DNA of 64,000 bases from Hydrogenophaga sp. (GTDB lineage Bacteria > Pseudomonadota > Gammaproteobacteria > Burkholderiales > Burkholderiaceae_C): the NCBI GenBank assembly GCA_011391495.1, contig JAABQK010000008.1, forward strand, positions 1 through 64,000, written 5' to 3'. Shown piece by piece: positions 1-64,000 of this stretch; position 1 is the stretch's first letter, and every line of letters starts with the position of its first letter. The notes below the pieces were generated by a model, which was not told the DNA's origin, searched no databases, and saw only the letters and a program-made list of their open reading frames with translations. The position numbers were made by a program, and so were the translations under genes.

Positions 1-90
1 CTGAGCATCCTCGCCAGATAGAACATCGGACGACCCAAAAGAGTGTCGAAGTTGAACGCTCGGTCGTTCTGAACTGAAAAGACCGCTCAT
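1..90 (-). CDS. possible 5' end of a gene running off the left edge
   Basis: On the minus strand an ATG at 90 opens 30 codons that stay open to the first base of the window (starts MSGLFSSERP). There is no convincing ribosome-binding site directly upstream and no family is recognisable. It may be chance; the rest of 1-123 shows nothing else. Confidence 0.2.
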   Translation of the reverse strand, partial: MSGLFSSERPSVQLRHSFGSSDVLSGEDAQ

Positions 91-123
91 GGCCGTCAAC
101 AGTCCTTGCCAATCACGACGTGC

Positions 124-525
124 TCACCTCCTAGGCCTCACCCACCACCAGGCCCCCGCCACCAGCACCGCGAACGCCGTGTACGCCGCCACGAACACCC
201 ACCAAGGTGCCTCCCAGTACAGCAGGCGCGAGAGCCAGTGTTCAATGAAGCTCTCTTGGTAGGCGGCCTGTCCGGCCCGCTGGCGCAGGGCCTGTTCCCA
301 CGCGGTCAGGGGGCAGAGCTGGCCGATCCAGGTCTGGGCGGCGATGAACAGCATCAGGCCCAGGTGGGTGAGCCGCAGGCCGCGGCGGCGCACCCAGCGC
401 CAGCCGCGTGCGCCGCCGATCAGCACCAGCGGCAACAGCCCCACCACGAACAGCACGACGCCCGCATGCAGCGCCAGCAGGGCATCGGCCAGCAGGGCGG
501 CGGTGGCGGGTGCGATGGGGTTCAT
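124..525 (-). CDS. DUF2784 family membrane protein
   Basis: A 133-residue hydrophobic protein from the ATG at 525; an in-frame start at 585 would add 20 residues that look non-coding. About three to four membrane segments are visible: residues ~8-35, ~47-65 and ~105-128. The middle holds the W-IGQLCPLT-WE pattern and an FIEHWLSR-like stretch typical of DUF2784 proteins, for which no biochemical function is established. It is the last gene downstream of the Liv-type transporter operon, about 100 bp after the substrate-binding protein gene, and could be co-transcribed. Family is fairly sure, role unknown. Confidence 0.75.
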   Translation of the reverse strand: MNPIAPATAALLADALLALHAGVVLFVVGLLPLVLIGGARGWRWVRRRGLRLTHLGLMLFIAAQTWIGQLCPLTAWEQALRQRAGQAAYQESFIEHWLSRLLYWEAPWWVFVAAYTAFAVLVAGAWWWVRPRR

Positions 526-627
526 GCGGTGGGGCAGGGATGGATGAAAAAAAGCCGCCGGCACACGGGGCGCGGCGGCTATCACGCAGGGCCTGACAAC
601 GCAGGCGGCGTGGGATTCAGCGGCTTG

Positions 628-1794
628 TTATTGGATCTTCATGTACTCGGAGGCCACTTTCCAGCGGTTGTCCTGCAGCTGGGACAGGCGGGTCGCGTTG
701 CTGCCCAGGCGCTTGGTCGGGCTGAAGCTCATCTCGGCGCTGCCGAAGATGTCCGGCGGCACCACCATGGTGTCCATGGCCTTGATGAAGCTGTCGGTGG
801 TCAGGTTCTTGCCGGCCTTGCCCGATGCTTTCAGGAAGGTGTCGACCAGGTTGTAGCCGTAGACGGAGAAGACGGTGGGGTCTTCGTTGTACTTGGTCTT
901 GTACTTGTTGGCCCAGAAGCGGATCGGCTGGGAGGCTTCGTCGGTGTAGGGGTTCTGCACCGTCATGGTGGCGTACAGGCCGTTCATGGCAGGGCCACCC
1001 AGCTTGTGGATGAGGTCGGTGTAGGCCGCGCTCGAACCCAGGAAGGTGGGGTTGAAGCCGAGGCGGCGCGCGGTGGCGATGCCGCCGATCGTCTCGCGGA
1101 TGATGGTGCCGAGCACCACGAAGTCGCACTGGGTAGAGGCCAGCTTCTGCATCTGCGACGAGAAGTCGGTCGCGCCTCGCTTGAAGCTGGTTTTCTCGGC
1201 CATCTCCATGCCGATGTCCTTGAGCCCCTCCTCGGCTCCGCGCAGCACTTCCAGGCCGAACTCGTCGTCCTGGTACATGGCGCACACCTTCTTCGCCCCC
1301 TTCTCCTTGATGAGCTTGGGCACGGCGATCTTCATCTGGTCGAAGTAGGTGGCGGCGAACGAATACTTGAGCTTGTGGAAGGGCTCGTACATCTGGCGCG
1401 CCGCCGTGACTGGGAAGAAGTTGATGACATTCTTCTGGAACTGCACCGGCATGGCGGCCATGTTCTGCGCGGTGCCGATGTGGCCCACCATGGCAAAGAT
1501 CTTGTCCTGGTTGACCAGTTTCTGCGCCGCCAGCACGGCCTTTTTCGGGTCGTAGCCCGAATCCTCCACCAGCAACCTGACCTTGCGGCCGTTCACGCCG
1601 CCCTGCTCGTTGACCTCGTCCACGCGCAGCATCATGCCCAGCCGCACCTGCTTGCCGAAACCCGCCAGCGGGCCCGACAGATCCTGGATCGAGCCGAGCA
1701 CGATCTCGTTGGCACTCACGCCCTGCGACTGCGCCGAGGCAGCGCCTGCGCCGAGCGCGAGCGCGGCGGCGATCATTGAGAAGCGGTATTTCAT
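628..1794 (-). CDS. ABC transporter substrate-binding protein, LivK type
   Basis: A 388-residue periplasmic binding protein of the branched-chain amino acid (HAAT) class. A cleavable signal peptide is clear (MKYRFSMIAAALALGAGAAS, cut after Ala-Gln) and is followed by the type-1 binding fold opening IVLGSIQDLSGPLAGFGKQV. The start at 1794 is fixed by an AGGAGACAACC ribosome-binding site; the open frame runs on upstream but only as a shadow of the ligase gene. It is encoded after the ligase gene of the same operon and would deliver the ligand to LivHMGF. Ligand unknown: such proteins bind amino acids, amides or aromatic and other carboxylic acids, and the adjacent CoA ligase favours a carboxylate. 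Confidence 0.93.
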   Translation of the reverse strand: MKYRFSMIAAALALGAGAASAQSQGVSANEIVLGSIQDLSGPLAGFGKQVRLGMMLRVDEVNEQGGVNGRKVRLLVEDSGYDPKKAVLAAQKLVNQDKIFAMVGHIGTAQNMAAMPVQFQKNVINFFPVTAARQMYEPFHKLKYSFAATYFDQMKIAVPKLIKEKGAKKVCAMYQDDEFGLEVLRGAEEGLKDIGMEMAEKTSFKRGATDFSSQMQKLASTQCDFVVLGTIIRETIGGIATARRLGFNPTFLGSSAAYTDLIHKLGGPAMNGLYATMTVQNPYTDEASQPIRFWANKYKTKYNEDPTVFSVYGYNLVDTFLKASGKAGKNLTTDSFIKAMDTMVVPPDIFGSAEMSFSPTKRLGSNATRLSQLQDNRWKVASEYMKIQ

Positions 1795-1841
1795 CGGGGT
1801 TGTCTCCTGGGTTGGCTGGGGATGAAGAGGGAGGGCGGGCA

Positions 1842-3698
1842 TCAGCGGTACATGGCGTCGATCTGGGCGGCGTATTTCTGCTGCACCAGCTTGCGCTTGA
1901 GCTTCATGGTCGGGGTCAGTTCCTCGTCTTCGGCGCTGAGCTGGGTGTCGAGCAGGAAGAATTTCTTGATCTGTTCGACGCGGGCAAACTTCTTGTTCAC
2001 GCGGTCGATCTCGGTCTGTATCAGGGCCTGGATCTCGGGCGCACGCGTCAGGCTGGCGTAGTTCGAAAACGGCACGTCGTGGTCCTGCGCAAACTTCTCC
2101 ACGTTGTCCTGGTCGATCATGATGATCACGGTGAGGTAGGGGCGCTGGTCGCCGATCACCACCGCGTCGGTCACATAGGGCGAAAACTTCAGTTCGTTTT
2201 CGAGTTCGCTGGGCGTGATGTTCTTGCCCCCTGCGGTGATGATGATGTCTTTCATGCGGTCGGTGATGCGGAAAAACCCTTCCTCGTCGACCACGCCCAC
2301 GTCGCCCGTGTGCAGCCAGCCGTCCGCATCGATCGTCTCGGCGGTTTTCTCCGGCAGGTTCAGGTAGCCCATGAAGACGTTGGGCCCGCGCACCAGGATC
2401 TCGCCGGTCTGCGGGTCCAGGCGCACCTCGTTGTACTGCGCCGCCGGGCCGATGCTGCCGGGCTTGATGCGCTCGGCCGGGATGCCGGTGGACGCACCGC
2501 AGGTTTCCGTCATGCCCCAGACCTCCAGCATGGGCACGCCCAGCGCCAGGTACCAGCGCACCAGATCGGGCGAGATGGGGGCCGCGCCGGTGACGAGGAA
2601 GCGCGCACGGTGGATGCCGATGAGCTTGCGCACGTTGTCCAGCACCAGCAGGCGGGCCAGCCGGAACTGCAGGCGCAGGCTGCCGGGCACATCCTGGCCG
2701 GCCATCACCCGCTCGGCCACACGCTGCCCCACACCGATCGCCCAGGCGTAGGCGGCCTGCTGCAGCCCGCTGGCCTCCTTGAGCGTGATCGTCACGCCCG
2801 AGTAGAACTTCTCCCACACGCGCGGCACCGCGGTGAACACCGTGGGCGCGATCTCGCGCACGTTCTCCGGCACGGTCTCCGGGTTCTCCACGAAGTTGAG
2901 CCTGGCGCCGGTGTAGAGCGAAAAATACTCGCCGCCCATGCGCTCGGCGATGTGGCACAGCGGCAGGAAGCACATGCACTCGTCGCTCTCATGGCGGGCG
3001 ATCAGCGTGTTGTAGCCGCGCACGGTGTAGACCAGTCCCTTGTGGCTGTGCATGGCGCCCTTGGGACGGCCCGTGGTGCCCGAGGTGTAGACCAGGATGG
3101 CCAGGTCGTCGGGCCGGCAGGCGGCCACGCGCGCTTCGAGCTCACCCGGATGCTGCTTCGCGTAGGCCTGACCCAGTTCGCGCAGCGCGGCCAGGCTCAT
3201 CACCTGCGGGTCGTCCAGGTCGCGCAGGCCTTCCATGTCCTCGACGATGATCTTTTTCAGCAGCGGCAACTGGGCGCGCACCTCCAGCGCCTTGTCCAGC
3301 TGTTCGTCGTCTTCGACAAACAGCACCGTGGTGCGCGAGTCCTGGCACAGGTACTGCACCTGCTCGGCCGCGTCGGTGGGGTAGATGCCGTTGGACACAC
3401 CGCCCGCGCTCAGCACGGCCAGATCGCACAGCACCCACTCGACCGTGGTGTTGGAGAGGATGGACGCGGTGTCGCGCGCTGCGAAGCCCAGCGCCATCAG
3501 GCCGTGGGCGATCTCGCTCACCGCGTCGCCGGTCTGTTGCCAGGTCCAGCTGCGCCAGATGCCGAGGTCTTTCTGCCGCATCCACACGTTCGGACTGCGC
3601 GCGCGCACCGCGTTCCAGAAGAGGGCGGGCATGGTCTCGCCCGGCATCACCACGTCGGTCCGTGGCTGGATGTTGGAGAGGTCCCAGAGGTAACTCAT
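1842..3698 (-). CDS. AMP-forming acyl-CoA ligase (long-chain type)
   Basis: A 618-residue adenylate-forming enzyme that would activate a carboxylic acid to its CoA thioester with ATP. The phosphate-binding motif YTSGTTGRPKG lies near residue 195, and GWLHTGDVG with a C-terminal lysine-containing domain follows, as in FadD15-like long-chain ligases. The start MSYLWDLSN at 3698 follows a GGTGAAC site; an upstream GTG at 3749 is less likely. It begins only 4 bp after livF ends, so it belongs to the transporter operon. Ligases placed inside Liv-type operons commonly act on the imported acid, so trapping the transported substrate as CoA ester is a reasonable inference. Confidence 0.9.
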   Translation of the reverse strand: MSYLWDLSNIQPRTDVVMPGETMPALFWNAVRARSPNVWMRQKDLGIWRSWTWQQTGDAVSEIAHGLMALGFAARDTASILSNTTVEWVLCDLAVLSAGGVSNGIYPTDAAEQVQYLCQDSRTTVLFVEDDEQLDKALEVRAQLPLLKKIIVEDMEGLRDLDDPQVMSLAALRELGQAYAKQHPGELEARVAACRPDDLAILVYTSGTTGRPKGAMHSHKGLVYTVRGYNTLIARHESDECMCFLPLCHIAERMGGEYFSLYTGARLNFVENPETVPENVREIAPTVFTAVPRVWEKFYSGVTITLKEASGLQQAAYAWAIGVGQRVAERVMAGQDVPGSLRLQFRLARLLVLDNVRKLIGIHRARFLVTGAAPISPDLVRWYLALGVPMLEVWGMTETCGASTGIPAERIKPGSIGPAAQYNEVRLDPQTGEILVRGPNVFMGYLNLPEKTAETIDADGWLHTGDVGVVDEEGFFRITDRMKDIIITAGGKNITPSELENELKFSPYVTDAVVIGDQRPYLTVIIMIDQDNVEKFAQDHDVPFSNYASLTRAPEIQALIQTEIDRVNKKFARVEQIKKFFLLDTQLSAEDEELTPTMKLKRKLVQQKYAAQIDAMYR

Positions 3699-3702
3699 GT
3701 GT

Positions 3703-4491
3703 TCACCGCCAATTTTTCTTCTTCTTCCAGCGCCGGTCGGCGCGTACACCGGCTTCCTTCATGCCGAGGTAGAACTCCTTGATGTCGTCCTTCTCACGCA
3801 GGTGGGCACAGGTGTCTTCCATGACGATGCGGCCGTTCTCCAGCACATAGCCGTAGTCGGACGCGTTGAGCGCCATGTTGGCGTTCTGTTCCACCAGCAG
3901 GATGGTGGTGCCACGCTCGCGGTTGATGCGCACCACGATCTCGAAAATTTCCTTGGTGAGTTTGGGCGAGAGGCCCAGGCTGGGTTCGTCGAGCAGGATC
4001 AGGTCCGGGTTGGCCATGAGTGCCCGGCTGATCGCCAGCATCTGCTGCTGGCCACCGGATAGCAGGCCGGCGTCCTGCGCGGAGCGCTCGCGCAGGATCG
4101 GGAAATAGTTGAACACCACCTCCATGTCGCGTGCCACACCGTCGCGGTCCTTGCGGGTATAAGCCCCCATGAGCAGGTTGTCATGCACCGAGAGCAGCGG
4201 GAACACCTCCCGCCCTTCGGGCACGTGCATCAGGCCCTGCTGGACGATGTAAGCCGGGTCTTGCGCGGTGATGTCTTCGCCCTTGAACTCGATCGAGCCC
4301 TTGCGCGGATCGATGATGCCGCTGATGGTCTTGAGGATGGTGGTCTTGCCCGCGCCGTTGGATCCCAGCACGGTGGAGATTTCGCCACGACGCACCTGCA
4401 GGCTCACGCCGCGGATCGCCTTGATCGGCCCGTAGGCGCTCTCGACGTTGAGCAGTTTCAGGACCGCGTTGTCGGTGATGGGCGCTGTCAT
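3703..4491 (-). CDS. livF: ABC transporter ATP-binding protein LivF
   Basis: A 262-residue ATPase of the HAAT importer family. It shows Walker A GSNGAGKTT (about residue 43), the signature LSGGQQQ (about 147), Walker B LILLDEPSLGL and a switch histidine replaced in context LLVEQN, the Gln-Asn form typical of LivF. The C-terminal tail is Lys/Arg/Trp-rich (RRWKKKKNWR), an oddity of unknown meaning. It works with LivG on the cytoplasmic face of LivHM. Confidence 0.94.
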   Translation of the reverse strand: MTAPITDNAVLKLLNVESAYGPIKAIRGVSLQVRRGEISTVLGSNGAGKTTILKTISGIIDPRKGSIEFKGEDITAQDPAYIVQQGLMHVPEGREVFPLLSVHDNLLMGAYTRKDRDGVARDMEVVFNYFPILRERSAQDAGLLSGGQQQMLAISRALMANPDLILLDEPSLGLSPKLTKEIFEIVVRINRERGTTILLVEQNANMALNASDYGYVLENGRIVMEDTCAHLREKDDIKEFYLGMKEAGVRADRRWKKKKNWR

Positions 4492-4495
4492 GGAG

Positions 4496-4566
4496 CCCCC
4501 ACGCTTGTCGCTCTGCGTACTGCGCTTCCCCTCAGGGGGGCTTGCGAAGCTTGGGGCGGCCAGGCG
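4496..4566 (-). repeat. intergenic repeat, family A (copy A1, reverse)
   Basis: The livG-livF gap holds a GC-rich block containing CCCCTCAGGGG; read on the minus strand it has the order GGCCGCCCCAAGC, hairpin, GCAGTACGC, GACAAGCGTGGGGGC. The same order of blocks is found at 18590-18660 and twice in 34981-35144. Confidence 0.65.
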
Positions 4567-4570
4567 GTTC

Positions 4571-5401
4571 TCATGCTGCTGTCCTCACATGGTTTTCGCG
4601 GCGCAGGCTGGACACGTCGTCCACCGACCCCAGGTAGGCCTCGATCACGCCGGGATGGCCCTGCACCTCGGCTGGCGTGCCGGTGGCGAGTTCTTCACCC
4701 ATGCTCATGGCGAGCACCCGGTCCGACACCTTTGAGACCAGCGTCATGTCGTGCTCGACCATCAGCACGGTGATGCCGAGTTCGTTCTTGATGTCGCTGA
4801 TCCAGAACGCCATGTCTTCGGTCTCCTCCACGTTCAGGCCCGAGGATGGTTCGTCGAGCAGCAGCAGCTTCGGCTCGGTGCACAGGGCGCGCGCGAGTTC
4901 CACCACCTTGCGCACGCCGTACGGCAGGCCGGCAATGAGCGATTCGCGGTGGTGCTGCAGGTTCAGGAAGTCGATCACCTGCTCGACTTTTTCGCGCGCC
5001 TCGATCTCGGCGGCGCGCGTCTTGCCGGTGAAGAAGATCTCGCTCCACAGGCCGGTCTTGCGGTGGGTGTGGCGCCCGATCAGCAGGTTCTGCAGCACGG
5101 TGGCGTGTTCGAACAGTTCGATGTTCTGGAAGGTGCGCGCAATGCCCAGGCCGGCGATCTTGTGCGGTGGCTGCTCGGTGAGCCGCAGCGTGCCCTCCGG
5201 TCCGGCGTAGTCGATCTGGCCGGCCGTGGGCGTGTAGATGCGGCTGATCAGGTTGAACACCGTGGTCTTGCCCGCGCCGTTGGGCCCGATCAACGTGAAC
5301 ACCTCGCCGCGCTTCACGTCGAAACTCACGTTGTTGACCGCCAGCACGCCGCCGAAGCGCACGCTGAGGTTCTGGGCGGAAAGAAGCAGATCGTCCGTCA
5401 T
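4571..5401 (-). CDS. livG: ABC transporter ATP-binding protein LivG
   Basis: A 276-residue ATPase partner of LivF. Walker A GPNGAGKTT is at about residue 39, the family-typical signature region reads AGLPYGVRKVVELARAL, Walker B LLLLDEPSSGLN, and the switch histidine is in MVEHDM. The insert after the Q-loop containing ARTFQNIELF is characteristic of LivG. The start MTDDLLLSAQ at 5401 was chosen because an 18-residue upstream extension lies in repeat DNA. Confidence 0.94.
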   Translation of the reverse strand: MTDDLLLSAQNLSVRFGGVLAVNNVSFDVKRGEVFTLIGPNGAGKTTVFNLISRIYTPTAGQIDYAGPEGTLRLTEQPPHKIAGLGIARTFQNIELFEHATVLQNLLIGRHTHRKTGLWSEIFFTGKTRAAEIEAREKVEQVIDFLNLQHHRESLIAGLPYGVRKVVELARALCTEPKLLLLDEPSSGLNVEETEDMAFWISDIKNELGITVLMVEHDMTLVSKVSDRVLAMSMGEELATGTPAEVQGHPGVIEAYLGSVDDVSSLRRENHVRTAA

Positions 5402-5450
5402 GAAGCACCGAAAAAGAAGAGGCATGTCGAGAGCAGGGCGTCCCGACCAG

Positions 5451-5538
5451 AACACCGCGCAACCGGCTTCGCCGGGGCGCTGGTGTTGCTCCCTTGAGGG
5501 GGGATGCGACTACACGCAGTGAGCAAGCAACGGGGGTG
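5451..5538 (+). repeat. intergenic repeat, family B (copy B1)
   Basis: Between livM and livG. Three blocks in order: AACCGGCTTCGCCGG hairpin, CCCTTGAGGGG hairpin, then a CGGGGGTGGG end. The same layout recurs at seven other places in the window (see the B2-B8 entries). Confidence 0.65.
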
Positions 5539-5540
5539 GG

Positions 5541-6617
5541 TCATTTCAAGCGATCCGATTTCTGGAAGGATTTCTGCCGCTTGAACATGCCCTTGCGGTA
5601 GAACGGAAACAGCTGGAAGTACGCGCGCACCTTGAGCCAGCGGCCATACAGGCCCATGGGTTCGAACAGCACGAAGCCGATCAGCACCAGGCCGTACACC
5701 GTGCCCTGCAGTCCGGTGGACTGGCCGATCGCTTCGGGCAGGTAGTCCTTGCCCAGCGCGATCAGCTGCGGCATGACGATCAGGAAGATGGCACCCAGGA
5801 ACGCACCGTGGATCGAGCCCAGGCCGCCGATCACCACCATCAGCAGCAGGTCGATCGACTGCACGATGCTGAACTGTTCGGGCGAGAGGAACTGGATCTT
5901 GTGCGCATACAGCGCACCCCCGATGCCGGCCAGCGCGGCCGAGATCGCAAAACTCATGGTCTTGTACCGGGCCAGGTGGATGCCCATGCTCTGGGCCGAA
6001 ATCTCCGAGTCCCGGATCGCCACAAAGGCCCGACCGGTGGACGATCGCATCAGGTTGACGATGGCGAGCGTCGAGCCCACCGCGACCACCAGGCAGAGGA
6101 AATAGAACTCGTTGGTGGAGTCGAGCTCCCAGCCGAACAGGGCCGGGTAGTTCACCATCAGCCCGGCGTTGCCACCGGTCAGGTGCTCCCAGCGAGCCAT
6201 GACCTCTTCCACGATGAAGCCGAAAGCCAGTGTCGCCATGCCCAGGTAGATGCCCTTCACGCGCAGCGCCGGCAGACCCACCACCATCCCGACAGCGGCC
6301 GAGAGCAGGCCGGCGCAGGCCAGCGCCAGCGGAAACGGCAGGCCGGCGTTGACCATGATGGCCTGCGTGTAGGCGCCCACGCCGAGGAAGGCTGCGTGGC
6401 CGAGCGAGAACAGTCCGGTGAATCCGGCCAGCAGCATCAGGCCCAGACCCACGATGGAATAGATCAGCACGAAGGTCAGCTGGGCCAGCCAGTATTCGTC
6501 GATCGTCCAGGGCGCGACCAGCAGGAACAGGCACAGCAGGCCGTACCAGAACACATGGCCGCCGTGTTTGGCGAGCCGGATGTCCTGGTCGTAGTCGGTC
6601 TTGAAGATGAATCTCAT
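5541..6617 (-). CDS. livM: branched-chain-type ABC transporter permease LivM
   Basis: A 358-residue inner-membrane permease. About nine to ten hydrophobic segments are visible from residue 22 on, with the family motif GLFSLGHAAFLGVGAY near residue 72 and a conserved GGLGSIHGAFLGA stretch near 260. The basic C-terminal tail (YRKGMFKRQKSFQKSDRLK) would be cytoplasmic. It forms the channel with LivH; 10 bp separate the two genes. Confidence 0.94.
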   Translation of the reverse strand: MRFIFKTDYDQDIRLAKHGGHVFWYGLLCLFLLVAPWTIDEYWLAQLTFVLIYSIVGLGLMLLAGFTGLFSLGHAAFLGVGAYTQAIMVNAGLPFPLALACAGLLSAAVGMVVGLPALRVKGIYLGMATLAFGFIVEEVMARWEHLTGGNAGLMVNYPALFGWELDSTNEFYFLCLVVAVGSTLAIVNLMRSSTGRAFVAIRDSEISAQSMGIHLARYKTMSFAISAALAGIGGALYAHKIQFLSPEQFSIVQSIDLLLMVVIGGLGSIHGAFLGAIFLIVMPQLIALGKDYLPEAIGQSTGLQGTVYGLVLIGFVLFEPMGLYGRWLKVRAYFQLFPFYRKGMFKRQKSFQKSDRLK

Positions 6618-6627
6618 GGGTTCTTCC

Positions 6628-7503
6628 TCAGACCTTCTTGCGCAGTTTTTCGCCGAACAGCCCGTTGGGCTTGAGCACCAGCATGATCAGCACCACGATG
6701 TAGGGCGCGATGTCCTTGAAGCCCTCGGGCAGGTAGAAACCTGCCACCGCTTCCACCACGCCGATGATGAGTCCGCCCACGATCGCGCCGGGCAGGCTGG
6801 TGAATCCACCGACCACGGCGGCGGGAAAGGCCTTGAGCCCGATGAAGCCCATGTTCGCGTGCACGAAGGTGATGGGTGCGAGCAGCAGGCCCGCAATGGC
6901 CGCCACCGCGGCGGCCAGTCCCCAGACCAGACCGTTGAGGCGCTGCACCGGAATGCCCATGTAGTACGCGGCGAGCTGGTTCTGCGAGGCGGCCTGCATG
7001 GCGATGCCCAGCTTGCTGTACCTGAACAGCGCAAACAGACCACCGCAGAGCAGGGCCGTGGCGACGATCACCACGATCTGCTCGGCCGACACCACCAGCG
7101 CCCCCAGGCGCAGCACCTCGTTGGCGTAGGGCACCGGCAGCGTGTGCGTGTCGGTGCCGATGTTGGGGATCATGGTGATCAGGCCGCGCAGCACATAGCC
7201 TACGCCGATGGTCAGCATGACGATGGAGAAGGCCGGCTGACCCAGGATGGGGCGGACCACCAGACGCTCCAGCGCCACGCCAAACAGACCCATGGCCACG
7301 ATGGCCGCCGGGACGGACAGCCAGAACGGGAAACCCAGCATGGTCATGGCGGCCAGGCCGCCGAAGGCGCCCACCATCATCAGGTCACCCTGGGCGAAAC
7401 TGACGGTTTCGGTGGCCTTGTAGATCAGCACGAAACCCAGGGCGATGAGTCCGTAGATGCAGCCCTGGGCCACACCGCTGATGAGCAGTTGCAGCAGTTG
7501 CAC
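6628..7503 (-). CDS. livH: branched-chain-type ABC transporter permease LivH
   Basis: A 291-residue permease and first gene of the minus-strand transporter operon. Eight or so membrane segments; the motif FAQGDLMMVGAF near residue 36 and the LKAFPAAVVGGFTSLPGA block near 222 identify LivH. Translation starts at GTG (7503) behind an AGGAGACAACC site identical to the one before the substrate-binding protein. The divergent gap 7504-7677 must carry its promoter, but I see no clear -35/-10 pair. Confidence 0.94.
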   Translation of the reverse strand: MQLLQLLISGVAQGCIYGLIALGFVLIYKATETVSFAQGDLMMVGAFGGLAAMTMLGFPFWLSVPAAIVAMGLFGVALERLVVRPILGQPAFSIVMLTIGVGYVLRGLITMIPNIGTDTHTLPVPYANEVLRLGALVVSAEQIVVIVATALLCGGLFALFRYSKLGIAMQAASQNQLAAYYMGIPVQRLNGLVWGLAAAVAAIAGLLLAPITFVHANMGFIGLKAFPAAVVGGFTSLPGAIVGGLIIGVVEAVAGFYLPEGFKDIAPYIVVLIMLVLKPNGLFGEKLRKKV

Positions 7504-7677
7504 GCTGGTTGTCTCCTGTTGTTATCCGAAACTGGTGTGCTGCAGGCGGTGTGGCACGCGACCCCGGTGTCTTGCTGGTTTATAGCTGTCGTCCACGGGA
7601 CTGACGCTAGGGGTTGTCCCCGATCACCAGTCGCCCATGTGCCAGCAAGATGGTCCCCACCCCATCGGACCGCATCC

Positions 7678-9081
7678 ATGACATCCATACGCATCGGCGC
7701 CGGACTCGGTTTCTATGGCGACAACTGGGAGCCGGTGGCCGCGAGCATCGAACGCGGCGGCGTGCAGTTCATCGCCAGCGACCACCTGGCCGAGCTCACG
7801 CTGGCCATCCTGCAGAAGGACCGCCAGCGCGATCCGGCGCTCGGCTATGCACGCGACGTGGTGCCCATGCTGCTGCGCCTGTGGCCGCTGATGCACGAAC
7901 GCGGCGTGCGCTTCGTCTGCAACGCCGGCGGGCTGAACCCGGCGGGTGCGGCGCAGGCGGTGCGGGCCGCGTTCGCGGCCAGGGGCTGGAAGGCGCGCAT
8001 CGCAGTGGTGACGGGCGATGACGTGTTGCCGCGCCTGCAGGACACTGCCAGGCCGGCGGCCGATCTGGCGCACCTGTTCACCGGCGAGCCGGTGGCGCAG
8101 GTGCGGGATCGGCTGGTGTTCGGCAACGCCTACCTGGGCGCAGCGCCCATCGTTCAGGCATTGGACGCGGGCGCCGACATCGTGATCACCGGCCGCGTGG
8201 CCGATGCCGCACTGTTCCTCGGCCCGCTGGTGCATGCTCTGGGCTGGAAGCTGGAAGGGGCCACCGGGCCGCAAGACCTGAACCGCCTCGCGCAGGGCCT
8301 CACCGTGGGGCATCTGCTCGAATGCTCGGGCCAGGGCAGCGGCGGCAATTTCGGCAGCCAGGGCGCCTGGCAGGCGATTCCCGATCTGGCGCACATCGGC
8401 TACCCCATCGCCGAGGTCTGGGAGGACGGCACCGCGCTCATCACCAAGGCACCGGGCACGGGAGGGCGCATCAACTTCGACACGGTGCGCCAGCAGTTGC
8501 TCTACGAGGTGCACGACCCGCACGCCTACCACTCGCCCGACGTGCTGCTGGACATGAGCGGCATCCACCTGCACGACGAGGGCCACGACCGGGTGCGCCT
8601 GACCGGTGCGCGCGGCCAGCCGCCGGGCGACCAGCTCAAGGTGGTGGCCGGCTTCCGCGACGGCTACAAGGCCGAGGTGACCTGGGGCTTCTCGTGGCCC
8701 GATGCCTGGGACAAGGCGCAGGGCGCCATCGCCACCATCCGCCAGCTGCTGAAAGACAAACGGGTGCCGCACGACGAGCTGTTTGTCGAATACCCGGGCC
8801 TGAACTCGGCCCACGGCGCGCTGGCACCGCGGCCCGCTGCCTCCGAGCTCAACGGCATGAACGAAATCTGGACGCGGCTGGTGCTGCGCACGCCGGAAAA
8901 ATCGGCTGCCGACGGCTTTGGCCGTCTGTTTCCGTGGCTGGCCCTGAGCGGCCCGGCCTACACCTGCGGCTTCCACGGCCTGCACAACACCAGCGAGCTG
9001 CTGGGCATCTGGCCCACGCTGATTCCGCGCGCGCTGGTGGAACCGGGTGTCAGCGTCGAGCTGGTGGAGAGCGCCGCATGA
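7678..9081 (+). CDS. AtuA-family protein (acyclic terpene utilisation AtuA, former DUF1446)
   Basis: A 467-residue protein starting MTSIRIGAGLGFYGD. The N-terminal GAGLGFYGDNWEPVAASIERG, the CNAGGLNPAG region (~residue 82) and the DIVITGRVADAALFLGPL block (~163) are the hallmark of AtuA/DUF1446 proteins, named from the citronellol/geraniol pathway of Pseudomonas but of undefined biochemistry. The long open frame upstream of 7678 is only a shadow of livM/livH. Stop and next start overlap (ATGA). Many family members occur in clusters for branched acid or terpene acyl-CoA degradation; no geranyl-CoA carboxylase is in this window, so the substrate stays open. Confidence 0.88.
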   Translation: MTSIRIGAGLGFYGDNWEPVAASIERGGVQFIASDHLAELTLAILQKDRQRDPALGYARDVVPMLLRLWPLMHERGVRFVCNAGGLNPAGAAQAVRAAFAARGWKARIAVVTGDDVLPRLQDTARPAADLAHLFTGEPVAQVRDRLVFGNAYLGAAPIVQALDAGADIVITGRVADAALFLGPLVHALGWKLEGATGPQDLNRLAQGLTVGHLLECSGQGSGGNFGSQGAWQAIPDLAHIGYPIAEVWEDGTALITKAPGTGGRINFDTVRQQLLYEVHDPHAYHSPDVLLDMSGIHLHDEGHDRVRLTGARGQPPGDQLKVVAGFRDGYKAEVTWGFSWPDAWDKAQGAIATIRQLLKDKRVPHDELFVEYPGLNSAHGALAPRPAASELNGMNEIWTRLVLRTPEKSAADGFGRLFPWLALSGPAYTCGFHGLHNTSELLGIWPTLIPRALVEPGVSVELVESAA

Positions 9082-9461
9082 TCGCCACGGTTCGCATTCC
9101 GCTCGTGCGCATCGCCCACGCGCGCAGCGGCGACAAGGCCGACTGGGTGGACTTCGGTCTGTTCGCGTGGAACGCCGCGGGGTACCGGCTGATCGAGCGC
9201 GAGGTCACGGCCGAGCGCGTGCGTGCGCACTTCGCGCCTTGGTTGCCGGGTGCGGTGGACGCCTGGGCGCTGCCGAACATCCTGGCGCTGAAGTTCGTGC
9301 TGCGCGGGGCGCTGCAAGGCGGTGGAGCTCGCAACCTCCGGCTGGACAACCTGGGCAAGGCCATGGCCGGCGCGCTGCTGCGGCTGGAGATTGACGTGGG
9401 CGCAGCCGAGCTGGAAGAAGCCCTGAGCAGCCCGCGCGTGGGCTGGTGGGGCGAGGCATGA
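9078..9461 (+). CDS. small AtuA C-terminal-type domain protein
   Basis: A 127-residue protein (MIATVRIPLVRIAHARSGDKAD) resembling the domain that in many bacteria is fused to the C-terminus of AtuA; the RIAHARSGDKADWVDFGLFA block is the characteristic part. It starts inside the stop of the AtuA gene and ends inside the start of the hydratase gene (ATGA both times), so it is probably translated coupled with both and likely forms a two-subunit AtuA. Confidence 0.82.
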   Translation: MIATVRIPLVRIAHARSGDKADWVDFGLFAWNAAGYRLIEREVTAERVRAHFAPWLPGAVDAWALPNILALKFVLRGALQGGGARNLRLDNLGKAMAGALLRLEIDVGAAELEEALSSPRVGWWGEA

Positions 9462-10252
9462 CCGCCGTCACCACCGAACGAATGGGCGATGTCTGGGTGG
9501 TCACGCTCGACCGCCCCGACGTGCGCAACGCCGTCGACCACGCGACCGCGCAAGCCCTGCATGCGGCCTTCCTGGCGTTCGAAGACGATGGCGACGCGAG
9601 GGTGGCGGTGTTCCATGGCGCCCACGGCCACTTCTGCGCCGGCTGGGACCTGCAGCACGGCGCGCGGCTGGCCGCGTCGGGTGGGTCTGGCGGCCTGGAC
9701 CAGCTGGACTTCGATCCGCAAGACCTGCGCGCCCTCGGTCCCATGGGCCCGTCGCGCCTGCGTTTGTCCAAGCCGGTGATCGCCGCCATCAGCGGCGCCG
9801 CGGTGGCCGGCGGTATGGAACTGGCGCTCTGGTGCGACCTGCGGGTGGTGGAGGCCGACGCGTATTTCGGTGTCTACTGCCGGCGCTTCGGCGTGCCGCT
9901 GATCGACGGCGGCACGGTGCGCCTGCCGCGTCTGATCGGCATGGGCCACGCGATGGACCTGATCCTCACCGGCCGCCAGGTGCAGGCCGCCGAGGCCTTG
10001 CAGATGGGCCTGGCCAACCGGGTGGTGCCCGCCGGCCAGGCGCGCGAAGCCGCCATCGCGCTGGCGCGGCAGCTCGCGGCCTTCCCGCAGGCCACGATGC
10101 GCGCCGACCGCGAGAGTGCTTGCGCCCAGTGGGATCTGCCGCTGGGCGAGGCCCTGCAGCAGGAATGGCAGCGCGGCAAGGCGCGCATCCCCGATGCGCT
10201 GGAGGGCGCCACGCGCTTTGCCGCGGGGCAGGGCCGGCACGGCGGGGTCTGA
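9458..10252 (+). CDS. enoyl-CoA hydratase/isomerase family protein
   Basis: A 264-residue crotonase-fold enzyme. Oxyanion-hole segments are visible as HGHFCAGWDL (~residue 53) and SGAAVAGGMELAL (~110); the second catalytic region reads YCRRFGVPLIDGGTVRLPRLIG. It would hydrate or isomerise a CoA-bound enoyl intermediate. Its ATGA overlap with the preceding gene places it in the AtuA operon, pointing to beta-oxidation-like degradation of a branched acid; the actual substrate cannot be read from sequence. Confidence 0.9.
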   Translation: MTAVTTERMGDVWVVTLDRPDVRNAVDHATAQALHAAFLAFEDDGDARVAVFHGAHGHFCAGWDLQHGARLAASGGSGGLDQLDFDPQDLRALGPMGPSRLRLSKPVIAAISGAAVAGGMELALWCDLRVVEADAYFGVYCRRFGVPLIDGGTVRLPRLIGMGHAMDLILTGRQVQAAEALQMGLANRVVPAGQAREAAIALARQLAAFPQATMRADRESACAQWDLPLGEALQQEWQRGKARIPDALEGATRFAAGQGRHGGV

Positions 10253-10325
10253 ACTGGCAGCGGCCCCGGCCGTTCGTGCCCGATTGGACCCCCGCAGGCG
10301 GCAGCGCTTGCCCATCATCAGGAAG

Positions 10326-11063
10326 ATGAATGCATCCCTGAACCATGGCGCCGAGGTGCTGGTGCTGCAGCACCTGAACGACGACGGACCGGGCTACCTC
10401 GGCCAGTGGCTCGACGGGCAGGGCGTGTGCTGGCAGGTGCTGTGCGCCGAAGCGGGCGACGCCTACCCCGCGTCGGTGCTCGGCTACCGCGGGCTGGCGG
10501 TGCTGGGCGGGGCCTGGAGCGCCAACGATGACCGTCCCTCGCTGCGCCAGGCCGAGGCCTTGATCCGCGAGGCTGACGCGCTGGGTATCCCCGTCATTGG
10601 CCACTGCCTCGGTGGCCAGCTCATGGCGCGGGCTTTCGGCGGTCGCGTGGCCACGCTGGAGCAGCCCGAGATCGGCTGGCTGCCCATCATCCGCAACGGC
10701 AGTGAAGCGGCCCGCGCCTGGCTGGGCGACGCGACCGATGCCACGGTCTACCAGTGGCATTTCGACAGTTTCGTGGAGCTGCCGCCCGGCGCCGAGCTGC
10801 TGGCGGGCTCGGTGACCTGTGCGCACCAGGCCTTTGCCCTTCGGCAGCACCTGGGCATGCAGTTCCACGTCGAGATCACGCCAGACAAAATCGGTGCCTG
10901 GATGGCGCAACCGGGTGACAGCTACCCCGGCGCGGTGGATCGACATCCCGCCAGCGTGCAGAGCCCGCCGGCGATTCACGCGGGAACCGCCACCCATCAG
11001 CCAGGCAGCGAAGCGCTGGCCCGCCGCATCTACGAAAGCTGGCGTTCGCGCTGGCCGGACTGA
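10326..11063 (+). CDS. class I glutamine amidotransferase-like protein
   Basis: A 245-residue single-domain protein. The nucleophile elbow GHCLGGQ places the catalytic Cys at residue 94, and FHVEIT supplies the His-x-Glu pair near residue 180, so the triad looks intact. It resembles GuaA-N-like stand-alone amidotransferases (GMP synthase-like / gamma-glutamyl hydrolase type) rather than a synthase. The start at ATG 10326 has AGGA only 2 nt away, so the true start may differ slightly. It lies 73 bp after the hydratase gene and may be in the same transcript. Confidence 0.85.
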   Translation: MNASLNHGAEVLVLQHLNDDGPGYLGQWLDGQGVCWQVLCAEAGDAYPASVLGYRGLAVLGGAWSANDDRPSLRQAEALIREADALGIPVIGHCLGGQLMARAFGGRVATLEQPEIGWLPIIRNGSEAARAWLGDATDATVYQWHFDSFVELPPGAELLAGSVTCAHQAFALRQHLGMQFHVEITPDKIGAWMAQPGDSYPGAVDRHPASVQSPPAIHAGTATHQPGSEALARRIYESWRSRWPD

Positions 11064-11078
11064 GCCGCAGGCGCGGTC

Positions 11079-11519
11079 TCAGCCCTCCAGGCCAGGGATG
11101 CTCAGGCCGTCCTTCGGGATGGGCCGTGGCCGGCCCTCCATGTCGATCGCCACGTAGGTCAGACTCGCTTCGGTCACCTTCACGTACTGCCCCTGCGCCG
11201 AGAAGCGTTCGGCGAACACCTCCACCTGCACCGTGATGGACGTTCTGCCCACGCGCGTGACGTGCGCGAAGAAGCTCAGGATGTCACCCACCCGCACCGG
11301 CTGCTTGAAGATGAACTGGTTGACGGCCACCGTGGCCATGCGCCCGCGCACGTAGCGGGCGGGCAGCACGGCGCCAGCGAGGTCGACCTGGGCCATGACC
11401 CAGCCGCCAAAAATGTCGCCGTTGGCGTTGCAGTCGGCGGGCATGGGAATGACCTTGAGCACCAGTTCCCGGTCGTGGGGCAGGGTGGTTTCGGGGTTCG
11501 GACTTGATTTGGTGGACAT
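11079..11519 (-). CDS. acyl-CoA thioesterase, YciA-type hotdog fold
   Basis: A 146-residue single hotdog domain that hydrolyses acyl-CoA to free acid and CoA. The motif NANGDIFGGWVMAQVDLAG (~residues 27-45) carries the catalytic Asp of YciA-like enzymes. The start MSTKSSPNPE at 11519 avoids a 36-residue upstream extension that reads as the shadow of the divergent gene. Its 5' end faces the exporter gene across a 38-bp gap. Confidence 0.88.
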   Translation of the reverse strand: MSTKSSPNPETTLPHDRELVLKVIPMPADCNANGDIFGGWVMAQVDLAGAVLPARYVRGRMATVAVNQFIFKQPVRVGDILSFFAHVTRVGRTSITVQVEVFAERFSAQGQYVKVTEASLTYVAIDMEGRPRPIPKDGLSIPGLEG

Positions 11520-11557
11520 GGGCACAATCTCGGGTGAACTTTCTCCCATTCTCCTGC

Positions 11558-13486
11558 ATGCGCCCCGACAACCCTTCCCGAGCCACCCTCGTCCTGCCGG
11601 GCGCTGCCCAGGCCGGCGGCACGCCACCCGCGCGCCGCTCCGACTGGTCCACGCTGACCCGCCTGTTTCCCTACCTCTGGCAGTACAAATGGCGCGTGGC
11701 CCTCGCGCTGGGTTTCATGGTCGCTGCCAAGGTGGCCAACGTCAGCGTTCCCTTGCTGCTGAAGGAGCTGGTGGACGCGATGACCATCCCGCCCGGCAGT
11801 CCGCAGGCCTTGCTGGTGGTGCCGCTGGGCCTTCTGGTGGCCTACGGGGCGCTGCGCCTGTCCACCACCGTGTTCACCGAACTGCGCGAGCTGGTGTTCG
11901 CCAAGGCCACCGAGGGCGCCACGCGCAGCATCGCGCTGCAGGTGTTCGGCCACCTGCATGCGCTCAGCCTGCGCTTTCACCTGGAGCGCCAGACCGGCGG
12001 CATGACGCGCGACATCGAGCGCGGCACGCGGGGCGTGCAGTCGCTCATCTCGTATTCGCTCTACAGCATCTTCCCCACGCTGATCGAAGTGATCATGGTG
12101 CTCACGCTGCTGGGCACCAAGTTCGACCTGGGTTACGTGTGGATCACCCTCACCGCGCTGGTGCTGTACGTGACCTTCACCGTGACGGTGACCGAGTGGC
12201 GCACCAAGTTCCGGCGCGAGATGAACGAACTGGAGTCCACCAGCCAGACGCGCGCCATCGACTCGCTGCTCAACTACGAAACCGTCAAGTACTTCAACAA
12301 CGAAGCTTTCGAGGCGCGGCGTTACGACGAGGCGCTGGAGAAGCTGCGCCGTGCCCGCATCAAGAGCCAGACCACGCTGTCCATGCTCAACGCCGGACAG
12401 CAGCTGGTGATTGCGGTGGCGCTGGTGCTCATGCTCTACCGCGCGACGCAGGGCGTGGCCGATGGCCGCATGACGCTGGGCGACCTGGTGATGGTCAACG
12501 CCTTCATGATCCAGCTCTACATTCCGCTCGGCTTCCTGGGGGTGCTGTACCGCGAGATCAAGCAGAGCCTGACCGATCTGGACAAGATGTTCGTGCTGCT
12601 GGAGAAGGAGCGGGAGATTGCCGATGAGCCCGGCGCACGGCCGCTGGTGCTCTCGGGCCCGCCGGCGGTGAGGTTCGAGAACGTGCGCTTTTCCTACGAA
12701 CCGGCGCGCGAGATCCTGCACGGCATCAGCTTCGAGATTCCGGCCGGCAAGACGGTGGCCGTGGTCGGCCCCTCGGGTTCGGGCAAGTCCACCCTGGCGC
12801 GCCTGCTCTACCGCTTCTACGACGTGACGAACGCCGAGGCCCCGCGTTCTGCCGCCCACGACCGGACCTCGCCCCCCGGAGGTGACTTCGGTCGCATCAC
12901 CATCGATGGTCAGGACATCCGCAAAGTCACGCAGTCCAGCGTGCGTCAGGCGATCGGCATCGTGCCGCAGGACACGGTACTGTTCAACGACACCATCGAA
13001 TACAACATCCTCTATGGCCGGCCCGACGCCGGACACGAGGCCGCGGTGCAGGCCGCGCAGGCGGCGCACATTCACGACTTCATCAACAGGCTGCCGCTGG
13101 GCTACGCCACCACCGTGGGCGAGCGCGGCCTGAAGCTCTCGGGCGGTGAAAAGCAGCGGGTGGCGATTGCCCGCACGCTGCTGAAGAACCCGCCGATCGT
13201 GATCTTCGACGAAGCCACATCGGCGCTGGATTCGGCCAACGAGCGCGCCATCCAGGCCGAGCTCAAGAGCGCGGCGCGCAACAAGACCAGCCTGGTGATC
13301 GCGCACCGGCTCTCGACGGTGGTGGACGCGCACGAAATCCTGGTCCTGAAGAACGGCGAGATCGTCGAACGCGGCACCCACGCCGATCTGGTGTCACGCG
13401 CAGGCGGCGTCTATGCTGAAATGTGGTCGCTGCAACAGGCAGTCCAAGAACAGAACGGAGAAACTTCCCCGGCGCGCGAAGCATGA
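11558..13486 (+). CDS. ABC exporter, Atm1/ABCB7-type half transporter
   Basis: A 642-residue permease-ATPase fusion. Residues ~35-330 form the six-helix exporter domain with the ALNYETVKYFNNE-like stretch (here LLNYETVKYFNN) typical of the Atm1/HMT1 group, which exports glutathione-bound sulfur or heavy-metal compounds. The ATPase has Walker A GPSGSGKST (~residue 406), signature LSGGEKQR and Walker B IVIFDEATSALD. An extra ~20 residues (EAPRSAAHDRTSPPGGDFG) sit between Walker A helix and beta-strand leading to the Q-loop. Start ATG at 11558 lacks a strong ribosome-binding site. Confidence 0.9.
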   Translation: MRPDNPSRATLVLPGAAQAGGTPPARRSDWSTLTRLFPYLWQYKWRVALALGFMVAAKVANVSVPLLLKELVDAMTIPPGSPQALLVVPLGLLVAYGALRLSTTVFTELRELVFAKATEGATRSIALQVFGHLHALSLRFHLERQTGGMTRDIERGTRGVQSLISYSLYSIFPTLIEVIMVLTLLGTKFDLGYVWITLTALVLYVTFTVTVTEWRTKFRREMNELESTSQTRAIDSLLNYETVKYFNNEAFEARRYDEALEKLRRARIKSQTTLSMLNAGQQLVIAVALVLMLYRATQGVADGRMTLGDLVMVNAFMIQLYIPLGFLGVLYREIKQSLTDLDKMFVLLEKEREIADEPGARPLVLSGPPAVRFENVRFSYEPAREILHGISFEIPAGKTVAVVGPSGSGKSTLARLLYRFYDVTNAEAPRSAAHDRTSPPGGDFGRITIDGQDIRKVTQSSVRQAIGIVPQDTVLFNDTIEYNILYGRPDAGHEAAVQAAQAAHIHDFINRLPLGYATTVGERGLKLSGGEKQRVAIARTLLKNPPIVIFDEATSALDSANERAIQAELKSAARNKTSLVIAHRLSTVVDAHEILVLKNGEIVERGTHADLVSRAGGVYAEMWSLQQAVQEQNGETSPAREA

Positions 13487-13491
13487 GGCCA

Positions 13492-13574
13492 GGATGCGGT
13501 CGAACCGGCTCTGCCGGGCCACTCGCATCGCCCTCTTGAGGGGCTGACGTGCGCAGCGCAGCGCGGGGGTGGGC
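13492..13574 (+). repeat. intergenic repeat, family B (copy B2)
   Basis: Lies between the exporter and LysR genes. Order of blocks: GAACCGGCTCTGCCGGGCC hairpin, CCCTCTTGAGGGG hairpin, GCGCAGCGCAGCGCGGGGGT end. Confidence 0.7.
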
Positions 13575-13579
13575 ACATC

Positions 13580-14506
13580 ATGGAAACCAAATGGCTGGAA
13601 GATTTCGTGAGCCTGGCTGAAACCCGCAGCTTCAGCCGCTCGGCGCAGTTGCGCCACGTCACCCAGCCGGCATTCTCGCGCCGCATCCAGTCGCTCGAAG
13701 CCTGGGCAGGCACCGACCTGGTGGACCGGTCCTCCTACCCCACGCGGCTCACGCCGGCCGGCCAGACCCTCTACGATCAGTCGCTGGAGATGCTGCAGGC
13801 GTTGCAGAGCACCCGCGCCATGCTGCGCGCCCACACCGCGGCCGCACAGGACGTGATCGAGTTCGCCCTGCCGCACACGCTGGCCTTCACCTTCTTCCCG
13901 GCCTGGCTGTCCAGCCTGCGCGAGAGCTGCGGTCCGATCAAGAGCCGGCTGATCGCGCTCAACGTGCACGACGCGGTGATGCGCCTGGTCGAAGGCAGCT
14001 GCGACCTGCTGATCGCCTACCACCACACAGCACAGCCGATCCAGCTCGACGCCGAGCGCTACGAAATGCTGCCGCTGGGCCGCGAACTGCTCTCGCCCTA
14101 TGTGAAGCCCAACGAGCAGGGTGCCCCGCTGTACGCACTGCCGGGCGCGGCGGGCCAGCCCTTGCCCTACCTGGCCTATGCGCCGGGCGCCTATCTCGGC
14201 CGCGCGGTGGACCAGATGGTCAAGGACAGTCGGACGCCCCTGCACCTGGACCGGGTGTACGAGACCGACATGGCCGAAGGACTCAAAGCCATGGCGCTCG
14301 AGGGCCACGGTATTGCTTTCCTGCCCGCCAGCGCGGTGCGTCAGGAAGTGCGCGCGAAGAAGCTGGTGCCCGCTGGCGGCGAGCTGGAAACCGCGCTCGA
14401 CATCCGCATCTACCGCGAGCGCCCCACCGCCCGCAAGGCCAAGGGGCCGCTGGAGAAGTTCTGGAACGAGCTGCAGGAGCACCTGAGCCGCACCACCGCC
14501 CGCTGA
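13580..14506 (+). CDS. LysR-family regulator, HypT (YjiE)-like
   Basis: A 308-residue transcription factor. Residues 1-62 form the winged helix-turn-helix (ETKWLEDFVSLAETRSFSRS then TQPAFSRRIQSLE), strikingly close to E. coli HypT, the hypochlorite-responsive regulator, and the effector domain (VHDAVMRLVEGSCDLLI; AYLGRAV; EMAEGLKAMAL-like) continues that likeness. The methionines whose oxidation activates HypT cannot be assigned here with confidence. It follows the Atm1-type exporter in the same direction. An oxidative-stress role is inference from the family. Confidence 0.85.
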   Translation: METKWLEDFVSLAETRSFSRSAQLRHVTQPAFSRRIQSLEAWAGTDLVDRSSYPTRLTPAGQTLYDQSLEMLQALQSTRAMLRAHTAAAQDVIEFALPHTLAFTFFPAWLSSLRESCGPIKSRLIALNVHDAVMRLVEGSCDLLIAYHHTAQPIQLDAERYEMLPLGRELLSPYVKPNEQGAPLYALPGAAGQPLPYLAYAPGAYLGRAVDQMVKDSRTPLHLDRVYETDMAEGLKAMALEGHGIAFLPASAVRQEVRAKKLVPAGGELETALDIRIYRERPTARKAKGPLEKFWNELQEHLSRTTAR

Positions 14507-14551
14507 CCCCGCCCGGAAGCTGTCGCCACGCTGGCGGGCTATGATCCGCCC

Positions 14552-14695
14552 ATGAACACGCCTCTCCTGCACACGCCTTGCCCGCCGGTTGTCCCGGCAT
14601 CGGGCCAGCCGGTGCTGGCTGGCGCATGGCGTGCGAGGCCGGACCGCCGCACAGCACATGACCCGGCCCGGCGATCACCCATCCTCCGTTTCTGA
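14552..14695 (+). CDS. possible 47-residue leader ORF upstream of rnk
   Basis: ATG at 14552 opens 47 codons (starts MNTPLLHTPCPPVV) ending at TGA 14693-14695. A -10-like TATGAT sits exactly 6 nt before the ATG, as for several genes here with putative leaderless mRNAs. No homology is recognisable and the composition is Pro/Arg-rich, so it may be non-coding. The 303-base gap 14507-14809 holds only this and the inverted repeat below. Confidence 0.25.
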   Translation: MNTPLLHTPCPPVVPASGQPVLAGAWRARPDRRTAHDPARRSPILRF

Positions 14696-14718
14696 GCGCA
14701 TCCACCGATCGCCGGGCC
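14665..14718 (+). promoter_or_regulatory. 12-bp perfect inverted repeat in the rnk leader
   Basis: GGCCCGGCGATC at 14665-14676 is repeated inverted as GATCGCCGGGCC at 14707-14718, with 30 bases between. It would form a strong RNA stem about 90 bases before the rnk start and straddles the stop of the short upstream frame. No U-run follows, so it is not a simple terminator; an mRNA structure or protein site is possible. Confidence 0.45.
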
Positions 14719-14809
14719 CCCTGATCAGAGGGCTCCGTGCATCGCACGCCCCTCTGGCGCGGCCGCCCGGGGCTCTTTGCCGGGTATCGCTGGTTTCAGG
14801 AGTGTTCAC

Positions 14810-15250
14810 ATGCCATCCGTTTTTTCCCCCGGGGTCTCGCCCCCCGCCTCCGCGCCCTGGCGCATCGTCACCGAACTCGATCGGGTGCGCATCCACCGCT
14901 GGCTGCGCGCCCAGCCCCGGAGCGACACCGCCGGGGTCCTGGCCGAGCTGGTCGACAACGCCGACGAGGTGGCGCCGCAGCAGGTGCCGCACGACGTGGT
15001 GACCATGTACTCGCAGGTGCTGCTGTCTGACCCGCAGGGTGCCCAGGAACGCCTGCTCACGCTGTGTTACCCACCCGACGCGGAGCCGATGGCCGGGTTC
15101 GTGTCGGTGCTTTCGCCCGTGGGCGCCGCCTTGCTGGGGCTGCGGGTGGGCGAGGTCGCCGCCTGGACCGGGCCGGACGGCCGTCCCGAAACGGCTTGGG
15201 TGAAGGTCTTGCTGTTCCAGCCCGAGTCCAGCGGCGACTTCATGCTGTGA
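14810..15250 (+). CDS. rnk: Rnk, regulator of nucleoside diphosphate kinase (GreA/B C-terminal fold)
   Basis: A 146-residue protein that matches E. coli Rnk over most of its length: [12 protein letters not shown] (~residues 62-73), then [13 protein letters not shown] (~108-120) and [11 protein letters not shown] at the end. The C-terminal half has the GreA/GreB C-terminal FKBP-like fold and the N-terminal half is a short helical arm. Members bind RNA polymerase and affect nucleotide metabolism. An AGGAG site 7 nt upstream supports the ATG at 14810. About ten residues longer than the E. coli protein at the N-terminus. Confidence 0.88.
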
Positions 15251-15300
15251 GGCGCTGCCACGGCCGAAGATCGTCGGGGCCGTGGTGCGAAAATACGCCG

Positions 15301-16350
15301 ATGAGCACCACGGCACCCCTCCATCACATCACCATCACCCGCCCCGACGACTGGCACCTGCACGTGCGCGACGGCGAGGCGCTGCGCACCGTGGTGCCGC
15401 ACACGGCGGCCCAGTTCGGCCGCGCGATCATCATGCCCAACCTCAAGCCGCCGGTGACCACCGCGGCGCAGGCCGTGGCCTACGCAGGTCGCATCCGTGC
15501 CGCCGTGCCCGCGGGAATGGCGTTCGAACCGCTGATGACGCTGTACCTCACCGACAACCTGCCGGCCGACGAGATTGCCCGGGCCAAGGACGCCGGTGTG
15601 GTCGCCGTCAAGCTCTACCCGGCTGGCGCCACCACCAACAGCGACGCCGGCGTGACCGACATCCGCAAGACCTACCCGACGCTCGAAGCCATGCAGCGCG
15701 CCGGCATGCTGCTGCTGGTGCATGGCGAGGTGACCAGTCCCGACATCGACCTGTTCGACCGCGAAGCCGTGTTCATCGAGCAGCAACTGCAGCCGCTGCG
15801 CCGCGACTTCCCCGAACTCAAGATCGTGATGGAGCACATCACCACGAAGGAAGCCGCGCAGTACGTGGCCGAGTCGGACCCGTTCCTGGGCGCCACCATC
15901 ACCGCGCACCACCTGCTCTACAACCGCAACGCCATCTTCACCGGCGGCATCCGGCCGCACTACTACTGCCTGCCGGTCCTCAAGCGCGAAGTCCACCGCC
16001 AGGCCCTGGTGGCCGCGGCCACCGGCGGCCATGCGAAGTTCTTCCTCGGCACCGACAGCGCGCCGCACCCGGCCCACCTGAAGGAACACGCCACCGGCTG
16101 CGCCGGCTGCTACACCGCGCACGCCGCGATCGAGATGTATGCCGAAGCCTTTGACGCTGCGGGCGCGCTCGACAAGCTCGAAGCCTTCGCCAGTTTCCAC
16201 GGCCCGGCCTTCTACGGCCTGCCGCGCAACAGCGGCACCATCACCCTGAAGCGCGAAAGCTGGACCCCGCCCGAGAGCTTTGCCTTCGGCGAAGCGCAGC
16301 TCAAGCCGCTGCGCTCGGGCGAGGCGCTGCCCTGGAAACTGGTGGCCTGA
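15301..16350 (+). CDS. pyrC: dihydroorotase, class II
   Basis: A 349-residue zinc amidohydrolase that closes carbamoyl-aspartate to dihydroorotate in pyrimidine synthesis. The metal motif WHLHVRDG is at residues ~17-24 and the bridging lysine is in [19 protein letters not shown] (~100); later histidines are in MEHITT and [10 protein letters not shown]. Length and motifs match E. coli-type PyrC. There is no ribosome-binding site; GAAAAT stands exactly 6 nt before the ATG, suggesting a leaderless mRNA. Confidence 0.96.
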
Positions 16351-16357
16351 TCCCGCC

Positions 16358-17137
16358 ATGTGTGCGCCCGGCGAAGGTGTGACGGGTTGGCCAGCGCCCG
16401 ACTGGTCGCATCCCTGGTTCGCGCCGCTCGCAGCCGATGGCGCAGCCGTGCGACAGTCCTGCGAAGCGGGTGCGGCGCTGCCGCAGGCGCTGACGGAGCG
16501 GGCCGCACCGCTGCACGGACCGCGCTTCATCCCGCAGACCGAATTGCCTGCGGGTGTGGCCTACGAAGCCCATATCTTCGATACCGCAAGCGTGCCCACC
16601 CGCGAAGGCTTGCATGATTTTTTCAACGGCCTGTGCTGGATGCGTTTTCCAGCCACCAAGCGACTGCTCAACCGGCTGCAGGCGGCCGAAATTGCGAAGG
16701 CGGGCGTGGGCCAGGTGCGGGGTCCGGTGCGCGATGCGATCACGCTGTTCGATGAAAATGCCGTGCTGCTGCAGGCGCCCGATGCGCTCTGGGAGGCCCT
16801 GATTGCCCGCGAGTGGACCCGCCTCTTCGTGGACCTGCGTCCCCTCTGGGCGCAGGCGCGGCTGGTGCTGTTTGGCCACGCCTTGCTGGAGAAGCTGGTG
16901 GCGCCCTACAAGTCCATCACCGGTCATGTGGTCCGTGAGCCGGTGCCGCTGGCGCTGGGAGACGATATGGCCGCCTGGGACGGCTGGCTGGCCAGCCGCC
17001 TCACGGCAACCGAACTGGCGAGCAAGCCCTTCACGCCGCTGCCGGTGCTGGGTGTGCCGGGCTGGTGGCCGGCCAATGAAGACCCCGCTTTCTACGCCGA
17101 TGCTGGCGTTTTCCGGCCCCGGCGCACCCTGGCCTGA
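16358..17137 (+). CDS. DUF3025 family protein
   Basis: A 259-residue cytoplasmic protein starting 7 bp after pyrC. The central segment EAHIFDTASVPTREGLHDFFN followed by GLCWMRFPATKRLLNRLQAAE is the DUF3025 signature. Function is not known for the family. It is rich in Trp and Pro and shows no signal peptide or membrane segment. Probably translated from the pyrC transcript. Confidence 0.82.
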   Translation: MCAPGEGVTGWPAPDWSHPWFAPLAADGAAVRQSCEAGAALPQALTERAAPLHGPRFIPQTELPAGVAYEAHIFDTASVPTREGLHDFFNGLCWMRFPATKRLLNRLQAAEIAKAGVGQVRGPVRDAITLFDENAVLLQAPDALWEALIAREWTRLFVDLRPLWAQARLVLFGHALLEKLVAPYKSITGHVVREPVPLALGDDMAAWDGWLASRLTATELASKPFTPLPVLGVPGWWPANEDPAFYADAGVFRPRRTLA

Positions 17138-17200
17138 GGCCAGCGAACCTTGTCCGCGCAGCCGAGCTGCGCCAACCCTTGCCCTGACAGGCCTGCATCC

Positions 17201-18583
17201 ATGTCCGCACCCGCCCTTTCCTGGTCCCACCTCAAGCTCTCGCGCGACGCAGACCGCGCCACGCTGGCCGCCCACTTTCGCGAGGCCGGCGTGCGCGACG
17301 TCGAGTGCTTGTTCGCCGACGTCACCGGCTATCCGCGCGGCAAGCTCATGCCGGCTGCCAGCTTCGCGGCCGGCGGCGAGCTGCGCATCTGCCAGGCCAT
17401 TCCCATGCAGTGCGTGACGGGCGAATACAGCTACGACCCGATCTTCCCGGACAGCGACCCGGACGTGCGTCTGGTGCCCGACCTGGCCACGCTCAGGCGC
17501 TCGCCCTGGGCCAGCGTGCCGCGTTACCTCGCGGTGCACGACTGCCATGAAATGGACGGCAGTCTGTGCGAGTTCGCCCCGCGCTCGGTGCTGAAAAACG
17601 TGGTGGCGCGTTACGCCGCCGCAGGCCTCACGCCGGTGGTTGCGCCCGAGATCGAGTTCTACCTGACCGCCGCGATGACCGACCCGGCCCAGCCGCTGGC
17701 ATCGCCCACCGGCAAGGGCGGCCGCCCCGAAGTGGGGCAGTCGGCATTCAGCCTGAACGCGCTCAACGAGCTGGCGCCGTTCTGGGATGCCTTCCACGCC
17801 GCCATCGACGGCCTGGGCATCCGCGCCGACACCTGGCTGCACGAAGTGGGCGAGAACCAGTACGAGATCAACTTGCTGCACGGCGACCCGGTCGCCGTGG
17901 CCGACCAGGCCTTCCTGTTCAAGACCGCGGCGCGCGAGATCGCGCTGCAGCACGGCCTGAACGCGGTCTTCATGGCCAAGCCCATCAGTGGCCAGGCCGG
18001 AAGCTCCATGCACCTGCACCAGAGCGTGGTGGACGGCGCGGGGCGCAACATCTTCAGCCGGCCCGATGGCTCTGCCAGCGAAGCCTTCCTGCACTACATC
18101 GGCGGCCTGCAGGCCTACACGCCGGATCTGATGCTCATCTACGCGCCCACCGTCAACAGCTACCGCCGCTACGTGGCCGGCAGCCAGGCGCCCACCAATG
18201 TGCAGTGGGGCTACGACAACCGCACCGCCGGCCTGCGCGTTCCCCAAAGCCCGCCCGTCGCCCGCAGGGTGGAAAACCGCCTGGCCGGGGCCGATGCCAA
18301 CCCGTATCTGGCCATGGCCGCCACGCTCGCGGCCGGCCTGGCGGGCATCGAGGAACGGCGGCAGCCCGGAGAGCCGGTGCAGGGCAACGGCTACGCCCTG
18401 GCGCGTGACCTGCCGAGAACTTTTTCGACCGCCCACGACCAAATGGCGCACAGCGAACACGCGGCCCGGTTGCTGGGCGATGGTTTTGTGCAGGGTTATC
18501 TGGCGGTCAAGGGACTGGAGCACGAGCATTACCAGCGCGAGATCAGCGCCTGGGAACGCCGCTATTTGCTGCCGCAGGTGTGA
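17201..18583 (+). CDS. glutamine synthetase family protein (PuuA-like)
   Basis: A 460-residue ligase with the glutamine synthetase catalytic fold. Visible elements: APEIEFYLT (metal Glu, ~residue 146), GENQYEINL (~216), GSSMHLHQS (~267) and NRTAGLRVPQ (~344). Its length and the N-terminal FADVTGYPRGKLMP segment fit gamma-glutamylamine ligases such as gamma-glutamylputrescine synthetase better than GlnA, and there is no adenylylation-site region of the GlnA kind that I can identify. No other polyamine genes are nearby, so the substrate is uncertain. A TTG at 17150 in frame is a less likely start. Confidence 0.86.
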   Translation: MSAPALSWSHLKLSRDADRATLAAHFREAGVRDVECLFADVTGYPRGKLMPAASFAAGGELRICQAIPMQCVTGEYSYDPIFPDSDPDVRLVPDLATLRRSPWASVPRYLAVHDCHEMDGSLCEFAPRSVLKNVVARYAAAGLTPVVAPEIEFYLTAAMTDPAQPLASPTGKGGRPEVGQSAFSLNALNELAPFWDAFHAAIDGLGIRADTWLHEVGENQYEINLLHGDPVAVADQAFLFKTAAREIALQHGLNAVFMAKPISGQAGSSMHLHQSVVDGAGRNIFSRPDGSASEAFLHYIGGLQAYTPDLMLIYAPTVNSYRRYVAGSQAPTNVQWGYDNRTAGLRVPQSPPVARRVENRLAGADANPYLAMAATLAAGLAGIEERRQPGEPVQGNGYALARDLPRTFSTAHDQMAHSEHAARLLGDGFVQGYLAVKGLEHEHYQREISAWERRYLLPQV

Positions 18584-18589
18584 AACATG

Positions 18590-18660
18590 GGCCCCCACGC
18601 TCCGCCGCTGCGCGGATCGCTGCCCCCGAGGGGCGCGTTTCAGGCTTGTGGCGGCCCGGC
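18590..18660 (-). repeat. intergenic repeat, family A (copy A2, reverse)
   Basis: Read on the minus strand: GGCCGCCACAAGC, then CGCGCCCCTCGGGGGCAGCG hairpin region, then GGAGCGTGGGGGC. Lies directly after the glutamine synthetase-like gene. Confidence 0.65.
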
Positions 18661-18747
18661 GCCTGAAACCGGGCACTGGCCGGGCTTGAAATGGCCGGAG
18701 GCCGGCCCCACTATGATTCGTCGGTTCCTTCCTTCTTCGGAGTCTTC

Positions 18748-19617
18748 ATGAAACGCATCCTGTTGTTTGTCCTGACCAACGTCGCTGTCATGGCGGTGCT
18801 GCTGGTCACCACCCGCATCCTGGGCGTGGACCGTTTCCTCACGGCGAACGGCTTGAACATGACGGCGCTGGCCGGTTTCTCGCTGGTCATCGGTTTTGGC
18901 GGCGCGATCATCTCGCTGCTGATGAGCAAGATGATGGCGAAGATGAGCACCGGTGCGCGGGTGATCAACCAGCCGCAGACAGCCGACGAGGCCTGGATCG
19001 TGCAGACGGTGCAGAAGTTTGCCGAGAAGGCCGGCATCGGCATGCCCGAGGTCGCCATCTACGACGGTGCGCCCAATGCCTTCGCCACCGGCGCTTTCAA
19101 GAACTCGGCCCTGGTGGCGGTGTCCACCGGCCTGCTGCAGGGCATGACGCGCGAAGAGGTCGAGGCCGTGATCGGCCACGAGGTGGCCCACGTGGCGAAC
19201 GGCGACATGGTCACCATGACGCTGATCCAGGGCGTGATGAACACGTTTGTGGTGTTCCTCAGCCGCGTGATCGGTTATGCGGTGGACAGCTTCCTGCGCA
19301 AGGGCGACAGCCAGAACAGCGGACCGGGCATCGGCTACATGGTCACCACCATCGTGATGGACATCGTGCTGGGTTTCCTGGCCGCGATCATCGTGGCGTG
19401 GTTCAGCCGTCAGCGCGAATTCCGTGCCGACGCCGGCGCCGCCCACCTGATGGGCCGCAAGCAGCCCATGATCAACGCGCTGGCCCGCCTGGGAGGCCTC
19501 ACCCCCGGCGAGCTGCCCAAGACCATGCAGGCGCTGGGCATTGCCGGCGGTCTGGGCAAGCTGTTCTCGACCCACCCGCCGATGGAAGAGCGGATCGACG
19601 CACTGCAAAAGCTGTGA
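18748..19617 (+). CDS. htpX: membrane zinc protease HtpX
   Basis: A 289-residue M48 metalloprotease of membrane protein quality control. Two N-terminal membrane helices (residues ~4-24 and ~33-55), the zinc motif [11 protein letters not shown] (~residues 137-147), two further helices (~157-177, ~196-220), and the third ligand Glu in REFRADAGA. The active site faces the cytoplasm. The start at 18748 matches the usual MKRILLF N-terminus; a TATGAT hexamer at 18712 could be its -10. A terminator follows. Confidence 0.96.
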
Positions 19618-19639
19618 ATACTTGCTGATACTGAAATGA

Positions 19640-19670
19640 AAGAAGCGACCTTCGGGTCGCTTCTTTTTTT
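19640..19670 (+). terminator. intrinsic terminator after htpX
   Basis: Perfect 11-bp stem AAGAAGCGACC, loop TTCG, then GGTCGCTTCTT and a further five T. The UUCG-type tetraloop and T-run are textbook. Confidence 0.93.
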
Positions 19671-19700
19671 GACATCCTTGTCCGGCGCGCGTGACTTGCC

Positions 19701-19780
19701 ACCAGGATGCCGTGGAGCCGGCTTTGCCGGGCCACTGGCATCGCCCCCTGGGGGGTGACGCCGCAGGCGGCGCGGGGGGA
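19701..19780 (+). repeat. intergenic repeat, family B (copy B3)
   Basis: Well-preserved copy between the convergent htpX and glycine-zipper genes: GTGGAGCCGGCTTTGCCGG hairpin, CCCCCTGGGGGG hairpin, GACGCCGCAGGCGGCGCGGG end block. It comes within 4 bases of the stop codon of the downstream gene. Confidence 0.72.
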
Positions 19781-19783
19781 TCC

Positions 19784-20530
19784 TCAGTGCCGGATCCACT
19801 TTTCGTCGCCGCGGCCATCACGGTCATCGCGGTCGTGGCGGTGCTCGTGCCGACGGCGGTCATCGCGGTCGTGACGGAGATGTCCCGGCGGCAGTTGCCG
19901 GTAGCCATTGATGTACACGACCCTCGGCGCGGGGTACACAGGGTAAAACTGCGTCCCCACCACGACGCGGGAGACCATGGGCACCGCGGGCTGGTACTGC
20001 ACCTGAGGCTGCGGCGCGTATGGCGCAGGGGGTGGCGCCGCATCCATCGGCGTCACGCTCAGGCGCACGAAGCGGCCCGGGTCCTGCGGCATCTGCGTGC
20101 TGTACTGCCGGCCCGCATATTCGTAGACCACGTTGTAGGCCACGGTGCGGTTTTCAACGAAGTCCTGGGTGCTGCACTGCTGCACGGTTTCGGTTCGCGG
20201 CTGACCCCCACCCTCCACGCGGTCACCCACGATGGCGCCGCCCACCAGGCCGATCATGGTGGCCAGTGCGCGCCCGCTGCCATTGCCCACGGCATTGCCC
20301 ATGGCACCGCCAGCGATGCCGCCGATCAGCGCGCCGGCGCCCGACTTCTGGCCGGGCACCGTGACGGTCTGGTCCTGGCACACCTGGCGTGGCACGGCGA
20401 CCTGCTGCACCACCGGGGTGCTGCTGATCACGCGACCCTGTTCTTCCTGGGCCTGGGCGGCACCGGTGCCGCCCAGCGCGAGCAGGCCGGCCGTCACGGG
20501 CAGCAGGGCGAATGGTTTCGGGATTTTCAT
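19784..20530 (-). CDS. glycine-zipper envelope protein
   Basis: A 248-residue exported protein. Signal peptide: MKIPKPFALL then a hydrophobic stretch ending AAQA (cut ~residue 28). Residues ~66-105 (GALIGGIAGGAMGNAVGNGSG and ATMIGLVGGAIVGD) are a two-helix glycine zipper of the SlyB/Rick-17kDa-like class. The C-terminal third is Pro-rich, then RcnB-like with a tail of alternating His, Arg and Asp (HDRDDRRRHEHRHDRDDRD), which could bind metal. No lipobox cysteine is visible. Function unknown; an envelope role is inferred. A GGAGAGCTCC site precedes the ATG. Confidence 0.8.
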   Translation of the reverse strand: MKIPKPFALLPVTAGLLALGGTGAAQAQEEQGRVISSTPVVQQVAVPRQVCQDQTVTVPGQKSGAGALIGGIAGGAMGNAVGNGSGRALATMIGLVGGAIVGDRVEGGGQPRTETVQQCSTQDFVENRTVAYNVVYEYAGRQYSTQMPQDPGRFVRLSVTPMDAAPPPAPYAPQPQVQYQPAVPMVSRVVVGTQFYPVYPAPRVVYINGYRQLPPGHLRHDRDDRRRHEHRHDRDDRDGRGDEKWIRH

Positions 20531-20633
20531 GGAGAGCTCCGGTAGTGAGGTGCTTCCAGCATGCGCCGCCTGTGTCAAGCCACCATGCCGCGTCTGTAAA
20601 TCTTCGTGAAGCAGCCGCCTGGGACGGCGGATT

Positions 20634-22478
20634 TCAGGCCTGGGTCGAGGGCGCGGGCAGGCCCAGCGCGTCCCGCGCCAGTGCCTCGGCCACCTTGATG
20701 CCGTCGACCCCCGCCGACAGGATGCCGCCGGCGTAGCCCGCGCCTTCACCGGCCGGGTACAGGCCGCGCGTGTTCAGGCTCTGGAAACCGGTGCCGCGGG
20801 TGATGCGCAGCGGCGACGAGGTGCGGGTCTCTACGCCGGTGAGCACGGCGTCGGCCATGTCGTAGCCCTTGATCTTGCGGCCGAAGGCGGGAATGGCTTC
20901 GCGCATGGCTTCGATGGCATAGGCCGGCAGGGCGGGGGACAGGTCGCCGAGCTTCACGCCCGGTTTGTAGGAAGGCTCGACCGCACCCAGCGCGGTCGAA
21001 GGCCTTTGCGCCACGAAGTCGCCCACCAGCTGGCCCGGGGCCTCGTAGCTGCCGCCACCCAGCGCATAGGCGCGCGCCTCCAGCTGGCGCTGCAGCACGA
21101 TGCCGGCCAGCGGATGCGTCTGGCCTCTGGCGGCCAGGGCTTCGGCCTGCGCGGCGTAGCGCGCGCCATCGACCTCGCCGAAGGCGGCGGTCCACAGTGG
21201 CGTGTCTTGCGGGAAGGTCTGGGGAAAGTCGCCCACGTCGATGCCGACCACCATGCCAGCGTTGGCGTTGCGTTCGTTGCGCGAGTACTGGCTCATGCCG
21301 TTGGTGACCACGCGGCCGGGCTCGCTGGTGGCGGCCACCACGGTGCCGCCGGGGCACATGCAGAAGCTGTAGACCGCGCGGCCGTTCTTCGCGTGGTGCA
21401 CCAGCTTGTAGTCGGCCGCGCCCAGCAGCGGGTGGCCGGCGTGGCGGCCCCAGCGCGCGCGGTCGATCACGTTTTGCGGGTGCTCGATGCGGAAGCCGAC
21501 CGAGAACGGCTTGGCTTCGAGGAACACACCGGCGTCGTGCAGCAGGGCGAAGGTGTCGCGCGAGCTGTGGCCGAGCGCCAGTACCGCGCGCCGCGTGGGC
21601 AGCTCGGTGGTTTCGCCGCTGTCCAGGTGCAAGACGCGCAGGCCGGTCAGTTGCTGCTGGCCATCGCCCGCCGGCACGAGCGAGATGCCCACCAGCTGCT
21701 GCTCGAAGCGGATCTCGCCACCGAGCGCGATGATCTTTTCCCGCATGGCCTCGACCACCTTGACCAGCTTGAAGGTGCCGATGTGCGGGTGCGCCTGGTA
21801 CAGGATTTCGGGCGGTGCGCCGGCGTCCACGAATTCCTGCATCACCTTGCGGCCGAGGAAACGCGGGTCCTTGATCTGGCTGTAGAGCTTGCCGTCGGAA
21901 AACAGGCCGGCACCGCCCTCGCCGTATTGCACGTTGCTCTGCGGATTCAGCACCTTCTTGCGCCACAGGCCCCAGGTGTCCTTGGTGCGCTCGCGCACCG
22001 GTTTGCCGCGTTCCAGCACGATCGGACGCAGGCCCATCTGTGCCAGCGCCAGCGCGGTGAATAGGCCGCAGGGCCCCAGACCCACCACCACAGGGCGGTC
22101 GCTTTCTTCCTGTGGCCAGCCCACAGGGGCATGACCCGGCGCGTGCCAGGCCATGTCGGGCGTGGGCTGGATGTGCGGGTTCTGGTCGTGTTGCGCCAGC
22201 AGACCGGGTTCCAGCGTCGGGTCGGCCAGCGTCACGTCCACGATGTACACGGCCAGCAGATCGCTCTTGCGGGCATCGAAGCTGCGTTTGAACACCTGCA
22301 GATGGGCGATGGCCGGCGTGTCCACACCCAAGGCAGCGGCGGCCAGCCGGGTGAGCGCCTCGACGGGGTGGGGTGGCGGTGTGCGGTCGTGTTCGGTTTC
22401 GGACGGCGCGTCCGATGCGCGGCGGTGTTCGGCCGGTACCGCGGTCAGCGGCAGCTTGAGTTCGGAGATGCGGATCAT
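20634..22478 (-). CDS. NAD(P)/FAD-dependent oxidoreductase, COG2509-like
   Basis: A 614-residue flavoprotein. The dinucleotide motif is VVVGLGPCGLFTALAL (~residues 127-142), followed by NVQYGEGGAGLFSDGKL, the pattern of large FAD-dependent dehydrogenase-like proteins related to BaiN/YhiN. The C-terminal PAGEGAGYAGGILSAGVDG binds FAD. Residues 1-100 form an extra domain of the kind seen in these proteins. The physiological substrate is unknown. The start MIRISELKLP at 22478 is preferred over an upstream extension that overlaps rnpB on the other strand. Confidence 0.87.
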   Translation of the reverse strand: MIRISELKLPLTAVPAEHRRASDAPSETEHDRTPPPHPVEALTRLAAAALGVDTPAIAHLQVFKRSFDARKSDLLAVYIVDVTLADPTLEPGLLAQHDQNPHIQPTPDMAWHAPGHAPVGWPQEESDRPVVVGLGPCGLFTALALAQMGLRPIVLERGKPVRERTKDTWGLWRKKVLNPQSNVQYGEGGAGLFSDGKLYSQIKDPRFLGRKVMQEFVDAGAPPEILYQAHPHIGTFKLVKVVEAMREKIIALGGEIRFEQQLVGISLVPAGDGQQQLTGLRVLHLDSGETTELPTRRAVLALGHSSRDTFALLHDAGVFLEAKPFSVGFRIEHPQNVIDRARWGRHAGHPLLGAADYKLVHHAKNGRAVYSFCMCPGGTVVAATSEPGRVVTNGMSQYSRNERNANAGMVVGIDVGDFPQTFPQDTPLWTAAFGEVDGARYAAQAEALAARGQTHPLAGIVLQRQLEARAYALGGGSYEAPGQLVGDFVAQRPSTALGAVEPSYKPGVKLGDLSPALPAYAIEAMREAIPAFGRKIKGYDMADAVLTGVETRTSSPLRITRGTGFQSLNTRGLYPAGEGAGYAGGILSAGVDGIKVAEALARDALGLPAPSTQA

Positions 22479-22500
22479 GCGGTCTTTCAGGCTTGTGTTT

Positions 22501-22534
22501 ATCAAGCAATGGGGCGAGCGCCGATAATAGCGGG
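22501..22534 (+). promoter_or_regulatory. promoter of rnpB
   Basis: GATAAT at 22523-22528 lies 6 nt before the first base of the RNase P RNA closing stem at 22535. TATCAA about 17 nt upstream is a weak -35. The geometry fixes transcription start near 22535. Confidence 0.6.
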
Positions 22535-22880
22535 GTGAAGCGCGCCAGGCCGTCGCTGGCACAGCCCGCAAGGGAGCCCGAAAGGGAGTGCTGGAGGAAC
22601 GTCCGGACTGCACAGGACAGCGTAGGAGGTAACACCTCTCCACCGACCAGCCGCAAGGCCCTAAGGTGAGGATCAGAGCAACAGAGACGAGCCGCTTCAG
22701 TGCGGGTGAAACGGGCAATCTCTACGCGCAGCAATACCAAATAGGCCAGCGTTGACGTGGTTCCGCGGAGCTGGCGGGTAGGTAGCACCGAGCCGGGTGG
22801 GCGACCCCCGGCCCAGATGAATGGCGGTCACGTTCAGGGCAACCTGGACGCACAGAATCCGGCGTAACGGCGCGCTTCAC
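22535..22880 (+). ncRNA. rnpB: RNase P RNA, bacterial type A
   Basis: The catalytic RNA that trims the 5' leader of pre-tRNAs. The ends pair perfectly as stem P1: GTGAAGCGCGCC at 22535 with GGCGCGCTTCAC at 22869. Conserved core pieces appear in order: GGAGGAACGTCCGGACTGC, AGAGCAACAGAGACGAGCC, GGGTGAAACGG, and AGATGAATGGCGGTCAC near the 3' side. About 346 nt, the usual size. Its 3' end is two bases from the stop codon of the convergent cytochrome gene. Confidence 0.96.
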
Positions 22881-22882
22881 AC

Positions 22883-23203
22883 TTATTTGCCTCCGTCCAC
22901 CAGCCAGCGCACGAAGCGTTCGGCATCTTCCGCGCTCAGCCTTTCGTGGGCGGACACGCCACCGAGCATGTGGTGCGCGCACAGTGCGCGGCTCAGGCGG
23001 AGGATGTCGGTCTCCTGGCCCCGGTATTTCTCGTAATCTGCAGCGATCTGCTCGAAGTGCGGTGCCTGGCCGCGCGGCGGCGTGCCGTGGCAGGACAGGC
23101 AGCCCTTGTCGAGCGCCAGGTTCATGCTGGCCAGAGCGGGCAGGGCACACAGGCCCAGACACAGCGCTGACAGCGAGGCTCGCGGCGTCGGAAAACGTTT
23201 CAT
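22883..23203 (-). CDS. small c-type cytochrome
   Basis: About 106 residues with a signal peptide (MKRFPTPRASLSALCLGLCA, cut after ALA) and a single haem site CLSCHG around residue 38. The distal methionine is probably the one in HHMLGG. A single-haem periplasmic electron carrier. ATG at 23203 is the start used here; ATG at 23212 is equally possible because AAGGGAA lies just upstream of it. No oxidase or dehydrogenase neighbour tells its partner. Confidence 0.85.
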   Translation of the reverse strand: MKRFPTPRASLSALCLGLCALPALASMNLALDKGCLSCHGTPPRGQAPHFEQIAADYEKYRGQETDILRLSRALCAHHMLGGVSAHERLSAEDAERFVRWLVDGGK

Positions 23204-23238
23204 GGGGTCCATCTTTCCCTTGTCGTGGAGCGCCATGG

Positions 23239-24951
23239 CTACAGGTTGAACCCGCCCAGGCTGTGAAGGCGCTCCACGTGCGCGAGCAGGGAGCGCTTGG
23301 CCACGGGCCACAGGCGTTCGGGCACGTCGTCGTAGGCCATCTTCACCCAGTCGTCCATCGTGCCTTCGGGCAGCGCCTGCATGGCGCGCGCCACCTTGGC
23401 TTCGCGCGCAAGCCGGTGGGCCTTCAGGTGCGCAATGGCCACGCGGGCGCCCCCGTCTGCCGGCGCGCTGGGGGTGTCCGGGCCACGCCGCAGATCGCCC
23501 AGCACGTAGCCGTGTGCGGGCAGGATGAATGCCACGCCGTGCGCTTCACAGAGGCGGTCGAGCTTGTCGAGCGAGTCGAGGTAGTCGCCCATGTGGCCAT
23601 CGGGCGGATCGATCACGGTGGTGCTGCCGTTGAGGATGTGGTCGCCGCTGAACAGCAGGCCGTCTTCCTCCAGCAGCAGGCACAGGTGGTTGGCGGCGTG
23701 GCCGGGGGTGTGCACCACCTGCAGGGTGTGGGTGACACCGTCCTGGCCCGGCAATTCGATGCGCTCACCGTCGGCCAGCGCACGCTCGGGCGTGAAGCGG
23801 CTGTTCTCGCGCGAGGTGGGGGCGCTGGGCAGGCCCAGGATGGGCGGCTTCGGGCGACCCGCTGCGGTGCACAGGGCCTGCAGGCGCGGCGCGCCGGGCG
23901 CATGGTCCGGGTGCGAGTGGGTGCAGACGATGGCACGGATGTCGCCGCCCGCGGCGCGCCACAGGCGTTCGATGTGCGCCGGCTCGTCCGGGCCGGGGTC
24001 GATCACGACGTGGCCGCTCACCGGGTCACCCACCAGGTAGCTGTTGGTGCCCGGACCGGTCATGAAGCCGGGGTTGGGTGCCGTCAGGCGCGTCACGCTC
24101 CTCAGCAGCGGCACCGGGCGCTCGGTCTGCCAGGCCAGTTCGTGCACGATCTGGCCGTCCGGGCTGACCAGGGCCAGTTCACCGAACGGGGCTTCGTGCT
24201 CCATGTGGCGCGATTCGTGGCCGTTCAGCAGGCCGGCGCGCGGGCAGCTGGTCCACAAGGGCTCGTCGTTGACCGCGCAGGCCTCCAGCACGGCCTGCAC
24301 GGTGTCGAAGGCCTGCAGCCGCTCCAGCGTGCGGATGGTCGGGAAGATGATGAAAAAGTGGCCAGCTGCGTGGCGCGCCAGCGCGTCGGCCGGGCGCACC
24401 CAGACCGGCTCGAACTGCTCGGCCTCGTCGGCCACCGGCAGCTGGCCTTCGGGCATGCGCGCCACGAGAAAGGGCACGTCGAAGCGACGGGGCAGGTCGC
24501 GGTCGGTGATCCAGTGGGCGAGCACGAACACCTCGGCGCCTGCCAGCACGAGACCCCGCGCCGCGCATTGGGCGGCCAACGGGGCCTTGCGGTCGAGTGC
24601 TGCGATGTCGGCGGTGCCCAGGTGTGAACCGTCGGGGCGGCGCGCCAGCAGGATGCCGAGCTCCTCGAAGCTCTCGCGGATGGCGGCGATGGCCTGCGTC
24701 AGGTGCAGGTCGCTCTGCGTGTCGCGGCGCGTGGACCGATCATGCGCCTGCGCATCGGCGGCGTCGATGCCACCGCCCGGGAACACATAGGCACCGGGGG
24801 CGAAGCTGGCCGTCGTGGAGCGGCGCGTCATCAGCACCTCGATGCCGGGGCAGGCCGGATCGGCGCTGTCGCGCAGGAGCAGCACGGTGGCAGCAGGGCG
24901 CAGGGGCGCGGGGGTGCGCGGGGCGTGAAGGAGCTGATTGGGGCGGGCCAT
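23239..24951 (-). CDS. fused Nudix hydrolase and metallo-beta-lactamase-fold protein
   Basis: A 570-residue two-domain protein. Residues ~15-235 are a Nudix domain with FPGGGID (~57-63) and the RESFEELG helix (92-99); a ~20-residue Asp/Arg-rich insert separates the two halves of the Nudix box. Residues ~290-560 are a metallo-beta-lactamase hydrolase of LACTB2 type: GTNSYLVG, metal motif with His345, His347, Asp349 and His350 in [19 protein letters not shown], and SGDHIL. The likely role is hydrolysis of a nucleotide or CoA-type compound by one part and a second hydrolytic step by the other; not assignable further. Start at 24951. Confidence 0.88.
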
Positions 24952-25012
24952 GGCGCCATTTTCCGCGATGCCGACACCATGCCCTGTAGCCTGGAGGACG
25001 GATAATTCAAGT

Positions 25013-25888
25013 ATGCACATCCGGTTCACCAAAATGCAGGGCGCGGGCAACGATTTCGTCGTGCTCGACGAGACGCGCGGGCGCCTGGGCCTGACCCACG
25101 CGCAATATCGCTGGCTGGCCGACCGGCATTTCGGCGTCGGTGCCGACCAGATCCTGAGCGTTCGCCCCTCGCCCGGACCGGGCCTGGACTTTGAATACGT
25201 GATCCACAACGCCGACGGTGGCGAAGTGGAGCACTGCGGCAACGGCGCGCGCTGCTTCGTGCGCTACGTGCGCGACAAGGGGCTGAGCACGGCCAACCCG
25301 GTGCGCGTGAAAGTGAAGCATGGCGAGCTCAGTCTGACCCTGAACGACGAGGGCCGCGTCACCGTGGACATGGGGCCGCCGGTGTTCGCACTGGACCGGG
25401 TGCCGTTCGATGCGCAAGGCCTTTCAGCGCTGCCGATGGCGGGTTTCGAGCGCTGGCCGCTGGCGCTTCCGGGGGCTGGTGACGTGCTGCTGTCGGTGCT
25501 GTCCATGGGCAATCCGCACGCCGTGCTGCTTGTCGGCGACGTGGACACCGCGCCGGTCCTGCAGTGGGGGCCGCTGATCGAACGTCATGAACGTTTCCCG
25601 GCCCGCGTCAATGCCGGCTTCCTGCAGGTGGTCAACCGCCATCAGGCGCGTCTGCGCGTGTACGAGCGCGGCGCCGGGGAGACCCTGGCCTGCGGCACCG
25701 GCGCCTGCGCGGCGGTCGTGGCCGGCATCCGCCTGGGTCTTCTCGAGGCCCGGGTGGACGTGCACACCCACGGCGGCGTGCTCACCATCGAATGGCACGA
25801 CACCCACACCCACGATGCTCCGGTGTTCATGACCGGCCCTGCCACCACCGTGTTCGAAGGCGAGATCGACGTGCCCGATCTGGCCTGA
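25013..25888 (+). CDS. dapF: diaminopimelate epimerase
   Basis: A 291-residue cofactor-free racemase that makes meso-diaminopimelate for lysine and peptidoglycan. Both catalytic cysteines are present: [10 protein letters not shown] (~residues 74-83) and [14 protein letters not shown] (~225). The N-terminus [15 protein letters not shown] is typical. GGAGG lies 15 nt upstream, too far to serve; instead GATAAT ends 6 nt before the ATG, suggesting a leaderless mRNA. First gene of dapF-DUF484-xerC, an order shared with E. coli. Confidence 0.97.
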
Positions 25889-25911
25889 GCCCACCCATTT
25901 CCTGAACCACC

Positions 25912-26595
25912 ATGACCGACCAGACCATCCCTCCGATCACCGAAGACGACATTGCCGACTACCTGGCGAACACGCCCGACTTTTTCGTGCGCCACGCCAG
26001 CTTGCTCGGCGCCGTGCAGCTGACCAGCCCGCACGGCAACCGCGCGGTGAGCCTGCAGGAGCGCCAGGCCGAACTGCTGCGCGAGAAGATCAAGGGGCTT
26101 GAGCTCAAGGCGGCCGAGATGATCCGCCACGGCCAGGAAAACACGGCCATTGCCGACCGGCTGCAGCGCTGGACGCGCGAGCTGCTGCTGACCCGCGAGG
26201 CGCGCGAGCTGCCCGTCGTCGCGGCACGCGAGATCGCCGCGCAGTTTCTGGTCCCGCAGGTCGCCATCAAGGTCTGGGGCGTGTCGCCCGAGTTCGCCGT
26301 CGAGCCCTACGCCCAGGGCGCGAGCGACGACGCGATGGCCTTTGCCTCCTCGCTCACGCTGCCCTATTGCGGCGCCAACCCCGGGCTGGAGGCCGCGCAG
26401 TGGCTCGAAGACCCGCAGGCCGCTGCCTCGCTCGCGCTGATCCCGCTGCGAGCAGGTGCCGCTCCCGAAGCATTTGGGCTGCTGGTGCTGGCCTCGGCCG
26501 ATGCGCAACGCTTCGCCGCCGACATGGGCACCGACTTTCTGGAGCGCATCGGTGCGCTCACCAGCGCGGCGCTCTCGCGCCTGCGTCCCGTCTGA
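25912..26595 (+). CDS. DUF484 family protein
   Basis: A 227-residue cytoplasmic protein beginning with a helix containing DIADYLANTPDFFVRHASLL, then the QERQAELLREKI coiled region and a GAF-like C-terminal domain, the DUF484 (YigA) layout. It is almost always found between dapF and xerC, as here, but has no defined activity. Confidence 0.92.
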   Translation: MTDQTIPPITEDDIADYLANTPDFFVRHASLLGAVQLTSPHGNRAVSLQERQAELLREKIKGLELKAAEMIRHGQENTAIADRLQRWTRELLLTREARELPVVAAREIAAQFLVPQVAIKVWGVSPEFAVEPYAQGASDDAMAFASSLTLPYCGANPGLEAAQWLEDPQAAASLALIPLRAGAAPEAFGLLVLASADAQRFAADMGTDFLERIGALTSAALSRLRPV

Positions 26596-26606
26596 AGGAG
26601 TGTGCA

Positions 26607-27641
26607 TTGACCGGCTCGGCCCCCGCTACCGGTTCGGCGCTGGCCGATGCGGATGATGCCGCGCTGGTGCAGGCCTACCTGATCCATGTGCGGGTGGAAA
26701 AACGCCTTGCCGAGCGCACCGTGGCGCTCTACACACTGGATCTGGACAAGCTTGCCCGGCAGGCGCAGGCCGCCGGCGTGTCCCTGCGCCACGTGCAGAA
26801 CGTCCACATCCGCCGCTGGGTGGCGCAGATGCACAGCGGCGGGCGCAGCGCGCGCGGCATCGCGCTCATCCTCTCGGGCTGGCGCGGTCTGTATGTGTGG
26901 CTCGGTCGCCAGGGGCTGATCGACCACAACCCGGTGCAGGACGTGCGCGCCCCCAAGGCCGGCAAGCCGCTGCCGAAAGCGCTGGGCGTGGACGAATCGG
27001 TGCAGCTCGCATCCCACGTGGAAGCCGCCGACGACCCGCGGCTCGAAGCGCGCGACCGCTGCATCACCGAGCTGCTCTACGGCTGCGGCCTGCGCATTGG
27101 TGAACTGGTGGGGCTGGACGCCGCCGCGAGCGGCAGCGCACGCGGCTGGATCGATGCCCAGGCCGGCGAGGCGCATGTGCTGGGCAAAGGCTCCAAGCGC
27201 CGCAGCGTGCCGGTGGGCCGTGCCGCGCTGGCCGCGCTGGACCGGTGGCTGGCGGTGCGCGGCGACTGGGCGAAGGACGACCCGGCGCTGTTCATCGGCA
27301 GCCGTGGCCAGCGCCTGACCCCCCAGCACATCCGCGTGCGGCTCAAGCGCCGCTCGCTGCTCGCCGGACTGGCCACGCCGGTGCATCCGCACATGCTGCG
27401 CCATTCGTTCGCCAGCCACGTGCTGCAGTCCAGCGGCGACCTGCGTGCGGTGCAGGAGCTGCTGGGCCACGCCAGCATCAGCACCACGCAGGTCTACACC
27501 CGGCTCGATTTCCAGCACCTCGCGCAGGTGTACGACGCGGCGCATCCGCGGGCGCAGGCGCGCCGCACGGTGGCGCATCCGCCCGTGGCGAGCGATCCGG
27601 TCGATGCGAACGTCCCGGTGAAGCCCGCGGGCGCTCGCTGA
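26607..27641 (+). CDS. xerC: tyrosine recombinase XerC
   Basis: A 344-residue site-specific recombinase that resolves chromosome dimers at dif with XerD at the septum. The core-binding N-terminus spans ~15-105; catalytic residues are Arg163 (GLRIGEL), His262 and Arg265 (HMLRHSFASH) and Tyr297 (TTQVYTRL). The start is a TTG at 26607 placed 6 nt after AAGGAG, with no in-frame ATG near, so the usual ATG rule fails here. The C-terminal ~35 residues are an extra Pro/Val tail. Confidence 0.95.
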   Translation: MTGSAPATGSALADADDAALVQAYLIHVRVEKRLAERTVALYTLDLDKLARQAQAAGVSLRHVQNVHIRRWVAQMHSGGRSARGIALILSGWRGLYVWLGRQGLIDHNPVQDVRAPKAGKPLPKALGVDESVQLASHVEAADDPRLEARDRCITELLYGCGLRIGELVGLDAAASGSARGWIDAQAGEAHVLGKGSKRRSVPVGRAALAALDRWLAVRGDWAKDDPALFIGSRGQRLTPQHIRVRLKRRSLLAGLATPVHPHMLRHSFASHVLQSSGDLRAVQELLGHASISTTQVYTRLDFQHLAQVYDAAHPRAQARRTVAHPPVASDPVDANVPVKPAGAR

Positions 27642-27671
27642 AACACGAACCCTGTTCCGCGCAGGGCAACC

Positions 27672-27729
27672 GGGTTATCCCTGTGGCGCTTGTGATCGCA
27701 GCACCGAGAATCGGTTCTTTGGATAACCC
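27672..27729 (+). promoter_or_regulatory. 9-bp inverted repeat upstream of the DsrE-like gene
   Basis: GGGTTATCC at 27672-27680 and GGATAACCC at 27721-27729 are perfect inverted copies with 40 bases between. The downstream arm is 26 bp before the GTG start. It could be an operator pair or an mRNA stem; no U-run follows. Confidence 0.35.
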
Positions 27730-27755
27730 CCGTCCGTATTTCCCAGGAGACAACC

Positions 27756-28190
27756 GTGTTCAAGTTGCTGACCGTCCTCAAATCCACGCTGCTGGCCATG
27801 TTCGTGGTCTTGTCGTTCAGCGCCCAGGCCGAAGACCCGATCAAGACCGTGTACCACCTGAGCGAGGGCATTCCGCAGGCCTCGCGGGCGGTGAACAACA
27901 TTCGCAACCACCTGGCCGCCGACCCAACCGCCAAGATCGTGGTAGTCACCCATGGCCTGGGCATCGACTTCCTGCTGCAAGGCGCCACCAACCAGATGGA
28001 GCAGCCGTTTGCCGGCGCGGTGGGTGAACTGGCGGCCAAGGGCGTGGAATTCCGCGTCTGCAACAACACCCTGGTCTCGCGCAAGATCGACCCGAGCAAG
28101 GTGGCCATGGAAGCGAAGATCGTTCCCTCCGGTGTGGCCGAGGTGGCCAAGCTGCAGGCCCGCGAAGGTTTTGTCTACTTGCGGCCTTGA
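27756..28190 (+). CDS. exported DsrE/DsrF-like protein
   Basis: A 144-residue protein with a signal peptide (hydrophobic residues ~9-24, cut after AQA) and a DsrE-like alpha/beta fold: KTVYHLSEG, then ASRAVNNIRNHLAADPTAKIVVVTHGLGIDFLLQG and GVEFRVCNNTL. The single Cys in FRVCNNT occupies the sulfur-carrier position. Periplasmic DsrE proteins occur in many Burkholderiales without assigned function. Starts at GTG behind AGGAGACAACC. Confidence 0.85.
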   Translation: MFKLLTVLKSTLLAMFVVLSFSAQAEDPIKTVYHLSEGIPQASRAVNNIRNHLAADPTAKIVVVTHGLGIDFLLQGATNQMEQPFAGAVGELAAKGVEFRVCNNTLVSRKIDPSKVAMEAKIVPSGVAEVAKLQAREGFVYLRP

Positions 28191-28199
28191 ACAGGAGCA

Positions 28200-28270
28200 C
28201 CCCCGCCGCGCTGCGCGCGACCCCCTCAAGGGGGCAACGCGGTGCGGCCCGGCAAAGCCGGTTCCGCCGC
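28200..28270 (-). repeat. intergenic repeat, family B (copy B4, reverse)
   Basis: CCCCGCCGCGCTGCGCGC, then CCCCCTCAAGGGGG, then GGCCCGGCAAAGCCGGTTCC. It forms an inverted pair with copy B5 about 80 bp away. The 269-bp gap holds these two and little else. Confidence 0.75.
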
Positions 28271-28345
28271 GTTCTGGGTTCGGGCACTTCGCTCCGGAGG
28301 TGACCCACCCCCGCAGTGCATCGAGGTGCAGAGGGGTAGTCCAAC

Positions 28346-28422
28346 AAGGGCACCGCGGAACCGGCTTTTCCGGGCCGCAAGTGCCGCCCCCTCGGGGGTG
28401 ACGCCGCAGGCGGCGCGGGGGG
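28346..28422 (+). repeat. intergenic repeat, family B (copy B5)
   Basis: GCGGAACCGGCTTTTCCGGG, then CCCCCTCGGGGG, then GACGCCGCAGGCGGCGCGGG. It is followed at 28425-28447 by a second GC-rich palindrome (GGAGGTGCCTCC, then GCGGCGCGGGGG), leaving only about 12 bases before rlmI. Confidence 0.75.
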
Positions 28423-28459
28423 AGGTGCCTCCCCGCGGCGCGGGGGGACAATACCCCGC

Positions 28460-29644
28460 ATGAAGACCATCCGACTCAAGCCCGGCAAAGAACGATCGCT
28501 GCAGCGCCGACACCCCTGGGTGTTCGACGGCGCTGTTGCCAGAGGTGGCGGCGATGCGGGCGAAACCGTGCGTGTCGAGAGCCACGAGGGCGAGTTCCTG
28601 GCCTGGGGCGCTTTTTCTCCGGCCTCGCGCATCCGCGTGCGGGCCTGGAGTTTTGACGAAGCCCAGCGCATCGACGCTGCCTTTTTCCGCGACGCACTCG
28701 CGCGCGCCATCGCCCTGCGCACGCGTTTGGGCATCGAGAGCAACGGCGTGCGCCTGGTGCACGGCGAGTCCGACGGACTGCCGGGCCTGATCGTGGACCG
28801 CTACGGCGACACACTGGTGGCGCAGTTCACCGCCTGTGGCGTGGAGCGCTGGAAGGCGCCGATCGCCGACGCGCTGATCGAGCTCACCGGCTGCCCGCGC
28901 CTGTACGAGCGTTCCGACACCAGCAGCCGCAAGCTCGAAGGCCTGGCCGAGACCACCGGCTGGCTGCGCGGCAGTGGCGAGACGGCGTTCGAGCTGCTGG
29001 AGCACGGCTGGCGCCTGGGCCTGGACATCGCCAACGGTCACAAGACCGGTTATTACCTCGACCAGCGTGACAGCCGACTGGCTCTGTACCAGTACACCAA
29101 GCGCCTGGGTTTTGCCCGGGTGCTCAACTGTTTCAGCTACACCGGCGGCTTCAGCGTGGCCGCGCTGGCTGGCGGAGCAGGGCACGTGACCAGCATCGAT
29201 TCGTCGGGTCCGGCGCTGGAGCAGGCGCGCGCCAATCTGCTGCTCAATGGTCTGGACCCGGCGCAGGCGACCTTCATGGACGCCGACGTGAACGCTTCCC
29301 TGCGCCAGTTCGTCGCCGAAGGCCGCACCTTCGACGCCATCGTGCTCGACCCGCCGAAGTTCGCGCCCACGGCGGCCCACGCCGAGCGCGCCGCCCGCGC
29401 CTACAAGGACCTGAACCGCCAGGCCTTCAAGCTGCTCACGCCGGGCGGTGTGCTGTTCACCTTCTCCTGCTCGGGCGGCATCGGTGTGGAACTGTTCCAC
29501 AAGATCGTCGCCTCGGCCGGTCTGGACGCGGGCGTGGACGGCGCCATCCTGCAGCGTCTGGGCGGCGCCTGCGACCACCCCATGACGATCAACTTCCCCG
29601 AGGGCGAATACCTCAAGGGCCTGGTGGTGATGAAAAAGATGTAA
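28460..29644 (+). CDS. rlmI: 23S rRNA (cytosine-5)-methyltransferase RlmI-like
   Basis: A 394-residue SAM-dependent methyltransferase of the YccW/RlmI class that modifies 23S rRNA C1962. N-terminal PUA domain (residues ~1-75, KPGKERSLQRRHPWVF), a linker domain, and a Rossmann domain with NCFSYTGGFSVAAL (~224), motif IV DPPKF (~302) and the catalytic Cys in FTFSCSGG (~344). GACAAT lies 7 nt before the ATG and no ribosome-binding site is present. Confidence 0.93.
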   Translation: MKTIRLKPGKERSLQRRHPWVFDGAVARGGGDAGETVRVESHEGEFLAWGAFSPASRIRVRAWSFDEAQRIDAAFFRDALARAIALRTRLGIESNGVRLVHGESDGLPGLIVDRYGDTLVAQFTACGVERWKAPIADALIELTGCPRLYERSDTSSRKLEGLAETTGWLRGSGETAFELLEHGWRLGLDIANGHKTGYYLDQRDSRLALYQYTKRLGFARVLNCFSYTGGFSVAALAGGAGHVTSIDSSGPALEQARANLLLNGLDPAQATFMDADVNASLRQFVAEGRTFDAIVLDPPKFAPTAAHAERAARAYKDLNRQAFKLLTPGGVLFTFSCSGGIGVELFHKIVASAGLDAGVDGAILQRLGGACDHPMTINFPEGEYLKGLVVMKKM

Positions 29645-29724
29645 TCCCGTTGCCGGGACGGCGGGTCGCATACACTCCCCCCGCTGTTTCCATCTGCTCG
29701 CTTTTTGCTGGAGAGTTGCCCGCC

Positions 29725-30807
29725 ATGTCCCTGATCCCTGCCACCATCCTCACCGGCTTCCTCGGTTCGGGCAAAACCACGCTGCTCAAGCGCGTGCTGA
29801 CCGAGGCGCACGGCCAGAAGATCGCGGTGATCGAGAACGAGTTCGGCGAAGAGAACATCGACAACGAAATCCTCGTTGCCGACACGCAGGAAAACATCAT
29901 CCAGATGAGCAACGGCTGCATCTGCTGCACCATCCGCGACGACCTGCGTGCCACGCTGCGGGACCTGGCCGAGAAGAAACGCAAGGGCGAACTGCAGTTC
30001 GACCGCGTGGTGATCGAAACCACCGGCCTGGCCGACCCCGGCCCGGTGGCCCAGACCTTCTTCATGGACGACGAGGTCGCCGAGCAGTACCTGCTGGACT
30101 CCATCCTGACCCTGGTGGACGCCAAACACGCCGCCCAGCAGTTGAACGATCGCCAGGAGGCGCGTCGGCAGGTGGGCTTTGCCGACCAGATCTTCATCAG
30201 CAAGGCCGATCTGGTGGAGCCGGACGAACTGGAGGCGCTGATCCACCGCCTGAAGCACATGAACCCGCGCGCTCCCATGCGCCCGGTGCATTTCGGCGAG
30301 GTGGCGCTGAAGGAGGTGTTCGACCTGCGTGGCTTCAACCTGAACGCCAAGCTCGACATCGACCCGGACTTCCTCAAGGCCGACGACGACCACGATCACG
30401 GGCACCATGACCATGACCATGAGCACCACGAACACGCCCCCGGTGAAGCCTGCAACCACCCGTCGCACCAGCACGGCCACGAAGGCCACGGTCACCACCA
30501 TCATCACGACGACGATGTGAAGAGCTTCGTCTACCGCGCCACCCGGCCGTTCAACCCGGCCAAGCTGGAAGACTTCCTGGGCGCCATCGTGCAGGTGTAC
30601 GGCCCGCGCATGCTGCGCTACAAGGGTGTGCTCGACATGGAAGGCACCGACCGCAAGGTGATCTTTCAGGGGGTGCACCAGCTCATGGGCAGCGATCTCG
30701 GGCCCCCGTGGGCCGAGGGCGAGGCCCGGGAGAGCAAGATGGTGTTCATCGGTCTGGATTTGCCGCGTGACATCCTTGTCCAGGGGCTGGACCAGTCCCT
30801 GGTCTGA
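29725..30807 (+). CDS. CobW/COG0523 GTPase, putative metallochaperone
   Basis: A 360-residue G3E GTPase. Walker A GFLGSGKTTLLK (~residues 11-22), the metal-binding GCICCTIRDDL (~64-74) and the nucleotide motif SKADL (~161) are present. Residues ~218-258 are a His/Asp-rich loop (DHDHGHHDHDHEHHEH and more) before the C-terminal CobW domain. Family members move zinc or other metals into target proteins under scarcity. A GGAGAG site precedes the ATG. It lies upstream of dksA in the same direction; COG0523-DksA pairing is known for Zn-limitation sets, but no Zur box was recognised. Confidence 0.9.
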   Translation: MSLIPATILTGFLGSGKTTLLKRVLTEAHGQKIAVIENEFGEENIDNEILVADTQENIIQMSNGCICCTIRDDLRATLRDLAEKKRKGELQFDRVVIETTGLADPGPVAQTFFMDDEVAEQYLLDSILTLVDAKHAAQQLNDRQEARRQVGFADQIFISKADLVEPDELEALIHRLKHMNPRAPMRPVHFGEVALKEVFDLRGFNLNAKLDIDPDFLKADDDHDHGHHDHDHEHHEHAPGEACNHPSHQHGHEGHGHHHHHDDDVKSFVYRATRPFNPAKLEDFLGAIVQVYGPRMLRYKGVLDMEGTDRKVIFQGVHQLMGSDLGPPWAEGEARESKMVFIGLDLPRDILVQGLDQSLV

Positions 30808-30958
30808 AACCCAGGTGCACCGGCCATCCGTGAAACCGACACCCCGGTCGTGGCGTGAAAGCCCTGTGAACAGGATTTGAGCGTGCTGTTTGTCTCGCTT
30901 CTCCAACGCCTCGGCTTTCGCTCCAGCACGGATTCCGGGGTAGATCCTGCACCGTCGT

Positions 30959-30964
30959 TACAAT
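30959..30964 (+). promoter_or_regulatory. candidate -10 for dksA
   Basis: TACAAT at 30959-30964 is the best -10 in the 360-base gap 30808-31167 between the CobW and dksA genes; no good -35 is seen (TTCCGG is 20 nt upstream). It would give a leader of about 200 nt. The remainder of the gap shows no gene. Confidence 0.35.
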
Positions 30965-31167
30965 CGCGGCCCAAGTCGGTCGCCCCGCCACCCGCCAAGA
31001 CAGCATCCAGCCGCCACGCTGGCAGCCGTCTGAAGACGGGGCGCAATGGAGGTATAACGAACAACAAGCCGGCACAGCCGGCGCAACTGGACGTTCAGCG
31101 GTCGCCCGGCCGTGACACCGTCCCACCCCCAGACCATGCATCGTCAGGCACTGAGAGGAGACCCTTT

Positions 31168-32373
31168 GTGAAAGCCCCGGCCACCAAGAGCGCGAAAAAA
31201 GGCAAGCCCGTCGCATCGGGGAACCAGGCGCGCATGTCATCGGCTGCTCCCAAGGCGTCTGTAACCGGCAAGCCTGCCCCCAAACCAGCACCGAAATCAT
31301 CGGCCAAAGCGATCACGAAACCAGTGCCCAAAGCTGGAAAAGTGGACACGGCGGCCAAAAAGGCCACCACCTCGGCGAAGGCCGGAACGGCCACAAAAAC
31401 CAGCAGGACCCCGGTGAAGACCGCAGCGGTCAAAGCCACAAGACCGGTCCAGCCGGTCACCAAAACCATGGCAAAAGCTGCTGTCAAATCTGCCGCCCCG
31501 GCGGCCAAAGCGCCGGTCAAAAAACCGGCACCCCCGCCTGCGAAGGCTGCACTCCCGAAATCGACCAGCCAGCCGGCTGCAAAAACCGCGGCAAAAACCG
31601 CCGCAAAAACCACAGGCAAGGCCGCGCCAGCGGTGGCTGCCACATCCCCTGTCAAATCCGCTGCCGCCGCTGCGCCGGCGTCTGTTCCCAAACCCTCCAG
31701 CGCCCGCGCTCCCGCTGCGCCAGCCGCTGCTCGGGCGGCGGTACCCGTTGTTGAGCCCACGCCTCGGCCATTGGGCAAGCGGGCCGCCAAAAAGGTCATG
31801 ATGGAGCAGATGACGCAGGCTGCGGTGGTTCCCACCCATGCACCCGATGCCGCCAAGGCGACTTTTTCCACCATGAATCAACGTGCCGTCATGACCCCTC
31901 CCGTGCCTTCATCCATCCAGAAAGACCCCAAGCGGGCCAACAACTGGAAAACCGTGCCGGTTGAGCAGTTGACCGACCAGGACATTCAGGCCATGCCTGA
32001 CAGCGAGTACATGAACGAGCTTCAGCTCGCCTATTTCCGCCGCAAGCTGTCCCAGCTGCGCGCCGACATGCTGGCCAACGCAGGGGAAACCACCGAGCAC
32101 TTGCGTGAGGACACCGTGGTGGTGCCCGATCCGGCCGACCGTGCCACCATTGAAGAAGAGCATGCGCTGGAATTGCGAACCCGCGATCGCGAACGCAAGC
32201 TGCTCAAGAAGATCGAGCAGGCGATTGCCCGCATCGATTCGGGTGACTACGGTTATTGCGAAGAAACCGGTGAAGCCATCGGCGTCGGGCGCCTGATGGC
32301 GCGACCCACCGCCAGCCTGTCCCTGGAGGCGCAGCAGCGGCGTGAGCTCAAGCAGAAGATGTTTGGCGATTGA
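31168..32373 (+). CDS. dksA: DksA-family RNA polymerase-binding protein with long basic N-terminal tail
   Basis: A 401-residue protein starting at GTG behind GAGAGGAGA. Residues ~1-240 are Ala/Lys/Pro/Thr-rich, with repeated AAKTAAKT and KPAPKP units, histone-H1- or AlgP-like and probably disordered. Residues ~275-400 are the DksA core: EYMNELQLAYFRRKL, coiled-coil DPADRATIEEEHALELRTRD with the tip, and GYCEETGEAIGVGRLMARPT. Of the four zinc cysteines only the first remains (Cys, Thr, Ser, Ala pattern), so it should not need zinc. DksA acts in the RNA polymerase secondary channel with ppGpp. E. coli DksA has 151 residues. Confidence 0.9.
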   Translation: MKAPATKSAKKGKPVASGNQARMSSAAPKASVTGKPAPKPAPKSSAKAITKPVPKAGKVDTAAKKATTSAKAGTATKTSRTPVKTAAVKATRPVQPVTKTMAKAAVKSAAPAAKAPVKKPAPPPAKAALPKSTSQPAAKTAAKTAAKTTGKAAPAVAATSPVKSAAAAAPASVPKPSSARAPAAPAAARAAVPVVEPTPRPLGKRAAKKVMMEQMTQAAVVPTHAPDAAKATFSTMNQRAVMTPPVPSSIQKDPKRANNWKTVPVEQLTDQDIQAMPDSEYMNELQLAYFRRKLSQLRADMLANAGETTEHLREDTVVVPDPADRATIEEEHALELRTRDRERKLLKKIEQAIARIDSGDYGYCEETGEAIGVGRLMARPTASLSLEAQQRRELKQKMFGD

Positions 32374-32421
32374 TCGCCCGGCAGCTCAGGCAAGCAGATC
32401 CCAACCCGGTACGCACGCGTC

Positions 32422-34272
32422 ATGTCCAAGGACGATTCCAACGGCGGCTTCCTGTCCAAGGTGGTGAAGTTCGTTCGCCATCCGACCACCAGCTGGTCGG
32501 ATCTGGACACACGGAGTGCCGACCGGGAAAGCGAGTACAGCAAGGCTGCGCTCAAGGAAATGATCGAGCGCAAACGCCGCAACGACTTCGTGCGCAAACG
32601 CGAGTTCGACATGTTGCGCAAGATCCGCAGCCGCGAGGCCACGGGCGATGGTGGGCAAGGCGTCCGCCCCTCGTTTTTCCAGAGCAGTCTGCCGTCCAAA
32701 CCGGACGACCGGGCGATGACGCTGAAGAAGATCGACGAGATCGAAGCGCAGATGTCGATGCAGTGGTGGAAGACCAAGGGGCCTGACTCCCTGGTCACCG
32801 GATCCGCCCTCAACTCGGCCCATTCCACCGGCGGGACCCCCCTGGAACGCAAGGGTGCGGCGACCGGCCGCGAACCGGCTCCCGATCCGCAGGCGCAGCG
32901 GCGCATCCAGCAGTACAACGAGACCGAAGCCTCGCCGCTGGTCCAGGACGATGCGACGGGCGACATGGCGGCGACGCCGTCTCCGGCTTCCCTGGCGCCC
33001 ACGGCGCGCAACCGGTGGTCGCCTTCGAAGGAGAGCGAGCTGATGCCACGGGCCGCTGCGCCGTCCGCACCCTCGCAGGCCCGGACCGGACTCATGGCGC
33101 CCTCCGCGCCAGGTGAGACCAGCGGTCCGAGTTCGGTTTTTTCGGCTTCCCACTTCTATGCGCTGGATGTGCAGGAAGTCGCCCAGGATCCCGAGGTTGA
33201 GGAAGCGGCGATCCGCTTCGCCAACGGGGATGACCAGGGCGCGGAGCAAGGGCTGCTCGAGGCGCTGGGAGAGGGCGGTGTCCGGGTGAACCAGGAGGAA
33301 GACTGGCTGGCCCTGTTCGACCTGTACCGTGCCACCGGGCAACTGGTGCCGTTTGAGAGCCGTGCGGTGGATTTCGTCAACCGCTTCAACCGCTCGGCAC
33401 CTCAGTGGTTCGACATGCCCGAGCTGGTGAGCAGCATGAGCGGCAAGACCTACAAGCCCTCCACCGGGCCCAGTCGGGCGGTCTGGGTCTGTGAGCCGGA
33501 GATCGATGCCCATGCCGTCGGCACGCTGCAGAACGTGCTGCTCCGGGCTCCCCGGCCGTGGGTGCTGGACTGGTCGCCGGTCGAGTCGATCGATGTGAAG
33601 GCCGCCCGTGCCCTGCTCGGTATTTTCACGCTATGGGGTGACCAGGATATCGAGTTGCGTTTCCTCGGTGCCGGCGTCCTGCGCGACCTGCTCAAGAGCC
33701 TGACACCCTCGGGCCGACGCGATGTCGAGCAGCTGTGGTGGGAGCTGCGCATGGCGGTGTTGCGTGTGATGAACCGCCCCGACGAGTTTGAGCTCACCGC
33801 GCTGGACTTCTGTGTCACCTACGAAGTGTCGCCGCCGGGCTGGGAGCAGCCACGCTGTCATTTCCATGCGATGTCCAGCGAGCAGTCTGACGAGGGCGGG
33901 CAGTCCTTGTTGGGCGAGGTGGTGATGGAGCAGGTGCCTTCGGTCTACCCGTCCGACTCGGCGCTCGACAGCCAGGCTTCCGAGTTCAACCAGCTGGGTC
34001 TGGTGGAGTTGTCCGGCGAGGTTCGCGGCGATCCGCAGGCCACGCTCGAAGCGCTGGAGCGTCGCCTGCAGGGCGCGGACGTGCTGATCATTTCCTGCCG
34101 CAACCTGATCCGCGTGGACTTCTCGGCCGCGGGCACCCTGTTGAACTGGGTATCGGGCCACCACGCCGAGGGCCGCATGGTCCAGTTTGTGGATGCGCAC
34201 CGCCTGGTATCCGCCTTCTTTCACGTTATCGGCATCACCGAATACGCCAAAGTGGTGTTGCGCAACGACTGA
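32422..34272 (+). CDS. STAS-domain protein of unknown function
   Basis: A 616-residue cytoplasmic protein. Residues 1-75 are basic and conserved-looking (LSKVVKFVRHPTTSWSDLD); ~76-230 are Ser/Pro/Ala-rich and probably disordered; ~240-290 are acidic helical. Two STAS-like folds follow: ~345-440 (RAVWVCEPEIDAHAV to WGDQDIELRFLG) and ~520-616 (FNQLGLVELSGEVRGDP to NLIRVDFSAAGTLLNWVSG). The Asp-Phe-Ser stretch in the second has a phosphorylatable Ser like anti-sigma-antagonists. It sits between dksA and hslV. Role unknown. Confidence 0.75.
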   Translation: MSKDDSNGGFLSKVVKFVRHPTTSWSDLDTRSADRESEYSKAALKEMIERKRRNDFVRKREFDMLRKIRSREATGDGGQGVRPSFFQSSLPSKPDDRAMTLKKIDEIEAQMSMQWWKTKGPDSLVTGSALNSAHSTGGTPLERKGAATGREPAPDPQAQRRIQQYNETEASPLVQDDATGDMAATPSPASLAPTARNRWSPSKESELMPRAAAPSAPSQARTGLMAPSAPGETSGPSSVFSASHFYALDVQEVAQDPEVEEAAIRFANGDDQGAEQGLLEALGEGGVRVNQEEDWLALFDLYRATGQLVPFESRAVDFVNRFNRSAPQWFDMPELVSSMSGKTYKPSTGPSRAVWVCEPEIDAHAVGTLQNVLLRAPRPWVLDWSPVESIDVKAARALLGIFTLWGDQDIELRFLGAGVLRDLLKSLTPSGRRDVEQLWWELRMAVLRVMNRPDEFELTALDFCVTYEVSPPGWEQPRCHFHAMSSEQSDEGGQSLLGEVVMEQVPSVYPSDSALDSQASEFNQLGLVELSGEVRGDPQATLEALERRLQGADVLIISCRNLIRVDFSAAGTLLNWVSGHHAEGRMVQFVDAHRLVSAFFHVIGITEYAKVVLRND

Positions 34273-34281
34273 GGAGGATGT

Positions 34282-34360
34282 TCCCCCGCGCCGCCTCGGC
34301 CTCACTCTCTCAGGTGCGGCGGTGGCGGCCCTGCCAAGCCGGTTCCGCGGAGCCCTGGTT
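34282..34360 (-). repeat. intergenic repeat, family B (copy B6, reverse, degenerate)
   Basis: TTCCCCCGCGCCGCC, a weak CTCTCAGG core, and CCTGCCAAGCCGGTTCCGCG. Diverged but with the same order as B4 and B7. Located before hslV. Confidence 0.55.
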
Positions 34361-34421
34361 GCCGTCCCTCGGCCTCCATCGGACTTGAGACCCATCCGAC
34401 CGTCCCCATCTTCTGCCACCT

Positions 34422-34970
34422 ATGGACTCATTTCACGGAACCACCATCGTCTGCGTGCGTCGCCAGACACCCGATGGGGTGCAGGTCGCCATCGGCGGCG
34501 ATGGTCAGGTCACCCTGGGCAACATTGTGGTCAAGGGCACCGCGCGCAAGGTGCGCAAGCTGCACCACGACCAGGTGCTGGCCGGGTTTGCGGGCGCGAC
34601 GGCCGACGCGTTCACACTGTTTGAGCGCTTCGAAGCCAAGCTGGAGAAGCATCAGGGACACCTGGTGCGGGCGGCCATTGAACTCACGCGCGACTGGCGA
34701 ACCGACCGTGTGCTGCGCCGTCTCGAGGCGATGCTGGCCGTGGCGGACCGCAGCGCCGCCTTGATCATCACCGGCAACGGTGACGTGCTGGAGCCCGAGC
34801 ACGGCGTGGTTGCCATCGGCTCGGGCGGAGCCTATGCCCAGGCCGCAGCCCGCGCACTGACGGCCCACACCGCACTGAGCGCGGAAGAGGTGGTCCGCCA
34901 GTCGCTGGCCATTGCGGGTGAGATTTGCATCTACACCAACATGAACCACACCATTGAAACACTGGACTGA
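34422..34970 (+). CDS. hslV: ATP-dependent protease peptidase subunit HslV
   Basis: A 182-residue threonine protease that forms a dodecamer capped by HslU and degrades misfolded and regulatory proteins. After a six-residue propeptide MDSFHG the mature Thr-Thr nucleophile opens [19 protein letters not shown] and [14 protein letters not shown] are conserved. E. coli HslV has no such propeptide beyond Met. A 177-bp repeat-filled gap separates it from hslU. Confidence 0.97.
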
Positions 34971-34980
34971 AACCATGAGC

Positions 34981-35057
34981 GCAGCGCAGGGCCGCCCCAG
35001 GCAAGCTCGCGCCCCCTCGGGGGGCAGCGGAGTACACGAGGTGACGAGCGTGGGGGC
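34981..35057 (+). repeat. tandem repeat, family A (copy A3)
   Basis: First of two 77-bp copies spaced 87 bp apart between hslV and hslU: GCAGCGCAGGGCCGCCCCAG, CCCCCTCGGGGGG hairpin, AGTACACGAGGTGACGAGCG, end GGGGGC. Confidence 0.85.
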
Positions 35058-35067
35058 TTTCATGGCC

Positions 35068-35144
35068 GCAGCGCAGGGCCGCCCCAAGCAAACTCGCGCC
35101 CCCTCGGGGAGCAGCGAAGTGCACGAAGTGACGAGAGCGGGGGC
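35068..35144 (+). repeat. tandem repeat, family A (copy A4)
   Basis: Second copy, about 90% identical to A3 by eye; the hairpin is weakened (CCCCCTCGGGGA) and the end reads GTGACGAGAGCGGGGGC. The hslU start is three bases downstream. Confidence 0.85.
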
Positions 35145-35147
35145 CAC

Positions 35148-36476
35148 ATGTCGGCCATGACTCCCCAGGAGATCGTCTCCGAACTCGACCGCTTCATCAT
35201 CGGTCAGCAAGGCGCCAAGCGTGCCGTGGCGATTGCGCTGCGCAACCGCTGGCGTCGCCAGCAGGTCGACGACAAGCTTCGGCCTGAGATCACACCCAAG
35301 AACATCCTGATGATCGGGCCCACGGGCGTCGGCAAGACCGAGATCGCGCGGCGGCTGGCCAAGCTGGCGGATGCGCCCTTCATCAAGGTGGAGGCCACCA
35401 AATACACCGAAGTGGGTTATGTGGGCAAGGACGTGGACGGGATCATCCGCGACCTCGCGGAGATCGCGATCAAGCAGACCCGCGAGGCGGAGATGCGCAA
35501 GCAGCGCGTCCGGGCCGAAGATGCAGCCGAGGAACGCATTCTGGATGTGCTCGTGCCGCCGCCGCGCAGCGTGGGACCGGAGGGTTCTGCAGCGGGTGAA
35601 AACACCGCGCGCCAGGCCTTCCGCAAGAAGCTGCGGGAAGGCCAGCTGGATGAGCGCGAGATCGAAATTGACCTGGTCGAGCCACGGCCGAGCATGGAGA
35701 TCATGGGCCCGGCCGGCATGGAAGACATGGCCGAGCAGCTGCGCGGCATGTTCAGCCAGATGGGACAGGACAAGCGTCGAACGCGCAAGCTCAGGATCAA
35801 AGAGGCGATGCAGCTGCTGATCGACGAGGAGGCCGGCAAGCTGGTCAACGAAGAGGAAATCAAGGCCCGAGCGCTGGAGAACGCCGAGCAGAACGGCATC
35901 GTCTTCATCGACGAGATCGACAAGGTGGCCTCGCGCAGCGACTCCGGCGGTGCCGATGTGTCGCGCCAGGGGGTCCAGCGCGACCTGCTGCCGCTGGTGG
36001 AGGGCACGACGGTGTCCACCAAGTACGGCATGGTCAAGACCGATCACATCCTGTTCATCGCCAGTGGCGCGTTCCACCTGTCCAGGCCGAGCGACCTGAT
36101 TCCCGAGCTGCAGGGCCGTTTTCCCATCCGGGTGGAGTTGCAGTCGCTCTCGGTCGATGATTTCGAGGCGATCCTGACGCAGACCCACGCCTCGCTGGTG
36201 CGCCAGTACCAGGCCTTGCTGGCCACCGAGGGCGTGACGCTGGTGTTCACGCCGGAAGGCATCCGGCATCTCGCGCAGATCGCGTGTGACGTCAACGAGC
36301 GCACCGAAAACATCGGTGCCCGGCGCCTGGCGACGGTGATGGAGCACCTGCTGGACGAGGTCAGCTTTGGGGCCACCGGCCTGCAGGGCCAGACGGTGAC
36401 GGTCGATGCCGCCTATGTGGACGGCCGGTTGGCGGCCTTGAGCCGGAACGAGGACCTCTCGCGCTACATCCTGTAG
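35148..36476 (+). CDS. hslU: HslU, ATPase of the HslVU protease
   Basis: A 442-residue AAA+ unfoldase. Walker [10 protein letters not shown] at residues 57-65, Walker [14 protein letters not shown] (~249), the inserted I-domain at ~105-235, arginine finger region [16 protein letters not shown] (~384), and the C-terminal DLSRYIL that docks into HslV. ATG at 35148 or 35157 could both serve. No heat-shock promoter is evident; it probably depends on the hslV transcript through the repeats. Confidence 0.97.
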
Positions 36477-36514
36477 GTCACGCCACGCCGTCGGCGTTCT
36501 CCGCGAGGGCCATC

Positions 36515-36549
36515 AACCGCGTTTCACCGTCAGGTGGACGCGGTTTTTT
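36515..36549 (+). terminator. intrinsic terminator after hslU
   Basis: AACCGCGTTTCACC, loop GTCA, GGTGGACGCGGTT with one mismatch/GU, followed by a run of T. It separates the hslVU transcript from the dcw cluster. Confidence 0.88.
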
Positions 36550-36769
36550 GTGACCGGAGCGCTGCGGGTGGGCCCGGCGGGTGGGCCCGCTCCCGGAGAG
36601 CGCGGCATTTCTCACGGACATCGCATGAAGGCCTGTGGGTTCCGGGGTTTTCAGACATCACATTCAGAGCCCGTTGTAAGTGCTTGCTTTTGCTGCATTT
36701 TTGCCTTTTAACGGGTTCGAAATGCGTTCTAAGTGGTTGATTTCATTGAAAAACTTTGTTGCCGCGAGC

Positions 36770-36797
36770 TTGCAGCGCTTTGATTTCCTGCTAAAGT
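36770..36797 (+). promoter_or_regulatory. probable dcw cluster promoter (Pmra)
   Basis: -35 TTGCAG at 36770-36775, 16-bp spacer, extended -10 TGCTAAAGT with the hexamer at 36792-36797. It lies in an AT-rich island (about 36650-36850) unlike the surrounding DNA and overlaps the first MraZ repeat. Confidence 0.55.
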
Positions 36798-36829
36798 GGA
36801 AAAAAGTGCAATTAAGTGGTGAAAAGTGT
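36793..36829 (+). promoter_or_regulatory. MraZ operator: four direct repeats at 10-bp period
   Basis: AAAGTGG at 36793, AAAGTGC at 36803, TAAGTGG at 36813, AAAGTGT at 36823: 7-bp units with 3-bp spacers. This matches the published Mollicutes MraZ site (AAAGTG plus G/T, then three free bases, in series). Isolated extra units TAAGTGC at 36677 and TAAGTGG at 36730 lie upstream. Predicts repression of the cluster by MraZ, its first gene. Confidence 0.8.
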
Positions 36830-36848
36830 TTTTCAAGGATTGACTGCG

Positions 36849-37274
36849 GTGTTTCAGGGTGCGTCTTCTCTCAGTATCGATGCCAAGGGGCGGCTCTCCA
36901 TGCCGACCCGGCACCGTGACGCCCTGGGTGTTGCCGCCAGCCAGATCACCATCACCAAGCACCCGCACGGCTGTCTGATGGTATTCCCCCGCGACGAGTG
37001 GGAAAAATTCCGCAGCCGCATCGCTGCCCTGCCGATGGACGCCCAGTGGTGGCGCCGCATCTTCCTCGGCAACGCGATGGATGTGGAGATGGACGCCTCC
37101 GGCCGTGTGCTGGTGTCGCCCGAGCTTCGCGCCGCAGCCGGCATCACCAAGGACGCGGTGCTGCTCGGCATGGGTTCCTATCTGGAACTGTGGGATGCCC
37201 AGTCCTACGCCGCCAAGGAAGCCGAGGCCATGCAGGCGCAGATGCCCGACGTCCTCAAGGACTTTTCTTTCTGA
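36849..37274 (+). CDS. mraZ: transcriptional regulator MraZ
   Basis: A 141-residue double-AbrB-like (SpoVT-type) DNA-binding protein and first gene of the division/cell wall cluster; it forms a ring and represses the cluster. The two half-domains carry [20 protein letters not shown] and [16 protein letters not shown]. The start is the GTG at 36849, 9 nt after AAGGA, giving the usual N-terminus; an in-frame GTG at 36816 falls inside the operator repeats and is unlikely. Confidence 0.95.
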
Positions 37275-37276
37275 GG

Positions 37277-38206
37277 ATGGTGGTGCAGAGCGCATGGAGC
37301 CATCAAACCGTCCTGTTGACCGAAGCCGTGGAAGCGCTGGCGATCAACCCGGACGGACACTATGTCGACGCGACGTTCGGGCGAGGCGGGCATTCGCGTC
37401 TGCTGCTGCAGCAGCTGTCGCCGAGGGGGCGGCTGACCGCCTTCGACAAGGACCCGCAGGCCGTGGCGGCCGCGCAGGAACTGGCGGCCAGCGATGGCCG
37501 CTTTTCCATCCGGCACCAGGGTTTTTGCCACCTGACCGAACTCGGGCCTGCGAGCGTGGACGGGGTGCTGATGGATCTGGGGGTGAGTTCGCCGCAGATC
37601 GACGACCCCGAACGGGGTTTTTCTTTTCGTCACGACGGACCCCTGGACATGCGCATGGACACCACGCGCGGCCAGAGCGTCGCCCAATGGCTGGAAACGG
37701 TCGAAGTCCCCACCCTCGCGGAGGTCATACGTGAATATGGCGAAGAACGGTTTGCTCAACCGGTTGCAAAGGCGATTGATCGTCGCCGACAGGAACGGGG
37801 CCCTATTCGAACCACCCGCGAGCTGGCCGAAGTCGTGGCTGGCGCGGTCAAAACCCGCGAGCCGGGCAAGGACCCTGCAACGCGCACATTTCAGGCTCTT
37901 CGGATTTTCATCAACGCCGAGCTTGAAGAGCTGCAACAAGCGCTAGAGGCCAGTCTGCATGTGCTGCGTCCCGGGGGCCGACTGGTGGTGATCAGCTTTC
38001 ACTCACTGGAAGACCGCATGGTCAAACAGTTCATGGCGCGCCACTCGCGCGCCGTGGTGGACCGCCGCGTGCCCTTTGCCGAACCGGCTCCCATGCCGCT
38101 CACCAGCCTTTCACGCTTGATGCCGTCCGACGCCGAGGTGCAGGGCAATCCGCGCTCGCGCAGTGCGGTGATGCGCGTGGCCACCCGCACGGAGGCCCCG
38201 GCATGA
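37277..38206 (+). CDS. rsmH: 16S rRNA m4C1402 methyltransferase RsmH
   Basis: A 309-residue SAM-dependent enzyme (MraW). [13 protein letters not shown] opens the protein, the SAM site is [14 protein letters not shown] (~30-43), [11 protein letters not shown] (~100) and [13 protein letters not shown] (~245) are conserved. It starts 2 bp after the mraZ stop and ends with ATGA into ftsL. Confidence 0.96.
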
Positions 38207-38511
38207 TCCGCCTCAACCTCGTGCTCCTGATGGCGGTGCTGGCCAGTGCCTTTTACCTGGTGCACACGCAGTACGAGTCGCGCCGTCTCTACACGGCGCT
38301 GGACCGCGCCCAGGCGCAGTCACGCCGGCTCGGCGTCGAGCATGAGCAGCTGGTGGTGCAAAAGCGTGCACAGGCGTCGTCGGCGCGGGTGCAGCAGCTG
38401 GCGGCGCGCCATCTGCAGATGCGTCCGGTCAGCCCCGGCATCACGCAGTATGTGACGGTGACCGGCGATGGGTCGGCCGGTGCAGGTCCGGTGCAGGAGC
38501 CGCGACCATGA
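38203..38511 (+). CDS. ftsL: division protein FtsL
   Basis: A 102-residue bitopic membrane protein of the divisome. Short cytoplasmic start, one membrane helix (residues ~3-21), then a periplasmic leucine-zipper-like coiled coil ([23 protein letters not shown]). It forms a complex with FtsB and FtsQ to activate FtsWI. ATGA overlaps at both ends. Confidence 0.93.
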
Positions 38512-40256
38512 GCCGCCGCATGAGCAGCCGCAGCATCAACTACAGCGCCAGCCCGCTGCTGGCGAGCAAGACGCCGGTGTGGCGCAGCAAGTTCATCATG
38601 GCCGGACTGGCGGTGGCGTTCGCGGGCCTGGGTGTGCGCGCGGCGTACGTGCAGGTGTTCGGCAACGATTTCTTTCAGCGCCAGGGCGAGGTCCGGTTCG
38701 CCCGCACGCTGGAGCTGCCCGCCAACCGCGGACGGGTGCTGGACCGCAATGGCCTGATCCTCGCATCGAGCGTGGTGGCGCAAAGCATCTGGGCGATTCC
38801 GGAAGACGTGGACCGGGCCGATCCGAAGCTGCGGGACCTGGCCAGGCTGCTGGAGATGCCACTGGCCGAGTTGCGCAAGCGCCTGGCCCAGGATGACAAG
38901 ACCTTTGTCTGGATCAAGCGCCAGGTGGACGAGCCGGTGGCCAAGGACATCGCCGCGCTCGGCATCAAGGGGGTCTACCAGCGCCGCGAATACAAGCGTG
39001 AGTACCCGGAAGGCGAAGCCGCCGCCCATGTGGTGGGCTTCACCAACGTGGAAGATCGGGGTCAGGAGGGCGTTGAGCTGGCATTCAACCAGCAGCTGTC
39101 TGGCCGGAACGGTTCGCGTCGCGTGATCAAGGACCGTCTGGGCCGGGTGGTGGAGGATGTTCGCGATGTGGTGCCGCCGGTGGACGGACCCGACCTGCAG
39201 CTCTCCATCGACAGCAAGGTCCAGTACTTCGCCTACCAGAAGCTGCGCGCTGCTGTGGAGCAGCACAAGGCCCGTGCCGGCAGCGTGGTGGTGCTGGACG
39301 CGCTGACCGGCGAGGTGCTGGCGCTGGCCAACTACCCGAGCTACGACCCCAACAAGCGGCGCCATCTCAGCGGCGAGCAATTGCGCAACCGCGCCTTGAC
39401 CGACAGCTTCGAGCCCGGTTCGACCATGAAGCCTTTCATCGCCGCGCTGGCGCTGGAGAAGGGGCTGGTCCGGCCCGAAACGTCGATCCAGACGGCGCCG
39501 GGCCGCATCACCATTGGTGGCTCGACCATCTCGGACGCGCACCCGCATGGCGTCCTGACGGTCAACGAGATCATCCAGAAATCGAGCAACGTGGGCACGG
39601 TCAAGATGGCCATGCAGATGTCGCCGCGCGAGATGTGGGAAACCTATGCCCAGGCGGGTTTCGGGCAGAAGCCCCAAGTCCCCTTTCCCGGCGCGGTGAG
39701 TGGCCGGCTGCGACCCTACAAGTCATGGCGGCCGATCGAGCAGGCCACCATGAGCTACGGCTACGGCCTGTCGGCCTCGCTGTTTCAGCTGGCGCAGGCC
39801 TACACCATCTTCGCCCGCGACGGCGAGCTGATTCCGGTGAGCATGCTCAAGACGGAGACCCCGGCCACCGGGGTGCACGTGTTCGGCCCGAAGAACACCG
39901 CTGCGGTCCGCAAGATGCTGGGAATGGCCACCGGACCGGGTGGCACCGCACCGCAGGCTCAGACCATGGGCTATTCGGTGGGCGGCAAGACCGGTACCGC
40001 GCGCAAGCAGGAGGGCAAGGGATACGCCGACAAGAAGTACCGCAGCTTTTTTGTCGGACTGGCGCCCATCGAGTCACCCCGCATCGTCGTCGCCGTGATG
40101 CTGGACGAGCCAAGTGCCGGCCAGTACTTCGGCGGTGTCGTGGCCGGACCGGTGTTCAGCGAGACGGTGCAGCAGACTCTGCGGATCCTCGGTGTGCAGC
40201 CCGACATGAATGTCAAGCCGCAGATCGTCACGGAAGCCGTCGAGGAATCCTTCTGA
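38508..40256 (+). CDS. ftsI: division transpeptidase FtsI (PBP3)
   Basis: A 582-residue class B penicillin-binding protein that crosslinks septal peptidoglycan. Membrane anchor at ~30-48, pedestal domain to ~235, transpeptidase with Ser305-x-x-Lys308 (GSTMKPF), Ser359-Ser360-Asn361 and Lys494-Thr-Gly-Thr. Length is usual. Stop shares one base with the murE start. Confidence 0.96.
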   Translation: MSRRMSSRSINYSASPLLASKTPVWRSKFIMAGLAVAFAGLGVRAAYVQVFGNDFFQRQGEVRFARTLELPANRGRVLDRNGLILASSVVAQSIWAIPEDVDRADPKLRDLARLLEMPLAELRKRLAQDDKTFVWIKRQVDEPVAKDIAALGIKGVYQRREYKREYPEGEAAAHVVGFTNVEDRGQEGVELAFNQQLSGRNGSRRVIKDRLGRVVEDVRDVVPPVDGPDLQLSIDSKVQYFAYQKLRAAVEQHKARAGSVVVLDALTGEVLALANYPSYDPNKRRHLSGEQLRNRALTDSFEPGSTMKPFIAALALEKGLVRPETSIQTAPGRITIGGSTISDAHPHGVLTVNEIIQKSSNVGTVKMAMQMSPREMWETYAQAGFGQKPQVPFPGAVSGRLRPYKSWRPIEQATMSYGYGLSASLFQLAQAYTIFARDGELIPVSMLKTETPATGVHVFGPKNTAAVRKMLGMATGPGGTAPQAQTMGYSVGGKTGTARKQEGKGYADKKYRSFFVGLAPIESPRIVVAVMLDEPSAGQYFGGVVAGPVFSETVQQTLRILGVQPDMNVKPQIVTEAVEESF

Positions 40257-41803
40257 TGCGGACGATCACTTCCCCCCGTGACGTGGCCGACTGGCTGCGC
40301 AGCCGCGTGCCGGGCGACCTGCAATGCGACAGCCGCCGTGTGCAGGCTGGTGACGGTTTTGTGGCCTGGCCGGGCGCCGCCACGGACGGACGTCGCTTCG
40401 TGGCCGGTGCGCTGCAGGCGGGGGCGACCGCGGCACTGGTCGAGTGCGAGGGCGTCGAGGCCTTTGACCTGAGCGACGAGCGCATCGCGGCCGTACCCGG
40501 GCTCAAGCTCCAGGCCGGTCCCATCGCCAGTGCGTTCTACGGCGACCCGAGCGCGGCGCTCGACGTGGTAGCAGTCACCGGCACCAATGGCAAGACCTCC
40601 AGCGCCTGGTGGATGGCGCAGTTGCTCTCGGCCGTGGGCCGGCCGGCGGCCGTGGTCGGCACGCTCGGCATTGGCCAGCCGCCGCTGGCGGGGGATGCGA
40701 CGCACGCGCTGGTTCCGACCGGATTGACCACGCCAGACCCTGTGCTGCTGCAGTCCAGGCTGCGCCGGCTGGTGGACGGCGGCATGAAAGCCTGTGCCAT
40801 TGAGGCATCGTCCATCGGCCTGGTGGAGGGTCGCCTCAACGCCACCCGCATCCGCGTCGCGGTGTTCACGAACTTCACCCAGGACCATCTGGACTTCCAC
40901 GGCAGCATGGCCGGGTACTGGTCGGCCAAAGCCGCGCTGTTTGCGTGGCCGGGTCTGGAGGCGGCGGTGATCAACCTGGACGATCCGGAAGGTCCCCGGC
41001 TGGCTGCCGAACTGGACGGGCGCCTGCCCGCGCTCTGGACGGTGGCGATCGAGACCGGCGCTCCATCCCGGGCGGCGCGCCTGGTGGCGCGTGACATCGC
41101 TTTCACCGACAGCGGCATGCGCCTGACGGTGCAGGAGCGCGACGGAGCGGGTGCAGACACCGCGCAGCACGCGCTGACACTGCCCCTGGTCGGCCTGTAC
41201 AACGTGTCCAACCTGCTGTGTGTCCTGGCCTCGGCCCGGGCCCTGGGCGTGCCGCTGGCCGACGCGGTGCGCGCCTGCCCGGCGCTCACCCCCGTGCCCG
41301 GACGCATGGAGCAGGTGCCTGCACCGGCGCTCCATCAGCCACTGGTGCTGGTGGACTATGCCCACACACCCGACGCGCTGGAAAAGGCGCTGCAGGCGCT
41401 GCAGCCGCTGGCCCGCCAGCGTGGCGGTGCGCTCTGGGCGGTGGTCGGCTGTGGCGGTGACCGCGACGCGAGCAAGCGCCCCATCATGGCGGCCGTGGCC
41501 GAGCGCGAAGCGCAGCACGCGGTGCTGACCAGCGACAACCCGCGCAGCGAAGACCCGCTGGCCATCCTCGCCCAGATGACGGCGGGCCTGTCCCGGCCTG
41601 CCGCGGCCGTGGTCGAGGCCGATCGGGCCGTTGCCATCGACCGGGCGGTACAGCGGGCGCAGCCGCACGACGTGGTGCTGATCGCTGGCAAGGGACACGA
41701 GGACTACCAGGAAGTGCAAGGCGTGAAGAGACCGTTCTCCGACCGGGTGCAGGCCCGTGATGCGCTGGTGCGGCGCGCCGCAGCGCAGGGGGCCGCGGCA
41801 TGA
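40256..41803 (+). CDS. murE: UDP-MurNAc-tripeptide synthetase MurE (meso-DAP adding)
   Basis: A 515-residue Mur ligase that adds meso-diaminopimelate to UDP-MurNAc-L-Ala-D-Glu. ATP site VTGTNGKTSS (~106), the substrate-binding FTNFTQDHLDFHG (~203), and the DAP-specificity motif DNPR (~425) are present. dapF at 25013 in this window supplies the amino acid. The N-terminal UDP-binding domain opens CDSRRVQAGDGFVAWPG. Confidence 0.95.
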   Translation: MRTITSPRDVADWLRSRVPGDLQCDSRRVQAGDGFVAWPGAATDGRRFVAGALQAGATAALVECEGVEAFDLSDERIAAVPGLKLQAGPIASAFYGDPSAALDVVAVTGTNGKTSSAWWMAQLLSAVGRPAAVVGTLGIGQPPLAGDATHALVPTGLTTPDPVLLQSRLRRLVDGGMKACAIEASSIGLVEGRLNATRIRVAVFTNFTQDHLDFHGSMAGYWSAKAALFAWPGLEAAVINLDDPEGPRLAAELDGRLPALWTVAIETGAPSRAARLVARDIAFTDSGMRLTVQERDGAGADTAQHALTLPLVGLYNVSNLLCVLASARALGVPLADAVRACPALTPVPGRMEQVPAPALHQPLVLVDYAHTPDALEKALQALQPLARQRGGALWAVVGCGGDRDASKRPIMAAVAEREAQHAVLTSDNPRSEDPLAILAQMTAGLSRPAAAVVEADRAVAIDRAVQRAQPHDVVLIAGKGHEDYQEVQGVKRPFSDRVQARDALVRRAAAQGAAA

Positions 41804-43248
41804 AGCGTTTGGTCGAGCTCCTGACGCAACTCGGCGGTGCGCGCGTGGTGGACGAGGCGGGCCTGCTCGCTGCCCAGGCCATTCAGCGCGTGCACACCGA
41901 CACGCGCAGCCTGCAGCCGGGTGACCTGTTCGTGGCGCTCAAGGGTGAACGCTTCGATGCACACGACTTCCTGCCGCAGGCGCGCGAGGCGGGCGCGGTG
42001 GCCGCCGTGGCACACAGCGGCCTGGCTTCCGCCGGGCTGCCCGGTGTGGAAGTGCCCGACACGCGCCTGGCACTGGGTGAACTGGCCCGCCTCTGGCGTG
42101 AGCAGTTCAGCCTGCCGCTGATCGCGGTGACCGGCAGCAACGGCAAGACCACGGTGACGCAGATGGTCGCGTCCATCCTGCGTGCGGCCGCGGGCGACGC
42201 GGCCCTGGCCACGCAGGGCAACCTGAACAACGACATCGGCGTGCCGCTCACGCTGCTGCGGCTGCGCGAGCAGCACCGTCTGGCGGTGATCGAACTGGGC
42301 ATGAACCACCCGGGCGAGATCGCCTACCTGGCCGCGCTGACCCGGCCCACGGTGGCGCTGGTCAACAACGCGCAGCGCGAGCACCAGGAATTCATGGGCA
42401 CGGTCGAGGCCGTGGCGCGCGAAAACGGGCAGGTGATCTCTGCCCTGCGCGACGATGGCGTGGCCGTGTTTCCCTCCGACGATGACCACACCCGGGTCTG
42501 GCGCGAACTGGCCGCCGGCCGGCGCGTCACGACTTTCAGCGACACCGATGGCGCAGCCGATGTGCGCGCCCTGCAGGCCGACTGGCGGGACGGTGCCTGG
42601 TCGCTGCGCATCCTCACGCCGGCGGGCGAGCAGGGCTGCCGCCTGCGCATCGCAGGCCGGCACAACGTGCGCAACGCGCTGGCCGCGACCGCCTGCGCGC
42701 TGGCCGCGGGCGTGTCGCTGGCCGATATCGGCCGTGGGCTCGACACCTTCGAGCCGGTCGGTGGCCGCTCGCGCGCGCTGTCGCTGTCGCTCGCCGGCCG
42801 CCGTGTCACCCTGATCGACGACACCTACAACGCCAACCCCGATTCGGTGGTGGCGGCCATCCACGTGCTGGCCGAACTGCCCGCTCCGCGCCTGCTGGTG
42901 CTGGGCGACATGGGTGAAGTGGGCGAGCAGGGCCTGGCGTTCCACCTGGAAGTGCTGCGCCAGGCGCAGGCACTGGGCATTCACGGCGTGCACTGCGCAG
43001 GCGACTGGATGCGGCAGGCCACCGCGGCGCTGCAGGCGGGTGGTGAAGCGGCGCCCACGTTCTGGCCGGATGCCGAGGCGCTCGCCGCCCACATCGTTGC
43101 GCGGGTGGCGTCGGGTCAGGAGCCGGTGGTGCGCAGTGTGCTGGTGAAGGGTTCGCGCTTCATGCGCATGGAACGCGTGGTGCACAGCCTGCTGGCGCTG
43201 GACACGGGCGCAGAAGCAAAAACGAAGGACGCATCCGATGCTGCTTAG
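41800..43248 (+). CDS. murF: UDP-MurNAc-pentapeptide synthetase MurF
   Basis: A 482-residue Mur ligase adding D-Ala-D-Ala to complete the pentapeptide. [26 protein letters not shown] (domain 1), ATP motif VTGSNGKTT (~110), [14 protein letters not shown] (~165), [12 protein letters not shown] (~340). Starts within the murE stop (ATGA) and overlaps mraY by 11 bases. Confidence 0.96.
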
Positions 43249-44416
43249 TCTGGCCCTGTGGCTGCAATCCCTGGGACCCGAGTACGGGTTCCTGCGGGTG
43301 TTCCAGTACCTCACCTTCCGTGCCGTGATGGCCGCGATGACGGCGCTGATCGTCGGACTGGTGGCCGGGCCGTTTTTCATCCGCCGCCTGGCGGCGCTCA
43401 AGATCGGGCAGCCGATCCGCGAATATGCGATGCAGACGCACCTGAGCAAGGGCGGCACCCCCACCATGGGCGGCGTGCTGATCCTGTTCTCCATCGCGCT
43501 GTCGACCCTGCTGTGGTTCGACCTGGCGAACCGCTTCGTCTGGATCGTGCTGCTGGTGACCCTGGGGTTTGGTGCCATCGGCTGGGTCGACGACTGGCGC
43601 AAGGTGGTGCACAAGGACCCCGAAGGCATGCGCTCGCGGGAAAAGTACCTCTGGCAGTCCGTCATCGGGCTGGTGGCCGCGTTCTACCTGGTGTTCAGCG
43701 TGTCCGAGACCAGCAACCTGCGCGTGCTGGAGCTGTTCATCCAGTGGGTGGCCTCGGGCTTCACCGTGGAGCTGCCGCCGCAGGCCGGCCTGATGGTGCC
43801 CTTCTTCAAGGAAATCAGCTATCCGCTGGGCGTGTTCGGTTTCGTGGTCATGACCTATCTGGTGATCGTGGGCTCGAGCAACGCGGTCAACCTCACCGAC
43901 GGTCTCGACGGGCTGGCCATCATGCCGGTGGTGATGGTGGGTTCGGCGCTGGGCGTGTTCGCCTACGTCACGGGCAGCGCCGTGTTCTCGCGCTACCTGC
44001 TGCTGCCGCACATCCCGGGCGCGGGCGAACTGCTGGTCTTCTGCGCGGCCATGGCCGGCGCCGGCCTGGCGTTCCTGTGGTTCAACGCCCATCCGGCGCA
44101 GGTCTTCATGGGCGACGTGGGCGCGCTCGCACTCGGCGGCGCACTCGGCACCATCGCGGTGATCGTGCGGCAGGAAATCGTGCTGGCCATCATGGGGGGC
44201 ATCTTCGTGGTGGAAGCCCTGTCGGTGATGCTGCAGGTGGCGTACTTCAAGTACACCAAGCGCCGCTTCGGCCAGGGCCGCCGCCTGTTCCAGATGGCGC
44301 CGCTGCACCACCACTTCGAGAAAAAGGGCTGGAAGGAAACGCAGGTGGTCGTGCGTTTCTGGATCATCACCATGTTGCTGTGTCTGGTGGGTCTCTCGAC
44401 CCTCAAGCTCCGTTGA
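43238..44416 (+). CDS. mraY: MraY translocase (phospho-MurNAc-pentapeptide transferase)
   Basis: A 392-residue integral membrane enzyme that makes lipid I from UDP-MurNAc-pentapeptide and undecaprenyl phosphate. Ten membrane helices; catalytic Asp-Asp in GWVDDWRK (~117), [13 protein letters not shown] (~216) and the [14 protein letters not shown] loop (~350) are all intact. About 30 residues longer than E. coli MraY. Confidence 0.97.
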
Positions 44417-44423
44417 ACCCGGC

Positions 44424-46217
44424 ATGAACGCCCTCCGAGACCAAACCATCCTCATCCTGGGCCTGGGCATCTCCGGTCTGGCGATGGCGCGCTGGTGCGT
44501 GCGTCACGGTGCCGCTGTGACCGTGGCCGACACGCGCGAGGCACCGCCGCACCAGGCGGCCCTGCAGCGCGACTGCCCGCAGGCCCGTCTGGTCGCCGGC
44601 CCGTTCGATCACAGCCTGCTGGCCCGTGACGAATGGACCCTGATCGCGCGCAGCCCGGGCCTGTCGCCGGCCGAGCTGGCGCCGGTACGCGAATGGGCGC
44701 AGGCGCGGGACGTGCCCCTGTTGGGAGAGCTGGACCTGTTTGCCCAGGCCTTGCGCGACCTGTCGGTTCGAGAGCGCCTGCCCTACCGCCCCCAGGTGCT
44801 GGCCATCACCGGCACCAACGGGAAGACCACGGTGACCTCGCTGACCGGTCTGCTGCTGCAGCGCGCCGGCCTTGACGTGGCGGTGGCAGGCAACATCGGC
44901 CCGGCCCTGCTGGACGTGCTGGCCGCGGCGCTCGATGCCGAGGATGCGGCCGAACAAGCCGATGCCATCGCCGAAGCAGAAGCCGGTCCTGCCAGGGAAG
45001 CCGTCCAGGCGCCTTCGATCGCCCCGGCGGGCGGCGGCGAGATCCAGGACGTGGGTGAACAGGGCGAGCTGTTGCCCGCCGATGAGGAAGAAGCCGCGCC
45101 AGCTCCGGACGATGACGACGGCGCGCCGCTGCAGCTGGTACCGCCGCCGCTGGAGCCGCCGCAGCCGCCGCACCTGCCCGCGGTCTGGGTGCTTGAACTC
45201 TCCAGCTTCCAGCTCGATGGCACGGCGGGTGGCGCCTGGGATGGCGTGCCCACCGCGGCCACCGTCCTCAACATCACCGAAGACCATCTGGACTGGCACG
45301 GCTCGCTGGATGCTTACGCCCAGGCCAAGGCGGCCGTCTTCGGCCAGCAGGCCTTGATGCTGCTCAACCGTGACGATCCGCAGGTCATGGCCATGCAGCC
45401 AGCGAACGTGACCGTCAAGGTCGGTGGCCGCAACCGGCAGCAGCCCGCGCGGCCCTGGGCCACGTTTGGCCTGGGTGCGCCGACCCGCGCGGGTGACTGG
45501 GGCATCGAAGCCGTCAATGGCATGGAATGGCTGGTGCGGGCACTCGCGCTGGACGAGACCCGCAAACGGGGCCGGGCAGCGGAGGAAGAGGAAGGCATCT
45601 ACTTTCAGCGTCTGATGCCGGTCGATGCCCTGCGCATCCGCGGCCGCCACAACGCCGCCAACGCGCTCGCCGCGCTGGCGCTGGCCACTTCCACCGGCGC
45701 TGCGCTGGGCCCCATGTTGCATGGTCTACGGGAGTACCGGGGCGAGCCGCATCGCGTGGAGCCGGTGGGCATCCTGGACGAAGTGGAGTACTTCGATGAC
45801 AGCAAGGGCACCAACGTGGGCGCCACCCTGGCCGCGATTCGCGGGCTGGGCGCCGAGCGCCGGCTGGTGGTGATCCTCGGTGGCGACGGCAAGGGGCAGG
45901 ACTTCGGTCCGCTGGCCGATGCACTGGTGCGCCATGGTCGTGCCGTGGTCCTGATCGGGCGCGACGCGGCCCGTATCCGCACCGCCGTGGCCGAGGCGGC
46001 AGGCCTCGTCGACCTGCCCCTGATCGACGCCTCCAGCCTGCCCGAAGCCGTGGCCCTTGCGGCGCAGCAGGCAAAGCCGGGCGACGCGGTGCTGATGTCA
46101 CCCGCCTGCGCCAGCCTGGACATGTTCGACAACTATGTGCACCGCGCCCGCGTCTTCGTCGACGCGGTGGCGGGCCTGGCCCATGAACGGGGCATCGACC
46201 TGGAGGGCGTGGCGTGA
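44424..46217 (+). CDS. murD: UDP-MurNAc-L-alanine:D-glutamate ligase MurD with an inserted acidic loop
   Basis: A 597-residue Mur ligase, far longer than the 438-residue E. coli enzyme. Conserved parts: [26 protein letters not shown] (~128), [10 protein letters not shown] (~252), [11 protein letters not shown] (~276), [11 protein letters not shown]. The extra length is mostly residues ~172-250: Ala/Glu/Asp-rich, then Pro-rich, between the GNIG and VLELSSFQL elements that adjoin in E. coli. A second short charged insert ([13 protein letters not shown]) is at ~380. The catalytic parts are undamaged. Confidence 0.94.
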
Positions 46218-47521
46218 TGGCCGCCCTGCGCACCATCCTGGCCCGGCTGCGGAATACCCTGGCGGCCGTCCTGCCGCGCCTGGCCGGCCGGGACTTGGCG
46301 GGTGCGCTCGCCGGTGGCAGCAGCGACGGCCTGCCGGTGCGCCTGTCCAACCGCACGTACGCCGGCACGCGCAACGTGGCCGTGCGCGAACTCGGCTTCG
46401 ACCAGCCCCTGATATGGGTGGTGGTGGCCTTGCTGAGCTGGGGTCTGGTGATGGTGTATTCGGCCTCCATCGCCTTGCCCGACAATCCGCGCTTTGCCAA
46501 CTACGCCCACACGCACTTTGTGCTGCGCCACGGCCTCTCGATGCTCATCGGCGTCGCGGCGGCCTGGGTGGCGTTCCAGTTCCCGCTGCGGGCCTGGGAA
46601 AAAATGGCGCCCTGGCTGTTCGCCGTGGCGCTGCTGCTGCTGGTGCTGGTGCTGATTCCCTTCATCGGCAAGGGTGTCAATGGCGCGCGGCGCTGGATCT
46701 CGCTGGGCGTCATGAACTTCCAGCCCTCCGAACTGGCCAAGCTCGCCGTGCTGCTGTACGCGGCCGACTACATGGTCCGCAAGATGGACGTGAAGCAGCG
46801 CTTCTTCCGGGCGGTAGCCCCGATGGCGGTGGCCGTGGGCGTGGTCGGCATGCTGCTGCTGGCCGAGCCCGACATGGGGGCTTTCATGGTGATCGTGGTG
46901 ATCGCCATGGGCATCCTGTTCCTCGGCGGCGTCAACGCGCGCATGTTCTTCCTGATGGCCCTGGTGGTCGTGGCCGCCTTTGCACTCATGGTCATGACGA
47001 GCGACTTCCGGCGCCAGCGCGTCTTTGCCTACCTCGACCCCTGGAGCGTGGAGCACGCGCTGGGCAAGGGCTACCAGCTCTCCCACTCGCTGATCGCGAT
47101 TGGCCGCGGCGAGATCTTTGGCGTCGGACTGGGCGGCAGCGTGGAAAAGCTGCACTGGCTGCCGGAAGCGCACACCGACTTCCTGCTCGCCGTCATCGGC
47201 GAAGAGTTCGGGCTGATCGGCGTGCTGGTGCTGATCGGCCTGTTCCTCTGGCTCACGCGGCGCATCATGCACATCGGCCGCCAGGCGATCGCGCTCGATC
47301 AGGTGTTTGCCGGCCTCGTGGCCCAGGGCGTGGGTCTGTGGATGGGTTTCCAGGCCTTCATCAATATCGGCGTGAACCTGGGCGCCTTGCCCACCAAGGG
47401 GCTGACCTTGCCGCTGATGAGCTACGGCGGATCGGCCGTGCTGCTCAACCTGGTGGCGATCGCCATCGTGCTGCGTGTCGACTATGAAAACCGTCAGCTC
47501 ATGAAGGGTGGACGGTCATGA
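46217..47521 (+). CDS. ftsW: lipid II polymerase FtsW
   Basis: A 434-residue SEDS glycosyltransferase with ten membrane helices. [10 protein letters not shown] (~75), [20 protein letters not shown] (~156-175), [25 protein letters not shown] (~295) and [10 protein letters not shown] (~397) are typical; the catalytic Asp lies in the HTDF loop. A ~45-residue cytoplasmic N-terminal extension ([19 protein letters not shown]) precedes the first helix. Start ATG 46217 shares a base with the murD stop; GTG 46214 is an alternative. Confidence 0.95.
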
Positions 47522-48600
47522 GCCCCCGCCAACCTTGCGCCCTGATCATGGCCGGCGGCACTGGCGGCCACATCTTCCCCGGCCTGGCCGTGGCCGAAGC
47601 CCTGCGCCGGCGCGGCTGGCGCGTGCACTGGCTGGGCGCACCCGACAGCATGGAAAGCCGCCTGGTGCCGAAGCGTGGTTTCGCGCTGGAACTGATCGAC
47701 TTCAGCGGTGTGCGTGGCAAGGGACTGAAACCCCTGTTCCTGCTGCCCCTGCGACTGCTCAAGGCCTTCTGGCAGGCGCTGCAGGTGGTGCGCCGTGTGC
47801 AGCCCGACGTGCTGGTGGGCCTCGGCGGCTACATCACCTTTCCGGGCGGGATGATGGGCACGCTGCTCGGCAAGCCGCTGGTGCTGCACGAGCAGAACTC
47901 GGTCGCGGGCATGGCCAACAAAGTGCTCGCCGGTGTGGCGGACCGCGTGTTCACCGCCTTCCCGAACGTGCTCAAGAAAGCCGAGTGGGTGGGCAACCCG
48001 CTGCGCACGGAATTCCTGCGTCAGCCCGGGCCCGAGGTGCGTTTTGCCGGCCGCAGTGGCCCGCTGCGTCTGCTGGTGGTGGGTGGCAGCCTGGGTGCCA
48101 AGGCGCTGAACGACACCGTTCCGCAGGCGCTGGGACTGATCCCGTCGGCCCAGCGCCCGCACGTGATCCACCAGAGTGGGGAAAAGCAGATCGAGGCCCT
48201 GCGCGCCAACTACGCCGCTGCCGGCGTGCTGGCGGAACTCACGCCATTCATCGACGACACGGCCCAGGCCTTTGCCCATGCCGACCTGGTGGTGTGCCGC
48301 GCGGGTGCCAGCACCGTGACCGAAATCGCCGCGATCGGTGCTGCCGCCTTGTTCGTGCCCTTCCCCTTTGCGGTGGACGACCACCAGACCACCAACGCAC
48401 GCTTCCTTGCCGACGCCGGCGGTGCCTGGCTGGTGCCGCAGAAAGAATTCACGCCGGCCTCGCTGGCGCAGAAGCTGCAGGCCCTGCAGCGCGCACAACT
48501 CATGGAGATGGCCGTGAAGGCCAAGCAGATGGAAAAGACAGACGCAGTGGCGGCCGTGGTGTCCGCCTGCGAGCAACTCGCGAAAGTGAAACCCGCATGA
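47518..48600 (+). CDS. murG: lipid II synthase MurG
   Basis: A 360-residue GT-B glycosyltransferase that adds GlcNAc to lipid I on the cytoplasmic side of the membrane. [16 protein letters not shown] (~11-26), [12 protein letters not shown] (~100), [13 protein letters not shown] and the UDP-GlcNAc site [15 protein letters not shown] (~261) are clear. Its stop overlaps the ATG of the following mini-ORF. Confidence 0.97.
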
Positions 48601-48716
48601 AACACGCCATTCGCCACATCCATTTCGTCGCGTATTCGGACATGCAGCCCAAGCTTGGGCTGCATCGGGCGGTTCCCGTCGAAGCCGCGAAACGGGCAGG
48701 AGGGCTCACGGCATGA
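48597..48716 (+). CDS. 39-residue mini-ORF duplicating the MurC N-terminus
   Basis: The frame starts in the murG stop (ATGA) and ends in the murC start (ATGA), so it is placed like a gene of the operon. Its first 11 residues [11 protein letters not shown] equal those of MurC, then [12 protein letters not shown] and a tail [16 protein letters not shown] of no recognised family. Over the shared 33 bases the DNA differs from murC at three positions, all silent third-codon changes. A 24-bp perfect palindrome lies within it. It may be a remnant of a duplication, a coupling leader or a real small protein. Confidence 0.55.
48642..48665 (+). repeat. 24-bp perfect palindrome between murG and murC
   Basis: Half-site ATGCAGCCCAAG followed directly by its reverse complement CTTGGGCTGCAT, without a spacer. 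It lies in the mini-ORF between the duplicated 5' sequence and the real murC start. Confidence 0.85.
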
Positions 48717-50122
48717 AACATGCCATTCGCCATATCCATTTCGTTGGCATCGGCGGTTCCGGCATGAGCGGCATCGCCGAGGTGCTGCTCAACCAGGGCT
48801 ACCGCATCTCCGGCAGCGACCTGGGCGCAAACGCCGCCACGCGCCGCCTGGTGGCGCTGGGGGCAGAAGTCTTCACCGGCCACGACGCCAGGTACATCGA
48901 AGGCGCCGACGCCATCGTCACCTCGACTGCGGTGAAGGACGACAACCCCGAGGTGGTTGCCGCCCACGCCAGGCTGGTGCCGGTGGTGCCGCGCGCGGTG
49001 ATGCTGGCCGAACTGATGCGCATGAAGAAGGGTGTGGCGATTGCCGGCACGCACGGCAAGACCACGACCACCAGCCTCGTGGCCAGCGTGCTCGCCGCCG
49101 CGAATCTGGACCCGACCTTCGTGATCGGTGGTCGCCTCAACAGTGCGGGTGCCAACGCCCAGCTCGGCTCGGGCGAGTACATCGTGGTGGAGGCCGACGA
49201 GTCCGACGCCTCGTTCCTCAACCTCCTGCCGGTGCTGTCGGTCGTGACCAACATCGACGCCGACCACATGGACACCTACGGCCACGACTTCGGCCGGCTC
49301 AAGGCGGCGTTTATCGAGTTCCTGCACCGCATGCCGTTCTACGGCGCGGCCGTGGTGTGCGTGGACGATGCCGCCATCCGCGAGATCCTGCCGCAGATCG
49401 CGCGCCCCATCACCAGCTACGGTTTTTCGGAGGATGCCCAGGTGCGCGCGACGAACGTGCGCGCGGTCGGCGGCCAGATGCATTTCACCGTGCAGCGCCG
49501 GAATGGCATCGAGCTGCCGGACCTGGAGGTGGTGCTCAACCTGCCCGGTCATCACAACGTGCTCAACGCGCTGGCGGCCATCGGCATCGCCGTGGAGCTC
49601 GGCGTGGACGATGCGGCCGTGGTGCAGGCGCTGGCCGAGTTCAAGGGCGTGGGACGGCGCTTCCAGCGTTACGGCGAGGCGGCACTGCCGTCGGGTGGCA
49701 CGGTCACGCTGGTGGACGACTACGGTCACCATCCGGTGGAAATGGCGGCCACGCTGTCAGCCGCACGCGGCGCCTTCCCCGGGCGGCGTCTGGTGCTGGC
49801 GTTCCAGCCGCACCGCTACAGCCGCACACGCGACTGCTTCGAAGATTTCGTGAAGGTGATCGGGCACGCCGACGCGGTGCTGCTGGCCGAGGTGTACGCC
49901 GCCGGCGAGGCACCGATCGTGGCGGCCGATGGCCGTTCGCTGGCGCGCGCGCTGCGTGTCGCCGGCAAGCTGGAGCCGGTGTTCGTCGACGACATCGCGG
50001 CGATGCCGCAAGCCATTCTGGACAACGCGCGCGACGGCGATGTGGTGCTCTGCATGGGCGCGGGGTCGATCGGCGCGGTGGCAGGCCAGGTGGTTGAGTT
50101 GGCACAGGGAGGCCAGAAATGA
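48713..50122 (+). CDS. murC: UDP-MurNAc:L-alanine ligase MurC
   Basis: A 469-residue Mur ligase attaching the first amino acid of the stem peptide. [16 protein letters not shown] (UDP site, 10-25), [11 protein letters not shown] (ATP, ~110), [11 protein letters not shown] (~161), DYGHHPVEM (~343) and QPHRYSRT (~370) are intact. Preceded by GGAGGG in the mini-ORF, which can act as its ribosome-binding site. Confidence 0.97.
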
Positions 50123-51099
50123 ATGCGACGGTGAATCCGACGGTGGTGGATGTGCAGGCACTCGGCAAGGTGGCGGTACTGATGGGCGGCCGCTCGGCCG
50201 AACGCGAGGTCTCGCTCATGTCGGGCACAGGCGTGCTCGCCGCGCTGAAGGCCAAGGGCGTGGATGCCCACGCGTTCGACCCGGCCGAGCGCGACCTGGG
50301 CGACTTGAAACGCGAAGGTTTCCAGCGCTGCTTCATCGCGCTGCACGGCCGCTTCGGTGAAGACGGCACGGTGCAGGGCGCGCTGGAGTTGCTGGGCATT
50401 CCCTACACCGGCCCGGGTGTCATGGCCTCGGCGGTGGCCATGGACAAGCTCATGACCAAGCGCATCTGGATCGCAGAAGGCCTGTCCACCCCCGCCTGGC
50501 GCCAGGTGAAGAGCGCGGCCGATACCCGCGCCGCGTTCGTCGCGCTGGGCTCGCCCATGATCGTCAAGCCGGTGCGCGAGGGCTCCACCATCGGTCTGAC
50601 CAAGGTCACCACGCTGGAGCAGTGCGACGCCGCCTACGCGCTCGCCGCCGGACAGGACCCGATGGTGATGTGCGAGCAGTTCATCGCCGGTGACGAGGTC
50701 ACCTGCCCGGTGCTGGGCACCGGTGCCGAAGCCCGCGCGCTGCCGGTGATCCGCATCGTGGCGCCCGACGGCAACTACGACTACCAGCACAAGTACTTCA
50801 CCGACGACACGACCTACCTCGTGCCCTGCGGCCTGCCGGCGGGCGAAGAAGCCGCCATCCAGGCGCTGGTGCTGCAGGCCTTCCTCACGCTGGACTGCCG
50901 CGGCTGGGCACGTGCCGATGTCATGATCGATGCACAGACGCGCAAACCCTGGCTGCTGGAGATCAACACCTCGCCGGGCATGACCGGGCATTCGCTGGTG
51001 CCGATGTCGGCCCGCGCGGCGGGCCTGCCGTACGAGGACCTGTGCCTGACGCTGCTGGCCAGCGCGGCCCTGGACAACCCGGTTCCCCAGCGGAGCTGA
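50119..51099 (+). CDS. ddlB: D-alanine:D-alanine ligase
   Basis: A 326-residue ATP-grasp enzyme making D-Ala-D-Ala for Mur[18 protein letters not shown] (~19-35), [25 protein letters not shown] (~76), [16 protein letters not shown] and [13 protein letters not shown] (~278) are the family motifs. Overlaps murC by ATGA. Confidence 0.97.
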
Positions 51100-51109
51100 A
51101 GAGCACGCC

Positions 51110-51904
51110 ATGCCCCAAGCCGAACTGCCCCTGGACGTCAAGCTCATGACCCTGGCGACCCACGCCTTGGCCGTGCTGTTTGCCGTGCTGTGCCTGGGCG
51201 CGTTCGGCACCTGGCTCGTGCGCCATCCGGTCTGGTCGATCAAGGCCATCACGGTGCAGGGCGATGTGGCGCACCAGAACGCCGTCACCTTCCGGGCCCA
51301 GCTGGCCACGCAGATGAAGAACAGCGTGGCGAACAGCTTTCTCACCGTGGACCTGCAGCAAGTGCGCCGGCTGTTCGAGTCGGTACCTTGGGTCCGCCAG
51401 GCGGTGGTGCAGCGCGAGTTTCCCAACCGCCTGCGCGTCACGCTGCAGGAACACGAGGCCGTGGCCTGGTGGGGGCAGGCGGGCTCGGGCCAGTTGGTGA
51501 ACCGCCTGGGCGAAGTGTTCGAGGCCAGCCCGGACGACGTCGATGGCCTGCCCGAGCTGGCCGGTCCGATCGACCAGGCGGCGCAGGTGTGGGCGCTGTA
51601 CCAGCTGCTCAACGCCGAACTGGGCCGGCTCGAACTCGGCCTGGAACGGCTGGAACTCAACGAGCGCGGCAGCTGGCGCGCCGTGCTCGACAACGGGGCC
51701 CGCATCGAGCTCGGGCGCGGCAGCACCGACGAGCTGCTGGCCCGCACGCGGCGCTTCACCGCCACGCTGAGCCAGCTCACCGAGCGCTACCCGGGGGCCC
51801 TGCAGTCGGTGGACCTGCGCTACCCCAACGGCTATGCGCTGCGCATGCGCGGCGTGACCACGGTCACCGAAGACGATCCCCAAACCCCACGCAACACCCG
51901 GTAA
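51110..51904 (+). CDS. ftsQ: division protein FtsQ
   Basis: A 264-residue bitopic divisome protein. Membrane helix ~16-38, POTRA domain starting WSIKAITVQGDVAHQN (~45), then FtsQ/DivIB domain with WVRQAVVQREFPNRLRVTLQEHEAVA and VDLRYPNGYALR near the end. Starts 10 bp after ddlB. Confidence 0.94.
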   Translation: MPQAELPLDVKLMTLATHALAVLFAVLCLGAFGTWLVRHPVWSIKAITVQGDVAHQNAVTFRAQLATQMKNSVANSFLTVDLQQVRRLFESVPWVRQAVVQREFPNRLRVTLQEHEAVAWWGQAGSGQLVNRLGEVFEASPDDVDGLPELAGPIDQAAQVWALYQLLNAELGRLELGLERLELNERGSWRAVLDNGARIELGRGSTDELLARTRRFTATLSQLTERYPGALQSVDLRYPNGYALRMRGVTTVTEDDPQTPRNTR

Positions 51905-51917
51905 ACAAGACATCATC

Positions 51918-53147
51918 ATGGCCAAGGAATACAAGGATCTGGTAGTCGGACTCGACATAGGCACCGCCAAAATCATGGTGGTGGTGGCCGAAGTCCAGGC
52001 CAACGGTGAACTCAAGCTCGCGGGCCTGGGCGTCTCCAGCAGCCACGGCCTGAAACGCGGCGTGGTGGTCAACATCGACGCCACGGTGCAGAGCATCCAG
52101 CAGGCGCTGAAGGAAGCCGAGCTGATGGCCGACTGCCGCATCGCCCGCGTCTACACCGGCATCACCGGCAGCCACATCCGCGGCATCAACTCCAGCGGCA
52201 TGGTGGCGATCAAGGACCGCGAGGTCACGCCAGCCGACGTGGCGCGCGTGATCGAGACCGCCAAGGCGATCAACATCTCGACCGACCAGCGCCTGCTGCT
52301 GGTCGAGCCGCAGGAATTCGTGATCGACGGCCAGGAAGTGAAAGAGCCGATCGGCATGAGCGGCATCCGCCTCGAAGCCAAGGTGCACATCGTGACCGGC
52401 GCGCAGAGCGCGGCCGAAAACATCATCAAGTGCGTGCGCCGCTGCGGACTGGAAGTGGACCAGCTCATGCTCAACCCGCTGGCATCGAGCCAGGCGGTGC
52501 TGACCGACGACGAGAAGGAACTCGGCGTGGCGCTGGTGGACATCGGCGCCGGCACCACCGACGTGGCGATCTTCTCGGGTGGCGCGATCCGCCACACCGC
52601 GGTGATCCCGATTGCCGGCGACCTGATCACCAGCGACATCGCCATGGCGCTGCGCACCCCGACCAAGGACGCCGAAGACATCAAGGTCGAGTACGGCTGC
52701 GCCAAGCAGTTGCTGGCCGACCCGGAAACCCAGGTGGAAGTGCCGGGCCTGGGCGACCGCGGCCCGCGCATGCTCAGCCGCCAGGCGCTCGCCGGCGTGA
52801 TCGAGCCGCGGGTGGAGGAGATCTTTGCGCTGGTGCAGCAGGTCGTGCGCGACTCGGGCCACGAGGAGGTGCTGTCCTCGGGCATCGTGCTGACCGGTGG
52901 CAGCGCCGTCATGCACGGCATGGTCGAGCTGGGTGAGGACATCTTCCTCAAGCCGGTGCGCCGTGGCATTCCGAACTACGCCAGTGCGCTGTCCGACATG
53001 GTGGCCCAGCCGCGTGCGGCCACGGTGATGGGCTTGCTCGAAGAGGCCCGGCTGGCGCGGGTGCGCGGTCACAAGGTGGCGCAGAAGGCGGGCTCGATGC
53101 AGGGCGCGCTGGAACGCATGAAAAACTGGTTTGTGGGGACTTTCTGA
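51918..53147 (+). CDS. ftsA: division protein FtsA
   Basis: A 409-residue actin-fold protein tethering FtsZ to the membrane and recruiting later proteins. Phosphate-1 VVGLDIGTAKIMVVVAE (~9-25), the 1C subdomain (~90-165), phosphate-2 LVDIGAGTTDVAIFSGG (~205), adenosine loop IVLTGGSAVMHGM (~320). The C-terminal LERMKNWFVGTF is the amphipathic membrane-targeting helix. Confidence 0.96.
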   Translation: MAKEYKDLVVGLDIGTAKIMVVVAEVQANGELKLAGLGVSSSHGLKRGVVVNIDATVQSIQQALKEAELMADCRIARVYTGITGSHIRGINSSGMVAIKDREVTPADVARVIETAKAINISTDQRLLLVEPQEFVIDGQEVKEPIGMSGIRLEAKVHIVTGAQSAAENIIKCVRRCGLEVDQLMLNPLASSQAVLTDDEKELGVALVDIGAGTTDVAIFSGGAIRHTAVIPIAGDLITSDIAMALRTPTKDAEDIKVEYGCAKQLLADPETQVEVPGLGDRGPRMLSRQALAGVIEPRVEEIFALVQQVVRDSGHEEVLSSGIVLTGGSAVMHGMVELGEDIFLKPVRRGIPNYASALSDMVAQPRAATVMGLLEEARLARVRGHKVAQKAGSMQGALERMKNWFVGTF

Positions 53148-53152
53148 TGAAT

Positions 53153-53230
53153 CACCCCCGCCGCGCTTTGCGCTACCCCCTCAAGGGGGCGACACCAGGG
53201 GCCCGGCAAAGCCGGTTCCACGGTGTCCCT
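53153..53230 (-). repeat. intergenic repeat, family B (copy B7, reverse)
   Basis: Good copy inside the division cluster, in the 265-bp ftsA-ftsZ gap: CCGCCGCGCTTTGCGC, CCCCCTCAAGGGGG, GGCCCGGCAAAGCCGGTTCC. The remainder of the gap (53231-53412) shows no gene and no clear promoter. Confidence 0.75.
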
Positions 53231-53412
53231 TGGCTGGACCCTTGCACGCGGCTGGGATCGTCGCGTCGACTGATGTGCCGACGACGATGGCGATGCACCG
53301 AACACACCGGACCGCCTGGCTGAGGCGCTCCACAGCAGAACGAACCGCATCCGAATTTTTGAAATGAAAACCGCCCGGAATCCCGGTTCCAGGGCACCAA
53401 CAGGAGAGAGTC

Positions 53413-54630
53413 ATGAGCATCGAAATGATTGAAGTGGAAGAATTCAACCTCGGCACCCAGATCAAGGTCATCGGCGTGGGTGGTGGTGGCGGCAACGCGG
53501 TCGAACACATGATCTCGCGCTGCGTGCAGGGCGTGGAATTCATCTGCGCCAACACCGACGCGCAGTCGCTTTCGCGCAGCGCCGCACACAAGACGATCCA
53601 GCTCGGCGCCACCGGCCTGGGCGCCGGCAGCAAGCCCGAAAAAGGACGCGATGCGGCTGAACTGGCGATCGATGAAATCCGCACCGCCATCGACGGCGCG
53701 CACATGCTGTTCATCACCGCCGGCATGGGCGGCGGCACCGGCACCGGCGCCGCCCCCGTGATCGCCCGCGTGGCCAAGGAAATGGGCATCCTCACCGTGG
53801 GCGTGGTCACCAAGCCCTTCGACTGGGAAGGCGGCCGCCGCATGACCAACGCCGACAACGGCCTGGCCGAGCTCGAAGCCAACGTGGACTCGCTGATCGT
53901 GGTGCTGAACGAGAAGCTGCTCGAAGTGCTGGGCGACGACGTGACGCAGGACGAGGCCTTTGCCCATGCCAACGACGTGCTGAAAAATGCCGTCGGTGGT
54001 ATCGCCGAGATCATCAACGAATATGGCAACGTCAACGTCGACTTCGAAGACGTGCGCACCGTGATGGGCGAGCCCGGCAAGGCGATGATGGGCACGGCGG
54101 TCGCCGCCGGTCCGGACCGCGCCCGCATCGCCGCCGAGCAGGCCGTGGCCTGCCCGCTGCTCGAAGGGGTGGACCTCTCCGGTGCCAAGGGCGTGCTGGT
54201 GCTGGTGACCGCTTCCAAGGGCTCCCTGAAGCTCAAGGAATCCAGGGAGGCGATGACCGCCATCAAGGCCTACGCCGCACCCGATGCGCACGTCATCTAC
54301 GGCGCCGCCTACGACGACAACCTGGGCGACGAGATGCGGGTCACCGTCGTCGCCACCGGCCTCTCACGCCAGGGCGCACGCCGCACCGCACCGCCGCTGC
54401 AGGTGCTGCGCACCGGCACCGACAACGTGCCGTTCAACGTGCCCACCATCAACGCCGCCGTGGGTGGTCCGGGTGCTGGCATGGCCCAGCAGCCCGACTA
54501 CCACTCCATGGCGGTCCCGAGCGTCTGGCGCACCAACCGCACCCAGGCCGCTGCCAAGGTGGACGCGCTGGCGTCGGGCGGCATGGACGATTTCGAGATC
54601 CCGGCCTTCCTGCGCAAACAAGCTGATTGA
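53413..54630 (+). CDS. ftsZ: division GTPase FtsZ
   Basis: A 405-residue tubulin homologue forming the Z ring. GTP-binding GVGGGGGNAVEHM (~20), tubulin signature GGGTGTG at residues 106-112, T7 loop NVDFEDVRTVM (~209). A Pro/Ala linker (~320-390) leads to the conserved tail DDFEIPAFLRKQAD that binds FtsA and ZipA. An AGGAGAGAG site fixes the start. Unlike the upstream genes it is separated by a long gap, allowing separate expression. Confidence 0.98.
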   Translation: MSIEMIEVEEFNLGTQIKVIGVGGGGGNAVEHMISRCVQGVEFICANTDAQSLSRSAAHKTIQLGATGLGAGSKPEKGRDAAELAIDEIRTAIDGAHMLFITAGMGGGTGTGAAPVIARVAKEMGILTVGVVTKPFDWEGGRRMTNADNGLAELEANVDSLIVVLNEKLLEVLGDDVTQDEAFAHANDVLKNAVGGIAEIINEYGNVNVDFEDVRTVMGEPGKAMMGTAVAAGPDRARIAAEQAVACPLLEGVDLSGAKGVLVLVTASKGSLKLKESREAMTAIKAYAAPDAHVIYGAAYDDNLGDEMRVTVVATGLSRQGARRTAPPLQVLRTGTDNVPFNVPTINAAVGGPGAGMAQQPDYHSMAVPSVWRTNRTQAAAKVDALASGGMDDFEIPAFLRKQAD

Positions 54631-54829
54631 TCGACGTAAAGCTACTGCGCCATCCGATCTGACGCCTGCAGCGCTCGCCGTACGGGTGTACGGCTCCGCG
54701 CTTCATCGCCACCGCGGAGCGCTTGCTACGCTTTCCGTTCGACCAATCTCTGTGGTGGTGTACCCAGTTCAATCGCCGGGATAGCTTTCTCTGCCAGCGC
54801 GAACCCGCCTGAAAAATTAAAATCACCCG

Positions 54830-55753
54830 ATGCTCGCTCAACGCACTCTCAAATCCTTGACCAAGGCGGTCGGCGTGGGCCTGCACAGCGGTCAGCGGGT
54901 GGAGCTGACGCTGCGCCCGGCGCCGGCGGACACGGGCATCGTGTTCCGGCGGGTTGACCTGCCCGAGCCGGTGGAGATTCCGGTCAACGCCAGCGCGGTG
55001 TCGGATACCCGGCTGGCGTCGACCATTTCCAGCGGTGGCGTGAAGGTGCACACCATCGAGCACCTCATGAGCGCCGCCGCCGGCCTGGGGCTGGACAACC
55101 TGTACGTGGACATCACCGCCGAAGAAGTGCCCATCCTCGACGGCTCCTCGGCCTCGTTCGTCTACCTGCTGCAGAGTGCCGGCATCGTGATGCAGCAGGC
55201 ACCGAAGCGATTCCTCCGCGTGATCAGGCCGGTGGAAGTGCGCGAGGGGGAAGGCCGCACGCTCAAGTGGGCGCGGCTGGACCCGTACCACGGCTACAAG
55301 CTGAGCTTCGAGATCGAGTTCGACCACCCGGCGGTCAGCTCCAGCGGCCAGCGCGTGGAGTTCGACTTCGGCAGCGGGCAGTACGCGCGTGAGATCGCCC
55401 GCGCCCGCACCTTCGGCTTCACGCGCGACGTGGAGATGATGCGATCCCACGGCCTGGCCATGGGTGGCGGGCTGGACAACGCCATCGTCATGGACGACGT
55501 GAAGGTGCTCAACGCCGACGGCCTGCGCTACCAGGACGAGTTCGTGAAGCACAAGATCCTCGATGCCATTGGCGACCTGTACATCGTCGGCAAACCGCTG
55601 CTCGCCGCTTACAGCGCTTTCCGCAGTGGCCACGCCATGAACAACCAGTTGCTGCGTGCCCTGCTGGCGCAGCCCGACGCCTACGAGATCGTGAGCTTCG
55701 AGCAGGAGCGTGAAGCGCCCACCGGCTTTGCCAAACTGGCGCCAGCCTGGTAG
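54830..55753 (+). CDS. lpxC: UDP-3-O-acyl-N-acetylglucosamine deacetylase LpxC
   Basis: A 307-residue zinc enzyme of the committed step of lipid A synthesis. Ligands His78 (HTIEHLMSA), His241 and Asp245 ([12 protein letters not shown]), and [12 protein letters not shown] are intact. TAAAAT ends exactly 6 nt before the ATG and there is no ribosome-binding site, so its mRNA may be leaderless. The 199-bp gap from ftsZ contains two GC-rich imperfect palindromes (54686-54725) but no T-run. Confidence 0.97.
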
Positions 55754-55767
55754 GCCGCAGACCCACC

Positions 55768-55944
55768 ATGCTGCTGTTTCGCTTCGCCATCTTTGTCCTG
55801 CTGATTGCGGCGGGCGTCTGTTTCGCCTTCTACATCGGCACCGGGCAGCCGCGCTACCGCCAGTGGGGCCTGATGATCCTGAAGTGGACCGTGATCGCGG
55901 CCCTGGGGTTCTTTGGGGTGCTGGTCCTGGAACGCTTGCTTTGA
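55768..55944 (+). CDS. 58-residue two-helix membrane protein
   Basis: Starts MLLFRFAIFVLLIAAGVCFA 14 bp after lpxC and ends LVLERLL. Two hydrophobic helices (~3-22 and ~38-55) flank a short loop (GTGQPRYRQWG). No known domain, but codon use, position and hydrophobic pattern suggest a genuine gene, likely translated from the lpxC mRNA. Function unknown. Confidence 0.7.
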   Translation: MLLFRFAIFVLLIAAGVCFAFYIGTGQPRYRQWGLMILKWTVIAALGFFGVLVLERLL

Positions 55945-55987
55945 AAGTCGCGTCCAGGGCTGCGATCGGAGCGCGTGACCTTTTCGA

Positions 55988-56060
55988 GGATGCCGTGGAA
56001 CCGGCTTCGATGGACCACAGGTGTTGCCCGCTTGGGGCTGACGCCGTGGGCGGTGCGGCT
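55988..56060 (+). repeat. intergenic repeat, family B (copy B8, degenerate)
   Basis: GTGGAACCGGCTTCGATGG (hairpin broken), GCCCGCTTGGGGC, GACGCCGTGGGCGGTGCGG. Between convergent small membrane protein gene and ruvC. Confidence 0.55.
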
Positions 56061-56608
56061 CAATAGCTACGCCCGCCCTTGTAGGCCGCATGGGTGCGCG
56101 CCTGCAGCGGGCTCACCTTGTTGATCGCCGCCACCGAGCGCGCCACCTGGGCGTGGGTGATGCACAGCCCCAAGGCGTCGGCCGCGTCCTTGCCGGGCAG
56201 GCCGGGCAGTTGCAGCAGGCGCTTCACCATCTCCTGCATCTGCGCCTTGTCGGCGCGTCCGTAGCCGACCACGGCTTTCTTCAGCTGCAGCGCGGTGTAC
56301 TCGGCCACCGTCAGGCCGTTCGCCACCAGTGCGGTGAGGCAAGCTCCTCGCGCCTGTCCCAGCAGCAGGGTGGCCTGTGGATTGACGTTGACGAACACGA
56401 TCTCGCAGGCAGACACCTCGGGCTGGTAGCGGGCCACCACTTCGCTGATGCCGTCGAACAGGATCTTCAGACGCTCGGGCAGCAGGGCCCCGTCCCGGGG
56501 GCTGGTCTGGATGGTGCCGCTGGCCACGTAGTGCAGCGCGGCCCCCTCGGTGTCGATCACGCCGAAGCCGGTGCACTGAAGGCCGGGGTCGATGCCGAGG
56601 ATGCGCAT
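56060..56608 (-). CDS. ruvC: Holliday junction resolvase RuvC
   Basis: A 182-residue endonuclease that cuts Holliday junctions in recombination repair. [17 protein letters not shown] holds the first catalytic Asp (residue 7), later acidic residues are in ACEIVFVN (~67) and [14 protein letters not shown] (~140). No ruvAB is adjacent; the gene follows the CdsA-like gene by 23 bp. Confidence 0.96.
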
Positions 56609-56631
56609 GGTGTGTGGTGCCGTTTCCGGGT

Positions 56632-57621
56632 TCAGAGGTTGAAGGTCCAGCGCACCGAGTGGAAAAACACCGGCGCGGCGAAGCACAGGGCATCCACGCG
56701 GTCGAGCAGGCCGCTGGCGCCCGTGACCGAGCGACCGTCCGCGCCCCAATGGGTCACGCCGCGATCGCGCTTGATCGCCTTCATCACCAGGTGGCCCAGC
56801 GATCCGGCAGCGCAGGCCACCAGGGCCATGGCCATCGCTGGCAGGGGCTTGAAAGGGGTGATGCCCGACAGCAGCGCGCCGAGCAGACCGCCCGCCAGCA
56901 GGCCCCAGGCCCAGCTGCGCCAGTGGAAGCTGGCGCTGATGGCCGGTGCCACCGGGCGCTGCAGGCCGCGTGCGGCGATGTGTTGCACCAGCATGCAGGT
57001 CTGCACCACCAGCACCAGGAAGAACACCAGAAACGCGTTCTTTCCGACAAAGCTCGGGAAATTCAACAGCATCAGCGCGGGCACGTGGCTCATGCCATAG
57101 ACGCAGACCATGATGCCCCACTGCAGTTTGGCATTGCGCTCCAGGAAGCGCTGCGGATCGTTGCCCAGCGCGCTCACCACGGGAACCGCCAGGAACACAT
57201 AGACCGGGATGAAGACGGTGAACAGGTTGAAGCGCTCGGTCCAGACCAGCGCGTACTGCAGTGGCAACACGATGAAGAAGGCCAGCACCAGGCTTCGGTG
57301 GTCGCCACGCCGGGTGGGTGAGAGGCTGATGAACTCACGCAGCACAAAGAACGAGATCAGGCCAAACAGGACGATCGCCACGTGCTCGCCCAGTGCCCAG
57401 CCGATCCAGAACACCAGTGCCATCGCCCACGAATTGCGCAGCAGGGCCTGGTAGTCCTGAAGCCGCTGGGCGCGGCCGCTGACCGGTTCTTCGGTGGACT
57501 GGCGCTCGCGCAGGGACAGCAGCACGCCCACCCCGGTGGCGAGCAGCAGCAGGCCAAAGAGCAGCACGAACAGCAGGCTGACCTGCTGCTCTGGACCGAG
57601 GCTGCGCAGGAAAGCGGTCAT
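56632..57621 (-). CDS. phosphatidate cytidylyltransferase family protein (CdsA/YnbB-like)
   Basis: A 329-residue membrane enzyme, about eight helices, predicted to make CDP-diacylglycerol. The C-terminal signature is recognisable ([17 protein letters not shown] then [12 protein letters not shown]) but the usual Pro-Gly-His-Gly-Gly segment reads VTGASG, which fits the divergent YnbB-like subgroup. Its start touches the end of the acyltransferase gene, so the two form a phospholipid-synthesis pair. Confidence 0.85.
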
Positions 57622-58238
57622 CAGACGTTCCTCAGCGCCATCACCGCCTCTCGTGCGCGGGTCAGGAAGGCGGTCCGTGGCTCCTCAGGGCCGAGCGCCA
57701 GCGGTTCGCCGAACGTGACCGAGCACAGCACCGGCACCGGAACCACCTCGCCCTTGGGCATGACGCGCTGCACGTTGTGGATCCAGGCCGGCACCAGCAC
57801 CACGTCCGGAAAGCGTTTCGCCAGGTTGTACAGGCCGGACTTGAAGGCTTGCGGGTCTTCCTCGTGGCCGCGCGTGCCCTCGGGAAAGAGGATCAGCGAG
57901 TCACCGCTCTCCAGCGCGTTGATCAGCGGTTGCAGCGGGTCTTCGTCGCCCTTGCGCTCCCGGTCGACGTACACCGCGTTGAACACCTCGCTGGTGATCC
58001 ATCGCTTGAAGCTGGACGCGGTCCAGTAGTCGCGGGCGGCGATCGGCCGGGTGATGCTGCGCAGTTCCTGCGGCAGCGCGGCCCAGATCAGCACCAGGTC
58101 GGCGTGGCTCTGGTGGTTGGCGAAATAGATGCGCTGCTCTGCCTTGGGCGGGCAGCCGTGCCAGCGCGCCTGGGCACCGGTGAGCAGGCGCACGAACCCG
58201 AGCAGGAACAGGCTCATGGCACGGGCGCGCAGGTTCAT
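57621..58238 (-). CDS. 1-acylglycerol-3-phosphate acyltransferase-like (PlsC family)
   Basis: A 205-residue membrane-associated acyltransferase. Catalytic His-x4-Asp in NHQSHAD (~41-47), a second block YVDRERKG, and the phosphate-binding FPEGTRG (~119). Would acylate lysophosphatidate ahead of the CdsA-like enzyme, whose gene overlaps its stop. A hydrophobic segment occurs near residues 8-22. Confidence 0.87.
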   Translation of the reverse strand: MNLRARAMSLFLLGFVRLLTGAQARWHGCPPKAEQRIYFANHQSHADLVLIWAALPQELRSITRPIAARDYWTASSFKRWITSEVFNAVYVDRERKGDEDPLQPLINALESGDSLILFPEGTRGHEEDPQAFKSGLYNLAKRFPDVVLVPAWIHNVQRVMPKGEVVPVPVLCSVTFGEPLALGPEEPRTAFLTRAREAVMALRNV

Positions 58239-58252
58239 GGGACATGCCCCGG

Positions 58253-59044
58253 CTAGGGGGCGCGCACGTCACCCATGCGCGCCACGATGGTGTTGGCCCG
58301 CCTCGCGAGGTAGGCCGAGCCCTGGCGGGTCTCGAAGAATTTCGGGCTGGGCAGCATCACCGCCAGGCGCGCGGCCTCGTAGGGGCTGAGCGTGGACGCG
58401 GACTTCCTGAAGTAGCGCTGGGAAGCGGCTTCGGCACCGAAGATGCCTTCACCCCATTCCACGCTGTTGAGGTAGATCTCCAGGATGCGCTGCTTGCTCA
58501 GCAGGGCCTCCAGTGTGAGCGTGAGCACCAGTTCCTGCCCCTTGCGCAGCAGGTTGCGCTCGCCGGACAGCAGCAGGTTCTTGGCCAGCTGCTGGGTGAT
58601 GGTGGAGCCACCCACGATCTTGGGCGGCTTGATGGCCTTGATCGCGGCCTCGGCGGCTTCGGGTTTTTTCGCCAGCTTGCGCTCCAGCTGCTGGGCACGC
58701 CGGGCCGCCAGCGCCTCGCGCCGCTCGTTCTTCTGCCAGGCGGCCTCAATCGCGTCCCAATCCACGCCGCCGTGATCGACAAAGCCCGCATCCTCGGATG
58801 CCATCACGGCGCGCTTGAGATGGGGGCTGATCTGGCCGTAGTCGGTCCACTGTTGCGACCAGCGCCAGTCCTTTTCTGCGCCGAAGCTCTGGCTCGCGAT
58901 GCGCCAGGCCTCGGACCGCATGAAGGCCGTGCTCTGCGGGTCCACCACCACCATCAGCGCAATGCGCAGCACAAAGAAAAGCTGCAGCGCCAGAGCGGCC
59001 AGCGCGACCCACAACAACCAGCGACCGATCGATTTCATGGACAT
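58253..59044 (-). CDS. mtgA: monofunctional peptidoglycan glycosyltransferase MtgA
   Basis: A 263-residue GT51 enzyme polymerising glycan strands from lipid II. Membrane anchor ~8-32, catalytic Glu in MASEDAGFVDHGGVDWDAI (~82-100), GGSTITQQLAKNLLLSGERN (~145) and NSVEWGEGIFGAEAAS (~193). A charged ~35-residue insertion (EALAARRAQQLERKLAKK) lies between the first two motifs. The start is immediately after the stop of the TonB-like gene. Confidence 0.94.
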   Translation of the reverse strand: MSMKSIGRWLLWVALAALALQLFFVLRIALMVVVDPQSTAFMRSEAWRIASQSFGAEKDWRWSQQWTDYGQISPHLKRAVMASEDAGFVDHGGVDWDAIEAAWQKNERREALAARRAQQLERKLAKKPEAAEAAIKAIKPPKIVGGSTITQQLAKNLLLSGERNLLRKGQELVLTLTLEALLSKQRILEIYLNSVEWGEGIFGAEAASQRYFRKSASTLSPYEAARLAVMLPSPKFFETRQGSAYLARRANTIVARMGDVRAP

Positions 59045-59911
59045 TCAACGGCTCGACATCTGGGTCTGCAGCGTCTCGTCGCGCGTGAAGCGGAAGCGCG
59101 ACACCACCACGATCTGGTCGGCCTGGCGGCGCATGGCATCGCTGAAGCGGCCAAACTGCAGACTGCGCACGATGGCCTGGGCCCGGCGGTCCAGCGTGGC
59201 GTTGCCCGAGGGCTGGACCACTTCAGTGTGCAGCACGGCCCCGCTGTGGTTGACGGTGATGATCATGGTGAGCTCGCCGTAGAGCTTGCGCCCCGCGACT
59301 TCCGGGAAATGGGTGGTTCCCCGGTCTTCGATCTTGCGGCGCAGCTCGTCGTAGTAGATGGCGTACACCTCTTCGCGCGTGGCCGGGCTGATGTAGCGTT
59401 TCTTGGGCCGCTCGTTTTCCTCGTTGATGCGTTTTTCGATCTCGGCGAGTATCTTGACCAGCGCCTTGCGCTTGCGCTCGCGTTCGACCGACTCCTGGCT
59501 GGGGTTGACGGCCTCCAGGTCGGGCGGCGGCAGGCTGGCCAGCTGTCTGCGCACCTGGGCCAGGATCTGGTTCTGCTGTTCCCTGAGCGCTTCGATCTTG
59601 CGCTCATCGTCTTCGGGGGTGTCGCCGATCCGGGCCACCGCATCCGGCGGCAGGGGTGAAGTGGCCCGCCCTCTGGCCGCATCACCGCCTCCGGCCAGCG
59701 AGGCCTGCGCAATCGCGAGCGCCTTGTCGGGGCGCGTCTCGCTTTTCGCGTTCACCAGGATGACTTCCAGCGGTGTGTCCTGGAACACGCGCTCGAAACG
59801 CTCGGGGTCGACGAAGCGCACGGTCAGCAGCACGGCGTGCAGCGCGACCGACACACCCAGCGCGAGCTGCAGGGTGCTCAGATGCTTCAGGAATGTCAGG
59901 ACAGATTTCAC
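59045..59911 (-). CDS. TonB-like C-terminal domain protein
   Basis: A 288-residue protein with a cytoplasmic basic start, a membrane helix (~14-32), a long charged periplasmic region with coiled-coil character (~95-185, ERERKRKALVKILAEIEKRI), and a C-terminal TonB domain (GELTMIITVNHSGAVLHTEVVQPSGNATLD). It may energise an outer-membrane transporter, though the Pro-rich spanning region of classic TonB is missing and no ExbBD is nearby. Confidence 0.8.
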   Translation of the reverse strand: MKSVLTFLKHLSTLQLALGVSVALHAVLLTVRFVDPERFERVFQDTPLEVILVNAKSETRPDKALAIAQASLAGGGDAARGRATSPLPPDAVARIGDTPEDDERKIEALREQQNQILAQVRRQLASLPPPDLEAVNPSQESVERERKRKALVKILAEIEKRINEENERPKKRYISPATREEVYAIYYDELRRKIEDRGTTHFPEVAGRKLYGELTMIITVNHSGAVLHTEVVQPSGNATLDRRAQAIVRSLQFGRFSDAMRRQADQIVVVSRFRFTRDETLQTQMSSR

Positions 59912-59938
59912 GTTGAAATGATCCGTGCTGGGTGGGCC

Positions 59939-62047
59939 TCAGGCTCGGTCCGTGGCCTCGGCCGGGCTGGTCGGGCGTGGCTCGGTGGTACCGTCCGGGC
60001 CGGCTGCAGGCTCTGCCTCGTCCAGGTCAATCGCCAGCGCCAAGGGAGCCGCCAGTGCGTCGTCGTCCCCGTCCTCGCCCGACTCGCCGCCGTCTTCGGT
60101 CACATCGTCCACCGGCAGATCCAGGCGCTCGATCACCGTGCCGTGGATGTCCAGCGTGATGTCGTCGATCTCACCCAGGCGCACGCGCACATGCGCGCCG
60201 CGTGGCAGGCCTTCGGATCCCATCACCGGCAACACCAGCGGCAGGGTGTCGGCGCGCACCAGGTTGTCCTTGATCAGGGTGGCGGTGAGCTCGCCGATGC
60301 TGTTCTGCTTCAGGTATTGCAGCGTCCAGTAGCGCTCCATGCCGTTCTGGAAACCGTTGTAGGCGGTGTAGGCGGCGTCGAACGCGCTGATCACCGAGAA
60401 CAGGTTGGCGTCCTTGGGCTTGAACGGTGCTACCAGCGCCGCGGTCTTGCCGTGGCGCACGCAGGCAATGATCTGCCACTGGTTGACCATGTCCACATAG
60501 CGGCGCAGCGGCGAGGTGCTCCAGGCGTAGCTCTTGACGCCAATGCCGGCGTGCGGCTGGGCCTTGGTGCCCATGCGCACCTTCACCCCCGGCAGCAGGC
60601 TGGCCTGGCTGCGGTAGATGCCGGGCACGCCGCATTCGGCCAGCCACTGGCCCCAGCTGCTGTTGGCCAGGATCATGGCCTCGGCCACCATCAGGTCGAG
60701 TGGGGCGCCGCGCTGGCGCGTGCCGATCACCACGGTTTCGTGGCCTGCGGGCTCATCCCCCGTCACGCCCTCAAGGCGGAAGGTGTAGTCCGGCCGGGTG
60801 AAGGTTTCGGGCTTGCCGCGCACCACCTCACGCTGTGCCTTCAGATGCTTTGCCAGACGGAAGATGAAGGCGAGCGTGGGCTGCAGCGCATCGATGTGTG
60901 CTTCGGTGGCTGCGGCACCGGCCGGCGCCTGGCCGGTCAGCCAGTCCTCGGTGATCACCGTGTCCAGCTGATCGTGGCGCAGGTTGTGGGCGATCGGCAC
61001 GCGTTCCAGGGCGGTGCGGCTGCCCTTCGCTTCCAGCGTGGCTTCGTCGAATGTGACGTAGAGCGACAGGGCCGGGCAGTCGCGCCCGGCTTCGAGCGTG
61101 TAGGCCTGCACCACCTCGTCGGGCAGCATGGTGATCTTGTGGCCCGGCATGTAGACCGTGGACAGGCGGTGGCGCGCCACCTGGTCGATCGGGCTGTCGG
61201 GCAGTACCGCCAGCCCGGGGGCCGCGATGTGCACGCCCAGCGTCACCGTGCCGCTGCCCAGGCCCTGCAGCGAGAGCGCGTCGTCGATCTCGGTGGTGTG
61301 CGAGTCGTCGATGGAAAACGCCTGCACCGCTGCCAGCGGCAGCTCGTCGGCAATCACCGGCGCCTGCAGGGCCGGAAAACCGGTGCCCTTGGGGAACTGG
61401 TCGAACAGGAATCGCTGCCAGTGGAACTGGTAGGCGCTGGTGATGGCGCCGGCTTTTTCCAGCAGGGCCAGCGGATTCAGGTGGGTGCTGCGGGCCGCCT
61501 CCACCACGGCTTTGTATTCGGGCGCGTTCTTGTCGGGCCTGAACAGGATCTTGTAGAGCTGCTCGCGCACCGGCTGCGGGCAGTGCCCGCTGGCGAGATC
61601 GGCGGCCCAGGCATCGATCTGGGCCTGCACCTGTTTCTTCTTCTCGATGGCGGCCAGCGCCTGGGCCAGGATCTCGGCCGGCGCCTTCTTGTAGCGACCC
61701 TTGCCGGCACGGCGGAAATAGTGGGGCGCACCCTGCAGGCAGAGCAGGGCGGCGACCTGCTGCTCGGTGCCAGCGCTGGCGCTGAAGTATTCGCGTGCCA
61801 GATCGGCGAAGCCGAACTCGTCCTCCGGGGCGAATTCGTAAGCCAGTTCCAGCTCCATGCTCTCGGCCAGGGCGGTGGCGGCGGGCATGAGCTGGGCAGG
61901 CGCCGGTTTCTCGAAACGCAGCAGGGCGTTGGCGGCCTTGACCTTGACGCGTTTGCCCGAATCCAGTTCCACCTGGAGGGAGCTTTCGGCTTCGGACATG
62001 AGGCGGCCGGTCATCAATTTGCCGGCTTCGTCGAACAGAATGTGCAT
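59939..62047 (-). CDS. RNase II/R family exoribonuclease
   Basis: A 702-residue 3'-to-5' exoribonuclease. The RNB catalytic domain spans ~230-570 with IDDSHTTEIDDALSLQG (acidic metal ligands, ~256), VHIAAPG and SPLRRYVDMVNQWQI (~505). An S1-like fold is weak at ~625-660 (RVRLGEIDDITLDIHG). The tail is acidic and low-complexity. Smaller than RNase R. Start MHILFDEAGK at 62047; the frame upstream is a shadow of the esterase gene. Confidence 0.88.
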   Translation of the reverse strand: MHILFDEAGKLMTGRLMSEAESSLQVELDSGKRVKVKAANALLRFEKPAPAQLMPAATALAESMELELAYEFAPEDEFGFADLAREYFSASAGTEQQVAALLCLQGAPHYFRRAGKGRYKKAPAEILAQALAAIEKKKQVQAQIDAWAADLASGHCPQPVREQLYKILFRPDKNAPEYKAVVEAARSTHLNPLALLEKAGAITSAYQFHWQRFLFDQFPKGTGFPALQAPVIADELPLAAVQAFSIDDSHTTEIDDALSLQGLGSGTVTLGVHIAAPGLAVLPDSPIDQVARHRLSTVYMPGHKITMLPDEVVQAYTLEAGRDCPALSLYVTFDEATLEAKGSRTALERVPIAHNLRHDQLDTVITEDWLTGQAPAGAAATEAHIDALQPTLAFIFRLAKHLKAQREVVRGKPETFTRPDYTFRLEGVTGDEPAGHETVVIGTRQRGAPLDLMVAEAMILANSSWGQWLAECGVPGIYRSQASLLPGVKVRMGTKAQPHAGIGVKSYAWSTSPLRRYVDMVNQWQIIACVRHGKTAALVAPFKPKDANLFSVISAFDAAYTAYNGFQNGMERYWTLQYLKQNSIGELTATLIKDNLVRADTLPLVLPVMGSEGLPRGAHVRVRLGEIDDITLDIHGTVIERLDLPVDDVTEDGGESGEDGDDDALAAPLALAIDLDEAEPAAGPDGTTEPRPTSPAEATDRA

Positions 62048-62088
62048 GGACCCGATTGTCCCATGCGGGCGCTTGTCGCCCGGCAGGA

Positions 62089-62697
62089 TCAGTCCGGGAG
62101 GTCCAGGAACTCGAAGACGGCGTCGATGTGCTCGTCGAAGCCACTGATGGCGTGGTCGCTGCCTGGCAGCAGACGGATGGCGCCGCCGGCGCAGAAGGCC
62201 ATCATTTCCCGCCAGTCCAGCACCTCGTCGCCCTGGGCGACGACGGCGAGCTGGGTCGCAGGCGTGGCGGGGTGCCGGACGGCCAGGGCCTGGATGTCGG
62301 CCTCCAGCACGCGCAGTTCGTCCACGTACCCCGGCTGGAAGACGAAGGGCTCGTCCGGGTCGTGCCAGCTGGTCTGTTCGCCCACGTACTTCAGCAGATC
62401 GCGCGCCGGAAAGACGGCCGGATTGAGCAGCACCGCCTTGCAGCCGGTCTGCAACCCGAGCCAGCGGGCATAGAAACCCCCCAGCGACGATCCCACCACC
62501 GCCATCGATGTGCGCGGCCAGTGTGCCGTGCCCTGCATCACCAGCGCCATCGCCTCCCGCGGCGAAGGAGGCAGTTGCGGGCACCAGAAGCTCACGCCGG
62601 GGTGTGCCGCACGCACGCGAGCCGCGACCTTCTGCGCCTTCATGGACAACGGCGAAGAGCGGAAACCGTGCAGGTAGAGCAGGTGGGTGGTGGGCAT
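62089..62697 (-). CDS. YqiA-like alpha/beta hydrolase (UPF0227)
   Basis: A 202-residue esterase-like protein. LLYLHGFRSSPLSMKAQ (oxyanion region, ~6-22), nucleophile elbow VVGSSLGGFYA (~67-77), Asp in AQGDEVLDW and His in LLPGSDHAISGF form the triad. Family members hydrolyse acyl-CoA or small esters in vitro. TATCAT lies exactly 6 nt before the ATG and no ribosome-binding site is visible. Confidence 0.88.
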   Translation of the reverse strand: MPTTHLLYLHGFRSSPLSMKAQKVAARVRAAHPGVSFWCPQLPPSPREAMALVMQGTAHWPRTSMAVVGSSLGGFYARWLGLQTGCKAVLLNPAVFPARDLLKYVGEQTSWHDPDEPFVFQPGYVDELRVLEADIQALAVRHPATPATQLAVVAQGDEVLDWREMMAFCAGGAIRLLPGSDHAISGFDEHIDAVFEFLDLPD

Positions 62698-62714
62698 GCC
62701 GGGATGATAGGGTC

Positions 62715-62742
62715 GAAAAAAAGCCCCGCCGGGGCGGGGCTT
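62715..62742 (-). terminator. intrinsic terminator, minus strand
   Basis: Perfect inverted repeat AAGCCCCGCC, two bases, GGCGGGGCTT, with an A-run on the plus strand left of it, so a U-run follows on the minus strand. It ends the transcript of the gene at 62763 and insulates the yqiA-like gene. Confidence 0.92.
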
Positions 62743-62762
62743 GCGGGGTGGCGGATACCGCT

Positions 62763-64000
62763 TCAGGGTGTAGGGAGCGTCAGCTGGTACATGGCGTAGA
62801 AGTTGCCATATTCACGTCCGACGGCATCGCGTGCCAACAGCTGTATGCCGGTGAGACGGGTTCCTGCCGCGTAGGCTGGGCCGTAGGTGCCGTCGCCATT
62901 GTCCAGACATTGCTGCGCTGCAATGCCGTTGCTGGTGCAAGGCACGGTGGCCTTGCGGAGCGTTGACCGAACCCCTGTGCTGTCGTTGAAGCTGTTGCTG
63001 GTGCCGAAATTGCCGAAAACGGTGATGGACGTAGGGGGCAGTTGGCCCGAGAGCACGGACCAGCCGTCACCACCGCCCTCGGTTTCCACGCCGGCGGTGT
63101 CGCCATCCACAAACAGGATCTGCCCCGGGTAGATCTCGGCCAGGGGCTGGGCGCCCGACTGGACTTCGGTGATCAGACCCGAGGTCAACGTAGCCAGCCC
63201 CTGGGTGCGCAGTTCGGCGATGTTCAGCGCCCGAGCACGGTTCTTGCGATACTGGACCACAGGAGACGCCGAGGGATCTGCAGCCAGGTAGTACTCAAAC
63301 TTCCATGAACCCAGTGAGGGCGTGCTTGCCAGTTCCGCTTCCGTCCGATCGGTTGGGGCAAAAACGATGTTGTTCGTCTCGACCAAGCGTGGGTGTGGTC
63401 GTGTCGTGGAACCATCGGCGTACTCGCTGCGCAGGCGGATGAAGTTGGAGCCTGTCAGTTGAGCGCCCGGGGGCAGTGCCGCCGAGGCCGGGTCATCATT
63501 CTTCGAGATCACCAGGAATGAACTCCCGGGGGCTGGGCGCAACACCACCTGGCTGTTGTTCGGCGTTGTCACCACAACACGGTTGAAGAGGGATACGCCA
63601 CCACTCTTGAGGTCGGTCACGTCCAGGGTGTAACCGGTGCTGTAGTAGGTCCAGTCCAGCTGGTTGAGCGTGATGAAGTTGCGGCGCTGGTGAAACGAAG
63701 CTGCCGAGCCAGGATAGTCATAGTAGTTGCCGATCAGGCGCAGTTTGCCGTCGGTGTCCTTGCTCACCACGAAGGTGTCAAACGTTTCGGAAGTGTCGGT
63801 GGCGCGGGTCTTGTAGCCCACCACCAGATCACCGTTGCCACGGGTGAATTCGTAGGTGCCCTGGCTGAACACGAGCCCGGTGGCGCCACCACGGAACAGC
63901 GAGGCAAAGGCACCGCGGTTGTCTTCAGTGCGTCCCACGCGGCCGCCGTTGTTATAAAAAATGGCAGGGTCGTTTCCGAAGAACACCGCTTTGCATGCTG
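62763..64000 (-). CDS. 3' part of an unidentified, probably surface or secreted protein
   Basis: At least 412 residues, open to the right edge; the true start is outside the window. The sequence is Gly/Ser/Thr/Asn-rich, low in Lys, with many aromatic beta-strand-like segments (LVFSQGTYEFTRGNGDLVVGYK; WKFEYYLAADPSA) and three Cys near the C-terminus (VPCTSNG, AQQCLDNGDGTYG). This composition suggests an extracellular beta-rich protein. No family recognised. A CDNGDGT-like turn may bind calcium, which is speculative. Confidence 0.75.
   Translation of the reverse strand, partial: ACKAVFFGNDPAIFYNNGGRVGRTEDNRGAFASLFRGGATGLVFSQGTYEFTRGNGDLVVGYKTRATDTSETFDTFVVSKDTDGKLRLIGNYYDYPGSAASFHQRRNFITLNQLDWTYYSTGYTLDVTDLKSGGVSLFNRVVVTTPNNSQVVLRPAPGSSFLVISKNDDPASAALPPGAQLTGSNFIRLRSEYADGSTTRPHPRLVETNNIVFAPTDRTEAELASTPSLGSWKFEYYLAADPSASPVVQYRKNRARALNIAELRTQGLATLTSGLITEVQSGAQPLAEIYPGQILFVDGDTAGVETEGGGDGWSVLSGQLPPTSITVFGNFGTSNSFNDSTGVRSTLRKATVPCTSNGIAAQQCLDNGDGTYGPAYAAGTRLTGIQLLARDAVGREYGNFYAMYQLTLPTP

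What the first reader, a model, noticed from the sequence alone, without database searches (positions are those of the whole stretch)
48597..48750. murC 5' end duplicated as a coupled 39-codon ORF between murG and murC
The ORF begins in the murG stop and ends in the murC start (ATGA at both ends). Its first 11 codons encode the same residues as Mur[12 protein letters not shown], and the three base differences from murC are all silent, so the amino acids look conserved although the DNA drifted. The next 28 codons are unrelated to MurC. Either a duplication is preserved as a small protein or coupling leader, or an insertion split the original start and a new one arose. I know of no described element of this kind in the cluster.
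Basis: partly seen in the sequence, partly recalled or inferred. Interest (0 to 1): 0.72.

Follow-up and report, generated by a model that had tools for sequence, protein, structure and literature searches.

The report
Ribosome relay mini-gene before murC
Between two cell-wall genes these bacteria carry a tiny extra gene that begins as a copy of the start of the next gene and probably hands ribosomes on to it; similar relays were found in several related bacterial groups.

Summary
In the window (genus Hydrogenophaga, judged from named near matches) a 39-codon ORF (48597-48716) overlaps the murG stop and the murC start by ATGA at both ends. Its first 11 codons copy MurC with three silent changes. 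The same module (39 codons, 116-nt spacing) is in 4 of 67 Hydrogenophaga genomes and one genome of another genus. Apparently independent murC-head duplications occur in Pseudorhodoferax, a further genus and two other families, with up to three upstream copies. The tail codons show no amino-acid constraint (pN/pS 1.1), but a hairpin inside them keeps pairing through compensatory changes. The copied head does show amino-acid constraint. In the window the module puts a strong Shine-Dalgarno before murC (-10.8 kcal/mol; median of 50 plain relatives -1.65); several other lineages lack this gain. Whole-genome searches found no convincing copies elsewhere. I read it as a locus-bound translational relay that works like a mycobacterial MIRU or a synthetic bicistronic leader, but is not dispersed as MIRUs are. 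A second relay class sits at ftsW-murG in 24 of 115 loci. The effect on MurC and the reason for head conservation are untested.

The parts
47518..48600 (+). murG, upstream partner; its TGA stop overlaps the mini-ORF start
   Evidence: NCBIfam TIGR01133 murG, 332 bits
48597..48716 (+). 39-codon relay mini-ORF, ATGA overlap at both ends
   Evidence: database relatives P0002 (87%) and P0003 (77%), also 39 aa
48597..48629 (+). head copy 1, the first 11 codons of MurC
48642..48665 (+). hairpin H1, a perfect 24-bp palindrome in the window; stem kept by compensatory changes in relatives
48668..48680 (+). possible hairpin H2 (GGCGG TTC CCGTC); nearly invariant, so conservation says little about pairing
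48698..48704 (+). AGGAGGG, strong Shine-Dalgarno for murC, inside the mini-ORF
   Evidence: -10.8 kcal/mol against a recalled anti-SD
48713..48745 (+). head copy 2, the start of murC proper
48713..50122 (+). murC, downstream partner
   Evidence: NCBIfam TIGR01082 murC, 550 bits

Best explanation
The element is a translational relay mini-cistron. Ribosomes that finish murG restart at the overlapping ATG of head copy 1, translate 39 codons (opening hairpin H1), stop at the next ATGA and restart on murC. In this lineage the mini-ORF also brings a strong Shine-Dalgarno, so MurC supply stays tied to murG translation while its initiation is raised, as in an engineered bicistronic leader. It arose by duplication of the murC 5' end plus a hairpin spacer and is bound to this junction; it may spread by homologous recombination through the murC heads and be lost by recombination between the repeats. 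Shown: anatomy, recurrence, stem covariation, head amino-acid constraint, no convincing dispersed copies. Inferred: that ribosomes run the relay, the effect on MurC level, the routes of gain and loss. The head constraint may reflect a recombination load (a contracted product must still encode a good MurC) or a role of the leader's N-terminus; I cannot tell which.
For: Relay: 8 of 128 murG-murC loci had one mini-ORF leading to murC with a 4-nt overlap (112 none, 6 untraced, 2 unresolved by the tracer): window, G018, G058, G065, G272, G205, Pseudorhodoferax L053 and Variovorax L111; in family f8 all 5 units of 4 genomes end in ATGA at the next start. Hairpin: 5 of 15 pairs changed on both sides in 5 sequences, reached by 0 of 500 shuffles; in the f8 family 3 of 7 pairs, reached by 7 of 500. 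Head: 31 of 36 differing codons silent in 10 lineages, P below 4e-7 if copy 1 were neutral; after polarising, copy 1 has 10 silent and 3 replacement changes (4 unresolved), P 1e-5 to 5e-4. Shine-Dalgarno: element-bearing Hydrogenophaga -10.8, -12.0, -10.0, -6.3 against a median of -1.65 in 50 loci without the module, Mann-Whitney P 5e-4; L053 -11.6 and G205 -10.2. Locus-bound: R1 scores above 86 bits only at the murC junction, in 4 of 66 genomes; next best 28 bits.
Against: No expression data. G272 has no overlap with the murG stop, its murC Shine-Dalgarno is only -4.7 and that of its copy 1 is stronger (-5.6); G065 (-6.3) lies inside the plain range (strongest plain -8.4). The f8 elements show no gain (-3.0, -3.2, -3.1, -6.5; plain median -4.2, n 23), and f23 shows none that is consistent. 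In f23 only 2 of 7 units end with a 4-nt overlap; 4 overlap the next start by 11 nt and 1 runs in frame into the next unit. An open frame alone is weak evidence: P of no stop 0.57-0.70. One of the five covariation measures is not above shuffles (150 of 500; 116 of 500), and folding energy is near shuffles in several members, though not for the window junction (z -2.5). Most Hydrogenophaga lack the module, so it is dispensable. The lineages in the head tests are not fully independent, and some neighbour genomes count twice. The sign of import into G272 is weak.
Confidence: 0.6

Rival explanations
1. A neutral, tolerated insertion: repeats arise at this junction by slippage, and only those that preserve coupling survive, with no gain in regulation.
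For: Patchy presence (4 changes on the murC tree, 5 of 68 rows, 55 of 500 label shuffles as low), variable copy number, and different spacers in different lineages. The R1 model did not find the f23 spacers. L111 has an unrelated insert that still makes a coupled 45-aa ORF.
Against: Covarying hairpins in two families, amino-acid constraint on copy 1, and a spacer 98% identical in G018 and G065 where murC nt 46-450 are 90%.
Confidence: 0.24
2. The mini-ORF encodes a small protein that acts in trans.
For: 39 aa kept in 5 genomes plus P0002 and P0003; an AVP motif is invariant in the five aligned genomes though not in P0002 and P0003; the head amino acids are constrained.
Against: Tail pN/pS 1.11; tails unrelated between families.
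Confidence: 0.06
3. Programmed bypassing: ribosomes start at copy 1 and hop over the spacer to the matching codons of copy 2, so copy 1 encodes the real MurC N-terminus.
For: Matching take-off and landing sequence, a hairpin in between, and amino-acid constraint on copy 1.
Against: No stop codon at the take-off site by inspection; copy 2 keeps its own ATG with a strong Shine-Dalgarno; restarting is simpler.
Confidence: 0.03
4. An RNA-level switch or processing site: the hairpin controls murC through folding or RNase cleavage, and translation of the ORF is incidental.
For: Stem covariation.
Against: No Rfam match with E below 0.1 in 48400-48900, no terminator-like site in 48300-49000, folding energy close to shuffles in several members, and the overlaps stay unexplained.
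Confidence: 0.07

Closest known systems
MIRU (mycobacterial interspersed repetitive units)
   Same: Short repeat unit at a gene start with an ORF inside that is coupled to the next gene by -4 spacing (review PMC12548453, passage of its section 11 read; the original 1997 paper was not seen). Tandem occurrence of MIRUs is recalled.
   Different: The review calls MIRUs apparently mobile and found in many mycobacteria; this element was found only at its own junction and begins with a copy of the downstream gene's 5' end.
Bicistronic design leaders (synthetic) and natural coupling leaders such as tap-repA (recalled)
   Same: A short ORF that carries the Shine-Dalgarno of the next gene and stops on its start codon.
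   Different: Natural, inside a cell-wall gene cluster, recurrently found, and with a conserved copied head plus a covarying hairpin.
REP/BIME-type intergenic palindromes (recalled)
   Same: Palindromic hairpin between genes of an operon.
   Different: No dispersed copies found, and it lies inside a coupled ORF.

Membership tests
MIRU | Small ORF coupled to the downstream gene with -4 spacing | tested here: met
MIRU | Dispersed at many loci of one genome, apparently mobile | tested here: not met
   own genome, E up to 0.001: only itself and its palindrome; R1 model, 66 genomes: above 86 bits only at the murC junction of 4; 12 other genomes had only weak matches, at most 28 bits
MIRU | Can occur as tandem repeats (recalled) | tested here: met
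   only in relatives of other families: G645 three units, G675 and G871 two; the window has one
MIRU | Sequence relationship to mycobacterial MIRUs | not tested
   no MIRU sequence was fetched
Bicistronic/coupling leader | Shine-Dalgarno of the second gene lies inside the leader ORF | tested here: met
   (window -10.8 kcal/mol); weak in G272 and in three of four f8 genomes
Bicistronic/coupling leader | Downstream translation depends on translation of the leader | not testable with these tools
   needs reporters
REP/BIME | Dispersed extragenic palindromes | tested here: not met
Known RNA family (Rfam) | Match at a curated threshold | tested here: not met
   four matches up to E 10, best E 0.18, all far below gathering scores
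Intrinsic terminator or attenuator | GC-rich stem followed by a T run | tested here: not met
   none found in 48300-49000
Functional small protein | Amino-acid constraint over the whole ORF | tested here: not met
   tail pN/pS 1.11; head constrained

The most novel reading that the evidence does not exclude
Coupled cell-wall genes of Burkholderiales repeatedly evolve locus-bound relay mini-cistrons built from a copy of a neighbouring gene's end plus a covarying hairpin. Their copy number (0 to 3) tunes the ratio of neighbouring proteins, and the copied head is itself under selection and serves as the homology arm by which the cassette spreads between species and is cleanly lost.
Probability: 0.27. 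Interest if true: 0.82.

Novelty: new variant of a known kind. Interest (0 to 1): 0.67.

Why it matters
Translational coupling is usually treated as fixed 4-nt overlaps. Here the coupling signal itself is duplicated, carried on a short cassette and found in variable copy number at two neighbouring junctions of a cell-wall and division cluster. If the relay works as inferred, it is a natural, evolvable device for setting protein ratios in an operon, and plain and cassette-bearing sister species form ready-made test pairs. The amino-acid constraint on the copied head is an open puzzle that can be tested directly.

Tried and rejected
Dispersed mobile element: rejected for this element by own-genome BLAST and the R1 covariance model in 66 genomes (stricter filters, which lose some weak matches). 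Homology of the Hydrogenophaga and f23 spacers looked likely by eye (shared hairpin layout and GGGCGG), but R1 did not recognise the f23 spacers, so I treat them as separate origins. A Shine-Dalgarno boost as the general purpose: rejected, since the f8 elements lack it. Known RNA family and terminator: rejected. Copying of the murG tail as the origin of the spacer: looked at by eye only, not tested. Tandem Repeats Finder on L179 gave no rows.

Calls with little use: 79 (one row had wrong coordinates; replaced by 82) and 88 (listing of papers on senX3-regX3). Searches gave nothing on this junction; 48, 53, 73, 81 and 88 were seen as listings with the starts of abstracts. The only paper opened was PMC12548453, at passages.

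Full report
What is there. The window lies in a genome whose best named matches by MurC are mostly Hydrogenophaga; a contig of the same-genus genome G058 has the same length as a named Hydrogenophaga MAG contig (326352 bases). NCBIfam names ftsW, murG and murC above cut-off and finds no family for the 39-aa ORF. murG (47518-48600) and murC (48713-50122) are separated by a 39-codon ORF (48597-48716) that shares ATGA with the murG stop and with the murC start. A 34-nt direct repeat, 116 nt apart, covers the murC 5' end twice. The 33-nt heads differ by three silent changes. After the head come a perfect 24-bp palindrome (48642-48665), a second possible stem (48668-48680) and AGGAGGG (48698-48704) before murC.

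Distribution. A pattern of two murC heads 101-131 nt apart is in 4 of 67 Hydrogenophaga genomes (G000, G018, G058, G065). In a family sample of 399 genomes 3 match: G000, G272 and G205. In an order sample of 399 a looser pattern matched 35 genomes, of which I judged 4 to be murC heads from the printed letters (G000, G598, G675, G645); about ten genomes matched its reversed control by my count, and the pattern misses other spacings such as 140 nt in G528. In G018, G058, G065 and G272 the ORF is 39 codons and the spacing 116 nt, as in the window. The protein database gave two more 39-aa relatives, P0002 and P0003. Reading junctions directly, 8 of 128 murG-murC loci carry one mini-ORF that leads to murC; 112 have none, 6 were untraced and 2 unresolved. 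Two of those eight untraced or unresolved loci, L179 and L180, do carry units on direct reading. Thirteen loci taken to be second names of the same genome were dropped before this count. MurC searches in other groups found head copies upstream of murC in 4 of 10 g200 genomes with a match (13 searched, 9 with a readable head) and in 4 of 28 f8 genomes with a match (30 searched, 27 with a readable head). G645 has three upstream heads and G675 two. Hydrogenophaga G004 has a 27-nt in-frame head duplication.

History. On a murC tree of 68 rows (quick method, head left out) the five carriers of the Hydrogenophaga-type module need 4 changes, and the window's nearest rows G015, G053 and G031 lack it. 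The sister of G272, G179 (97% MurC identity), and G343 have plain junctions. In G272 the first 60 nt of murC are 97% identical to the best of 26 Hydrogenophaga loci (median 87-90%) and 77-83% to G179, while every 100-nt window after the first is closer to G179. That hints at import of the cassette with the murC start, but it is weak: the best of many donors inflates the figure, G179 itself reaches 93% and 87% to its best Hydrogenophaga there, one later 30-nt window also favours Hydrogenophaga, and the comparison was gapless. Precise loss between the repeats is plausible but not shown.

Selection. Over 10 pairs of the five genomes the 28 tail codons have pN/pS 1.11 in the ORF frame and 0.89 and 0.80 in the other frames, so the tail peptide is not conserved. 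The hairpin is: in 5 sequences 93% of cells pair and 5 pairs changed on both sides, reached by 0 of 500 shuffles, while slid controls pair in 28-51% of cells; the count of pair types alone is not above shuffles (150 of 500). The four f8 spacers have a 7-bp stem with three double changes, reached by 7 of 500 shuffles. The copied head is constrained as protein: between copy 1 and the murC head, 31 of 36 differing codons are silent across 10 lineages. In arrays I used the most upstream copy; nearer copies in G871, G675 and G645 have the murC head unchanged. Lineages whose copies are identical (G058, G018, G598, G874, G528) carry no information and were left out. If copy 1 were neutral and murC changed only silently, the chance is below 4e-7 for transition biases up to 8. 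Polarised with six near loci each, copy 1 has 10 silent and 3 replacement changes, copy 2 has 13 and 1, and 4 are unresolved; P is 1e-5 to 5e-4. Some of those near loci are the same genome twice, and the lineages are not all independent.

Mechanism. In Hydrogenophaga without the module murC has little Shine-Dalgarno (median -1.65 kcal/mol, strongest -8.4, 50 loci, one of them G004 with its in-frame duplication); I infer that it relies on the ATGA overlap. With the module murC gets -10.8 (window), -12.0, -10.0 and -6.3 in the genus (P 5e-4), -4.7 in G272, -11.6 in L053 and -10.2 in G205; head copy 1 has -2.1, -2.1, -4.9 and -1.0 in the genus, -5.6 in G272, -1.5 in L053 and -5.8 in G205. The f8 elements show no such gain, and in f23 there is no consistent difference between murC and the copies. 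I therefore propose a ribosome relay as the common feature and stronger initiation as an addition in some lineages. The hairpin lies inside the relay ORF and would be opened by translating ribosomes; what it does is not known.

Not a dispersed repeat, as far as searched. BLAST with the junction in the own genome finds itself and its own palindrome only. The R1 covariance model, over 66 Hydrogenophaga genomes, scores above 86 bits at the four murC junctions and at most 28 bits elsewhere.

A second relay. At ftsW-murG, mini-ORFs lead by ATGA to murG in 24 of 115 loci (18 with one, 6 with two; 90 none, 1 unresolved; two genomes are listed twice). In 20 of the 24 the units have 27-30 codons, and most end like FtsW (LMKGGR or similar, with the Shine-Dalgarno inside); four loci have longer or fused ORFs. 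In Hydrogenophaga 11 of 55 traced genomes have one, 5 have two and 39 none. In the 9 genomes searched the G040 unit is found full length, or nearly so, only at that junction, in G040 and G018; short weak matches (E 0.006-0.09) occur elsewhere in all nine. The window has none there. In 449 kb made of the window, ten dcw regions and ten other stretches, tandem copies turned up at ftsW-murG, murG-murC and hslV-hslU, plus three other repeats (in L187, L193 and L201) that I did not examine.

Known work. The review PMC12548453 (passages read) describes MIRUs as apparently mobile repeats that insert at start codons so that an ORF inside is coupled with -4 spacing. That is the nearest described system I found. 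This element works like one but fails the test of dispersal, and it differs by carrying a copy of the downstream gene's start. Two searches of the held library for this junction found nothing, which is not proof of absence in print.

Noticed in passing
L009, L013, L020, L033, L066, L084 (ftsW-murG junction); absent at window 47490-47530: Coupled mini-ORFs, mostly of 27-30 codons and mostly ending with a copy of the FtsW C-terminus that carries the murG Shine-Dalgarno, lie between ftsW and murG in 24 of 115 loci, singly or in tandem.
   Followed up: partly
window 34972-35135: Between hslV and hslU (named) a GC-rich palindromic repeat occurs twice, 87 nt apart, inside a 68-aa ORF (34954-35160, TTG start) that overlaps the hslU start; G018 has a similar pair at the same place.
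   Followed up: partly
L111:1867-2004: Variovorax sp. CAN15 has an unrelated insert at murG-murC with a palindrome, flanked by ATGAAGC on both sides and forming a coupled 45-aa ORF, which looks like a MIRU-style insertion.
   Followed up: partly
   Followed up: no
L181 / L226 (G598) position 1: The contig begins inside the murC-head repeat, which may mean that further identical units broke the assembly.
   Followed up: no
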